Shown here: positions 1 to 48,168 of the stretch, piece after piece
Layout: each line of letters starts with the position of its first letter
Numbering within the stretch: the first letter of the stretch is position 1
Source: Candidatus Omnitrophota bacterium
GTDB taxonomy: Bacteria; Omnitrophota; Gorgyraeia; Zapsychrales; Fredricksoniimonadaceae
DNA: 48,168 bases
Assembly: GCA_002753465.1 (NCBI GenBank)
Contig: PEAF01000010.1
Span: 1 to 48,168 of the forward strand
Direction: 5' to 3'
Notes under the pieces: model-generated
Seen by the model: only the letters and a program-made list of their open reading frames with translations
What the model was told of the DNA's origin: nothing
Database searches by the model: none
Program-made: the position numbers and the translations under genes

Positions 1-2
1 AG

Positions 3-137
3 TTCTTAGAGCATCCTGGCAACAAAGAAGAGATTTCAAACAATAAATATCGATGTTTGCTTAAAATTCTTATCGGATTAAATTCATTAAGAAGAAGTTT
101 TTTATCTTTAATTAAATATAGGAACAAATTTCTATAA
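3..137 (+). CDS. 3' end of a CDS truncated by the window edge (44 aa, ...FLEHPGNKEEISNNKYRCLLKILIGLNSLRRSFLSLIKYRNKFL*)
   Basis: Open frame from the window start to TAA at 135-137, directly upstream of the GT2 gene; product not identifiable. Confidence 0.5.
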   Translation, partial: FLEHPGNKEEISNNKYRCLLKILIGLNSLRRSFLSLIKYRNKFL

Positions 138-141
138 ATAT

Positions 142-1131
142 ATGCCAATTGTAAGTGTCATTATTCCTTCTTTTAATTGCGCGAAGTTTGTTACCAATGC
201 AGTTGATTCTGTGCTGGCGCAAACTTTCACTGATTATGAAATTATTGTTATTGATGACGGGTCTACGGATAACACAAAGGATGTCCTTTCTTCTTTCTCG
301 GGAAGAATTACCTATATTTATCAGGAAAACAGGGGGCTTCCAGGCGCAAGGAATGCCGGAATTAGAGCATCAAGGGGGGAGTGGGTCGCTTTATTGGATG
401 CGGATGATGAGTGGTATCCTAACAAGTTAGAGGAGCAAATGCGGGTTGTAGTGTCGACACCAGATGTTGGCTTCATTTTTTCTGACTACAATTCTTTTAA
501 TGACAATGGATTAATAAAAGAAATGATGTCTATAACAAACCAATTAACACCTCTTATGGGGTTCAAAAAGCAAATTCGTGGTCTTAGTTATAATAGTGGC
601 GCATGTGTCAGAGCAAATATTTTTCAAGATCTGCTTTTGTTTGGTTGTTGTATAAATACACCAACCATCTTTTTTAAGAAGAATTTGGCAGAGCAAGCGG
701 GATTGTTTAATGAAAGCTTGAGAATGTGTGAAGATTACGAATTTTGGCTACGCTGCTCGAAAGGTAATGATTTTTGTTATTTGAACAAGGCGTTAGCCAA
801 GTATCGAATTAATATAGAGGGTATGTCTGGGGATGGAATGCAACGTAATATGCGTCATGCATATGGCGAAGCTCATGCGATTGAGCTGAACTGGGACATT
901 ATTCCGAAAGAGATTCGCAAGGAAGTTAAGTCACGCATACTTGAGTTATATTTTGATGCTGTTTGGGGTAGTTATCGAACAGGTGAATATCTTGTATGTG
1001 TGCGCGAGGCTGCGAGGTCGCTTAAACTCAATTTGTTTCAGCTTAAGATTTTTATTTATTTACTGCTAGCCACTTTAAGGCTGTGTGCGTTAAATAAGTA
1101 TTGTTCAATCAAGGGGAATCATGTTTGTTAG
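142..1131 (+). CDS. GT2-family glycosyltransferase
   Basis: MPIVSVIIPSFNCAKFVTNAVDSVLAQTFTDYEIIVIDDGSTD...LLDADDEW motifs. Confidence 0.93.
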   Translation: MPIVSVIIPSFNCAKFVTNAVDSVLAQTFTDYEIIVIDDGSTDNTKDVLSSFSGRITYIYQENRGLPGARNAGIRASRGEWVALLDADDEWYPNKLEEQMRVVVSTPDVGFIFSDYNSFNDNGLIKEMMSITNQLTPLMGFKKQIRGLSYNSGACVRANIFQDLLLFGCCINTPTIFFKKNLAEQAGLFNESLRMCEDYEFWLRCSKGNDFCYLNKALAKYRINIEGMSGDGMQRNMRHAYGEAHAIELNWDIIPKEIRKEVKSRILELYFDAVWGSYRTGEYLVCVREAARSLKLNLFQLKIFIYLLLATLRLCALNKYCSIKGNHVC

Positions 1132-2026
1132 TGTAATTATTCCAGTATATAACGCAGGTCGTATTCTCCGTGAATGCCTTCAAAGCGTTCTTGATCAAGA
1201 TTATCCGAAAGATCGTTATGAAATTATCGTTGTCGATAATAAATCGACCGATACAAGCGTCGCGATCGCACAATTATTTAAGGAGGTAAAAGTTTACCAT
1301 CAGGTCGAGTTACAAGGATGCTCACCAACTCGTAACTCTGGGGCTCGCCATGCTAAAGGGGATGTCCTTGCTTTCTTCGATGCTGATCAGATCATGGATA
1401 AAGATTATTTAAAGTTTTTACTGGAAGAAATAAATAACGATGACTACGGCGCTATCGCTAGCAATTGCATTCCCGCAAGATCGACAGAAACGCTTGTTGC
1501 TGATTATATGTCGCGTGAGGTGGATACACGTAAAGGCATACAGTATGTTGATTTCTTTGGTGGGGGTAGTTTTGCGATCAAGAAAGCATTTTTTGACTCA
1601 CTTGGTGGCTTTGATGAGGCACTGTTAACTACTGAGGATTTAGATCTGGCGCTCAAGGTCTTAGATACGGGCAAATTGATCAAGTATGAGCCAAGATCCT
1701 TTTGTTTTCATAAGGAAAGACCATCATTGGAGGCGTTAATTAAAAGGGAGTTTTATTTTGGCGTAGGTTCTTATATTTGGGGTGTAAGGAATAAGTCAAA
1801 GAGGATCGATCCTTTAACAAGGATCGCCCAATCGCTCAACAGAACTCTTGTAGCGGTCATCGTCATTATTAAGAAGTTTGCATTATTACTTCTTAAGAAA
1901 GAGAAATTTCGTGAGATTCAGATCACTGCTCTTGATGTAATCATGCATTGGGCTAAAACTGCTGGTATTTTGAATGGGAAGAAGCACTTTAGAAATATTC
2001 AAAATGGAACATTTACACTTAAATGA
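1121..2026 (+). CDS. GT2-family glycosyltransferase
   Basis: MFVSVIIPVYNAGRILRECLQSVLDQDYP...FFDADQ...TEDLDLALK. Confidence 0.92.
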   Translation: MFVSVIIPVYNAGRILRECLQSVLDQDYPKDRYEIIVVDNKSTDTSVAIAQLFKEVKVYHQVELQGCSPTRNSGARHAKGDVLAFFDADQIMDKDYLKFLLEEINNDDYGAIASNCIPARSTETLVADYMSREVDTRKGIQYVDFFGGGSFAIKKAFFDSLGGFDEALLTTEDLDLALKVLDTGKLIKYEPRSFCFHKERPSLEALIKREFYFGVGSYIWGVRNKSKRIDPLTRIAQSLNRTLVAVIVIIKKFALLLLKKEKFREIQITALDVIMHWAKTAGILNGKKHFRNIQNGTFTLK

Positions 2027-3210
2027 AACCACTTTATTTTCGTAAAACATTCTTTCTAATTTGTAAATATCTTACTTCAATAGTTTTGAGTAGGAATAAT
2101 AAACTCATTGAATCATCGAAGCCAAAAACAATTTTAGTAGTTGCGTTAGATTACATAGGAGATGCCGTATTAACGAGTCCAGCCTTTGAAATTCTGAGAA
2201 ATAATTTTCCAAATGCACATATCACAGTTATGTGTGGATCATGGGCTAAGGCTGTATATCAGAAAATACCAAATATTGATGAATTGATTATATACGATAG
2301 TAATCAATTTAATCGCAGTCCACTAAAGACTCCATTCTTAAAGAAAGTAAGTATTATTATCGAATATTACTTCAAAAGAGAATGGGGCTTTATTCTTGTT
2401 TTAAGAGGGTCAATGGTCAATGACCTAGCAATTACTCTAAGGAATCCTTTCTATTATCTTGACATAGATGCCTTCTATGGAGAATTCTTGGTTAAAAGGA
2501 TTTTAAGTAAATACTTCAAGTTTTCTTTCGCTAGAGTTCAAGAACCCGCGTTAAGTAGGCCGGGAAGAATTATGCAGTTGTTAAGTAGACTAAGAATTAA
2601 TAGTTATCAATGTCCTCGGCCGCTATTACTTCTTCCTGAAAGTCATGATCAAAAAGTGACTAATATTAAGCAAGATCTCGGCCTAAGCCTTTCTAAAGAA
2701 ATTGTTACCATTCATCCATGTGCCCATGATGTTGTAAAAAGATGGAGTGTGGAGCACTGGGCTAATGTCTGCGACTATATTAATTCTAATTACGGTTTAG
2801 AAATTCTATTGTGTGGTGGATCGTCTGATTATAATTATGTTGAAGAAATTAGATTAAATACTAAGTCGCCAGTTATTAATTTGGCTGGAAAAACTGATAT
2901 GAATGCCCTATTTTCATTAATTAAGCTTTCAAAGTTTTGCATTGGTCTTGATAGTGGACCGATGCATATCGCAGCAGCATATGATGTTCCTGGAATAGTT
3001 TTATTCGGATTTGATGATCCTCATACTTGTTGTCCTTGGTCGAATTTATGTTCAGTTATTTATCATGCTGAGGGTGATATGACGCAAAGAATGTCTCTAA
3101 TTACTACTGAGGAAGTTATTCATCAGATTAATGTTATTCAAAATGAGAGCAGAGATACATTTGAAAATATATATATTAAAAATTATGTTCCATCAAATGT
3201 TCTTGAATAG
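2023..3210 (+). CDS. GT9 (heptosyltransferase-like) glycosyltransferase
   Basis: ILVVALDYIGDAVLTSPAFEILRNNFPNAHITVMCG ... IGLDSGPMHIAAAYDVPGIVLFG; markedly AT-rich. Confidence 0.88.
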   Translation: MKPLYFRKTFFLICKYLTSIVLSRNNKLIESSKPKTILVVALDYIGDAVLTSPAFEILRNNFPNAHITVMCGSWAKAVYQKIPNIDELIIYDSNQFNRSPLKTPFLKKVSIIIEYYFKREWGFILVLRGSMVNDLAITLRNPFYYLDIDAFYGEFLVKRILSKYFKFSFARVQEPALSRPGRIMQLLSRLRINSYQCPRPLLLLPESHDQKVTNIKQDLGLSLSKEIVTIHPCAHDVVKRWSVEHWANVCDYINSNYGLEILLCGGSSDYNYVEEIRLNTKSPVINLAGKTDMNALFSLIKLSKFCIGLDSGPMHIAAAYDVPGIVLFGFDDPHTCCPWSNLCSVIYHAEGDMTQRMSLITTEEVIHQINVIQNESRDTFENIYIKNYVPSNVLE

Positions 3211-3333
3211 CTTCATAGTTCATATCACATCGCTGGCGAACATAAGGTCCGTCTCTATGAAGGCCGGGGAAGCGTTAAGCAGGAACATACTGATGGCATT
3301 AATTGTTTTAAGTTAATCGAAAGAAAGTTATGA
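3211..3333 (+). pseudogene. Possible 3' remnant of a gene (in-frame ...SYHIAGEHKVRLYEGRGSVKQEHTDGINCFKLIERKL*)
   Basis: Open, protein-like frame after the TAG of the GT9 gene, ending TGA 3331-3333 in an ATGA overlap with the acyltransferase start. Confidence 0.5.
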
Positions 3334-4364
3334 ATAAAGATTTGAGCAGGTTGTCATATATGGATGGTCTTAGAGGGGTGGCTATCTTGATGGTAATCTT
3401 TTATCATGCTTATGCTCGCTGGCCAAATTCTGTCCCGTATGGAAATCAATATAGCGAGATTATGTTTATTAAATATGGATGGCTAGGTGTGGAGTTGTTC
3501 TTTATGATTTCAGGGTTTGTGATCCTCATGACACTTGAGAAGTGTACAAATTTATTTCAGTTTATATATCGTCGATGGCTTAGGCTTTTCCCTGCAATGT
3601 TTATTGTTTCTATGCTGGTTTTCTCTACGGCACGTTTGCTGTTTGTGGAACGCCCTGATGGTATCCCAGAATTAAGGGATCTCTTGCCAGGGCTAACGTT
3701 CATAGACACAGATTTTTTTACTCGAACTTTTCATTCCCATTGGGGTGTGCTTGAGGGTGTCTTTTGGACTTTGTTTATTGAAGTTCAATTTTACTTCATA
3801 TTTGGCATTATTTATTTTACTTTTGGTGTTGATGCGGCGATTGCTGCTCTTATTGGTTTGTTTAGTCTGTATATTATTAACGCCCCTTTTGTCTGGCGCT
3901 TTGCACCTCAATATATGGGCTGGTTTGCCTCAGGGGCAATGTATTACCTTTATTTTAAATCAAGAAAGAATAAATGGTTGTGTATGGGGTTGTTTATGTC
4001 GTTACTGAGTGCAGCATTTCTTCCGAAAATGGGAGTAGATGCCAAAATATCGGCGAGCATTATTTCTTTAATTTTTATGGCTGTAATTATGAGCGAACGT
4101 TTGCAGTCAGTTTTGAGTTCAAAGTATCTAGTATTCATTGGGTTTATTAGTTATCCTTTGTACCTTGTTCACGAAAACATGATGATATCTCTCATCATTA
4201 AATTAGGCAAATTTATCCCAACACTACCTAAGTTTTTATTGCCGATTATTCCGATCTTGATCGTTGTTGCTATCAGCGGGTTAATCGCAGCATACGTTGA
4301 ACCTAGTTTACGTAGCATTTTACGTGGAGTGTTTGAAAAAAATACCGTCGTGAAAAGATTGTAG
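3330..4364 (+). CDS. Acyltransferase 3 family (OafA/YrhL-like) membrane protein
   Basis: LSYMDGLRGVAILMVIFYHAYARWP...WLGVELFFMISGFVILMTLEK; multiple TM helices. Confidence 0.93.
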   Translation: MNKDLSRLSYMDGLRGVAILMVIFYHAYARWPNSVPYGNQYSEIMFIKYGWLGVELFFMISGFVILMTLEKCTNLFQFIYRRWLRLFPAMFIVSMLVFSTARLLFVERPDGIPELRDLLPGLTFIDTDFFTRTFHSHWGVLEGVFWTLFIEVQFYFIFGIIYFTFGVDAAIAALIGLFSLYIINAPFVWRFAPQYMGWFASGAMYYLYFKSRKNKWLCMGLFMSLLSAAFLPKMGVDAKISASIISLIFMAVIMSERLQSVLSSKYLVFIGFISYPLYLVHENMMISLIIKLGKFIPTLPKFLLPIIPILIVVAISGLIAAYVEPSLRSILRGVFEKNTVVKRL

Positions 4365-4372
4365 AAAATACC

Positions 4373-4408
4373 GGGACACATTAGGTTTACTTGTAATCGG
4401 GCGGACAC
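4373..4408. repeat. GGGACACA...AATCGGGCGGACAC repeat, left flank of nucleotidyltransferase cassette
   Basis: GGGACACA (4373-4380) and AATCGGGCGGACAC (4395-4408); both recur at 5183-5214. Confidence 0.6.
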
Positions 4409-4437
4409 TAGATTAGGTATGTTATAATTAAAAAGTT

Positions 4438-4977
4438 ATGGCTGACTTAAGCGGGCTTCTTCACCACATATCTGAAAAATTTTCTGCTGCCGGCGTGCGC
4501 TACGCTTTGATCGGCGGGTTTGCTCTTCATGCCGCTGGTTATACGCGCGCTACCGGAGATATAGATTTCCTTGTTAATGCTGAGGATGGCGGTAAGTTTA
4601 AAGATATCCTGCAGGCGATGGGGTATAAGGTGATCTTTGAAGATGAGAATGTCCTTAATCTTGCGGCACCATGGCAATTGATCGGTGGGGTCGATGCTAT
4701 TTGGGCCCGTCGTAAGTATACACTTGATATGCTCAAGCATGCCGTGACCGGAGTTGACGGTATTCCGGTGGTTGCGCCTGAAGGTATAATCGGGCTTAAA
4801 GTGCAGGCGATCGCCAATGATCCCGAGCGGTATGCGCGTGATATAGCAGATATAGAATGGTTGCTGAGAGCTCATACCGCGACACTGGATATGGCCTTGA
4901 TCAGGGAATATTTTCTGGCATTCACAATGACGCCGGAATTGGATAAGTTGTTGCAAAGGATCGGGCATGCTCACTAA
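4438..4977 (+). CDS. Nucleotidyltransferase, AbiEii/DUF6036-like
   Basis: GVRYALIGGFALHAAGYTRATGDIDFLVN = GGxxxxxxG...T.DIDF nucleotidyltransferase motif. Confidence 0.8.
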   Translation: MADLSGLLHHISEKFSAAGVRYALIGGFALHAAGYTRATGDIDFLVNAEDGGKFKDILQAMGYKVIFEDENVLNLAAPWQLIGGVDAIWARRKYTLDMLKHAVTGVDGIPVVAPEGIIGLKVQAIANDPERYARDIADIEWLLRAHTATLDMALIREYFLAFTMTPELDKLLQRIGHAH

Positions 4978-5173
4978 ACAGGACAAAGAGGAAATGCTGG
5001 CGGATGCCCGTAGTTGTTCACGCCGTGATAGTTTTCGTCGGGCGCGTGCACTGCAGGAGGCTCGCCGTCCGTCGCTTGAAGAATATTGTATCTTTTGTGA
5101 AAGCATGTTCCTTTTACACCCTCCCAAACAACCTCTTCAGCGTTCGTTTGATCATCGTGACTTCAGGCTTTAG
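4967..5173 (+). CDS. Small partner protein overlapping the nucleotidyltransferase gene
   Basis: ATG inside the 3' end of the preceding CDS (translational coupling); 68 aa, charged N-terminus. Confidence 0.5.
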   Translation: MLTKQDKEEMLADARSCSRRDSFRRARALQEARRPSLEEYCIFCESMFLLHPPKQPLQRSFDHRDFRL

Positions 5174-5182
5174 ACAGTTGTA

Positions 5183-5230
5183 GGGACACACACTTAATTC
5201 AATCGGGCGGACACAAGGCCCGCCCCTACG
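5183..5230. repeat. GGGACACA...AATCGGGCGGACACAAGGCCCGCCCCTACG repeat, right flank
   Basis: Second copy of the 4373-4408 blocks; extends into an imperfect GGGCGGACAC..GGCCCGCCC inverted repeat. Confidence 0.6.
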
Positions 5231-5254
5231 GAAGAATTAAACTGAGATATTAAA

Positions 5255-6568
5255 ATGAAAAACCTTTCTGAAAAAATAAAGAACAAAGAAGAAAAGATCG
5301 CGGTCATTGGCCTTGGTTATGTGGGCATGCCCCTGGCCATAGCTTTTTCCAGAGTGGCGGATGTTGTTGGTTTTGATATTTCGCAGGTGAAAGTAAGCAA
5401 ATACAAGTCTGGTATTGATGTCACCAAAGAGGTTGGCGATGCCGTACTTAAAAGCTCTACGGCCTTGTTTACATGGGAAGAGAAAGACCTGAGGCTCTGT
5501 AAATTCTTCATTGTGGCAGTCCCCACGCCGGTTAATTCGGATAAAACGCCTGATCTTCGCCCGATCAAGGGGGCCAGTCAGACCATAGGCAGAAATCTTG
5601 TGGCGGGATCCATTGTTGTATTTGAATCAACCGTATACCCGGGTGTTACAGAGGACATTTGTGTTCCGATACTTGAAAAGGAGTCGGGCCTTAAGTGCGG
5701 CGTTGATTTCAAGGTCGGTTACTCACCGGAAAGAATTAACCCGGGCGACCTTGTTCACAGGCTTGAGACTATTATCAAGATCGTCTCAGGCATGGATGAA
5801 GAGACTCTTGAGAACATTGCACGCGTTTATGAAATGATCGTCAAGGCGGGCGTTCACCGGGCTGGAAGCATCAAAGTCGCTGAAGCCGCCAAGGTCATCG
5901 AGAATTCCCAGCGCGATATCAATATTGCCTTTATGAACGAGCTTTCTATTATTTTTAATAAGATGGGGATCGATACAAAAGCTGTTCTTGAAGCGGCGGG
6001 AACAAAATGGAATTTCCTTAAATTTACACCGGGCTTGGTGGGCGGGCATTGCATCGGGGTTGACCCGTATTACTTGACCAGCAAGGCTGAAGAGCTGGGT
6101 TATCACTCCCAGGTCATTCTGGCCGGGCGCAAGATCAATGACGATATGGGTAAATATATTGCCGAGAACAGCGTTAAGAAAATGGTCAAAGCCGGCAAGC
6201 TGATCAAGGGCGCCAAAGCCGCGGTATTTGGCGTTACTTTCAAGGAAAACTGTCCGGATGTGCGTAATACAAAGGTAGTCGATATTATCAAAGAACTTGA
6301 GGAGTACGGCGTCGAGATCAGTGTGGTAGATCCTGTGGCGGAAAAAGATGATCTCCTGCATGAATATGGCATCAGGCTTACTGTCGCTGAAGATGTCAGG
6401 GATATGGACCTTCTTATTTTTGCAGTGCCGCATGATGCCTTCAAAGCCATGGATCTTGCATCTTTAAAGCGTATGTATAAGGATCAGACCCCTGTGTTGA
6501 TCGATGTGAAAGGGATGTTCGACAGAAAAGAAGCAGGTAAGTTGGGTTATCTTTACTGGCGCCTATAA
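5255..6568 (+). CDS. tviB: TviB/WbpA-type UDP-N-acetylhexosamine 6-dehydrogenase
   Basis: KIAVIGLGYVGMPLAIAFSR Rossmann; FESTVYPGVTEDICVPILE; FTPGLVGGHCIGVDPYYL catalytic Cys. Confidence 0.93.
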   Translation: MKNLSEKIKNKEEKIAVIGLGYVGMPLAIAFSRVADVVGFDISQVKVSKYKSGIDVTKEVGDAVLKSSTALFTWEEKDLRLCKFFIVAVPTPVNSDKTPDLRPIKGASQTIGRNLVAGSIVVFESTVYPGVTEDICVPILEKESGLKCGVDFKVGYSPERINPGDLVHRLETIIKIVSGMDEETLENIARVYEMIVKAGVHRAGSIKVAEAAKVIENSQRDINIAFMNELSIIFNKMGIDTKAVLEAAGTKWNFLKFTPGLVGGHCIGVDPYYLTSKAEELGYHSQVILAGRKINDDMGKYIAENSVKKMVKAGKLIKGAKAAVFGVTFKENCPDVRNTKVVDIIKELEEYGVEISVVDPVAEKDDLLHEYGIRLTVAEDVRDMDLLIFAVPHDAFKAMDLASLKRMYKDQTPVLIDVKGMFDRKEAGKLGYLYWRL

Positions 6569-6569
6569 C
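6543..6569. repeat. 27-bp direct repeat copy 1 (TGGGTTATCTTTACTGGCGCCTATAAC)
   Basis: 26/27 identical to 8974-9000; copy 1 is the 3' end of tviB. Confidence 0.9.
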
Positions 6570-6619
6570 CCTACGAAGGTGGTGAAACTCGAATTTAGTA
6601 AATGTGTTATAATTATTTT

Positions 6620-6871
6620 ATGCCGACAATATTAGAAATAGCTGGTTGGAGGTTGTTTTTTTATTCAAATGAATCGCATGAGCCGATGCATGTTCATGCG
6701 CGCAAGGCTGACATGGAATGTAAATTCTGGATCAGTCCGAAAACGTTTGATATAACTGAGGCCTATTCATATGGGCTTAAGGTCAAGGATGTGCGCGAGA
6801 TCCGAAAGATAGTTTTCGAGCATTTTGATTATATTATAAACAAGTGGAATGAATTACAAGGTGGGCGTTGA
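6620..6871 (+). CDS. DUF4160 domain protein
   Basis: MPTILEIAGWRLFFYSNESHEPMHVHARKADMECKFWI. Confidence 0.88.
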   Translation: MPTILEIAGWRLFFYSNESHEPMHVHARKADMECKFWISPKTFDITEAYSYGLKVKDVREIRKIVFEHFDYIINKWNELQGGR

Positions 6872-6872
6872 T

Positions 6873-7130
6873 ATGAAAAAACACCATAGTATTAAAGATG
6901 TGTCTTTTGATAATGGACATATGTCGTTGGTCGTTGATAATGTTTTTTATCAAGTAACGCTAAGCAGAGTGTCGGCACTTCTTGCACGTGCGACGTTAAA
7001 AGAGCGTACATGTTTTGAAATATCGCCTTCTGGTTATGGTATTCATTGGCCGCTGATCGATGAAGATCTTTCGGTTGATGCCTTGCTAAAATTTGCGCGT
7101 GTTTCTGATCGCCAATTGGCGCATGCCTGA
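6873..7130 (+). CDS. DUF2442 domain protein
   Basis: ...LLARATLKERTCFEISPSGYGIHWPLIDEDLSVDALL; adjacent to DUF4160 as is typical. Confidence 0.88.
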   Translation: MKKHHSIKDVSFDNGHMSLVVDNVFYQVTLSRVSALLARATLKERTCFEISPSGYGIHWPLIDEDLSVDALLKFARVSDRQLAHA

Positions 7131-7221
7131 GCTCCTCGCTTCATCTGTCAGTTGTAGGGACACCTTAGATTTAAGTTTCTAGCGCAACAGCTTTTACAGA
7201 AGTCACACCGAATCATTATTA

Positions 7222-7278
7222 GCACCTTATAAGATGCCAATATCATATTTATGATCGTATGTGCATCTAATTAGGTGC
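7222..7278 (+). promoter_or_regulatory. Putative HipB operators O1 (7222-7237) and O2 (7263-7278)
   Basis: GCACC-TTATAA-GATGC and GCATC-TAATTA-GGTGC, consensus GCAYC-N6-GRTGC, centres 41 bp apart, just upstream of the -35. Confidence 0.6.
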
Positions 7279-7285
7279 ACATCAG

Positions 7286-7315
7286 TTGACAACGTATGAT
7301 TTATTGTGGTATTCT
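7286..7315 (+). promoter_or_regulatory. Sigma70-type promoter for hipBA
   Basis: TTGACA (7286-7291), 18-bp spacer, TATTCT (7310-7315); ATG at 7345. Confidence 0.7.
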
Positions 7316-7344
7316 TTCTTTAGACCATAAAGGGAGAAAGAGGT

Positions 7345-7677
7345 ATGGATTTTCAATCAATGAGTGATAAGGCGATCCTGGCAGAGTTGGGTGCAAGAAT
7401 TCAACGGCGTAGATTGGCTTTGAATATTACGCAGATCGATTTAGTTAATAAAGCCGGTGTCGCGCGCAAGGTAATTCAGAATATTGAGCATGGTTCCAAT
7501 AGTTCAATAAAGGGATTTATCCGTACGCTGAGAGCTTTAGGCAGTATTGATGTTTTGGATCAAATCCTTCCGGTCACTGGCCCTAGTCCGCTTGAATTAG
7601 CAAAATTAAAAGGACGTCAACGCCATTACGCTTCAGGTCGCAAAAAGAAAGACGGTCTTAAAGAGGGTTCTGTATGA
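7345..7677 (+). CDS. hipB: HipB-like XRE-family antitoxin
   Basis: IQRRRLALNITQIDLVNKAGVARKVIQNIEHG HTH; immediately upstream of hipA. Confidence 0.85.
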   Translation: MDFQSMSDKAILAELGARIQRRRLALNITQIDLVNKAGVARKVIQNIEHGSNSSIKGFIRTLRALGSIDVLDQILPVTGPSPLELAKLKGRQRHYASGRKKKDGLKEGSV

Positions 7678-8972
7678 GCCCGGGTATTCGTCGCATTAAT
7701 GTTGCTGAAGTATTTCTTTGGGGGAAATTATTGGGCGCGGTGGCGTGGGATGAAAAGCGCGGGAGTGCGGATTTTGAATATGCCCCTGAATTTATCAAGC
7801 AGGGTTTGAATGTGGCGCCACTGACCATGCCTTTGCGCAGCGTAATTTATTCATTTTCTGAGTTGAAGAAGGCCACTTATCATGGTCTTCCCGGGTTGTT
7901 GGCCGATGCATTGCCGGACCGGTTTGGTAACAGGCTTATTGATCTGTGGCTGTCAACGCATGGTCGAAGTGCCAGTGATTTCAATCCCGTTGAAAGATTG
8001 TGTTATATGGGCACAAGGGCCATGGGAGCCCTGGAGTTTTTACCTGCTTTGGGAGTAAAAAAAGAAAGCGCGGCTCCCATTGAAATGCCAGAACTTGTGG
8101 CCCTGGTCGATCAGGTCTTACATGCACGGGAAGGCTTGAAAGTTAATATTTCGACAAGCAGAAAAAAAGCGCTTCAGTCGATCATACGTGTCGGGACATC
8201 AGCGGGAGGTAATCGGGCGAAAGCGGTTCTAGCCTGGAATCCCAAGACGCATGAGATCCGTTCCGGACAGGTGAAGGCTCCTGTTGGTTTTGAACCGTGG
8301 ATATTGAAATTTGATGGTGTGAATGACAGTAGTTTGGGTGACCCGACAGGGTTTGGGCGTATTGAATATGCGTATTATCTTATGGCCCATAAAGCAGGGA
8401 TCCGGATAATGCCGTGCCGTCTTCTTGAAGAAGGTGGACGGGCGCATTTTATGACAAAGCGGTTTGATCGGGATGAGAAGCATGAAAAGATCCATATGCA
8501 GTCATTGTGCTCGATCGCCCATTATGATTTCAATGCTTCAGGGGAATATGGGTACGAGCAGTTATTCCAGGTAATTTTAAAGCTCAATCTTGGACATGAT
8601 GCCTTGCAAGAGGCTTATCGACGCATGCTTTTTAATGTCATGGCGCGGAATCAGGATGATCATACCCGCAATGTGGCCTTTCTTATGGATAAGGCTGGGA
8701 AGTGGCGGTTATCCCCGGCGTTTGATCTTGTTTGGGCGTATAATCCGTCAGGGGCCTGGACTAATCGTCATCAGATGAGTGTTAATGGCAAGCGCGATGC
8801 CTTTACTGATAAGGATCTCGATATGCCAGCGAAGCAATTTGATATAAGTAAAGCGGCGGATATTCGTAAGGAAGTTAAAGGCGCTGTATCTGAATGGCGT
8901 AAATTTGCGCGGGATGCAGGTGTTGATAAGGGGATGGTTGAAAAGATCCAAGCGACACATAGATTGATTTAA
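7674..8972 (+). CDS. hipA: HipA-like Ser/Thr kinase toxin
   Basis: LPGLLADALPDRFGNRL; LKFDG; NVMARNQDDHTRNVAFLMD; LSPAFDLVW. Confidence 0.93.
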   Translation: MSPGIRRINVAEVFLWGKLLGAVAWDEKRGSADFEYAPEFIKQGLNVAPLTMPLRSVIYSFSELKKATYHGLPGLLADALPDRFGNRLIDLWLSTHGRSASDFNPVERLCYMGTRAMGALEFLPALGVKKESAAPIEMPELVALVDQVLHAREGLKVNISTSRKKALQSIIRVGTSAGGNRAKAVLAWNPKTHEIRSGQVKAPVGFEPWILKFDGVNDSSLGDPTGFGRIEYAYYLMAHKAGIRIMPCRLLEEGGRAHFMTKRFDRDEKHEKIHMQSLCSIAHYDFNASGEYGYEQLFQVILKLNLGHDALQEAYRRMLFNVMARNQDDHTRNVAFLMDKAGKWRLSPAFDLVWAYNPSGAWTNRHQMSVNGKRDAFTDKDLDMPAKQFDISKAADIRKEVKGAVSEWRKFARDAGVDKGMVEKIQATHRLI

Positions 8973-8973
8973 A

Positions 8974-9000
8974 TGGGTTATATTTACTGGCGCCTATAAC
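8974..9000. repeat. 27-bp direct repeat copy 2 (TGGGTTATATTTACTGGCGCCTATAAC)
   Basis: Non-coding duplicate of the tviB 3' end, after hipA. Confidence 0.9.
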
Positions 9001-9012
9001 TAGGAGTATGGA

Positions 9013-10215
9013 ATGAAAGTTTTACAGATATTTGATCAGACAACGCCCTTGGTTAGTGGCTACAGTATGCGCAGTCGGTATATTTCTGAATCGTTAAGTC
9101 GATTAGGGGTGGACCTTCTGGCATTTAGTTCCCCTAATTTTTCGTATAAACAAAACGATGAATTGATCAATGGTGTGCGTTATATACGGACGAACTATAA
9201 GCAAAATAACATCTTTAATAAGTTGCCTATACTTAAAGAGTATAAAACTGTTGCTACGCTTAAAAACGCCATTGCTAAGGCGTGGGATAATAATGTAGGT
9301 CTGATCGATGCGCATTCATCGCCGTTGAATGGTGTTGTTGGTGCGCAGTTAGCCAAACAGTACCGGTTGCCTTTCCTTTATGAGATCAGGGCATTGTGGG
9401 AAGATGCCGCGGTTGATCAGGGGAAGACTAAAGAGGGAGATCTGAGGTATTTGGCGACGCGCTGGCTGGAAACAAGCATCATTAATAAAGCCAATAAAGT
9501 AACTGTCATTTGTGAAGGCTTAAAGAATGATCTTATCGGGCGGGGTGTACCGGCCAGCAAGATCGATGTTATTCCCAATGGTGTCAATTCTGATGAATTT
9601 CAACCATTAGAGAAAGATCACAATTTAGCCAAAGAATTAAACCTCGAGGGTTGTATTGTTTTTGGATACATTGGGACGTTCTTTGTCTTTGAAGGCCTTG
9701 ATCTTCTTATTCGGGCGGCGAAGACGGCGACAAGTCGTAATAAGGACCTTCGTTTTCTTATTGTCGGTGGCGGTTATCACGAAGCTACGCTTAAGAAGAT
9801 GGCTAAAGACCTGGGCGTAGAGGATAAGGTTATTTTTGTCGGCCGTGTCAAGCACGAGGATATCAAGAGGTACTATTCGATCATCGACGCCTTTGTCTAT
9901 CCGCGCATATCCAAAAGGATCACCGAGTTAGTTACGCCGCTCAAGCCTTTGGAAAGCATGGCTATGGAAAAGATCGTTCTTGGAAGTAATGTCGGCGGCA
10001 TTAAAGAATTGGTTACAGATAATTTTAATGGCTTCCTGTTTGAAAAAGAGAATGTTGATGATCTCGTCGACAAGATAGCATATATTTCAAGTCATCTTTC
10101 ATCGTTGGATGCTATGCGAAGGACTGCGCGGAAATATGTTGTCGAAGAGCGTAACTGGCTCACGATCTGTCAGAAATACTTGAGTATTTATAAGGAACTG
10201 GGAGTCACTGTATGA
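9013..10215 (+). CDS. GT4-family glycosyltransferase
   Basis: VIPNGVNSDEF...FGYIGTFFVFEGLDLLIRA...KPLESMAMEKIVLGSNVGGIKELV. Confidence 0.93.
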   Translation: MKVLQIFDQTTPLVSGYSMRSRYISESLSRLGVDLLAFSSPNFSYKQNDELINGVRYIRTNYKQNNIFNKLPILKEYKTVATLKNAIAKAWDNNVGLIDAHSSPLNGVVGAQLAKQYRLPFLYEIRALWEDAAVDQGKTKEGDLRYLATRWLETSIINKANKVTVICEGLKNDLIGRGVPASKIDVIPNGVNSDEFQPLEKDHNLAKELNLEGCIVFGYIGTFFVFEGLDLLIRAAKTATSRNKDLRFLIVGGGYHEATLKKMAKDLGVEDKVIFVGRVKHEDIKRYYSIIDAFVYPRISKRITELVTPLKPLESMAMEKIVLGSNVGGIKELVTDNFNGFLFEKENVDDLVDKIAYISSHLSSLDAMRRTARKYVVEERNWLTICQKYLSIYKELGVTV

Positions 10216-11327
10216 AGATCCTGAGTATTGTCGGCGCCAGGCCGAATTTTATGAAGATCGCACCGTTTGCACATGCGATCCGCAAATGTCCTTCTGTAAA
10301 GCACGTTATTGTTCATACGGGGCAACATTACGACCAGAAAATGTCGACCTCTTTCTTTGAAGACCTTGATATTCCCATGCCTGATATTAATCTCGAGGTA
10401 GGCTCTGGTTCCCACGCCCAGCAAACAGCCGAGATCATGAAGCGTTTTGAGCCTGTTTTACTGGAGCATAAGCCCGATGTGCTGGTCGTTGTGGGTGATG
10501 TTAATTCCACGATAGCGTGTTCTTTGGTCGCTGCTAAGTTGTCGATACCGATCGCGCATATTGAAGCGGGATTGAGAAGTTTTGATAAGGATATGCCCGA
10601 AGAGATCAACCGGATCCTAACGGACAGAATAACGGATGTATTTTTTACAACATGTATCGAGGCGAATGCACATCTTGTGGCAGAAGGTGCGGCTAAGAAT
10701 AGGATTTTCTTTGTTGGCAATGTCATGATCGATACGCTGATGCATAATTTGAAACGTGCTAACAAGTCGCAAATCCTTTCAAGCTTGCATTTGCAGCCGA
10801 AGGGTTATGCTTTGGTCACATTGCACCGGCCATCGAATGTTGATGATAAGCACAATCTGACGAATATTCTCAACGCTATTAACGTTATCCAGGAGAAGAT
10901 CCCTGTCGTTTTTCCTATCCATCCGCGGACAAAGAAGAATTTCGAATTGTTCGGATTAACGTCAATGGTTCAGGGCATGAAAGGTCTTAAGCTTGTTGAA
11001 CCTTTGGGTTACCTTGATTTCTTGTGCCTTACCAATGGCGCCAAAATGGTAGTCACAGACTCAGGTGGGATTCAGGAGGAGACGACGGTTCTTAAAATTC
11101 CGTGTTTAACGGTTCGTGAGAACACCGAACGTCCTATCACCATTAAAGAAGGTACAAATGTTTTGGTTGGCGTTAAGACGAAGAAGATCGTGAGCGAGGC
11201 TCAAAAAGTCCTGAGTGGAAAGGCTAAAAAGGGACGTATCCCGAAGTATTGGGACGGGAAGGCTTCAGAAAGAATTTTGAATATACTTGTTTCCTTGCAT
11301 AACAAAGGGAAGCTGAGAGTTAAATGA
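10212..11327 (+). CDS. wecB: UDP-N-acetylglucosamine 2-epimerase (non-hydrolysing)
   Basis: ILSIVGARPNFMKIAPFAHAI...HTGQHYDQKMS...HIEAGLRSFDKDMPEEINR...TDSGGIQEE. Confidence 0.96.
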   Translation: MKILSIVGARPNFMKIAPFAHAIRKCPSVKHVIVHTGQHYDQKMSTSFFEDLDIPMPDINLEVGSGSHAQQTAEIMKRFEPVLLEHKPDVLVVVGDVNSTIACSLVAAKLSIPIAHIEAGLRSFDKDMPEEINRILTDRITDVFFTTCIEANAHLVAEGAAKNRIFFVGNVMIDTLMHNLKRANKSQILSSLHLQPKGYALVTLHRPSNVDDKHNLTNILNAINVIQEKIPVVFPIHPRTKKNFELFGLTSMVQGMKGLKLVEPLGYLDFLCLTNGAKMVVTDSGGIQEETTVLKIPCLTVRENTERPITIKEGTNVLVGVKTKKIVSEAQKVLSGKAKKGRIPKYWDGKASERILNILVSLHNKGKLRVK

Positions 11328-12424
11328 TAATTCTTCACATCATTAACAATCTGGATTACGGTGGGGCGGAGAGGCTTCTGCTGCAGATGGCGCGCGCCCA
11401 GATCCAGCGTGGGCATAAAGTCAAGATCATCTGTGTTGCACCTGTCGGCGCCATGGCCGACCAAGCCGCCCGGATGAACGTGCCTGTGCTCTCGCTTAAT
11501 GGCGCGGCTGGCTTTTCAATAGTCAATGTCCTGCGTCTGGCCTCGATCATCCATCATGAAAAAACTAATGTTGTCCATAATCACAATCCTCGTGCTCAGA
11601 TCCATGGCACCTTGGCGGCCAGACTTGCGGGGGTCAAGAATATCACTACCCGACATGGTAATGAACGCAAGTCTATTCCATCCTTTATATGGATGCTGAC
11701 GGACATGGTTGTTTTTATTTCAAGGGCGACACAGGCGGCTTTTTTGGTTACCGAGCATGTTAAACGGGGGCGTAGTACTGTTGTGCATAATGGGATCGAC
11801 CTTACAGCGTTTAATTACGGGGACACGTACCATGAATTAAGGGGACACGTACCTAATTCAAAAAGCGAATTAGGTACATGTCCCCTTAATTCCTGTAGGA
11901 TTGGTATCGTAGCCAGGTTAGCACCTGAGAAGGATATTGGAACGTTGATCAAAGCCTTTCAGATCCTGGTTCAGCAAGTGCCGCAGGCTGAGTTGGTTAT
12001 TGCAGGCGACGGCGGCGAGCGCAGTAAACTTGTAGCCTTGGCGCAGAATGATCAGCGGATCAAGTTTCTGGGTAGCCGTGATGATATCCCGGAGCTTATG
12101 CATTCGTTTGATATTTTCGTTTTGGCATCTTTGACGGAAGGGATATCCCTGACGCTCCTGGAGGCCATGGCGGCATCAAAACCTGTGGTGGCGACCCGTG
12201 TGGGTGGAAACCCTGAGGTTGTGGTTGATGGGGAGACGGGGTATCTGGTCCCGGCGCAGGATCCACAGGCCATGGCCGATAAGATCTTGTTACTTTTGAA
12301 TGACCGTGATCTGGCTGTAAAGATGGGCAAGGCAGGGCGTGCCAGTGCTGAGCGGTTCTTCAGCATTGGGTCCATGACGGATAAATATGAGCGGGTGTAT
12401 CAGGATGTTGTTGACAGGGTTTAA
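11324..12424 (+). CDS. GT4-family glycosyltransferase carrying an in-frame palindromic insertion
   Basis: [20 protein letters not shown]...[11 protein letters not shown]...[21 protein letters not shown]...[21 protein letters not shown]; insert translates [25 protein letters not shown]. Confidence 0.92.
11819..11892. repeat. Palindromic repeat element (REP/RAYT-type suspected) inside a coding sequence
   Basis: GGGGACACGTACC + GAATTAAGGGGACACGTACCTAATTC-AAAAAGC-GAATTAGGTACATGTCCCCTTAATTC: 26-bp arms with one mismatch, 7-nt loop. Confidence 0.88.
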
Positions 12425-12451
12425 ATAACGCAGAGATCCAACAGGCTCAAC

Positions 12452-12480
12452 TTGACAACCACACACGTGTGTGGTATATA
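12452..12480 (+). promoter_or_regulatory. Promoter with operator palindrome in the spacer
   Basis: TTGACA-N17-TATATA; spacer contains perfect 16-nt palindrome CCACACACGTGTGTGG (12459-12474). Confidence 0.75.
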
Positions 12481-12486
12481 TAATTT

Positions 12487-12732
12487 ATGGATAAAAATCT
12501 AATTGTTTTTGAAGATCACAAGATCCGCCGTGTTTACGATGAAGCCACGGAAACATGGTATTTCTCCGTTGTAGATATTATTCAGGCTTTGATCCAGCAG
12601 GCCAATTATGGCGCCGCTAGGAATTATTGGAAAGTATTGAAAAACCGATTAATTAAAGAAGGAAGTCAGTCGGTTACAAAATGTAACCAACTGAAATTAG
12701 AGGCGATTTATTTCACACATAATAAGTGTTAA
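12487..12732 (+). pseudogene. BRO-N/antirepressor-like protein, C-terminally truncated
   Basis: KNLIVFEDHKIRRVYDEATETWYFSVVDIIQALIQQ...YWKVLKNRLIKEGSQSVTKCNQLKL then unrelated tail and stop. Confidence 0.65.
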
Positions 12733-12759
12733 TCCTTTGTTGGAAAGAAGGAGGATTAT

Positions 12760-12993
12760 ATGGCCAATGTTACCATGTCGATCGACGATGCACTGTTGCG
12801 CCGGGCGCGCAAGATAGCCTTAGAAAAGAACACCAGCGTGAATGCGATCATCCGCGCGCATTTGCAAGATGTCGTCTCGGCACAGCATGATCAGGGAGAT
12901 GCGCTGGCGAAGCGATTTCTGGCTTCTGTCAAGAAGCTCGGATCGCATGCGTGGAAGAAACCAACTAGCCGTGATGAGTTGTATGAACGCTAA
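12760..12993 (+). CDS. Ribbon-helix-helix (DUF6364-like) antitoxin
   Basis: MANVTMSIDDALLRRARKIALEKNTSVNAIIRAHLQDV. Confidence 0.8.
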   Translation: MANVTMSIDDALLRRARKIALEKNTSVNAIIRAHLQDVVSAQHDQGDALAKRFLASVKKLGSHAWKKPTSRDELYER

Positions 12994-13124
12994 TATCATT
13001 TTAGATACAAATATATTTCATTCTCACGGCGGCTCAAAAGTCAAAATGCCGGACTCTTTTAACCGAAGATCTGGCGCATAACCGCAAGTATGGCATGGTA
13101 AAGGCCGTAAATCCGTTTTTGTAA
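12983..13124 (+). pseudogene. PIN-domain (VapC-like) toxin with internal deletion
   Basis: N-terminal MNANIILDTNIF (ATG 12983) and, in another frame, C-terminal TLLTEDLAHNRKYGMVKAVNPFL* (13053-13124); middle missing. Confidence 0.75.
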
Positions 13125-13163
13125 TTTCTTTCTAACGATGGTCGTTGATGATTTCGTGACGTC

Positions 13164-13192
13164 TTGACGTTATAACGTTGTAGTGTTATATT
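13164..13192 (+). promoter_or_regulatory. Promoter of RHH/RelE module with overlapping palindrome
   Basis: TTGACG-N17-TATATT; perfect palindrome ACGTTATAACGT at 13167-13178. Confidence 0.65.
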
Positions 13193-13215
13193 TACCCCGC
13201 ATACAGGAGGTGCTT

Positions 13216-13452
13216 ATGTCCACAACTTTAACAAAGCGGGCGACAGTTTATCTTGACCCAGCCATTCACCGCATCCTGCGCGTCAAGGCCCTGGAAACGG
13301 ATCAGTCCGTGTCTGACATTATCAATGATGCCTTACTGCATGAACTGGCGCAAGACCAGCAGGACCTTGATGCCTTTAAGCAAAGAGCCCATGAACCAGC
13401 CATTTCTTTTGAAGCTTTACTCAAGAAATTAAAGACCGATGGCAAAATATAA
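13216..13452 (+). CDS. RHH/RelB-like antitoxin
   Basis: TKRATVYLDPAIHRILRVKALETDQSVSDIINDAL; AGGAGG upstream of ATG 13216. Confidence 0.85.
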   Translation: MSTTLTKRATVYLDPAIHRILRVKALETDQSVSDIINDALLHELAQDQQDLDAFKQRAHEPAISFEALLKKLKTDGKI

Positions 13453-13696
13453 AGTCGAGATCAAGCGTTCGGCTGTTAAAGAAATTGAATCTCTGCCGCG
13501 CAAAGAGATCCTCATCATTCTCGACAGGATCAGGTTATTGGCTGATGATCCAAGGCCGCGCGACGTCCGTAAGCTATCCGGAGATGAGAAGTACAGGATA
13601 CGTTGCGGGGATTACAGGATCTTGTATTTGATCGAGGACGATGTTTTGATCATTTATGTGGTCAAAGTCGGACATCGAAAGGACGTGTATCGTTGA
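13439..13696 (+). CDS. RelE/ParE-family toxin
   Basis: YKVEIKRSAVKEIESLPRK...VRKLSGDEKYRIRCGDYRILYLIEDDVLIIYVVKVGHRKDVYR. Confidence 0.93.
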   Translation: MAKYKVEIKRSAVKEIESLPRKEILIILDRIRLLADDPRPRDVRKLSGDEKYRIRCGDYRILYLIEDDVLIIYVVKVGHRKDVYR

Positions 13697-14853
13697 AGCT
13701 ATTGATCGTCACCAATCTTTTTCCGAATGCCGCTGAGCCGAATCGGGCGATATTCAATCTTCAGCAATATACCGCTTTATCCCGGATATGTGAGTTGAAG
13801 ATCGTTTCGCCGGTGCCTTTATTTAAATATTCTAAGAACAGAGTCCCTGATTTGGAGAAGATAAATGGGATCGATGTCTTTCATCCCCGTCATATTGTTA
13901 TTCCAAAGATCCTGCGGTTTACTTATGGCTATTTATTCTTTCTGGGGATATGGCAGACTTTAGTAACCATTCGGCAGTGTTTTAAATATGATCTTATTCT
14001 GGCAACATGGGGCTATCCCGATGCATTTGGTACGGCTATTGCGGCTAAGTTGTTAAGAAAGAAGTTCTTTGTTAAAGTTCAAGGCAGTGATATCAATTTG
14101 GCGCATCAATACTGGTTGCGTAAACCCATGATCAAGTGGGCGGTGAAACGGGCTGAAAAGGTGATCGCGGTCAGCCTTCCGTTGAAGCAGAAAATGATCA
14201 TGATGGGTGTTCCGGAAGAAAAGATCGTGGTCATTCAAAATGGGGTAGATACAAAGAAGTTCTATCCCCGCGACAAGGCTGTATGCCGTGAAAAGCTGGG
14301 GCTTGATAAGACGGCTCGATATGTCCTTTATGTTGGCAATTTTGCTGCGGTGAAGGGTGTATCTTATTTGATCAAAGCCTTTGCATTATTAGTTAAAGAC
14401 ATGAACATAAAACTGCTGCTGATCGGTGACGGGGAAGAGCGTGCGGCATTGATAGAGCTTGCGCATAGCCTCGGTATGTCAGATCGTATTGTTTTCGTCG
14501 GGCGTAAACCTCATCAGGAGGTGCCGGAGTGGATGAGCGCGGTGGATGTGTTTTGTTTGCCAAGTCTTAATGAAGGCTGTCCGAATGTGATCCTTGAGGC
14601 TTTGGCCTGCGGTGCCAAGGTTGTTGCTACCAATGTGGGTGGCATACCGGATCTGATCGATACGCCTGAAAAAGGCTGGCTGGCTAAGTCCAAAGACCCT
14701 GAAGATCTCGCCCGATGCCTTGAGGCGGCGCTTAAGGCGCCGGTGGTTACGCATGCTGTTGCGACGATGAGCTGGGATGAGAATGCGGCCATGCTGTATA
14801 AAGTAATTTCCAAAGTTCCGTGCGCTCCTAATCTTGACATGCCCCTTGTTTGA
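13693..14853 (+). CDS. GT4-family glycosyltransferase (probable TTG start overlapping the relE stop)
   Basis: LKLLIVTNLFPNAAEPNRAIFNLQQ...NGVDTKKFYP...VLYVGNFAAVKGVSYLIKAF...LEALACGAKVVATNVGGIPDLI; the 13603 ATG lies deep within relE. Confidence 0.85.
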   Translation: MKLLIVTNLFPNAAEPNRAIFNLQQYTALSRICELKIVSPVPLFKYSKNRVPDLEKINGIDVFHPRHIVIPKILRFTYGYLFFLGIWQTLVTIRQCFKYDLILATWGYPDAFGTAIAAKLLRKKFFVKVQGSDINLAHQYWLRKPMIKWAVKRAEKVIAVSLPLKQKMIMMGVPEEKIVVIQNGVDTKKFYPRDKAVCREKLGLDKTARYVLYVGNFAAVKGVSYLIKAFALLVKDMNIKLLLIGDGEERAALIELAHSLGMSDRIVFVGRKPHQEVPEWMSAVDVFCLPSLNEGCPNVILEALACGAKVVATNVGGIPDLIDTPEKGWLAKSKDPEDLARCLEAALKAPVVTHAVATMSWDENAAMLYKVISKVPCAPNLDMPLV

Positions 14854-14900
14854 AGGTATTCTTATATCCAGATATCTGGAAGTTCTTCCATAGAAATGGA
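14834..14900 (+). promoter_or_regulatory. Promoter plus tandem operators for the wHTH-nucleotidyltransferase module
   Basis: TTGACA (14834-14839)-N17-TATTCT (14857-14862); TCCAGATATCTGGA (14867-14880) and TCCATAGAAATGGA (14887-14900). Confidence 0.65.
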
Positions 14901-14908
14901 CATAGACG

Positions 14909-15535
14909 ATGCGATTCTTTCATCCGTTGAATAAAATAATCAATAGCGAACCCAAGGTCAGGATACTGCGTTTCCTGGCAGAGACCGGGACGGAGATCAG
15001 CGGGTTGCAATTGGCCAAACTGCTCAAGCTTTCCCCTACAACTGTCCATAAAGCCATGCAGGAGTTGATGGCAGAAAAGGTTGTCCGGATGCGTGCCATG
15101 GGCCGCGCGCATTCCTTCCGTCTTGATCAGGATAATTTGGTTGTGGCAAAGATATTATGCCCTATGTTCCAGTCTGAGAAGGGCATTTTGCCTGACCTTA
15201 AGGAAGAGCTCGGGCGCACCATTCGAAAGTCATCCTTGAAGAATGAGATACTGAGTGTTGTTTTATTTGGCAGTATCCATGAAAAAAGCGAGGGGCCGGG
15301 AAGTGATATTGATCTTTTTGTTGTAGTTAAAAGCGCTGCTTCGGTTCAGCTGGTCGAGGGGATGTTTTCTGAGATCGGTGCCGCCCTCATAGGGCGGATC
15401 GGGATGGTGGTTTCTCCTTTTGTGATCTCCCTGGATGCGTTCAGGAAAAAGAATAAAGCAGGCGCTTCTGTTGTTAAAGCTGTCGTTAACTCACACGATG
15501 TGATCTTTGGGAAGTCATTAGGAAGGTTGCTATGA
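14909..15535 (+). CDS. wHTH-nucleotidyltransferase (MNT) fusion, antitoxin-like
   Basis: N-terminal winged helix (ISGLQLAKLLKLSPTTVHKAMQELMAEKVV); SVVLFGSIHEKSEGPGSDIDLFVVV (GSxxxG..SDIDL). Confidence 0.88.
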   Translation: MRFFHPLNKIINSEPKVRILRFLAETGTEISGLQLAKLLKLSPTTVHKAMQELMAEKVVRMRAMGRAHSFRLDQDNLVVAKILCPMFQSEKGILPDLKEELGRTIRKSSLKNEILSVVLFGSIHEKSEGPGSDIDLFVVVKSAASVQLVEGMFSEIGAALIGRIGMVVSPFVISLDAFRKKNKAGASVVKAVVNSHDVIFGKSLGRLL

Positions 15536-15594
15536 CAGCCAAACAGGTGGAACGATTCTTTCAATGGGGTTTAGCGCAGTTTCCATCTTTATGA
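15532..15594 (+). pseudogene. Truncated partner ORF (MTAKQVERFFQWGLAQFPSL*), possible HEPN remnant
   Basis: ATGA overlap with the MNT stop; only 20 codons. Confidence 0.5.
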
Positions 15595-15625
15595 TATTAA
15601 TTAACTTCCTCGAGGTATCAGCCCG

Positions 15626-16147
15626 ATGATCATTATTCAAGACTTACAGCAGAAGTGCCGTTGTTATGTTAATGAAGTTACATTCAAGGGGATGCTTAAG
15701 GTCCTTTTAACTGACGGGACTTCGGCGAATGTGCTTTATCGCCTGGCGCAATTCTTTCAACGGATCAAGTTGGGTATCATCGGGTGGATCCTTTTGGATA
15801 TGAATAAGTTCTTGAACGGATGCGTGATCGGACGCAATGCTGATTTCGGAGGAGGTTTTGTCCTTATGCATCCGATTGGTGTTGTGATCAATGGAGGAGT
15901 TAAGGGCGGTAAGAATATTGTGATCGAAAGCGGGGTTGTGCTGGGTGCCGCGAAAAATGGTTTGCCGCTCAAACTTCCCGTTCTTGGCAATGATATTTTT
16001 ATTGGCGCAGGGGCAAAGGTTTTAGGCGGGATCCGTATCGGTAATAATGTCAAGATCGGTGCCAATGCGGTTGTTGTTCACGACGTGCCTGATGGGGCGA
16101 CGGTTGTCGGCATTCCGGCAAAAATAATTAATATGGCAAATAAATGA
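15626..16147 (+). CDS. Serine acetyltransferase-like left-handed beta-helix acyltransferase
   Basis: GCVIGRNADFGGGFVLMHPIGVVINGG...IFIGAGAKVLGGIRIGNNVKIGANAVVVHDVPDGATVVGIPAK. Confidence 0.92.
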   Translation: MIIIQDLQQKCRCYVNEVTFKGMLKVLLTDGTSANVLYRLAQFFQRIKLGIIGWILLDMNKFLNGCVIGRNADFGGGFVLMHPIGVVINGGVKGGKNIVIESGVVLGAAKNGLPLKLPVLGNDIFIGAGAKVLGGIRIGNNVKIGANAVVVHDVPDGATVVGIPAKIINMANK

Positions 16148-17289
16148 ATGTTTTAGAGATCATTTTATGGGCTAGTTTTTCTTTGATCGGGTATTCGTAT
16201 ATTGTTTACCCGGCCATTCTTTTTCTTTTACGCCGCCCAACCGCTCCTGATGTGCAGGTTCCCGATGATCGTTTGCCATCCGTTTCTATTGTTATTGCTG
16301 CTTACAATGAAGAAAAAGTGATCCGGGCGCGCGTTGAGAACCTGCTTGCTCTTGAATATCCTGCGGATAAGCTTGAGATCATTATTGCTTCTGACGGATT
16401 TGGCGACAGGACGGCCGCCATTGCTAAGGAATACGCATCGCGTGGTGTTGTTGTCTGTGATTACCCGCACCGACGTGGGAAGGTTAATGTCTTAAACGAG
16501 ACTGTTCCTAAAGCCAAGAATGACATTGTTGTTTTTAGCGATGCGAACACAGCGTTCAAGCCTGATACGGTCAAAATGCTGGTCCGGCGTTTTCAGGATA
16601 AGCGTGTCGGTTCGGTTTGCGGACGCTTGATCTTTACGACAGAGGGCACCACTAGCGGCGAACTCGAAGGTGTTTACTGGCGCTATGAAACCTTCCTGAA
16701 GACGGTGGAAGGGCAGTACGGATCTCTTCTCGGGGCGAACGGCGCGCTTTTTGCGATCCGTAAAGAATTGTTTTACCAGTGCCCGCCGGACACCATCATC
16801 GAGGATTTTGTCGTCCCGATGAAGATCCTTGAAAAAGGTTTTAAATGCGTTTACGCGCCAGAAGCTGTTGCCTATGAAGATGCCGCTAAGCATATCATTC
16901 AGGAAAAAAAGCGACGTATCCGTATCGGTGCCGGGGATTTCCAGGCGATCGGTTTGTTGTGGAGGATGCTGAATCCTTTGCGAGGGTTCTCGGCGATGGC
17001 CTTCTGGTCGCACAAGATCCTGCGCTGGTTCGCGCCGTTTTTCATGCTGGCGGCTTTTATCGCGAACATCCTTTTATTGAATATCCCGGCTTTTAAGGTG
17101 AGCTTTATGGTCCAATGCTGTTTTTACGGTTTGGGTATCCTGGGGCAGATCCTTTCTTGGGCGGGGATCTCGGTAAAGATCTTGAATTTATTCTACTATT
17201 TCATTTCCATGAACCTTGCGCTCTTTCTTGGCTTTATTAATTTTATGACCGGGACCCATAATGTGAAATGGGAGAGGACTGAACGATGA
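16144..17289 (+). CDS. Processive-type GT2 glycosyltransferase with TM helices
   Basis: PSVSIVIAAYNEEKVIRARVENLLALEYP...ASDGFGDRT...FSDANTAF...IEDFVVPMKI...EKKRRIRIGAGD. Confidence 0.93.
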   Translation: MNVLEIILWASFSLIGYSYIVYPAILFLLRRPTAPDVQVPDDRLPSVSIVIAAYNEEKVIRARVENLLALEYPADKLEIIIASDGFGDRTAAIAKEYASRGVVVCDYPHRRGKVNVLNETVPKAKNDIVVFSDANTAFKPDTVKMLVRRFQDKRVGSVCGRLIFTTEGTTSGELEGVYWRYETFLKTVEGQYGSLLGANGALFAIRKELFYQCPPDTIIEDFVVPMKILEKGFKCVYAPEAVAYEDAAKHIIQEKKRRIRIGAGDFQAIGLLWRMLNPLRGFSAMAFWSHKILRWFAPFFMLAAFIANILLLNIPAFKVSFMVQCCFYGLGILGQILSWAGISVKILNLFYYFISMNLALFLGFINFMTGTHNVKWERTER

Positions 17290-18257
17290 GGCGGATCATT
17301 GTTGTACTCATTGCGGTGATCTTTTTATGCCCCGGTTCAAGTTTCGGGTACGGGCAGCCGCAGCGTGGCCCAGTTACACTGTATGTGGCGCCCAATGCAG
17401 GGTCACTGGGTGAGTGCATGGAGGAACATCCGTGTCCTGATGTTGCCAAAGCGCTGACCTTTGCTATTCCGGGCGATACGATCGTGATCCGCGAGGGTGA
17501 ATACAAAGGCTTCCGCCTTGAGAATATTCGGGCGACGGCTGAAAAGCCTATCACCATCAGAGGTGTTGGTAAGGTAAGGATCTCCTCTAATGATGAACTA
17601 CGCGACACCCGGGATAATATTCAGATCAGTAACTGTGATTGGATCGTGATCGATAATATCCAGTCGTTCGATGCTAAACGCGCCGGCATCCGCATTGACC
17701 AGAGCCATCATGTCACCGTCAGGAATTCTGTTTTCGGTAACAATGAAACATGGGGTATTTTCGCCAACCATTCGAATGACCTACTTCTTGAAAATAATGA
17801 AGCTTTTGGCAGCAGGAAACAGCATGGTATTTACTGCAGCAATAGCGGCGACCGGCCTGTCATTCGCGGTAATAAGGTGCATGATAATGTGGCGTGCGGT
17901 ATACATATGAATGGCGACTTGAGTGGGGGCGAAGGGCGTGATGTTGCGGGCGATGGCGTGATCAGCGGCGCCTTGGTCGAGAATAATGTGATCACAGGTA
18001 ATGGCAAGATCGGCGGTGCTGCGATCAATGGCGATGGCGTTCACGATTCGATTATCCGTAATAATATTCTGTTGGATAATCATGCGTCAGGCATTGCTCT
18101 TTTTAAAGGCGATGGGGCGTCAGGCCCTAAAAATATCAAGGTAGAGCACAATCAGATCACCCAGGCGCCGGGTGCCAGGCAGGCTATCAATATCAGTGAC
18201 GATCAGGGGGATATTGTGTTGACGGACAATATCATTAAAGAAGCCGGAGAGCGCTGA
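17286..18257 (+). CDS. Secreted right-handed parallel beta-helix protein
   Basis: Signal peptide; LYVAPNAGSLGECMEEHPCPDVAKALTFAIPGDTIVIREGEYKG; repeated N-rich helix turns. Confidence 0.85.
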   Translation: MRRIIVVLIAVIFLCPGSSFGYGQPQRGPVTLYVAPNAGSLGECMEEHPCPDVAKALTFAIPGDTIVIREGEYKGFRLENIRATAEKPITIRGVGKVRISSNDELRDTRDNIQISNCDWIVIDNIQSFDAKRAGIRIDQSHHVTVRNSVFGNNETWGIFANHSNDLLLENNEAFGSRKQHGIYCSNSGDRPVIRGNKVHDNVACGIHMNGDLSGGEGRDVAGDGVISGALVENNVITGNGKIGGAAINGDGVHDSIIRNNILLDNHASGIALFKGDGASGPKNIKVEHNQITQAPGARQAINISDDQGDIVLTDNIIKEAGER

Positions 18258-18260
18258 GGT

Positions 18261-19349
18261 ATGTTAAACAATATCCATTTGTGGCTTAAGGATTACTTTT
18301 GTCAAATGCCCACCCGGCTAATGTCACGCCGACCGGGTGTTCCTGTCCATATTGTTTTTTCGATCGTTGATCATTTCGAGCCGCGTAACGGCGGTGTTTC
18401 GCAGGTCAAAGAACTTGAGCGGACACGGCGTTTTCTGGCTAAATATGAAGAACTTGTCAAAAAGCATAAAGATCATGCCGGCATCCCTCCCAGGTATTCC
18501 TTTTTTTATCCTATTGATGAATATACCCGGGAGTGTGTCGATCGTGTCGCTGATTTCTGCTGTAAAGGGTATGGCGAGGTTGAGATCCATTTGCATCATC
18601 AGGGTGATACGGAGGAAAGCCTTCGCCAGAAACTCTTTCAGGCGGTTGAGGTTTTTAAAAGCCATGGCCTGTTGAGTACGGATCAGGCAACCGGCGCGGT
18701 ACGCTATGGCTTTATTCACGGGAACTGGTCACTGTGCAATTCACGCCCTGACGGTAAGTGGTGCGGCGTTAATGAAGAGTTAAAGGTCCTTAGATCGACG
18801 GGCTGTTATGCAGATTTTACGCTGCCATCAGCTCCGTCTGACACACAGACGTCCAAGATCAACAGCATTTATTATGCGACGAATAGGTCAACACCCAAGG
18901 CGCATAACACGGGCGTTGATGTTGCAGCAGGACGAAAGCCTTCCGGTGACTTGATGATCGTTCAGGGGGCTTTGATGCTTAATTGGAAGCGTGGTAAGAT
19001 CGAGAACAGTGCCTTGCTGAGTTCCAATCCTGTGACGGAGGATCGTGTGAAGTTATGGGTCCAGGGTGGTATTCATGTTAAAGGCCGTCAAGACGTTATC
19101 TTTATTAAGGTGCATAATCACGGGTGCCGGGAAGATCATTTGACCGACCGGTTCTTCGAGAACCTGGACTGGATGTTTACCCATCTGGAAACAAAATACA
19201 ATGACGGCAAGAAGTTCAAGTTGCATTATGCGACGGCGCGTGAAATGTACAATATCATTAAAGCGATTGAAGGCGGTGCCATGGGCGACCCGGTGCTTTA
19301 CCATGACCATGTTCTTTCTTCAAACATAAATAAATCAGATGCTAAGTAA
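18261..19349 (+). CDS. Polysaccharide deacetylase (NodB)-like uncharacterised protein
   Basis: VFSIVDHFEPRNGG...VEIHLHHQGDTEESLRQK...FIHGNWSLCNSRPDGKWCGVNEELKVLRSTGCYADFTLPS. Confidence 0.65.
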   Translation: MLNNIHLWLKDYFCQMPTRLMSRRPGVPVHIVFSIVDHFEPRNGGVSQVKELERTRRFLAKYEELVKKHKDHAGIPPRYSFFYPIDEYTRECVDRVADFCCKGYGEVEIHLHHQGDTEESLRQKLFQAVEVFKSHGLLSTDQATGAVRYGFIHGNWSLCNSRPDGKWCGVNEELKVLRSTGCYADFTLPSAPSDTQTSKINSIYYATNRSTPKAHNTGVDVAAGRKPSGDLMIVQGALMLNWKRGKIENSALLSSNPVTEDRVKLWVQGGIHVKGRQDVIFIKVHNHGCREDHLTDRFFENLDWMFTHLETKYNDGKKFKLHYATAREMYNIIKAIEGGAMGDPVLYHDHVLSSNINKSDAK

Positions 19350-20772
19350 ACTCATTAACACATTCACACTCAGGGTGCAGATCCTTTACCTTTTAGGGCT
19401 TGGGGTGCTGGGGTCGGTCGCTTTCTGTCCTAGAGGTTTGTGGTGGCTGGCTGACCTGTTCATTTTGGCACCCTTATGGGTCCTGTTCATTCCTTTGATC
19501 CCGTTTATCATTGTCTCGATCGTCCTGAAAAGCCGTAAGGGACTTCTGATCAACGCTCTTTCTTCGGCTGTTATTTTCTTTGGCATCATGGGGTTTAATA
19601 TCCCTTATCCGTTTTCCACGGAGCCGACGGAGACGCCTGTACTCGCTTTGAAAGTGATCAATGTGAATATGGGTAATGTTAAAGACCCCGACCCTTTCCT
19701 GCGCTTGATCGCTGACGAGAAGCCTGACATTATTTTATTCCAGGAATTATATCAGGACATGCAAGTGGGTGTGAGCACCAGTATAAAAGCCGGTGGCTGG
19801 GACCTGAAGGTGTACGACCATATGGGCATAGCGAGCCGCTTCAAGGTCAGGTCTATCGAGGTTAATGATAAACCTCCATTTGGTCAATTTCTAGGGTACA
19901 TTGTTAAGTATGAAATTGAAACGCCGGCCGGCCTTGTTTATCTGCTGAACGTTCATCTGGAGACACTGCGCAAAGGCATTGAATCCGTTATGGCCAAGCA
20001 TGCCAATGCCATTACGGAAATGCAGCGTGTTACTGATCAGCAGGAGGCTCAATCGCTGGTGGCAACGACCATGGCTTATCTGCTCAAGCCTCTGATCGTC
20101 GCGGGCGATCTGAATATGCCCCGATCAAGCCCGATCTTCAAGACGTACTGGTCAAAATATCAGGACGCTTTTCTTGAAAAAGGCTTTGGATTTGGTTTCA
20201 CAAAACATTCGCGCTGGCACGGGGTACGCATCGATCATATTCTGCATGATGCCAATTGGAAGACGCTTGAAGCTTCGATCGGGCCCGATATCGGGGGAGA
20301 CCATCATCCGGTCATGGTCCGGCTTTTATTTACGGGGTTAGTTATGCCCGTTCCTGAGCCTGTTGTTGTGCCTGAAGCGGTAGCGCCGGCCCTTGAAGCG
20401 TCCTCGGGTGGGCAAGCACGTTACGCCGTTGATCAAATGGAGTGGAACCTTGATGCCTTGCCGCGAATCAGCTTTAATTACAAGATCCCGGCAGGCGTGC
20501 CAGTGACCATGGGTGTTAAAACAGCCTGGGGTGATTGGCTTTGCCTGGCTAAAACACAGACAAGCCAGTGCGCAGCTCCTGCTGTGCCGGGAATGACCAT
20601 GCTTACCGATGATGGACGGTGGCATGAGGTGGGCATCAGCGTCAAGTCTGCCGTACAGGGTGATTGGCGCCTGCCAAAATCGCTTACGGCGTATGAATTC
20701 AATAATTCTAAAAAAGATATTCTGGGCGAACAGTTTTTCATAGAAGACCTGAAGTTTTTTGATAAAGAATAA
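19339..20772 (+). CDS. Endonuclease/exonuclease/phosphatase-family protein with N-terminal TM helices and extra C-terminal domain
   Basis: KVINVNMGNVKDPDPFLRLIADEKPDIILFQELYQDM...VAGDLNMPRSSP...RIDHILHDANWK...IGGDHHPVMVRL. Confidence 0.85.
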   Translation: MLSKLINTFTLRVQILYLLGLGVLGSVAFCPRGLWWLADLFILAPLWVLFIPLIPFIIVSIVLKSRKGLLINALSSAVIFFGIMGFNIPYPFSTEPTETPVLALKVINVNMGNVKDPDPFLRLIADEKPDIILFQELYQDMQVGVSTSIKAGGWDLKVYDHMGIASRFKVRSIEVNDKPPFGQFLGYIVKYEIETPAGLVYLLNVHLETLRKGIESVMAKHANAITEMQRVTDQQEAQSLVATTMAYLLKPLIVAGDLNMPRSSPIFKTYWSKYQDAFLEKGFGFGFTKHSRWHGVRIDHILHDANWKTLEASIGPDIGGDHHPVMVRLLFTGLVMPVPEPVVVPEAVAPALEASSGGQARYAVDQMEWNLDALPRISFNYKIPAGVPVTMGVKTAWGDWLCLAKTQTSQCAAPAVPGMTMLTDDGRWHEVGISVKSAVQGDWRLPKSLTAYEFNNSKKDILGEQFFIEDLKFFDKE

Positions 20773-20846
20773 ACTTTAAGGGAGCGCGTGGTTTTTTGGC
20801 AAAATTAAATTTGATGTGATATCCTTGCTGGATTACCGGAGAAAAA

Positions 20847-21659
20847 ATGAAGAAAATGACTTTGTTCCAATGTGTTTTTCTGGCCGCTTTGGTTGGTTTG
20901 GCATATATCCCGACCTTTGCCTGGATGATCGACCGCTGGTCAGTTCAGGACACTTATTATAGCCATGGCTTTCTGGTACCTTTCATCAGTGCTTTTATCG
21001 TATGGCTAAAGCGCAAGGAATTGTCGACGTTAAAGATCGATCCGCCGGTGTGGGGCTGGCTTGTTTTCGGGGCTGGTATGCTGACTTATTTGCTGAGCGG
21101 TATTTTAAGGGTTTATTCGACGTCGGGCTTTTCATTGCTGATCGTTCTTCCTGGTTTGATCCTCTTGTTCTGGGGCAAGGATCATCTTAAGGCCTTGTGG
21201 TTCCCGCTTTCGTTCCTTCTTTTTATGGTCCCTTTGCCTTTGGTCGTTATTTCGAACATGAGCTTTAAATTGAAGATCATCGCCACGCAGGCATCGGTCT
21301 TTATTATTAATGCGATCGGTGTTGAAGCTATCCGTGAAGGCAGTGTTATCAAGACGATGCATTCATATGTGATCGTTGAAGATCCTTGTTCGGGTATCAG
21401 GTCGCTTCTGGCCTTGATAGCGCTTGGGGCGCTGATGGCATATTTCAGCCGTCTCTCCGTGGCAAAAAAGATCGTACTCTTTTTATCATCAATACCGCTG
21501 GCCGTGGCGACCAATATCTTCCGTATCGTTGCCGTGACACTGGCCAGTGAAATGTACGGTTCTAAATTCGCAACAGGCGTATTTCATGACACCATGGGGA
21601 TTGTGGTTTTTGTGCTGGCGTTCTTCGGGCTTATGCTTGTATCAAGCATGCTGGAATAA
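20847..21659 (+). CDS. Exosortase
   Basis: Polytopic; YYSHGFLVPFISAFIVWLKRKE; catalytic EDPCSGIRSLLALIALG, ATNIFRIVAVT, FHDTMGIVVFV. Confidence 0.95.
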   Translation: MKKMTLFQCVFLAALVGLAYIPTFAWMIDRWSVQDTYYSHGFLVPFISAFIVWLKRKELSTLKIDPPVWGWLVFGAGMLTYLLSGILRVYSTSGFSLLIVLPGLILLFWGKDHLKALWFPLSFLLFMVPLPLVVISNMSFKLKIIATQASVFIINAIGVEAIREGSVIKTMHSYVIVEDPCSGIRSLLALIALGALMAYFSRLSVAKKIVLFLSSIPLAVATNIFRIVAVTLASEMYGSKFATGVFHDTMGIVVFVLAFFGLMLVSSMLE

Positions 21660-21673
21660 AATATTCAGAGGAT

Positions 21674-22297
21674 ATGATGGATAATCTCAAATTTTATATT
21701 GTCGCAGGGATATTGTTCGTGTCTGCCGTTGTCGGGCTTTCCTCTTATTTACCGACCAGGTTTGACACCGGGGATCAGGTGCAGATGTCGGCTTTGCCTG
21801 AAAAGATCGGCAAGTGGGTGGGTAAGGATATTCCGCTTACGGAGCGTGATTACGCGATCCTGGAAACAAAGAATTTGGTCATGCGCCAATATACGGACCC
21901 GGCGGGGCGTACGCTTTTGTTCTACATTATATATTCGGGCGATAATCGCAAGGTACTGCATCCGCCTGAGGTTTGCTATCTTGGGGGTGGGGCGACCATT
22001 ACCGAAAAGGCTGTTATTCCTGTTACCTCAGGCATTAAGGCTAACAAGATGATCACCGAGATCGCCAGCGGCCGTCAATATGTTGTTTATTGGTATAAAG
22101 CCGGTGCGCTGAACACTGAAAACTACTTCAATCAGCAGGCCAGGGTTATGCTGCGCAGGCTGATCGGCAAGAAAACTTCTTCCGCAATGATAAGAATTTC
22201 AGCTGATTTAAAGGATGGCGAGGACGCTTCTGTGGCCAAAATGATCAAGGAATTCGCTGTTGATGTTGAGCCACTTTTGGTTAAATATGTCCCTTAA
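21674..22297 (+). CDS. epsI: Exosortase-associated EpsI family protein
   Basis: LPEKIGKWVGKDIPLTERDYAILETKNLVMRQYTDPAGRTLLFYIIYSGDNRKVLHPPEVCYLGGG. Confidence 0.93.
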   Translation: MMDNLKFYIVAGILFVSAVVGLSSYLPTRFDTGDQVQMSALPEKIGKWVGKDIPLTERDYAILETKNLVMRQYTDPAGRTLLFYIIYSGDNRKVLHPPEVCYLGGGATITEKAVIPVTSGIKANKMITEIASGRQYVVYWYKAGALNTENYFNQQARVMLRRLIGKKTSSAMIRISADLKDGEDASVAKMIKEFAVDVEPLLVKYVP

Positions 22298-22443
22298 TGT
22301 TTACAAATGTCAACATAGTACGCTCTGCTAATCTGGGTGAATCTACATTTCTAGAAAAGATTAATTAAAATTCGTTGCGTAAAATGCCGTTTTACATATG
22401 CTTACAAGAAAGCGTTTTCTTTTGTAGCGTAATATTTCCAAAC

Positions 22444-22460
22444 TTGGCATGAAAATTGCT
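22444..22460 (+). promoter_or_regulatory. Sigma-54 (RpoN) -24/-12 promoter
   Basis: TTGGCATGAAAATTGCT: GG (22446-7) and GC (22458-9) separated by 10 nt, matching YTGGCAcgNNNNTTGCW. Confidence 0.85.
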
Positions 22461-22484
22461 GTATTAAAATAGTAGGGTGGTTGT

Positions 22485-22540
22485 TCTACCTTTGAAATAG
22501 GTTAGCCAAGGTAGACACCGAAGTAAACAAATGCTAACCT
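22485..22540 (+). ncRNA. Candidate structured mRNA leader: H-type pseudoknot
   Basis: S1 TCTACCTT (22485-22492)/AAGGTAGA (22508-22515); S2 AGGTTAGC (22499-22506)/GCTAACCT (22533-22540); loops 6, 1 and 17 (A-rich) nt. Confidence 0.6.
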
Positions 22541-22600
22541 GCAGTCGAACCTTCCTCGAAGATTCCCCTGCTTTAAGAAATGAATGGAAAGCGTATCAAA

Positions 22601-23470
22601 ATGAAATTCAAATTTATCGCCAAGAGCTTAACATTATGTGCAGTTTGCTTCGCAATACTGTCATTTATTCCATTACCAGCAGCGCAGGGTGGTATTTCCT
22701 ATGTGGCACCCATTCAGGGTAAAGTCTTGGCTGCAAAGCATATAGACAGGGCTTCACTGGCAGCTATCAGCATTGAAAATTTACATTTCCCGCAGCAGAA
22801 CAAGTCACGCGCGCCTGAGCCGTCTTCACTTTTCCTTTTATTTAGCGGCGTTGTCGGGATGATCGTGCGCTTTGCTCAGAAAAGTTTTCGTGCCTTCAAG
22901 CGTTTCATGGACTATGCGATCGCCTCAACAGCCATGATCGTTGCCGCACCTGTTTTCCTTCTTCCAGGTGTTTACCGCATATAAATTACACCAGGTCCGA
23001 TCTTCTATCGTCAACAGCGTGTTGGTAAAGATGGCAGGAATTTTATGATCCTCAAGTTCCGCAGCATGTGTGCGGATGCCGAAAAGGGAACCGGTGCTGT
23101 GTGGGCCAAGGCCAATGATGCACGCCTGACACCCATTGGCGGTTTATTGCGTAAATCCCATATGGATGAGCTTCCGCAGTTATTGAACGTCCTTAAAGGC
23201 GAGATGAGCATTGTCGGTCCCCGCCCTGAGCGCCCCGAGATCGTTAAAGACCTTAAGTTGGTTATTTCAGATTATGACAAGCGTCTGGCCGTGCTCCCGG
23301 GGATCACTGGCATGGCCCAGGTCATGAATCGCTATGACGAAACTATTTCTGATGTAAGAAAGAAAGTTAAGTACGACATCCTCTATATCAAGAAGATGTG
23401 CTGGCTGGTCGAAATGCGGATCATGGCTTTAACGTGTGTTGTTATGATCACCGGTAAAGGTGCAAGATAA
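22601..23470 (+). pseudogene. Bacterial sugar transferase (undecaprenyl-phosphate type) with N-terminal signal peptide and PEP-CTERM-like segment; interrupted by in-frame TAA at 22982-22984
   Basis: Same frame on both sides: ...RAFKRFMDYAIASTAMIVAAPVFLLPGVYRI*ITPGPIFYRQQRVGKDGRNFMILKFRSM...HMDELPQLLNVLKGEMSIVGPRPERPE. Confidence 0.85.
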
Positions 23471-23486
23471 TCACATGGGGATATTA

Positions 23487-24257
23487 ATGAGGAAATTATT
23501 TATCGCAGTTGCGTTTATCGCAGGCATGAGCCTTCAGACTGGTATTGCTCACGCCTTTGTGGTTGACGGTAATCTTAGCGACTGGGGTGTTACGCCGGGT
23601 GCGTGGTCGGGGCCTTTGAATGCACGCGTAAATTCGTCTGACTGGGTGCCTAATGCGGGCATCAGATCGACCGTTGAAGATTATGATCCGATCGGTAACG
23701 GGCAGGTCGGGCCTGGCTGGGGCGGTCAGAACTTTGATGCTGAAGCCATGTATGCCGCGTATGACAGTACCAATTTGTATTTCGCGATCGTGACCGGTAA
23801 GAATCCCGGCATTGAAAGCAATGAGCGCCCGGGCGATATTGCCTTTGATTTCGGCAGCAACGGTTCTTATGAATACGGGATCGAAACAGTGACACGGGGT
23901 AATTTTACGGCCGGTAATTTATATGCGGTAAACACCTGGAAGACTGATCCTTATTGGGGAACACATACGCCGACTGAAATGAACACAGTCAATCGTTTAT
24001 TAGGTGTTGGTTCCTTCATTTACACAAGCACTTCTTACCCGGGCAGTCATTATGTGATCGAAGGGTCGATCGCCAAGAGTTATTTCGGCAGCGATTGGGT
24101 TTCAGGTACGCCCTTTACCATGAGCTGGACACAAACATGTGCTAATGATGTGATCAATTTGCAGGTAACGCCGTCACCGGAACCAATGACGATGACGCTG
24201 TTCGGGATCGGGTTGGCGGGTTTAGGCTTGATTCGTCGGAAACAATATAATAGTTAG
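23487..24257 (+). CDS. PEP-CTERM sorting domain protein
   Basis: Signal peptide; VDGNLSDWGVTPG...LYFAIVTG; C-term SPEPMTMTLFGIGLAGLGLIRRKQYNS. Confidence 0.92.
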   Translation: MRKLFIAVAFIAGMSLQTGIAHAFVVDGNLSDWGVTPGAWSGPLNARVNSSDWVPNAGIRSTVEDYDPIGNGQVGPGWGGQNFDAEAMYAAYDSTNLYFAIVTGKNPGIESNERPGDIAFDFGSNGSYEYGIETVTRGNFTAGNLYAVNTWKTDPYWGTHTPTEMNTVNRLLGVGSFIYTSTSYPGSHYVIEGSIAKSYFGSDWVSGTPFTMSWTQTCANDVINLQVTPSPEPMTMTLFGIGLAGLGLIRRKQYNS

Positions 24258-24261
24258 AACA

Positions 24262-24726
24262 ATGGGGATATCTTTGAAAAAATTATTGTTAACGATCCTG
24301 TTCATGGGTGGCTTATTGTTTCAGCCGGTGACTTCACATGCTTTTCTGATCAGGGGCGATGAGTACGGGCATGACAGTAGAAAAGAATCAGAGTCATTTG
24401 ACCATAGGGATGACGGTCGTTTTGATCAGGATGCTAAATATAAGGAAAATGATCGGCACGGATCAAACAAGGATAAGAAATTTCAAGACAAAAAGCATCG
24501 TGATGAAGATAAAGACCAGAAATTCAGCAAAAAAGATCATTCTGATGGCGACAGGGAGGATGATTTTGGGCGTATCACGTATCAAATAGTTACCGATGGT
24601 CCGAATAGACCAGTCATAACGCCCACACCAGAACCGATGACGATGACTTTGTTCGGGATGGGGCTGGTGGGGTTGGGTTTGGTTCGCAGGAAGAAATTAA
24701 ATAATAAAATGGAGAATGGGGTATGA
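24262..24726 (+). CDS. PEP-CTERM protein, highly charged Asp/Lys-rich passenger
   Basis: Signal peptide; HDSRKESESFDHRDDGRFDQDAKYKENDRHGSNKDKKFQDKKHRDEDKDQKFSKKDHSDGDRED; TPEPMTMTLFGMGLVGLGLVRRKK. Confidence 0.88.
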   Translation: MGISLKKLLLTILFMGGLLFQPVTSHAFLIRGDEYGHDSRKESESFDHRDDGRFDQDAKYKENDRHGSNKDKKFQDKKHRDEDKDQKFSKKDHSDGDREDDFGRITYQIVTDGPNRPVITPTPEPMTMTLFGMGLVGLGLVRRKKLNNKMENGV

Positions 24727-25334
24727 AGAAAATATTCTTGGTGTTAGCAGTGGCGTTAATGGTGGCTGGGTTTGCTGGAAGTTCGCAGGCTGTGCTTTTT
24801 AGTGATACGGTCTCGCCTAATGTTACTTTATTGGGGACAACAGCTACTCCCGCTACGTATACACATAACTTTCTTGTAACAAGCTACAACCCGGCGCTAT
24901 CAACGTTGTCCTTGAACAATGCATCCTTACTTGTAAGTATGACAGGGTTACAGGTCAAGGGTGCTGGTAACAGCGCTAATAATGTTCAAGATGCAGCAGC
25001 AGCGTATTCTGTTTATAGTAGTTCAACGCTTATCGGTTCTTTAACTACCAGTGTAAATCAAACGGACACACTCATAAACACGTTTGACCTCACGCCGTTC
25101 TTGTCGACCATTGCAGCTGATAATGGAAATTTTACAGTTCGGATTTCTGAAACGACGTCAGGAACTAAGTGGTTAGATGGGGCTACATTGAACACATTAA
25201 CGTTTTCAGGTGATTACACATTAAGAAACAAGGTTCTTCCGCCGACAGCAACGCCTGAACCGATGACCATGACATTGTTCGGGATGGGTTTGGCAGGGTT
25301 GGGTTTGGTTCGCAGGAAGCTTTACAAGGCATGA
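24723..25334 (+). CDS. PEP-CTERM sorting domain protein (choice-of-anchor-like)
   Basis: Signal peptide; C-term TPEPMTMTLFGMGLAGLGLVRRKLYKA. Confidence 0.92.
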   Translation: MKKIFLVLAVALMVAGFAGSSQAVLFSDTVSPNVTLLGTTATPATYTHNFLVTSYNPALSTLSLNNASLLVSMTGLQVKGAGNSANNVQDAAAAYSVYSSSTLIGSLTTSVNQTDTLINTFDLTPFLSTIAADNGNFTVRISETTSGTKWLDGATLNTLTFSGDYTLRNKVLPPTATPEPMTMTLFGMGLAGLGLVRRKLYKA

Positions 25335-25402
25335 TCTGATACCAATCTGGTGTTCAGTTGTAGTGCAAATATAAGTCGTTATAAAGAGAGGAGGAAAACA
25401 AA

Positions 25403-26044
25403 ATGAAGAAAACAATGATGGCAGTAATGGTAAGTGTGTTTTTTGTTGGTGGCATTTCTATCGCTCAGGCTGTTGATATCAGTGCGCCTAGCTTTATTCC
25501 TGTCCCAACACTCGGGGTAGCTCCTGCTAGTTACGGTGCAGTTATGGCAAGTACAGGTTTAATGCCTTTCAGCATCAATGGAGGAACGGCGGGTACAGTT
25601 ACAGGCATGGTTCAGGAAAAGGTTTACAACAATACGTCCCTCACAGGAGGATTGTTGTTCGAGTACCAGATCATGACGACTGCAAGTACCGGTACTAATG
25701 CTATCGGGGCAATGTCAGCATATCTCTATAGTTCCGCATTAGTGAATGCTGATTATGATCCTTCGAAGAATCCTACGTTAGGGCATTTCCCGGCGCGCGT
25801 TAACAACGCGTTTGGAACTGTCTACACCAGTTTTAGTACGACTCTTGATGCTGGAGAACAGGCAACCCTGTATATCCAGTCTAATGATGCGTATTATACA
25901 ACTGGCGGTTTCTCCCTGCTTGGCGCAGGAACGCAGTCTTTCAGTGGTTTCGCTCCGACAGCAACACCTGAACCAGCTACAGTAGCTTTGCTTGGAACAG
26001 GTCTTTTAGGGTTGTTGGGATTCAGAAGGAAGAGAATGGTTTAA
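25403..26044 (+). CDS. PEP-CTERM sorting domain protein
   Basis: Signal peptide; C-term TPEPATVALLGTGLLGLLGFRRKRMV. Confidence 0.92.
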   Translation: MKKTMMAVMVSVFFVGGISIAQAVDISAPSFIPVPTLGVAPASYGAVMASTGLMPFSINGGTAGTVTGMVQEKVYNNTSLTGGLLFEYQIMTTASTGTNAIGAMSAYLYSSALVNADYDPSKNPTLGHFPARVNNAFGTVYTSFSTTLDAGEQATLYIQSNDAYYTTGGFSLLGAGTQSFSGFAPTATPEPATVALLGTGLLGLLGFRRKRMV

Positions 26045-26104
26045 TTCTTACTGGCTGGATTTTATATATAATCCTTCTAGAAGGTAGTACTGCAGGCATG
26101 CTAT

Positions 26105-26138
26105 AGAGACAGATCAGAAATGGTCTGTCTCTTTTTTT
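26105..26138 (+). terminator. Rho-independent terminator after the PEP-CTERM genes
   Basis: AGAGACAGA-N10-TCTGTCTCT followed by TTTTTT. Confidence 0.92.
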
Positions 26139-26173
26139 CATCATTTCAAATCAACATTCAACATTCCGTTCCG

Positions 26174-26202
26174 TTGATTTCTCCAGTTTTTCATGCTATA
26201 CT
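26174..26202 (+). promoter_or_regulatory. Sigma70-type promoter
   Basis: TTGATT-N17-TATACT with TGC extended -10. Confidence 0.7.
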
Positions 26203-26246
26203 TTGCCATTCCTTACAGAATTCTCCTTGAAAGGGTTGGTAATACT

Positions 26247-27101
26247 ATGGCGGCTTCAAATATGTCGGTGATCTCACATTTCAAGAAGTCTTATGCGACA
26301 ACAGCTGCATTGCTTCAAAAAGAACCTCGCATTTACCTGCCTTTCCTGATCTTCGCTTTCATCGAAGCTTTGAGCCTGATCTTCATGTATCTGGCGCCGC
26401 GCGAACCGCTTAGAGCGGCAATGGGGCCGTTCATCACCACGTTATGGGGTGAGAGATTTCTCCATTACCCCCAGAACTTCTGGTTATTGCCAAAATTAGC
26501 TGGCCTGGCTAAGATGACTTTATCTGTTTTTATTGGCTCGCTGTTGACGGGTGTTGCCATTGCTTTTCTTTATAAAAAGCCCATAGCAACGGCTTTTCAT
26601 AAGTACGCTAATCTGATGATCATTGTTCTGATCCTTACGGCCGTTTATTACACCATGAACAAGGCCATCGGTGTTTTTTTGATGAAATATTTCAACGCTG
26701 GCCATGCGAAGTTATTATTCATCGGGCCAAGATGGTGGCTGGGACTTTTCAGTATTGTGATCAGTCAGTTCCTAGCCCTCGTCTTGCAGGCGTTGGTAGC
26801 CTATGCCATACCCATCATGCTCACATCCGAGAAAAAGTTCATCGGAGCTATTGCAGGGTCATTTGTGTTCTTTTTCAGGAACTTTATCATCACCTTGCTT
26901 TTGGTGGGCATTCCCATGCTTATTGCTGTGCCGCTCATTTTTCTGAATTATAACGGGGTATTTCTCATGACAACCTTTTGCCCGGAGATCATTCTCTGGT
27001 TAGGGATCCTGGGCATAATTGTCAATTCTTTGATACTGGACCCCATTATTACGCTGACAACGGCCACATTTTATCTCGAGAACAGGGTGGTGAAGCCATG
27101 A
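26247..27101 (+). CDS. Uncharacterised polytopic membrane protein
   Basis: Multiple hydrophobic helices; ATG 26247 chosen from ORF context. Confidence 0.75.
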   Translation: MAASNMSVISHFKKSYATTAALLQKEPRIYLPFLIFAFIEALSLIFMYLAPREPLRAAMGPFITTLWGERFLHYPQNFWLLPKLAGLAKMTLSVFIGSLLTGVAIAFLYKKPIATAFHKYANLMIIVLILTAVYYTMNKAIGVFLMKYFNAGHAKLLFIGPRWWLGLFSIVISQFLALVLQALVAYAIPIMLTSEKKFIGAIAGSFVFFFRNFIITLLLVGIPMLIAVPLIFLNYNGVFLMTTFCPEIILWLGILGIIVNSLILDPIITLTTATFYLENRVVKP

Positions 27102-27943
27102 CATTCCAGAAACCTTTTCTACTGCTCCTGTTGGGTATTCTGGTCGCCGGTTGCGGTCAGGATCAATATGCCATCGAACGGCAGTATTACCGTGTTCAGC
27201 AGCAGGCCAAGAACATCTTTACGAATCCCGACGCGACGCCGCCCAATGAATTGGCCACGACAGTCGATGCCTTGAATGAATTCATGCTCAAGTATCCCAC
27301 AAGCAATATTGCCGTTGAATCTCAGTTCACGATCGCGCAGCTTTATGTTGTGACCAAGGCTTATGACAAAGCACATGAACAGTTGAAGAAGATCAAGTCA
27401 GCGTTTGATAAGGTTGACGTCATTGGTGCGGAAGCGGTTTTTATGCGCGGGGCAGCCTATGAAGATGAAAAGAACTGGGCGGCGGCGTTAGAACAGTATC
27501 AGGCCGTGATCAAGAGCTATCCTATAACACCTAAAGGCATGGAAACGCCGTATTACATTGCCATGCACTATAAGAGCAAACTTCAGCCGGATAAGATGAT
27601 GGAGGCCTTACGTGAGGCGATTGATCATTATAAAGCCCTCACGGCCCAATATCCGGGTACGCCTTTGGCGCTTAGGGCCCAGGCGTTGATCGCGCAGTGT
27701 TTTGTAGAACTTAAAGAACCTGAGAATGCGATCAGTGTCCTGCAGGCGGCCGCAGAAGCATTTAAGGGCAAGGTGCCGACAGACGGGATGTTCTTGGATA
27801 TTGCCACTATTTATTATGCGCAGTTAAAGGCTGCTGATAAGGCTGTCGCTGTCCTTGAAAAAGTCATTCAGGGTGGTCCTAAAACGCAGGCGGGTGAAAT
27901 TGCCCGGCGCATGATCCAGAAGATCAAAGAGGAAAAGAAATGA
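27098..27943 (+). CDS. BamD/TPR-like outer-membrane lipoprotein
   Basis: Lipobox LLLGILVAGCGQD; TPR-like repeats (YDKAHEQLKKIKSAF, AALEQYQAVIKSYP, KALTAQYPGTPLA); ATGA overlap with upstream gene. Confidence 0.8.
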   Translation: MTFQKPFLLLLLGILVAGCGQDQYAIERQYYRVQQQAKNIFTNPDATPPNELATTVDALNEFMLKYPTSNIAVESQFTIAQLYVVTKAYDKAHEQLKKIKSAFDKVDVIGAEAVFMRGAAYEDEKNWAAALEQYQAVIKSYPITPKGMETPYYIAMHYKSKLQPDKMMEALREAIDHYKALTAQYPGTPLALRAQALIAQCFVELKEPENAISVLQAAAEAFKGKVPTDGMFLDIATIYYAQLKAADKAVAVLEKVIQGGPKTQAGEIARRMIQKIKEEKK

Positions 27944-29454
27944 ACGGGTCTGCAGTTTATGAGGACGGCAAAGCATTCCTGGCGTCAACGCTTCAGCGCC
28001 TGATCGGGGCATTGAAAGCTCATTCGGGATCATTGTTCTTATTTAATCATGAGAATAATGAACTGGTTTTAAGCGCGTATTACAATGCCAAGGGCTTTGT
28101 CCTGACGGATATTAAAAAGAAGATGGGGGAAGGTGTCGCGGGTTGCGCGATCAAGGTCCGTACGCCTATCCTCGTCAAGGATATTGATACTGATCCACGG
28201 TTCAACCGTAATGGCTTTGCGCATTATCGCGGCAAATCCTTTATTTCGATCCCGCTTTATACCGGTGATCATTTGATAGGCCTGATCAATATTACGGACA
28301 AAGATTCAGGCGAGCCTTTCACCGAGCAGGACTTGATGTTCGCGGACAATGAATTGAAACTCCTTTTGAAGAAACTCGAAGATCAGCGCACGCTGGTCGC
28401 CGAGAATGAGAGCCTTAAAGAAAAACTGGCCGGTTCTTCATGCGGGAAATTCCTGAATATTACAGGCAAGCATCCTAAGATGCGTAAGATCTTCGCCCTT
28501 GTCGAGGCTGTGGCCAATACCCGCGCGACGGTGCTGATCAACGGCGAGAGCGGTACCGGCAAGCGGCTTATTGCCCACGCTATCCATAATTGTGATCCTA
28601 TTGAGCAGAAGAAGCCTTTTGTGGAGGTCAGTTGCGGTGCGTTAACGGAAACCCTCCTGGACAGTGAGCTTTTTGGTCATGTTAAAGGCGCTTTTACCGG
28701 GGCTTTCAGGGACCGTACAGGCCGTTTTGAATTGGCGGATAAAGGAACTATTTTTCTCGACGAAATTGATTCATTTTCCCTGTCAATGCAGGCTAAATTG
28801 CTCAGGGTCATCCAGGACGGTGAATTTGAACGGGTGGGGGACAGTAAGACGATCAAGGTGGATATCCGTATCATTGCGGCGACGAATCAGGACCTGAATG
28901 CGCTCATTGAACAGGGTAAGTTCCGTAAGGACCTTTATTATCGCCTGAACATTATCAATATTGCCCTTCCGCCGCTCCGAGAGCGTGTGTCGGATATTCC
29001 TCTGTTGGCGCATGATCTTATTGGCAAGCACTCGAAGCAATTGGGCAAGGATGTTAAGGAAGTCGCCGGTGATGTGATGCAGCGTTTTACGCAGTATTCC
29101 TGGCCGGGCAATATCCGTGAAATGGAGAATGCCATTGAACGCGCGACCATCCTCGCTAAAGGCCAGTTCATCGGACTTGAGGATCTGCCTGATTATCTGA
29201 CGCTGGTCGAGCCGCAGCTGCGCATTGAAAGTGACCTGACGTTGAAAGTCGGCGGTGAGAGTTTGAAGTCAGCCATCAAAGATTCGGAATATGAACTTAT
29301 CATGCAGGCCCTTGAGGCTGCCGAGGGTAGCCGTACCAAAACAGCGCAAAGCCTGGGCATTGACCGGACGACGCTTTATAAGAAAATGGTCAGCTACGGG
29401 ATGCTTAAGGTGACAAAAGGCAAGGGTAAGAAAGCCTTAGCGCTCGCGACGTAA
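27940..29454 (+). CDS. Sigma-54-dependent transcriptional activator (GAF-AAA-Fis HTH)
   Basis: GESGTGKRLIAHAIH Walker A, GAFTGA motif, DEIDSFSLSMQAKLLRVIQDGEFERVG, C-terminal SRTKTAQSLGIDRTTLYKKMVSYGM. Confidence 0.95.
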   Translation: MNGSAVYEDGKAFLASTLQRLIGALKAHSGSLFLFNHENNELVLSAYYNAKGFVLTDIKKKMGEGVAGCAIKVRTPILVKDIDTDPRFNRNGFAHYRGKSFISIPLYTGDHLIGLINITDKDSGEPFTEQDLMFADNELKLLLKKLEDQRTLVAENESLKEKLAGSSCGKFLNITGKHPKMRKIFALVEAVANTRATVLINGESGTGKRLIAHAIHNCDPIEQKKPFVEVSCGALTETLLDSELFGHVKGAFTGAFRDRTGRFELADKGTIFLDEIDSFSLSMQAKLLRVIQDGEFERVGDSKTIKVDIRIIAATNQDLNALIEQGKFRKDLYYRLNIINIALPPLRERVSDIPLLAHDLIGKHSKQLGKDVKEVAGDVMQRFTQYSWPGNIREMENAIERATILAKGQFIGLEDLPDYLTLVEPQLRIESDLTLKVGGESLKSAIKDSEYELIMQALEAAEGSRTKTAQSLGIDRTTLYKKMVSYGMLKVTKGKGKKALALAT

Positions 29455-30771
29455 GGACGAGGGCAGCAGTTTTAATTCTTCGCGGTATTTAGCTACAGTA
29501 CGACGGGCGAGTTTCACGCCATTCTCCTTCAACAAGATCCCGCTTAAGTCCTCATCGCTCAACGGACTTTTCTTGTCTTCGGACTCGATCAGTTCGCGCA
29601 GCTTTATTTTGCAAAGGCTTGAAGACACGTCGGCGCCTGATGCCTGCTGTATGCCGCTGGTAAAGAAGCTTTTCACGGCAATGACACCCTGGGGGGTCTG
29701 GGCGTATTTGTTCATGACTACCCGGCAAACCGTTGAAGCGTGGATTTCGACTTTATCCGCGACTTCCTGAAAGGTGAGGGGTTTTAAACGGGACAGGCCG
29801 TTGATGATCGCGTCTTTTTGTATCTCGACAATGGCTTCAAGGACATTCCTGAGTGTGCTTTGCCGCCGTGATATCGCCCTTAAGAGCTCCATGGCGTCCT
29901 GCAGCTTGGTCTTCAGATATTCCTTAGCTTCGGGGTCAATGTTGTTGTTCTTGAGGATGTCGCGGTATTCTTCATTGATATAGACCGATGGGATATTCTC
30001 GCGGTTGATGGCTATTTCAAGCGCGCCATCCTTCTCGTCAATAAAGATATCTGGGGCGATCTCGGAAGGATCATCCGTCGAATAATTCTGGCCCGGTTTC
30101 GGGTCAAGGGTGGTGATCTTTTTAACACAGGCTTCGACTTCACTGACAGCAACGTCCAGCTGTTGGGCAATGTATTCATATTTCCGGTGGGCCACATCAT
30201 TCAGATGGCCTTCGATGATCTTCACCAGCAAGGGGTCGTTCATCTTGAGGGTGTCGCACTGGATGAGCAGGCATTCCTGGATATTCCTGGCGGCGATACC
30301 GCAGGGGTCGAATTTATGGATGGTCTTGAGGATTCCCTCAACAGCCGCGACCGACGTACCATGCAGGGCGGAGATCTCGGCCAAAGTTATTTTAAGATAG
30401 CCGTTCTCATCAAGATTGCCAATGATCTCCCGGCCTATAGCAAGTTCTTCATCGGTGAGCGGAGATACTTCAAGCTGGCGCAGTAAGACGTCTTGCAGGG
30501 ACGGCATTCTGCTCAGCAGGGCAAAAGGGTCAAGGTCTTCATTAGCCACAGAAAAGCCCCTGGGCAGACGGTCAGAGCGCACGGAAAGCCCTGATCTTGT
30601 CGGGACAGCGGCTTCTGCCGGCCTTTCCTCAAGAAAAGGGTTATTGACCAGTTCCTCGTCGATAAGGGACTTGAGGTCCGTTAACGGAAGGGCCAGGATC
30701 TCTAATGATTGCTTGAGCTCAGGCACCAGAAGTTTCCTGAGTTCAAGTTTTTGAGTTAGTTTCATATTCAT
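29437..30771 (-). CDS. rpoN: RNA polymerase sigma-54 factor RpoN
   Basis: Region I LTQKLELRKLLVPELKQSLEILALPLTDL; RpoN box ARRTVAKYREEL. Confidence 0.96.
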   Translation of the reverse strand: MNMKLTQKLELRKLLVPELKQSLEILALPLTDLKSLIDEELVNNPFLEERPAEAAVPTRSGLSVRSDRLPRGFSVANEDLDPFALLSRMPSLQDVLLRQLEVSPLTDEELAIGREIIGNLDENGYLKITLAEISALHGTSVAAVEGILKTIHKFDPCGIAARNIQECLLIQCDTLKMNDPLLVKIIEGHLNDVAHRKYEYIAQQLDVAVSEVEACVKKITTLDPKPGQNYSTDDPSEIAPDIFIDEKDGALEIAINRENIPSVYINEEYRDILKNNNIDPEAKEYLKTKLQDAMELLRAISRRQSTLRNVLEAIVEIQKDAIINGLSRLKPLTFQEVADKVEIHASTVCRVVMNKYAQTPQGVIAVKSFFTSGIQQASGADVSSSLCKIKLRELIESEDKKSPLSDEDLSGILLKENGVKLARRTVAKYREELKLLPSSLRRER

Positions 30772-30957
30772 AAAGTATACCTTATAAAATGCAAGTAACA
30801 AGAGGTGCAGCGCGGGGCATATTGGATCAATGGCAGGCATTTTTTGAGCATTTTATCGTTGTATTTTCAATATTGTGGTATATTAACGGAAGATTTGAGG
30901 TTAAAGCCTGATGGATGTGCATATGGCTTTTGTAAACTAAAACAAGTGAGGGGGAGT

Positions 30958-31437
30958 ATGAAAGCATTGATGTTAACAGGGGTTCTTTTTGCTGGTTTGG
31001 TTTCAACGGGTTTTGCGGCTGAGCCTGCGGTTAAGGCGGCACCGGCTGCAGCACAGGTTCAAGAGCAGGGTATGAAGACCATATTTGATTATCAGAAGGA
31101 AGTTGGTTTGACCGACAAGCAGGTCACGGATATGCAGAAGCTTATGAATGACCTTCAGAGCACGCTTAACGCTAAGTCCAAGGACCTGACAGCGCTGCGT
31201 CAGACGCTTTCCGATATGATCGCCAAGAAGGATGATATGAAGGCTATCAAAACGCAGATGCAGAAGATCGCGGACCTGCAGGTTGATAATTCATGCCTTG
31301 ATATCGAAGCTTCCCGTAAGGTCGAGCAGATCATGAAGCCGGAACAGATCGCGGCCTGGAAAGAGATCCAGAAGAAGTTTGCGGCACAGGCGATGATGGC
31401 TCAGCAAGCAGCACAGGCGCCTGTTGTAGCTAAGTAA
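30958..31437 (+). CDS. Secreted Spy/CpxP-like coiled-coil periplasmic protein
   Basis: Signal peptide MKALMLTGVLFAGLVSTGFAAE; LTDKQVTDMQKLMNDLQ; MKPEQIAAWKEIQKKF. Confidence 0.65.
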   Translation: MKALMLTGVLFAGLVSTGFAAEPAVKAAPAAAQVQEQGMKTIFDYQKEVGLTDKQVTDMQKLMNDLQSTLNAKSKDLTALRQTLSDMIAKKDDMKAIKTQMQKIADLQVDNSCLDIEASRKVEQIMKPEQIAAWKEIQKKFAAQAMMAQQAAQAPVVAK

Positions 31438-31461
31438 TTATATTAGTCTGTAAGAGTAAAG

Positions 31462-31492
31462 ATCCCTCTGCGACCAAAGGTTTCAGAGGGAT
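31462..31492 (+). terminator. Hairpin (terminator or attenuator) between the periplasmic protein and the two-component system
   Basis: ATCCCTCTG...CAGAGGGAT stem, weak T-tract. Confidence 0.6.
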
Positions 31493-31530
31493 TCTTACTT
31501 TCAGGAGTATGATGGTTTCGGGGGTGGGTT

Positions 31531-32202
31531 ATGCGGATTCTCGTTGTGGAAGATGAGAAGAAAATGTCTTCTTTTATCAAAAGAGGCCTTAGAGAGGCGA
31601 GTTATGCGGTTGACGTCGCTGATAACGGGACGGAAGCCCTCTTTATGGCAGAAACCAACCCCTATGACCTTATCGTAATGGATATCATGATCCCCGGCCC
31701 TGACGGGATCGACGTATGCCGTAAGTTGAGAAAAGGGGCCATTGATGTGCCGGTCCTTATGCTTACCGCGCGCGATGATGTCGAGGATAAGATCTCGGGC
31801 CTTGATGCCGGGGCGGATGATTATCTGACCAAGCCGTTCGCATTCTCAGAGTTCCTGGCGCGTGTCCGTGCCCTTTTAAGAAGGAAAAGTCAGGGCAGAG
31901 TGACGCAGTTAAAAGTCGCCGACCTTCAGCTTGATCAATCGGCCCGCAAGGTAATGCGCGCAGGCCTGGAGATCGAGTTGACGCCGACCGAATATGCTTT
32001 GCTTGAGTTTTTAATGCTCAATACAGGGAGTGTGGTGACCCGCACCATGCTTTCCGAGCATGTCTGGAATGATGATTTTGATTCCTTTTCCAATGTCATC
32101 AATGTCTATATCAATTACCTGCGCAAAAAGATCGACAGCCTTCATGAAAAGAAACTTATTCATTCCTTAAGGGGCGTGGGGTACATGCTGAAAGAAACAT
32201 GA
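31531..32202 (+). CDS. OmpR-family response regulator
   Basis: ILVVEDEKKMSSFIKRGL...IVMDIMIPGPDG...LDAGADDYLTKPF; winged helix C-terminus. Confidence 0.95.
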   Translation: MRILVVEDEKKMSSFIKRGLREASYAVDVADNGTEALFMAETNPYDLIVMDIMIPGPDGIDVCRKLRKGAIDVPVLMLTARDDVEDKISGLDAGADDYLTKPFAFSEFLARVRALLRRKSQGRVTQLKVADLQLDQSARKVMRAGLEIELTPTEYALLEFLMLNTGSVVTRTMLSEHVWNDDFDSFSNVINVYINYLRKKIDSLHEKKLIHSLRGVGYMLKET

Positions 32203-33680
32203 AGATCAATTCGATACGCTTTAAAACCACCATTCTTTATTCGTGTATCCTGGGTGTGATACTTGTATTATTCAGTGCGTTCATTTTTCATTCCATCAAG
32301 CGTATCCTGCATGAAAATACGGATCAGGAACTGCGCCTTAAAGCGGAACAGATAGCTGCGACCGTCAATGCTTACGGCGAGATGTCGGGTGGAAAGCTGC
32401 CGCCGATGTCGCTTATGAAGCAGTTCCTTTCTGATACGGGTGAAGTGGTGTCGCCGGGTAAGGACGCGATGGATAAACTCTGGGAGAAACACCGCTGGTT
32501 GCTGGGGGCGCATAAGGATGTCTTTCTGATCACGGATGTGGCAACGGGGAGTGTTGTCCTGCAATCCGATAATGCGCCTACCGGGGCGCGCAGCTTTTTT
32601 GAGCGGTTTTCCTCTGAACGCGCCAAGTCAATTCATTATATGAATTTAAGGTTCAATAAGACCGCATTTCGCGCCGTCAGTTATCCGTTCACGTTTGCCG
32701 GCAGTAAGCCATATGTCATGCACGTAGCCGCTCCCATGGCTCCGGTGAACCGTGTTCTTCAAAGGCTTCTTGTCGCCATGATCACTGGCGTCGGGATGGT
32801 GCTTCTGATGTCACTGTTCATTGGGTCATTTTTGACCCGGAAGATCCTGCGGCCCGTGACCGAGGTTACTGTTGCGGCCAATAATATCACACAGAAGAAT
32901 CTTGGCATCAGGATCAGGGATCAGCCGGTGGACGAAGAGATGCGGCTGCTTGTTGATTCATTTAACCGGATGATCGACAGGCTTGACCGGTCTTTCGCGC
33001 ATATCAATGAGTTCAGTTCGCATGTGGCCCATGAATTAAAAACACCGCTGGCCATTATCAAGGGGGAGTTGGAACTTGCTGTTGTCGGCGAGAATACCCC
33101 CGAAGAGAATAAACGCGTCATGCTGGTCGCCCTGCAGGAAATTGACCGTTTGATCAAGATCACTAAAGACCTTCTTTTGCTCGCCAAGTTCGAGTATAAC
33201 CTCAATATCCTTAAAATGGAACGCATGGACCTTGTTGCGTTCATGAAAGAATTGTTTGAGCATGCCAGGATCCTCGCCGGAGAAAAGGGCGTGCATATCG
33301 AACTGGCCGTACCCGAGGATCCTTTATGGATCAACGGTGACGCGACGCATTTGAGGCGGCTTTTCTTTAATATTATTCATAATGCTGTTAAGTTCACGCC
33401 GACAGAAGGCAAGATCGAGGTGATGGTAAAGGCGGCTGACGGTGCCGCGGTAACATCTGTCAAAGATAATGGTGAGGGGATATCTCCAGCGGAGCAGTTG
33501 AAGATATTTGATAAGTTTTACAGCGTGCGTAAGCCCGGCCAGAGCGATGTGCCTGGCAATGGCCTTGGGCTTTGCATGGCGCGTTCGATCGCACGCGCCC
33601 ACGGCGGTGATATTGTTGTTGAAAGTGAATTAAAAAAAGGCGCAACTTTCCTGATTGAACTGCCGTCGGTTCACGGTTAG
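32199..33680 (+). CDS. CusS-like HAMP sensor histidine kinase
   Basis: SSHVAHELKTPLAIIKGELELA H-box; HNAVKFTP; DNGEGISPAEQLKIFDKFY; GNGLGLCMARSIARAHGG. Confidence 0.95.
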   Translation: MKINSIRFKTTILYSCILGVILVLFSAFIFHSIKRILHENTDQELRLKAEQIAATVNAYGEMSGGKLPPMSLMKQFLSDTGEVVSPGKDAMDKLWEKHRWLLGAHKDVFLITDVATGSVVLQSDNAPTGARSFFERFSSERAKSIHYMNLRFNKTAFRAVSYPFTFAGSKPYVMHVAAPMAPVNRVLQRLLVAMITGVGMVLLMSLFIGSFLTRKILRPVTEVTVAANNITQKNLGIRIRDQPVDEEMRLLVDSFNRMIDRLDRSFAHINEFSSHVAHELKTPLAIIKGELELAVVGENTPEENKRVMLVALQEIDRLIKITKDLLLLAKFEYNLNILKMERMDLVAFMKELFEHARILAGEKGVHIELAVPEDPLWINGDATHLRRLFFNIIHNAVKFTPTEGKIEVMVKAADGAAVTSVKDNGEGISPAEQLKIFDKFYSVRKPGQSDVPGNGLGLCMARSIARAHGGDIVVESELKKGATFLIELPSVHG

Positions 33681-33779
33681 CGGTAAAATAAGAAAATTCT
33701 AATTTTATTCTAACGTTCTCCTTAGATGGGTCTTGGTATACCTATACCTGTGAAGTTAACCCTTAGGAAGGAGAACAAC

Positions 33780-34286
33780 ATGCGTAGAACTTATATCGAC
33801 AGGGTTTTTGAGTATTATCAGCAGAAAGATGAGGAGGTCGGCCATTGGGACGAGGATGTTGTCGGCAGTATGTCTGAATATCCGTGGCCGCAACGTGTGG
33901 ACAGCCTGGGTGAGCCACAAATGTTCACGCGCAGGATACTGGTCGTTGACGATGAGGCTAATATCAGGAACATGTATTACCGGATCTTTACCCGCCGTGG
34001 ATTTCAAGTTTTAACAGCCTCCAATGCTATGGAAGCTAAAGACATGCTTGTAAGGGAGCATATCGATATTGTATTTCTGGATATTAAAATGGCAGAGGTC
34101 GAAGGGGACATCCTTTTCGAACTTGTACGTGCATTCCATCAGAATGTCAAGATCGTGGTCTCGAGTGTTTATCCTTTGGAAGAACAGATGGAAAGGATAA
34201 AGGGGGCAGATGCGTATTTCGACAAGTCAGATAGCCAGGATGTTCTTTTCAGGACGGTGTCATCGCTGATCAGAAACAGTCTTTAA
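33780..34286 (+). CDS. Response regulator with receiver domain only
   Basis: RILVVDDEANIRNMYYRIFTRRGF...IDIVFLDIKMAEVEG. Confidence 0.9.
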   Translation: MRRTYIDRVFEYYQQKDEEVGHWDEDVVGSMSEYPWPQRVDSLGEPQMFTRRILVVDDEANIRNMYYRIFTRRGFQVLTASNAMEAKDMLVREHIDIVFLDIKMAEVEGDILFELVRAFHQNVKIVVSSVYPLEEQMERIKGADAYFDKSDSQDVLFRTVSSLIRNSL

Positions 34287-34290
34287 GGTA

Positions 34291-34824
34291 TCACTGTTCG
34301 GTTTGATTCATGCGATTAACCTGGCCTTGAATATAGTCCTGGTTTGAGGGCATGTTCTGGTTGGGCTGGTTGGCAGCCTTTGTTTGATTATCAGGCAAGG
34401 GGGCATTCAGGCGCTGCGCATGTGTTTCCTGTACGGACGGTTGTAAATTATTAGGATGCGTTGCTACAGCATCCTGATTGGTTGGTTTACTGTAAAAAGC
34501 CGGGCGTTGCGGCATTTGAGGGAATTGGATAGGTTGCGGGTAATTCCTGTCAAATTTCTGAAGGGCTTGTGTTGATTCAATGACCGTTTGCGTTGAACGG
34601 AAGTTAGATGCGGTAACCGGGTAATTAGCATTCATATATTCTTTGGCTTGCGGGTCGGCATTGAGCTGATCCCAGGCCAAAGTAGTGGCTTGTTCGTTCT
34701 TATCGTTGAAGGCCTGATCGAAGGTGTTGATCAGGGTTTTATAATATTCTTCAGGTGTCTGGGCGACGCAGAACGGGCTGAATATCATCAGTAAAGCAAT
34801 GGCTAAGCGTAGGGTCTTTTTCAT
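34291..34824 (-). CDS. Secreted Gln/Asn-rich hypothetical protein
   Basis: Signal peptide MKKTLRLAIALLMIFSPFCVAQ; low-complexity Q/N-rich C-terminus. Confidence 0.65.
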   Translation of the reverse strand: MKKTLRLAIALLMIFSPFCVAQTPEEYYKTLINTFDQAFNDKNEQATTLAWDQLNADPQAKEYMNANYPVTASNFRSTQTVIESTQALQKFDRNYPQPIQFPQMPQRPAFYSKPTNQDAVATHPNNLQPSVQETHAQRLNAPLPDNQTKAANQPNQNMPSNQDYIQGQVNRMNQTEQ

Positions 34825-34873
34825 GGTCCTAATATAACATAGAGATAAAGTTTGTTCCACTGGAGGAAAAGGA

Positions 34874-36037
34874 TTGTCAGACTTCATTTGTTTATCATGT
34901 CCTAACGGGTGCCATTTGCAAGCGGATCTGCAACCTGACGGGACGGTGCGTGTGCAGGGAAATAAGTGTGACAAGGGCCTGGCTTTTGCGCATGCCGTTA
35001 TAAAGAAAAACACAGGTGCGGCCGCTAAAGTTGTTGCGGCACAGGTTAAGCCTGTCTACGACGATATTGCCCTTACTCAAATATGTACTTTTTGGGGCGT
35101 CGCATTTAAAAAGACAAGGCCTACTTTAATGCCGGCGGGAAGCCCCGAGCGTACGCTTTTCCGTGTGGTTATTGAGGATGATCAGCAAAAGTTTTTTGTG
35201 CTTGAACGGATCCGTCCGGCAGCCTTCCATGCCAAAATGAAGATCATCAAGACGCTGGAATTCCTTTCCCGTCGAGGCTTGTCCAGGATAGCGCCATATT
35301 GGATGGGTAAAGAAGAACAGTATATCCAGGAATATAAAGACGGGCTCTGGCAGTTGGTGCCGTTTTTGCCCGGTGAGGAGCTTGACCGGCAGACCTATCT
35401 TTATGACGGCTGGCGTGCCAAAGTTTTGTCGTCATTTCTGATCGACCTCAGGGCAAAGTCTGACGGGATAGCCTTGTATTCTCTGGATGAAAGATTTTCC
35501 ATCAAGAAATATGTTTATACGCTGTCGGCGCAGATCAAGGCCAGGCATCCGGAATTGATGTCAGAAGTCGGCAGGGTCATTTCTTTCCTTGAGGCTGGTT
35601 TCATGCCGGCGCATGATTCATTGCCCGTGGCTTTCTGTCACGGTGATTATCATCCGATGAATGTTATCTGGGGTACGGATGATATCAAGGCTGTGATCGA
35701 CTGGGAATTCGCGGGGATGAAACCTGAGATGTATGATCTGGCCAATATGGTCGGGTGCCTTGGCATTGAACATCCGTCGAGCTTGACCGGGGATCTTGTG
35801 ATCGGCCTGACACGGCAGTTAAAAGGAGCGCGGCTTTTTGAGGAAGTGAGCTGGGATTTTTTCCTGGAATTTGTGATCGCATTACGTTTTGCGTGGCTGT
35901 CGGAGTGGTTACGTAAGCACGATCACGAGATGGTCACCATGGAGCTTGATTATATGGCCTTATTGGTTGATAATAAGGATGAGCTCAAACGGTTATGGGG
36001 TATTAATAACGGGTCGTTAACGAAAGAGGCTGTATGA
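34874..36037 (+). CDS. Fusion of N-terminal DUF1667-like Cys domain and APH-family phosphotransferase
   Basis: FICLSCPNGCHLQADLQPDGTVRVQGNKCDKGLAFA then kinase motifs CHGDYHPMNVIW...AVIDWEFAGMKPEMYDLANMVG. Confidence 0.85.
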   Translation: MSDFICLSCPNGCHLQADLQPDGTVRVQGNKCDKGLAFAHAVIKKNTGAAAKVVAAQVKPVYDDIALTQICTFWGVAFKKTRPTLMPAGSPERTLFRVVIEDDQQKFFVLERIRPAAFHAKMKIIKTLEFLSRRGLSRIAPYWMGKEEQYIQEYKDGLWQLVPFLPGEELDRQTYLYDGWRAKVLSSFLIDLRAKSDGIALYSLDERFSIKKYVYTLSAQIKARHPELMSEVGRVISFLEAGFMPAHDSLPVAFCHGDYHPMNVIWGTDDIKAVIDWEFAGMKPEMYDLANMVGCLGIEHPSSLTGDLVIGLTRQLKGARLFEEVSWDFFLEFVIALRFAWLSEWLRKHDHEMVTMELDYMALLVDNKDELKRLWGINNGSLTKEAV

Positions 36038-36519
36038 AAAAGATGATCATGGGCATGGCTATTTTGATGTCAACGGGATTTGTTTACGCCCAGACTTCAG
36101 CAGGTGTTTATACGCTAAAGAATTTTGGTGAGGTTCGCCTTACACCTGAGGGGCAGAAAAAAGTCGATGAAGCGAAAAAGATGGCCACACCGGTACAGCA
36201 GGAGAATTTCCTGGTGGCTCAGGCTAAAACTTTTCTGACCCAGCAGAATTTTGATTCAGCGCTTGGCCTTGCCCAGTATGTCCTTACGAACGTTAATTCC
36301 AAGTCCTTGACGGCCAAGAAGGTCATGGATGATGCAAAAGCTTTGATGCAAAAGAAAGTTCAGGAGCATTTGACGGGTTTGCAGCAGCAGGCGGGTGGCA
36401 TGGTGCAAAGCTCACCGGCAGGACAGACTCAGGCGCAGACAGGTGCCGTGCAGGCAGATGCCACTAAGACGGTTTCCGATGTGAAGGCGCTTTTTGGTTC
36501 TTTCGGATCAAAGAAATAA
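36034..36519 (+). CDS. Small secreted hypothetical protein
   Basis: Signal peptide; ATGA overlap with upstream gene. Confidence 0.7.
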
Positions 36520-36529
36520 GGAAGCGCTC

Positions 36530-37027
36530 ATGAGCAGAATGCTGATTATAACGTTAAGTGTTCTTCTCATGACCACTTTCTCTTATGCGCAGGTGGGAAA
36601 GATGGATAAGAAGGCTATTAAAGAGAAGCTGACCGCTATTCAGTGCCATGTGACCCAGGACGATGGCACGGAACCGGCGTTTAACAATGAATACTGGAAC
36701 AATCACCGTGACGGTATTTACGTGGATGTGGTTTCAGGTGTGCCGCTTTTCAGCTCTAAGGATAAGTTTGATTCCGGTACCGGTTGGCCGAGCTTTACGC
36801 GGCCGATCGATACGCGCAGTGTGCTCGAGAATAATGATATGTCCAGCGGGATGTCGCGTACTGAAGTCAGGAGCGCAGAGGCTAATTCTCATTTAGGACA
36901 TGTATTCAATGATGGCCCTGAACCGACGGGATTAAGGTATTGCATCAATTCTGCGGCCTTACGCTTTATTCCTAAAGAGGATCTGGATAAAGAAGGTCTT
37001 TCGGCGTACAAAACTATTTTCCAATGA
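36530..37027 (+). CDS. msrB: Secreted peptide-methionine (R)-S-oxide reductase
   Basis: Signal peptide; [48 protein letters not shown]. Confidence 0.96.
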
Positions 37028-37887
37028 CCTCTCTTGAGCAACTTTCTTTAACGCATCAAAACGATCTGCAGGGACGATTCAAGCGAACGCATACTTATAT
37101 TGCAGAGTACAGCTTTGCCAACCTCTATCTTTTTCGTAACAGCCATGGCCATCAGTTATTAAAACATGATGGCCATCTTTTTGTCATCGGCAAGACTTAT
37201 GATGGCAAGCCTTACATCATGCCTACGTCCGATCTGACACCCGAGATCGTCGATGTTTTATATGGATTGTCCGGGGAATATCCGTGTGTTTTTCCCGTGC
37301 CTGAGGAGTGGTTGGGGGCTTTTGGTAAGTATGCGGTTTCCTCGATCTGGGATGAAGGGGACTCTGATTACGTGTATGCTGTTGAGAAGATGGCTACCTT
37401 TAAAGGCCAGAAACTGCACAGCAAGAAAAACCTGTTGAATCAATGCGTGGCACTTTACAAACCCCAGCCTAAACCGTTGACAAGGGGTCTGATGAAGGAT
37501 GCCCTTCTTGTTCTTGATGCCTGGCAGGACGATGCCACCGAGGCTAAAGAGCAGACAGATTATTTTCCATGCCGTGAAGCTTTGGACCATTATGAGGATC
37601 TTGTCCTGTGCGGTGGCATTTATTACGTGGACAATGAGCCGGCCGGGTTCATTATCGGCGAAGAGATCAATAACGATATGTTCGCCCTGCATTTTGCCAA
37701 GGGCAAAAGGAAGTTCAAGGGCATGTACCAATTTATGTTCAATCATTTTGCCGGCATTCTGCCCAGGAAGTATGCTTTCTTGAATTTTGAGCAGGATATC
37801 GGCAAACTGGCGTTACGTATCGCCAAGTCGTCGTATTATCCTGATCAAGTGATCAAGAAATACCGGGTTACATTCAAGCATGGATAA
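37024..37887 (+). CDS. DUF2156 (MprF C-terminal-like) protein
   Basis: [30 protein letters not shown]...[36 protein letters not shown]...FLNFEQDIG. Confidence 0.85.
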
Positions 37888-37900
37888 GAAGACTTTTTGC

Positions 37901-37929
37901 TTGTCGGAGTTTTGAAATCCTTGTATATT
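37901..37929 (+). promoter_or_regulatory. Sigma70-type promoter upstream of fba
   Basis: TTGTCG-N17-TATATT with TTG before the -10. Confidence 0.6.
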
Positions 37930-37987
37930 AAAGCCTCGCATTCAAACCCCCTAAGGGTGGGTAGGTTCAATAACAGAGGAGAACAGC

Positions 37988-38998
37988 ATGGTTTCTTTTA
38001 AAGAATTAGGGTTATCCAACACGCGGGAAATGTTCAAGGGCGCGGTCAAGGGCGGTTATGCTATTCCGGCCTACAACTTCAATAACATGGAACAGATCCA
38101 GGCGATCATCACAGCCTGCGTCGAAACCGGGTCACCGGTCATTCTTCAGGTTTCTTCCGGCGCGCGCAAATATGCCAATCCGACGTTGCTTCGCTGGATG
38201 GGCCAGGGCGCTGTCGAGATGATGAAAGAAATGGCCAAGGCCAAGGGCTTAAAAGAGATCCCGATCGCGCTTCACCTGGACCACGGCGATACGTTTGAAC
38301 TTGCCAAGTCGTGCATTGAATCCGGCTTCTCGTCCGTCATGATCGATGGTTCACATCTTCCGTATGAGAAGAACGTCGCGCTGGCCAAGCAGGTCGCTGA
38401 TTTTGCTCACCAGCATGATGTTACGGTCGAAGCCGAGCTGGGCGTTCTCTCGGGCATTGAAGATGATGTTGTGGCGGCTCATTCTGTGTACACACAGCCA
38501 GAGCAGGTTGAAGATTTCGTCAAGAAGACGGGCGTTGATTCACTCGCTATTTCTATCGGCACCTCGCACGGTGCTTACAAGTTCAAGCCTGCGCAGTGTA
38601 CCAAGGATCCTGTGACCGGAGTTCTGGTCCCGCCTCCTTTGCGTTTTGACATCCTTGAAGAGATCGAGAAGCGCATTCCGGGTTTCCCGATCGTTCTGCA
38701 TGGTTCAAGTTCTGTAGCGACCGAGTATGTCGAGATGATCAACAAATTCGGCGGCAAGCTTGAAGCGGCTGTCGGTATTCCTGAAGAGCAGTTGCGTCGT
38801 GCCGCTAAGTCAGCTGTTTGCAAGATCAATATTGATTCTGACGGTCGTTTGGCCATGACAGCCCTGATCCGCAAGACGTTTGCGGAGAATCCGGGTGAGT
38901 TCGATCCGCGCAAGTACCTCGGACCGGCGCGTGATGCTTTGGTCAAGGTTTACAAGCAGAAAAACGAGAAGGTGCTCGGCTCTGCTGGTCGCGCGTAA
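37988..38998 (+). CDS. fba: Class II fructose-bisphosphate aldolase
   Basis: YAIPAYNFNNMEQIQAII...IALHLDHGDTFE...FSSVMIDGSHLPYEKN...VEAELGVLSG...LHGSSSV. Confidence 0.96.
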   Translation: MVSFKELGLSNTREMFKGAVKGGYAIPAYNFNNMEQIQAIITACVETGSPVILQVSSGARKYANPTLLRWMGQGAVEMMKEMAKAKGLKEIPIALHLDHGDTFELAKSCIESGFSSVMIDGSHLPYEKNVALAKQVADFAHQHDVTVEAELGVLSGIEDDVVAAHSVYTQPEQVEDFVKKTGVDSLAISIGTSHGAYKFKPAQCTKDPVTGVLVPPPLRFDILEEIEKRIPGFPIVLHGSSSVATEYVEMINKFGGKLEAAVGIPEEQLRRAAKSAVCKINIDSDGRLAMTALIRKTFAENPGEFDPRKYLGPARDALVKVYKQKNEKVLGSAGRA

Positions 38999-39017
38999 TT
39001 CAATTAGTTGATTACAA

Positions 39018-39061
39018 TTATGGGGACACGTACCAAGGTAATTTGGTACATGTCCCCATAA
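39018..39061. repeat. Palindromic repeat element, intergenic copy (related to 11819-11892)
   Basis: TTATGGGGACACGTACCAA-GGTAAT-TTGGTACATGTCCCCATAA: 19-bp arms with one mismatch. Confidence 0.9.
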
Positions 39062-39079
39062 CTATTGACGGAGATCAAA

Positions 39080-39274
39080 ATGGAATGTTTAAAAGAACAG
39101 AATTTAAAAGATTGCGGGTGTACGTATCCAGGGTGCAGCCGTAAGGGGATGTGTTGTCAGTGCGTGCGTTATCACCGTGCTAAAGGGGCGATACCTGGAT
39201 GTTTCTTCCCACGGGACACCGAAAAGACCTATGACCGCAGTTTGACAAATCTTCTGGAGCGTTTGAGAAAATGA
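39080..39274 (+). CDS. Small Cys-rich protein, DUF6485-like
   Basis: KDCGCTYPGCSRKGMCCQCVRYHRAKGAIPGCFFP. Confidence 0.75.
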   Translation: MECLKEQNLKDCGCTYPGCSRKGMCCQCVRYHRAKGAIPGCFFPRDTEKTYDRSLTNLLERLRK

Positions 39275-39450
39275 CGAAACGGGAACACGTTCAGCTTTGG
39301 CATAAGAAGCAGGGTAAGGAGACAGGTGTTAATGCCTTGGCTAAACGTGGCACCATCCAGGGGGCTAAGCCTGTTGCCGGTCAACTGAAGTTGACGCCGG
39401 CCCAGGCGTTCTTTAAGAATTTGAAGGGTGCGATCAGGAAGGCAACTTGA
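39271..39450 (+). CDS. Short hypothetical protein (59 aa, basic)
   Basis: MTKREHVQLWHKKQGKETGVNALAKRGTIQ...; ATGA overlap with upstream gene; absent from the ORF track. Confidence 0.45.
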   Translation: MTKREHVQLWHKKQGKETGVNALAKRGTIQGAKPVAGQLKLTPAQAFFKNLKGAIRKAT

Positions 39451-39457
39451 TGTGCTG

Positions 39458-39619
39458 TTGCGTTAAGGCGAGGCATATTCTTTGAGCCGACGTAGCTCGG
39501 CCGAACGGGCATGGATTTGGCCGAAGGCCAAAGAGTGAGGCCGAGCTTCGAGCGCTGCCGGCCACGCCGGGGCCGGCAAGCATTCGGCGAAGGGAATATG
39601 CCGATGCCTTAAGACGCAA
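39458..39619. repeat. Large cloverleaf-like palindromic element
   Basis: Outer stem about 39458-39490/39584-39619, inner stems 39494-39502/39539-39547, 39516-39522/39526-39532 and 39556-39563/39571-39578. Confidence 0.8.
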
Positions 39620-39673
39620 TGTGGGGCGCTATCAATGTTTGACAAATCATCAAATCAGTATTATTATTGCAAC

Positions 39674-40207
39674 ATGATGAAATTAGCTGATAAATTCAAA
39701 AATAAAAATATAGTTCTGGTTGGATTCATGGCGTGCGGCAAAACATTCACGTCGCGTGAATTGGCCGTGCGTTTGAAGCGTGAGCGTGTTTCGACGGACG
39801 AGTTGATCGTGGCGCGTGAAAAGCGTTCTATTGCCGATATTTTTGCTCAATCAGGCGAGCCATATTTCAGGCAGATCGAGCGTGATGTGGTGCGTGAATG
39901 CGCCGGACGCACCGGCCTTGTGATCGATTGCGGCGGCGGCGTGGCCGCCAGTGATGAGAATTTCAATGCCCTTAAAGCAACGGGCATCAGCTTTTATTTG
40001 AACGCTTCCCCCGAAGCGATCCATCGGCGTACCCAGGGCAAGACTGACCGGCCTTTGCTTAACGTCGATGACCCGATGAGTAAAATCCAGGAACTTCTAG
40101 CCAGGCGCGACCCCTATTATCGCAAGGCGGATCATATTGTCGATTCCAGTGAAGACAATATTCCCAAGGTGGTCGATGAGATCCTTCGTATCCTTCAAGC
40201 TCAGTGA
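39674..40207 (+). CDS. aroK: Shikimate kinase
   Basis: IVLVGFMACGKTFTSRELAVRL; STDELIVAREKRSIADIFAQSGEPYFRQIER; IDCGGGVA. Confidence 0.92.
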   Translation: MMKLADKFKNKNIVLVGFMACGKTFTSRELAVRLKRERVSTDELIVAREKRSIADIFAQSGEPYFRQIERDVVRECAGRTGLVIDCGGGVAASDENFNALKATGISFYLNASPEAIHRRTQGKTDRPLLNVDDPMSKIQELLARRDPYYRKADHIVDSSEDNIPKVVDEILRILQAQ

Positions 40208-41300
40208 AACAGACGCGCTTTTAGTCCTTAATGCGATCAATGGTTTTGGCATTAAGCGTATCCGTCAACTTATCCAACGCTTTGGCTCTGCGGCAGAAGC
40301 TTTACATGCGCCCATCGATGAATTCATCAATTATCCGGGGATCCCGCAGGCTTCCCGTGATCTTATCCCGCGTTTTGATGTTCAGGATTTTCTCAAGAAA
40401 GACCACGGCGCGTGCAGTAAATTCGGGGCGAGAGTGGTCTCCATTCTGGATGAAGACTACCCCGCAAGCCTGTTAAATATTTCAGATCCGCCGGCCGTTA
40501 TTTATGTTTCCGGCAAGTTCCCGGATAATCTTGATTGCGGTGTTGCTATCGTCGGGGCACGCAGGGCCTCGCTGTACGGTTTGCAGGTCGCTGAGCGCTT
40601 TGCCATTGAGTTAGCTGAATTAGGTGTGCCGATCATATCAGGTCTGGCGCGTGGCGTTGACGGCGCGGCGCATCAGGGGGCTTTGCGTGCAGGAGGGGCA
40701 ACTATCGCTGTTTTAGGTTGCGGGCTGGATGTTATTTATCCACCCGAACACGCCACACTTTACAGGCAGATCAAGGCCAAAGGATGCCTGATCTCAGAGT
40801 TCCCGTTTGGGACGCTGCCGTTACCGTATAATTTTCCTCGTCGCAATCGAATTGTCAGTGGCTTGTCTTTGGGCGTTGTGGTGGTGGAGGCGAACATTAA
40901 AAGCGGGGCGCTGGTGACCGCCGGTTTCGCTCTGGAGCAGGGACGTGAAGTGTTCGCCGTACCAGGGCGCATTGACAGCGACATGTCAGATGGGCCGCAT
41001 GCCTTGATCAAACAGGGGGCGAAGCCGGTTCTTTCGGTCCAGGATATTTTAGAAGAATTGCCTGTTCAAGTGGTCAGGCCCGTTCAGGTTGATGCTGTAA
41101 AACCCAGACAGCCTTTTGTTCAGGGACTTTCGAATGACCAGCGCCTTGTGTTTAGTTTTATCAAAGAAGGGCATACAACACATGAATCCCTGGAGGCCAT
41201 CACAGGCTTTGGGCCGTCGGTGCTGATGACTGCGTTACTGGCACTTGAGTTGCTCGGCAAGATCGTTCAAAAACCTGGAAAAATGTATGCGTTAAAGTGA
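40176..41300 (+). CDS. dprA: DNA-processing protein DprA
   Basis: VAIVGARRASLYGLQVAERFA...SGLARGVDGAAHQGALRAGGATIAVLGCGLDVIYPPEH...PRRNRIVSGLSLGVVVVEA. Confidence 0.96.
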   Translation: MRSFVSFKLSETDALLVLNAINGFGIKRIRQLIQRFGSAAEALHAPIDEFINYPGIPQASRDLIPRFDVQDFLKKDHGACSKFGARVVSILDEDYPASLLNISDPPAVIYVSGKFPDNLDCGVAIVGARRASLYGLQVAERFAIELAELGVPIISGLARGVDGAAHQGALRAGGATIAVLGCGLDVIYPPEHATLYRQIKAKGCLISEFPFGTLPLPYNFPRRNRIVSGLSLGVVVVEANIKSGALVTAGFALEQGREVFAVPGRIDSDMSDGPHALIKQGAKPVLSVQDILEELPVQVVRPVQVDAVKPRQPFVQGLSNDQRLVFSFIKEGHTTHESLEAITGFGPSVLMTALLALELLGKIVQKPGKMYALK

Positions 41301-41392
41301 TCCATGAAAAAATGTTTAATAAAAATGTTTGCATATTTTTAATTTTCGTGGAAAGTAAGAGCAAGGCAAATTAACTGTATTCCCTAAATAAT

Positions 41393-43360
41393 ATGTCAAA
41401 AGCGTTAGTCATAGTCGAGTCACCTGCCAAAGTCAAGACGATCAACAAGATCCTCGGGGCGAAGTATAAAGTTACTTCATCGATGGGGCATCTCATTGAC
41501 CTGCCTAAGTCGACCATTGGCGTTGATGTTGACCATGATTTTGAGCCGAAGTTAATTGTGGTGCGTGCCAAGCAGAAGGTCCTGGGGAAACTCAAGAAAG
41601 AAGCCGAAGGCAAGACCGAGATCTACTTCGCGACTGACCCTGACCGTGAAGGTGAAGCTATCGGGTGGAACCTTGTGCCGTATCTGGCCAAGGACAAGAA
41701 GATATTCCGTGTGGTTTTTCACGAAATTACCAAGGAAGCCGTTCTTAAGGCTTTCAAAGAGAAACATCAATTTGACACCCAAAAGATCAACGCCCAGAAT
41801 GCCCGTCGTATTCTGGACCGCATTGTAGGGTATATGTTGAGCCCTGTCCTTTGGAAGAAAGTGGGCAGCCGTTTAAGCGCGGGCCGTGTGCAGTCGGTGG
41901 CCCTGCGTTTGATCGTTGATCGCGAACGCAGCATTCAGAAATTCATCCCTGTGGAATATTGGCAGATCGCCGTTCTTCTCAATAAAGACGGCATCAGCGA
42001 TGCGCTTGAAGCCCAGCTCGAAAAGATCGATGGTGTTAAGGCCGATCTAAAGACCGCTGACGAGGCGAATGCGATCGCCAAAGAATTGAGCGAGAAATTA
42101 TTCCGTGTGACGGCGGTGACCACGCGCGAGGTCAAGCGCAATGCTTTGCCGCCTTTTATCACCAGCACGCTGCAGCAGGAAGCTTTTTCCAAGCTCGGAT
42201 TTAATGCGCAACGCACCATGATGATCGCCCAGGAACTTTACGAAGGTGTCGAGATCGGCGAAGAAGATCCTGTGGGTTTGATCACCTACATGCGTACTGA
42301 TTCCGTTAATATTTCCAATGAAGCCATGGGCAAGGTGCGCGATCTTATTGCTGATAAATACGGCAAGACCTATTTACCTGAAGTACCTAATAAATACAAA
42401 TCAAAGAAGCAGGCGCAGGAAGCGCACGAAGCGATCCGTCCATCGGATGTTTACCGTACGCCCGAAAGCATCAAACAGTACCTTTCCGAGGATCTGTATA
42501 AACTTTATGATCTTATCTGGAAGCGTTTTATCAGCTGTCAGATGACCCCGGCTCTGTTCGAGAACAAGAAAGTCGAGATCACGGCGGGTGATAAATATCA
42601 GTTCGGTGCCTCCGGTTCCACCTTGGTATTTCCCGGATGTTTATCTGTTTATAAAACCAGTGAAGACGAAGAGAAGAAACAGGATCTTGCGCCTTATTTC
42701 GAAAAAGATATTTTGAAGATGACAGAGATCAAACCGACGCAGCATTTCACCAAGGCGCCGGCGCGTTTCTCTGAAGCAAGTCTGGTCAAGGCCCTTGAAG
42801 AAGAAGGTATCGGCCGTCCCAGCACCTATGCGTCGATCATCCAGACGCTGGTTTTACGTAATTACGTGACGCGCGATCGCGGGTATTTTACACCGACACA
42901 GTTGGGCTGCCTGATCTGCGACCTTCTTGTCGCTAATTTCCCCAAGGTCATGGATATCTCATTTACGGCCCAGATGGAAGAGCGCCTGGATATGGTCGAA
43001 GAAGGCACGCTTGATCATGTGACGCTTTTGAGAGAGTTTTATGGACCCTTTCGCGCGGAGCTTGATGCGGCCATGGGTTCTATCGAGAAGTCCAACATTG
43101 CTTTTGATAAGCCGTGCCCGGTCTGCGCTGGCGAGATGCTGGTCAAATGGGGCAGGAACGGGCGTTTCGTTAGCTGTGCGGCATTTCCAAAATGCAGACA
43201 TGCTGAACCTTTTCCTACGGGCGTCAAATGCCCTGAAGAAAATTGTCCCGGCGAACTTGTCGAACGCCGTAATCACCGCGGCGGTGTTTTCTATGGGTGT
43301 AATAAGTACCCCGATTGTAAGCATATTTCCAATAAATTGCCTGCTCCTGCTGCAAAATAA
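41393..43360 (+). CDS. topA: DNA topoisomerase I
   Basis: ALVIVESPAKVKTINKILG...SMGHLIDLPKS...DPDREGEAIGW...TYMRTDSVNIS; C-terminal Zn ribbons. Confidence 0.97.
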   Translation: MSKALVIVESPAKVKTINKILGAKYKVTSSMGHLIDLPKSTIGVDVDHDFEPKLIVVRAKQKVLGKLKKEAEGKTEIYFATDPDREGEAIGWNLVPYLAKDKKIFRVVFHEITKEAVLKAFKEKHQFDTQKINAQNARRILDRIVGYMLSPVLWKKVGSRLSAGRVQSVALRLIVDRERSIQKFIPVEYWQIAVLLNKDGISDALEAQLEKIDGVKADLKTADEANAIAKELSEKLFRVTAVTTREVKRNALPPFITSTLQQEAFSKLGFNAQRTMMIAQELYEGVEIGEEDPVGLITYMRTDSVNISNEAMGKVRDLIADKYGKTYLPEVPNKYKSKKQAQEAHEAIRPSDVYRTPESIKQYLSEDLYKLYDLIWKRFISCQMTPALFENKKVEITAGDKYQFGASGSTLVFPGCLSVYKTSEDEEKKQDLAPYFEKDILKMTEIKPTQHFTKAPARFSEASLVKALEEEGIGRPSTYASIIQTLVLRNYVTRDRGYFTPTQLGCLICDLLVANFPKVMDISFTAQMEERLDMVEEGTLDHVTLLREFYGPFRAELDAAMGSIEKSNIAFDKPCPVCAGEMLVKWGRNGRFVSCAAFPKCRHAEPFPTGVKCPEENCPGELVERRNHRGGVFYGCNKYPDCKHISNKLPAPAAK

Positions 43361-43423
43361 GCCTTTGTCTTGATATATCCTCCCTGATTGGCATTCCTTT
43401 AATTAATAGTCTATATTTAAATT

Positions 43424-46400
43424 ATGGTGGATTTGATTCTTAATAAGATCGTTATTTTCTTTACTCTTGCAGCCTTTCTTTTGACAGGTGGGGCTGTGCC
43501 GGTGTCTGCCCAGTCCCTGATGACGAAGCCCGGTGTGATGGTGACGCTAAGTCAGCCGTTCCATCCGCCTGTTTTTACCGGTGTGAAGGTTTATGCGGAT
43601 GATCCGTTCCGGTTAGATTTTATTTTGGATAACGGATCACAGGATGATGCCCGGCATCTTATCAAATATTTCCTTGCTTCTTTGACCGTCCCTGAAAAAG
43701 ACCTGTGGGTCAATCTTTCACCGTATGAAAAAGACCGTATCGTACCAGAAGCTTTCGGCCGGACCGAGATGGGGCGTGATCTTTTGGAGCAGGACTATTT
43801 CCTGAAACAATTAACATCCAGTTTGATATTCCCTGAGGGTGATCTCGGTAAGAAATTCTGGACTGAGGTTTATCGTAAGGTCGGGGAAAAGTTCGGGACG
43901 ACAGATATCCCGGTGGATACCTTTAACAAAGTTTGGATCATCCCGGACAAGGCCGTGGTGTTTGAGAATAAAGATGCGGCTTATGTGGTTGAATCCAGAT
44001 TGAAGGTGATGCTGGAGTCTGATTATTTGGCGATGGAGAATAATGGGCCGGTCCGTACAGGTGATGGATCACATGCAGGGGATGGCTCGCATGCCATCCC
44101 TCAAGAATTTGCCAAAGATATCATCCGTCAGATCATCCTTCCCGCCCTTGAAAAAGAGGTGAACGAGGGTAAGAATTTTGCGCAGCTCAGGCAGGTTTAT
44201 AATTCTTTAATTCTTGCCACATGGTACAAGCGTCGGATGATGGTTTCGATAAATGCTTTGCCAAGCGCATTACAGTATTACGTCGACCAGAATAAAGTCG
44301 CCGGTGTAAATATCAGCGATCCGCAAGAGTCCGTGAAGATCTGGTCGCAGTATGTCGAGGCATTCAAGAAGGGCGCCTACAATTTCATTAAAGAAGAAAA
44401 AGATCCTGTTTCCGGCGATATTGTTCCGCACAAATATTTCTCCGGCGGTCTTACCATGCGCATGGATAAGGCTATGCATATTACTGCCGATATGGCGGCG
44501 TTGCCGGACAAGGTCATCGGGAGTGTGGTGCAGGTTCATTTGGATGGGATCATTCCCAGGGTTCAGGACGGCATTGGTATTATTTACGATACGATCAATG
44601 AAGAGGATATTATAAAGTTCTCGAAGTTAAAACATGGTTTTGCACGTGAAACCAAAGAATTTGCCGACGCTTTGGCACGCAGGATCCAGGATGAACTTGG
44701 GGCAGATATCGCTGCTGCACCCGGGCAGTGGGGCGTCGTTACACTGGGGTCCGCGCAGTTCCTCGGCCGGGAAGTCGCCGCCAGACTGGGTTTGCAAAGG
44801 GTTCACTTGAGAGGGGATGATCCGACAATATTAAAGAATATGAATTACTCCGGCAGTAGATCCGTCGAGGAGCGCCGGGCTATCCTTGATGCCAAACATT
44901 TTACATTGGAGAACAGGAAGGGTTTTACAGCCAGTAAGGTGATCGTGATCGACGATGTTTTGAATCGGGGTGCCAGTTTGATGAAGGTGAAAGATGTTCT
45001 TGAGCAAGATTATGGTTTGCAGGTAGCAGGAAGATATGTTCTGTTCTCTATTGCCGGCGTGAAGGATCCTTCATTGGAAGCGCGCATGAATGCGGCGATC
45101 TTTGATGCACTCGGGCCCGATGCACTGCCGATAAATGTTAATGCCGAAGAAGTTTATGTGACGCGGCATCTTTTAAAAAGCCTTTTTTACGAAAAAGAAA
45201 GAAGATGGAAGAACCTGGCGGCATTGACCCCCAGGAAACGGAATCTTATTTTATTCAGAGGCGTGCTTTATATTTCAGCCAGGACATTGGCGATCTTCAA
45301 GGCCAGGAATATCAGGACGTTCAGTAAGATCAGGAACGGGCTAACTTCATTTGCTGTTAAAGCCGTGCTTATGGGAAAGAATATTCTTCATACAGGACAA
45401 GGCAAGGATATTGACCGCGCTGAAATCCCTTTTGAAGACGCGGCTTATTACCATGAGGCTGAAGTGATGCGACAGCGGCGTCTTTCCGGTGAACGTATGC
45501 CTATGGGGTTCTGGGGTGATAAGAACATGGCTATCCATAGCATTTGGGTTGCACTTGATACTATTGAAGGGTTTCAGCAGGCGCGCCGTACCGGGGATAT
45601 AAAAGAAATGAAACGGTTATACAGCAAATATGTCATCGCGTATAAATCATCGATATCAGGTGCTAATAATGGCCAAATGGCATTCTTTAGCGAGGTTGGA
45701 AAATTGAATGGCTTAAGGAGTTCTTCCATTCGTTATCTTTCCAAGAAATCCAGTCCTGCGGCATTTTTACGCCTGGCTTTACCTGGACTGATCGATCTGC
45801 GTAATCCGGATGCGTTGGATCCGTTGGATGTGGAGATCGATTATTGGGATATTGAGGATAATGCTCTTTACCATATTTACCAGGCGCTCGATACGATCAA
45901 GGGATTTGCAGAAGCTCGCTTGAGTAATAATGTGAGGCTGATGACCAGGCTTTATCGGGATAATGTTCTTTCGTATAAGACCGACAAGAAAGATGCCTGG
46001 AATGGCCAGATGGCTTTCTTCCGTGAAAAAGGCGGTTTGGGGGGACTAATGACCCACCCGCGCAAGTATTTCTCAAAGATGAACAGTGCCGGCGCTTTAT
46101 TGCGTTTTGCGCTTCCTGATCTTATTGATGTACGAAATCCTGATGCATTGGATCCGCTTGAGGTCGAGAAGGGGTATTGGAATGATGTCGATAATGTCCG
46201 GTATCATATTTATAAAGCATTAGATTTCATTCCCGGTTTTGATCAGGCGAGGTTGGACGGTGATATTAATTTGATGGCCGCCTTATATCATCGTGAAGTT
46301 GACGGGTTTAGATCATCGGTGACGGGGCATAGTGGAGCGCAGGCTTTCTTATATGAAAAAGGAGGTCTTACGACCTTAATGGCAAATCAACGGGACTTTC

Positions 46401-46687
46401 TGGATAAGACAGGAAGCCCCATGTCTGTCCTGCGATTTGTGTTGCCTGAAGTAGCGGAGGCTGTTTTTCTTTTACAAAAGGACGCTGCTCAGAATACGGG
46501 TGGTATTGATCTGACTTTGGGTAAGATGGCCCCTGCTTTTAAAAGCCATGGAGACGGGATACAATTTAAGGTCGACCCGCAGCAGATAGAGCGTTTGAAG
46601 AGTTTTACCGGTTTCACGCCGGTCATTATTAATGTGCTGCCGTTGAAAAGCCTGCATGAATTCCTGAGTGTAAGCCCGCGCCTATAA
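43424..46687 (+). CDS. Large secreted multidomain protein: Omnitrophota-type N-terminal domain, phosphoribosyltransferase-like domain, three tandem ~111-aa repeats
   Basis: Signal peptide; ASLTVPEKDLWVNLSPYEKDRIVPEAFGRTEMGRDLLEQDYFLKQLTSSLI; KVIVIDDVLNRGASL; repeats centred on NPDALDPLDVE. Confidence 0.85.
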   Translation: MVDLILNKIVIFFTLAAFLLTGGAVPVSAQSLMTKPGVMVTLSQPFHPPVFTGVKVYADDPFRLDFILDNGSQDDARHLIKYFLASLTVPEKDLWVNLSPYEKDRIVPEAFGRTEMGRDLLEQDYFLKQLTSSLIFPEGDLGKKFWTEVYRKVGEKFGTTDIPVDTFNKVWIIPDKAVVFENKDAAYVVESRLKVMLESDYLAMENNGPVRTGDGSHAGDGSHAIPQEFAKDIIRQIILPALEKEVNEGKNFAQLRQVYNSLILATWYKRRMMVSINALPSALQYYVDQNKVAGVNISDPQESVKIWSQYVEAFKKGAYNFIKEEKDPVSGDIVPHKYFSGGLTMRMDKAMHITADMAALPDKVIGSVVQVHLDGIIPRVQDGIGIIYDTINEEDIIKFSKLKHGFARETKEFADALARRIQDELGADIAAAPGQWGVVTLGSAQFLGREVAARLGLQRVHLRGDDPTILKNMNYSGSRSVEERRAILDAKHFTLENRKGFTASKVIVIDDVLNRGASLMKVKDVLEQDYGLQVAGRYVLFSIAGVKDPSLEARMNAAIFDALGPDALPINVNAEEVYVTRHLLKSLFYEKERRWKNLAALTPRKRNLILFRGVLYISARTLAIFKARNIRTFSKIRNGLTSFAVKAVLMGKNILHTGQGKDIDRAEIPFEDAAYYHEAEVMRQRRLSGERMPMGFWGDKNMAIHSIWVALDTIEGFQQARRTGDIKEMKRLYSKYVIAYKSSISGANNGQMAFFSEVGKLNGLRSSSIRYLSKKSSPAAFLRLALPGLIDLRNPDALDPLDVEIDYWDIEDNALYHIYQALDTIKGFAEARLSNNVRLMTRLYRDNVLSYKTDKKDAWNGQMAFFREKGGLGGLMTHPRKYFSKMNSAGALLRFALPDLIDVRNPDALDPLEVEKGYWNDVDNVRYHIYKALDFIPGFDQARLDGDINLMAALYHREVDGFRSSVTGHSGAQAFLYEKGGLTTLMANQRDFLDKTGSPMSVLRFVLPEVAEAVFLLQKDAAQNTGGIDLTLGKMAPAFKSHGDGIQFKVDPQQIERLKSFTGFTPVIINVLPLKSLHEFLSVSPRL

Positions 46688-46746
46688 GTATTCTTTAAAT
46701 CTAATCTTTTATTTTTTTAAATTATAGTTATATTATAAGCAATCAT

Positions 46747-47607
46747 ATGAACTCATATATTCAGGCATTCCTGAACAAACTGTCAGTTGAAAAGAATTAT
46801 TCCGATCATACCTTGTTGAATTATCGCCTTGACCTTGAGGAATTTTTCAAGTTTCACGGCAGTGAGGATGTGAAGGGGGTCGACTATCCGGCTTTACGGC
46901 GTTTTCTGGCGCAACTGCGTTCTTTAGACCGTAAACCGCGCAGTGTGGCGCGTAAACTGTCTTCATTGAGGTCTTTTTTTAAATACCTTCAGCGAGAAGG
47001 CGTGGTCGAAAAGAATCCGGCAGCGTTAGTGCAGTCGCCTAAACTGGATAAATCCCTGCCGCACTTTCTGAGCGAAGAAGATGCGATCCGCCTGGTTGAA
47101 TCGCCAGAGGATGACAGGCTTTCCAATTTGCGGGATAAGGCTATTTTCGAAACACTTTATTCGACGGGTATTCGCGTCAGTGAGCTGGTGGGGTTAAGCC
47201 TGCAAGATGTTGACTTGATCAGTAATATCATCAAGGTTTTCGGCAAGGGCAAGAAAGAACGCATCATGCCTATCGGGGATAAGGCGTGCACAGCGATACA
47301 AACGTACCTTGATGCCAGGGACAATAAGTCTGAAGCCATTTTTCTTAACAGGTCAGGGACACGCCTTTCAACGCGCAGCATACGGAATGTTATCAATAAG
47401 CACATTACCAAGGAGGCCTTCGCCCAGAAGGTCCATCCGCATATGTTCAGGCATTCATTTGCAACACACATGCTCGATAGAGGGGCTGACCTGCGCAGTG
47501 TTCAGGAACTCCTGGGGCATGTGAATTTGTCGACAACGCAGATCTATACGCATTTGACGACGGATCGATTAAAGAAAGTTTATGAAAAAGCGCATCCCAG
47601 GGCATAG
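46747..47607 (+). CDS. xerC: Tyrosine recombinase XerC/D
   Basis: IRVSELVGLSLQDVD; HPHMFRHSFATHMLDRGADLRSVQELLGHVNLSTTQIYTHLT. Confidence 0.95.
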   Translation: MNSYIQAFLNKLSVEKNYSDHTLLNYRLDLEEFFKFHGSEDVKGVDYPALRRFLAQLRSLDRKPRSVARKLSSLRSFFKYLQREGVVEKNPAALVQSPKLDKSLPHFLSEEDAIRLVESPEDDRLSNLRDKAIFETLYSTGIRVSELVGLSLQDVDLISNIIKVFGKGKKERIMPIGDKACTAIQTYLDARDNKSEAIFLNRSGTRLSTRSIRNVINKHITKEAFAQKVHPHMFRHSFATHMLDRGADLRSVQELLGHVNLSTTQIYTHLTTDRLKKVYEKAHPRA

Positions 47608-47616
47608 ACGTACAAC

Positions 47617-48168
47617 ATGATCCTTGATATTTTATATCTTATTTACTTCATTCTATATTTTCCTGTATTGATCTTGCGCGGGAAATGGCACAAGGGTTTT
47701 GCCCATCGTTTCGGTTTTCTGCCGGCAACTTTGGTCAAGGCTTTATCAGCTCAAAGGAATATTTGGGTACACGCGGTAAGCGTCGGTGAGGTTTCTTTGG
47801 TTGAGGGTATTATCAAGGGGCTGAAAGGCAGTTATCCGGAGCATCGTATCGTTTTATCGGTAACGACCAAGACGGGGCATGAGTTTGCAGCCAGGAAATA
47901 TGGTGATGGTGTTCTTCTTGTTTGGGCTCCATTGGACCTGAGTTGGGTTGTCCGACGTTGGATCAAGGTTATAAAACCAAGGATGTATGTCGCTGCAGAA
48001 ACAGAGTTGTGGCCGAATCTGTTTAAAGCGCTGGACCTCAATGGTATCCCGGTCATTCTGGTCAATGGACGGATCTCGGATGCGGCTTATCCGCGTTACC
48101 GTCGGATCAGCTGGATCTTAAGAAAAACCACGGCAAGGCTGAGCCTGGTCTGCGCCCAAAGTCATTTG
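47617..48168 (+). CDS. waaA: 3-deoxy-D-manno-octulosonic acid transferase, 5' part (runs off window)
   Basis: Open frame to window end (184 codons): MILDILYLIYFILYFPVLILRGKWHKGFAHRFGFLP...IWVHAVSVGEVSLV...VLSVTTKTGHEFA...PRMYVAAETELWPNL; not in the supplied ORF track. Confidence 0.93.
   Translation, partial: MILDILYLIYFILYFPVLILRGKWHKGFAHRFGFLPATLVKALSAQRNIWVHAVSVGEVSLVEGIIKGLKGSYPEHRIVLSVTTKTGHEFAARKYGDGVLLVWAPLDLSWVVRRWIKVIKPRMYVAAETELWPNLFKALDLNGIPVILVNGRISDAAYPRYRRISWILRKTTARLSLVCAQSHL

Follow-up and report, generated by a model that had tools for sequence, protein, structure and literature searches.

The window, that is, the whole 48,168-nucleotide stretch analyzed here, is part of a 2.18-Mb, 64%-complete genome (G000), and related loci belong to Omnitrophota. 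Genes for an exosortase and an EpsI-family protein are followed by a gap of 303 nt, then by a PEP-CTERM::sugar-transferase fusion gene that begins at ATG 22601, and then by several PEP-CTERM genes. The gap contains a strong sigma-54 promoter and a predicted RNA pseudoknot, and genes for a sigma-54 activator and for sigma-54 itself (rpoN) lie 5 to 8 kb downstream of this promoter. The genes are as follows.

20847 to 21659, plus strand: exosortase, EpsH/XrtA-like (PF09721, E = 5.7e-66; TIGR03109, 189.5 bits, below the cutoff of 208)
21674 to 22297, plus strand: EpsI-family protein (TIGR02914, 81 bits; cutoff, 42.8)
22601 to 22984, plus strand: 5' part of the PEP-CTERM::sugar-transferase fusion gene, by translation, stopping at the in-frame TAA 22982-22984
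23045 to 23470, plus strand: remaining sugar-transferase domain in the unchanged frame (Pfam Bac_transf, E = 1.7e-43)
27940 to 29454, plus strand: GAF/AAA+/Fis sigma-54 activator of NifA-like architecture (PF00158, E = 1.6e-68, plus GAF and HTH_8)
29437 to 30840, minus strand: rpoN, encoding sigma-54 (TIGR02395, 390.5 bits; cutoff, 277.35)

The window's exosortase matches exosortases from several families elsewhere in the class at 57 to 63%, compared with 45 to 48% for most of its own family, which suggests transfer or paralogous lineages. The in-frame TAA divides the window's fusion gene; the homologue in G006, a genome of the same genus, is open throughout (L026:4001-4846). The stop could mark a pseudogene, stem from a consensus error, or reflect expression in two parts.

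The intergenic features, again one per line, include the pairing strands of the pseudoknot (stems S1 and S2, third loop L3) and a hairpin, P3.

22399 to 22428, plus strand: imperfect palindrome CTTACAAGAAAGCGTTTTCTTTTGTAGCG around GAAAGCGTTTTC, a candidate activator (enhancer-binding protein) site by its recurrence
22444 to 22460, plus strand: sigma-54 -24/-12 promoter TTGGCATGAAAATTGCT (GG-N10-GC), conserved in the same position at distant exosortase loci
22471, plus strand: predicted transcription start, 12 nt past the C of the -12 GC
22474 to 22492, plus strand: possible competing 5' hairpin (AGGGTGG with CTACCTT) of the nested minimum-energy fold, which would use the S1 5' strand
22485 to 22492, plus strand: S1 5' strand TCTACCTT, with two compensatory pairs relative to G006
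22499 to 22506, plus strand: S2 5' strand AGGTTAGC, with two compensatory pairs relative to G006
22508 to 22515, plus strand: S1 3' strand AAGGTAGA, its pairing compared with G006
22516 to 22532, plus strand: L3 CACCGAAGTAAACAAAT, A-rich, 17 nt (18 nt in G006)
22533 to 22540, plus strand: S2 3' strand GCTAACCT, its pairing compared with G006
22541 to 22571, plus strand: P3 hairpin adjoining S2 (GCAG..CTGC, GAA..TTC, CTTC..GAAG), -8.4 kcal/mol, with 17 of 1,000 shuffles as stable
22586 to 22591, plus strand: likely ribosome-binding site GGAAAG, 9 nt before ATG 22601

The promoter is the sole intergenic perfect match to TTGGCAYN5TTGCT in the 64%-complete genome, and with its -24 GG and -12 GC ahead of a PEP-CTERM gene it marks the region as a sigma-54-dependent PEP-CTERM leader. 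Its anatomy (GG-N10-GC, 22444-22460) places +1 near 22471, so that S1 begins about 14 nt into the transcript; the 3' strand of S2 ends 60 nt before the ATG of the fusion gene. Both distances agree with the original prediction. A sigma-54 site before PEP-CTERM genes is already known in kind: Haft 2006 described a regulatory site of the sigma-54/PrsK-PrsR type ahead of PEP-CTERM genes in proteobacteria (PMC1569441), which shares with the window a -24/-12 promoter shortly before these genes and an NtrC/NifA-type activator. The window's activator differs in that a GAF domain takes the place of a receiver domain, and its score falls under the PEP_resp_reg cutoff. Moreover, that study concerns DNA motifs only, with neither "hairpin" nor "leader" in its main text (PMC1569441).

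The palindrome GAAANCGNTTTC lies near the sigma-54 promoter in five of 21 Omnitrophota exosortase loci (this one with L012, L021, L057, and L062) and in 0 of 1,050 shuffles, and it is a candidate binding site of the sigma-54 activator. In several families (L057, L062, L064, L072, and L022), a short uncharacterized ORF of roughly 40 to 50 codons (e.g., MERIQYFVKEVRESWAEARRQLEIYFFLQRYIA...) directly follows the sigma-54 promoter and precedes the PEP-CTERM fusion gene.

At 22485-22540, two stems had been predicted with loops of 6, 1, and 17 nt, and a rereading of the sequence found these coordinates exact. The strands of S1 and S2 are perfect reverse complements of 8 bp each, interleaved in the H-type order S1a-S2a-S1b-S2b (a and b denoting 5' and 3' strands), with L1 at 22493-22498 and L2 at 22507. 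No other 8+8 H-type pseudoknot occurs in the window, on either strand; none arose in 40 dinucleotide shuffles of its full length, nor when the 130-nt leader was shuffled 20,000 times, which produced 7+7 pseudoknots in 7 cases. A 7+7 H-type match (TGAATTA/GGGGACA) also occurs at 11833-11885; about 0.7 per strand is expected by chance.

We evaluated conservation of the element by comparing the window genome with G006, a comparison of two sequences. G006 carries the orthologous exosortase locus (68% protein identity), with TTGGCATGATATTCGCT and then GTTGTTCCGCCTTCGGATAGAATTAGCAAAGGCGAATAACTAAAACGTTAAAATGCTAATTG between the EpsI gene and the intact fusion gene, and a pseudoknot at the syntenic place after a matching sigma-54 promoter. 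In the window's stem register, the G006 stems are CGCCTT/AAGGCG (S1) and AATTAGC/GCTAATT (S2), with loops of 6, 1, and 18 nt. Fourteen of the 16 pairs are kept, 10 of them unchanged and 4 through double compensatory changes, two per stem (from window to G006, T-A to C-G and A-T to G-C in S1, and G-C to A-T twice in S2); the two lost pairs are the outermost of S2 and the second of S1. Four compensated pairs have a p of about 0.0006 when an equal number of 3'-strand substitutions is placed anywhere, and sliding the partner strands by 1 to 3 columns reduces the paired cells from 94% to 47% or less. A shuffle of the alignment columns, a test of little power for two rows, gave 38 of 500. When the G006 leader was shuffled, a pseudoknot with its stem length and geometry arose 7 times in 20,000.

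Identity inside the pseudoknot is only 55%, against 45% in upstream and flanking intergenic DNA, indicating that structure rather than sequence is being kept. L1 reads TGAAAT in the window and CGGATA in G006, and L3 shares just scattered A-rich positions. The two sequences amount to one independent comparison, which is strong for a single one, and in this comparison the structure is conserved phylogenetically, as expected of a riboswitch. The covariation thus bears out the proposal that the leader is a real RNA element and not a chance arrangement.

P3, a hairpin with an internal loop, directly follows the 3' strand of S2, and in G006 a different sequence (AACTTCtagGAAGTT core) gives a hairpin of the same shape and position, at -8.3 kcal/mol and equalled in stability by 86 of 1,000 shuffles. 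S1, S2, and P3 could form one continuous stack. The computed pseudoknot energies, -18.5 kcal/mol for the window and -11.2 for G006, are not below the nested optima of -20.8 and -15.0; they are crude values that leave out coaxial stacking and the longer S1 possible in G006. As the nested fold is of similar computed stability in the window (-20.8 versus roughly -18.5 kcal/mol), two states are possible; for the competing 5' hairpin, inspection by eye showed just a weak counterpart of 4 bp in G006. We rejected P3 as an intrinsic terminator because a U tract is absent after it in both species; TTTAAG follows in the window and AACTCCC in G006, and no Rho-independent terminator was seen. The likely ribosome-binding site lies outside the pseudoknot, about 45 nt past S2. 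Given this distance and the missing poly-U tract, neither common riboswitch output, a terminator or sequestration of the ribosome-binding site, is visible as an expression platform.

The original prediction held that the leader belongs to no known class, the GEMM c-di-GMP riboswitches included, and a search of the window against Rfam 15 accordingly returned no gathering match, whether to SAM-II, preQ1, GEMM, or any other family. At E values up to 5, the leader and its G006 homologue retrieved only implausible eukaryotic families. The SAM-II riboswitch has an H-type topology, and the preQ1-I riboswitch is an H-type pseudoknot as well (PMC11625349). The window element has in common with both this topology, its position in a 5' leader, and an A-rich third loop, but differs from them in its two 8-bp stems, its exosortase-locus context, the absence of a covariance match, and a fold that takes in neither the ribosome-binding site nor a terminator. 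The GEMM riboswitches that precede PEP-CTERM genes, as in strain GP59 of Methylophaga nitratireducenticrescens, are likewise RNA leaders of such genes (PMC12530212), but their fold is different and neither the window nor the G006 leader has a GEMM match. A leader pseudoknot for exosortase systems was not found in the open-access literature searched.

To map the distribution of the element, we built a covariance model from the two leaders and searched 86 order-level and 392 class-level Omnitrophota genomes, two sets that overlap. The seeds themselves scored 131 and 104 bits, no other match exceeded 26 bits, and no third member was found in either set. Of the weak matches (E = 0.02 to 0.9), eleven were examined and look like chance; most lie in coding sequence, and the best, L092, is mostly intergenic and forms a simple hairpin rather than a knot. 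Among the 86 genomes of the order, the pattern TTAGCNAAGG..GCTAA fits the geometry only in G000 and G006, and its other matches are about as frequent as in a reversed control. A DNA search of the window's own genome found no further copies. Within the genus, this exosortase is missing from G003, G004, G005, and G007, the one exosortase of G004 being a distant one at 29% identity.

An exosortase at E below 1e-60 is present in 78 of the 392 Omnitrophota genomes, and the sigma-54 site after exosortase and EpsI is kept at many of the loci read. Among the exosortase loci fetched from these 78 genomes, no leader after the sigma-54 site contains a comparable H-type fold. The search of Omnitrophota exosortase loci thus recovered covarying S1 and S2 in G006 and no third genome. 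With two genomes of one genus, the element is genus-restricted on these data, and its description as a general exosortase leader was too broad, as elsewhere in Omnitrophota such loci retain the promoter but have no pseudoknot.

Several other explanations bear on the same observations. The leader might be a small-molecule riboswitch, with the pseudoknot and its A-rich L3 as the aptamer and with P3 or the flanks acting as an unconventional output on translation or Rho access. Topology and size resemble those of H-type riboswitches, L3 could line the S1 groove, the competing nested fold is nearly isoenergetic, and c-di-GMP riboswitches reported upstream of PEP-CTERM genes elsewhere set a precedent (PMC12530212). 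Even so, no credible Rfam match appears at E values up to 5, a terminator is absent, and the ribosome-binding site is not sequestered. Aptamer cores are usually strongly conserved, yet loop conservation between the window and G006 is weak; presence as a single copy in one genus is likewise unusual for a metabolite riboswitch. We regard this explanation, the main rival of the one we favor, as unlikely. Accidental formation of the pseudoknot, with the likeness to G006 due to shared ancestry only, is considerably less probable still: there are just two members and all other exosortase leaders examined lack the fold, but no shuffle of the window leader reproduced it (0/20,000), and ancestry alone does not give four compensatory double changes (p about 0.0006).

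The overlapping inverted repeats past the promoter are also DNA palindromes, with spacers of 15 and 26 nt, and might serve as operators for a repressor or an architectural protein. A repressor site would preserve sequence, however, whereas here positions change as pairs; within each of the interleaved stems the changes on one arm correspond to those on the other, for which DNA operators spaced in this way have no need. We consider this reading highly improbable, and place equally little confidence in a translated upstream ORF that starts at ATG 22531 in the 3' strand of S2, the pseudoknot controlling this start codon and hence downstream translation. AAATGCTAA, including the ATG, is identical in the window and G006, but S2 pairing explains this motif, no good Shine-Dalgarno sequence lies ahead, and the ORF has 63 codons in the window against 18 in G006 by eye, with different residues. 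A conserved upstream ORF at 22531 was rejected, as the frames differ between the two genomes.

Taken together, the leader looks like a genuine, genus-restricted structured RNA, and by sequence comparison it is probably a real, previously undescribed control element, seen in two genomes. This bears out the structured leader RNA of the original prediction; the coupling of the exosortase/PEP-CTERM system to a signal, also proposed there, is conjectural. The explanation we favor, with roughly even confidence, is that 22485-22571 (pseudoknot and P3) forms a structured RNA leader, conserved and acting in cis, which controls mRNA lifetime or translation. It would occupy the extreme 5' end of a sigma-54-driven mRNA that carries the PEP-CTERM::sugar-transferase gene together with the PEP-CTERM genes that follow. 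Once sigma-54 and its activator had switched on transcription, the leader would fold into a near-continuous S1-S2-P3 stack, which may govern the persistence of the mRNA or the efficiency of its translation, whether by protecting the 5' end or by binding a protein; pairing of the 5' strand at 22474-22480 with S1a could yield a second, unknotted state. Because the fold includes neither the likely ribosome-binding site nor a terminator, we favor, inferring this step by exclusion, an influence on mRNA lifetime or on the loading of ribosomes, which could be constitutive or exerted by a bound protein. A more tentative possibility is that the leader represents a new class of pseudoknotted leaders, stacked on a second hairpin, that would place the sigma-54-driven exosortase/PEP-CTERM operon under a second, RNA-level control responsive to a ligand or protein.

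In the literature that we reached, RNA-level control of exosortase/PEP-CTERM systems is represented only by c-di-GMP riboswitches. The leader described here, in which a covarying pseudoknot opens a sigma-54 transcript, is a candidate for a new RNA family that can be put to the test; it comes from Omnitrophota, a phylum with hardly any experimental work, and is short enough for direct probing.
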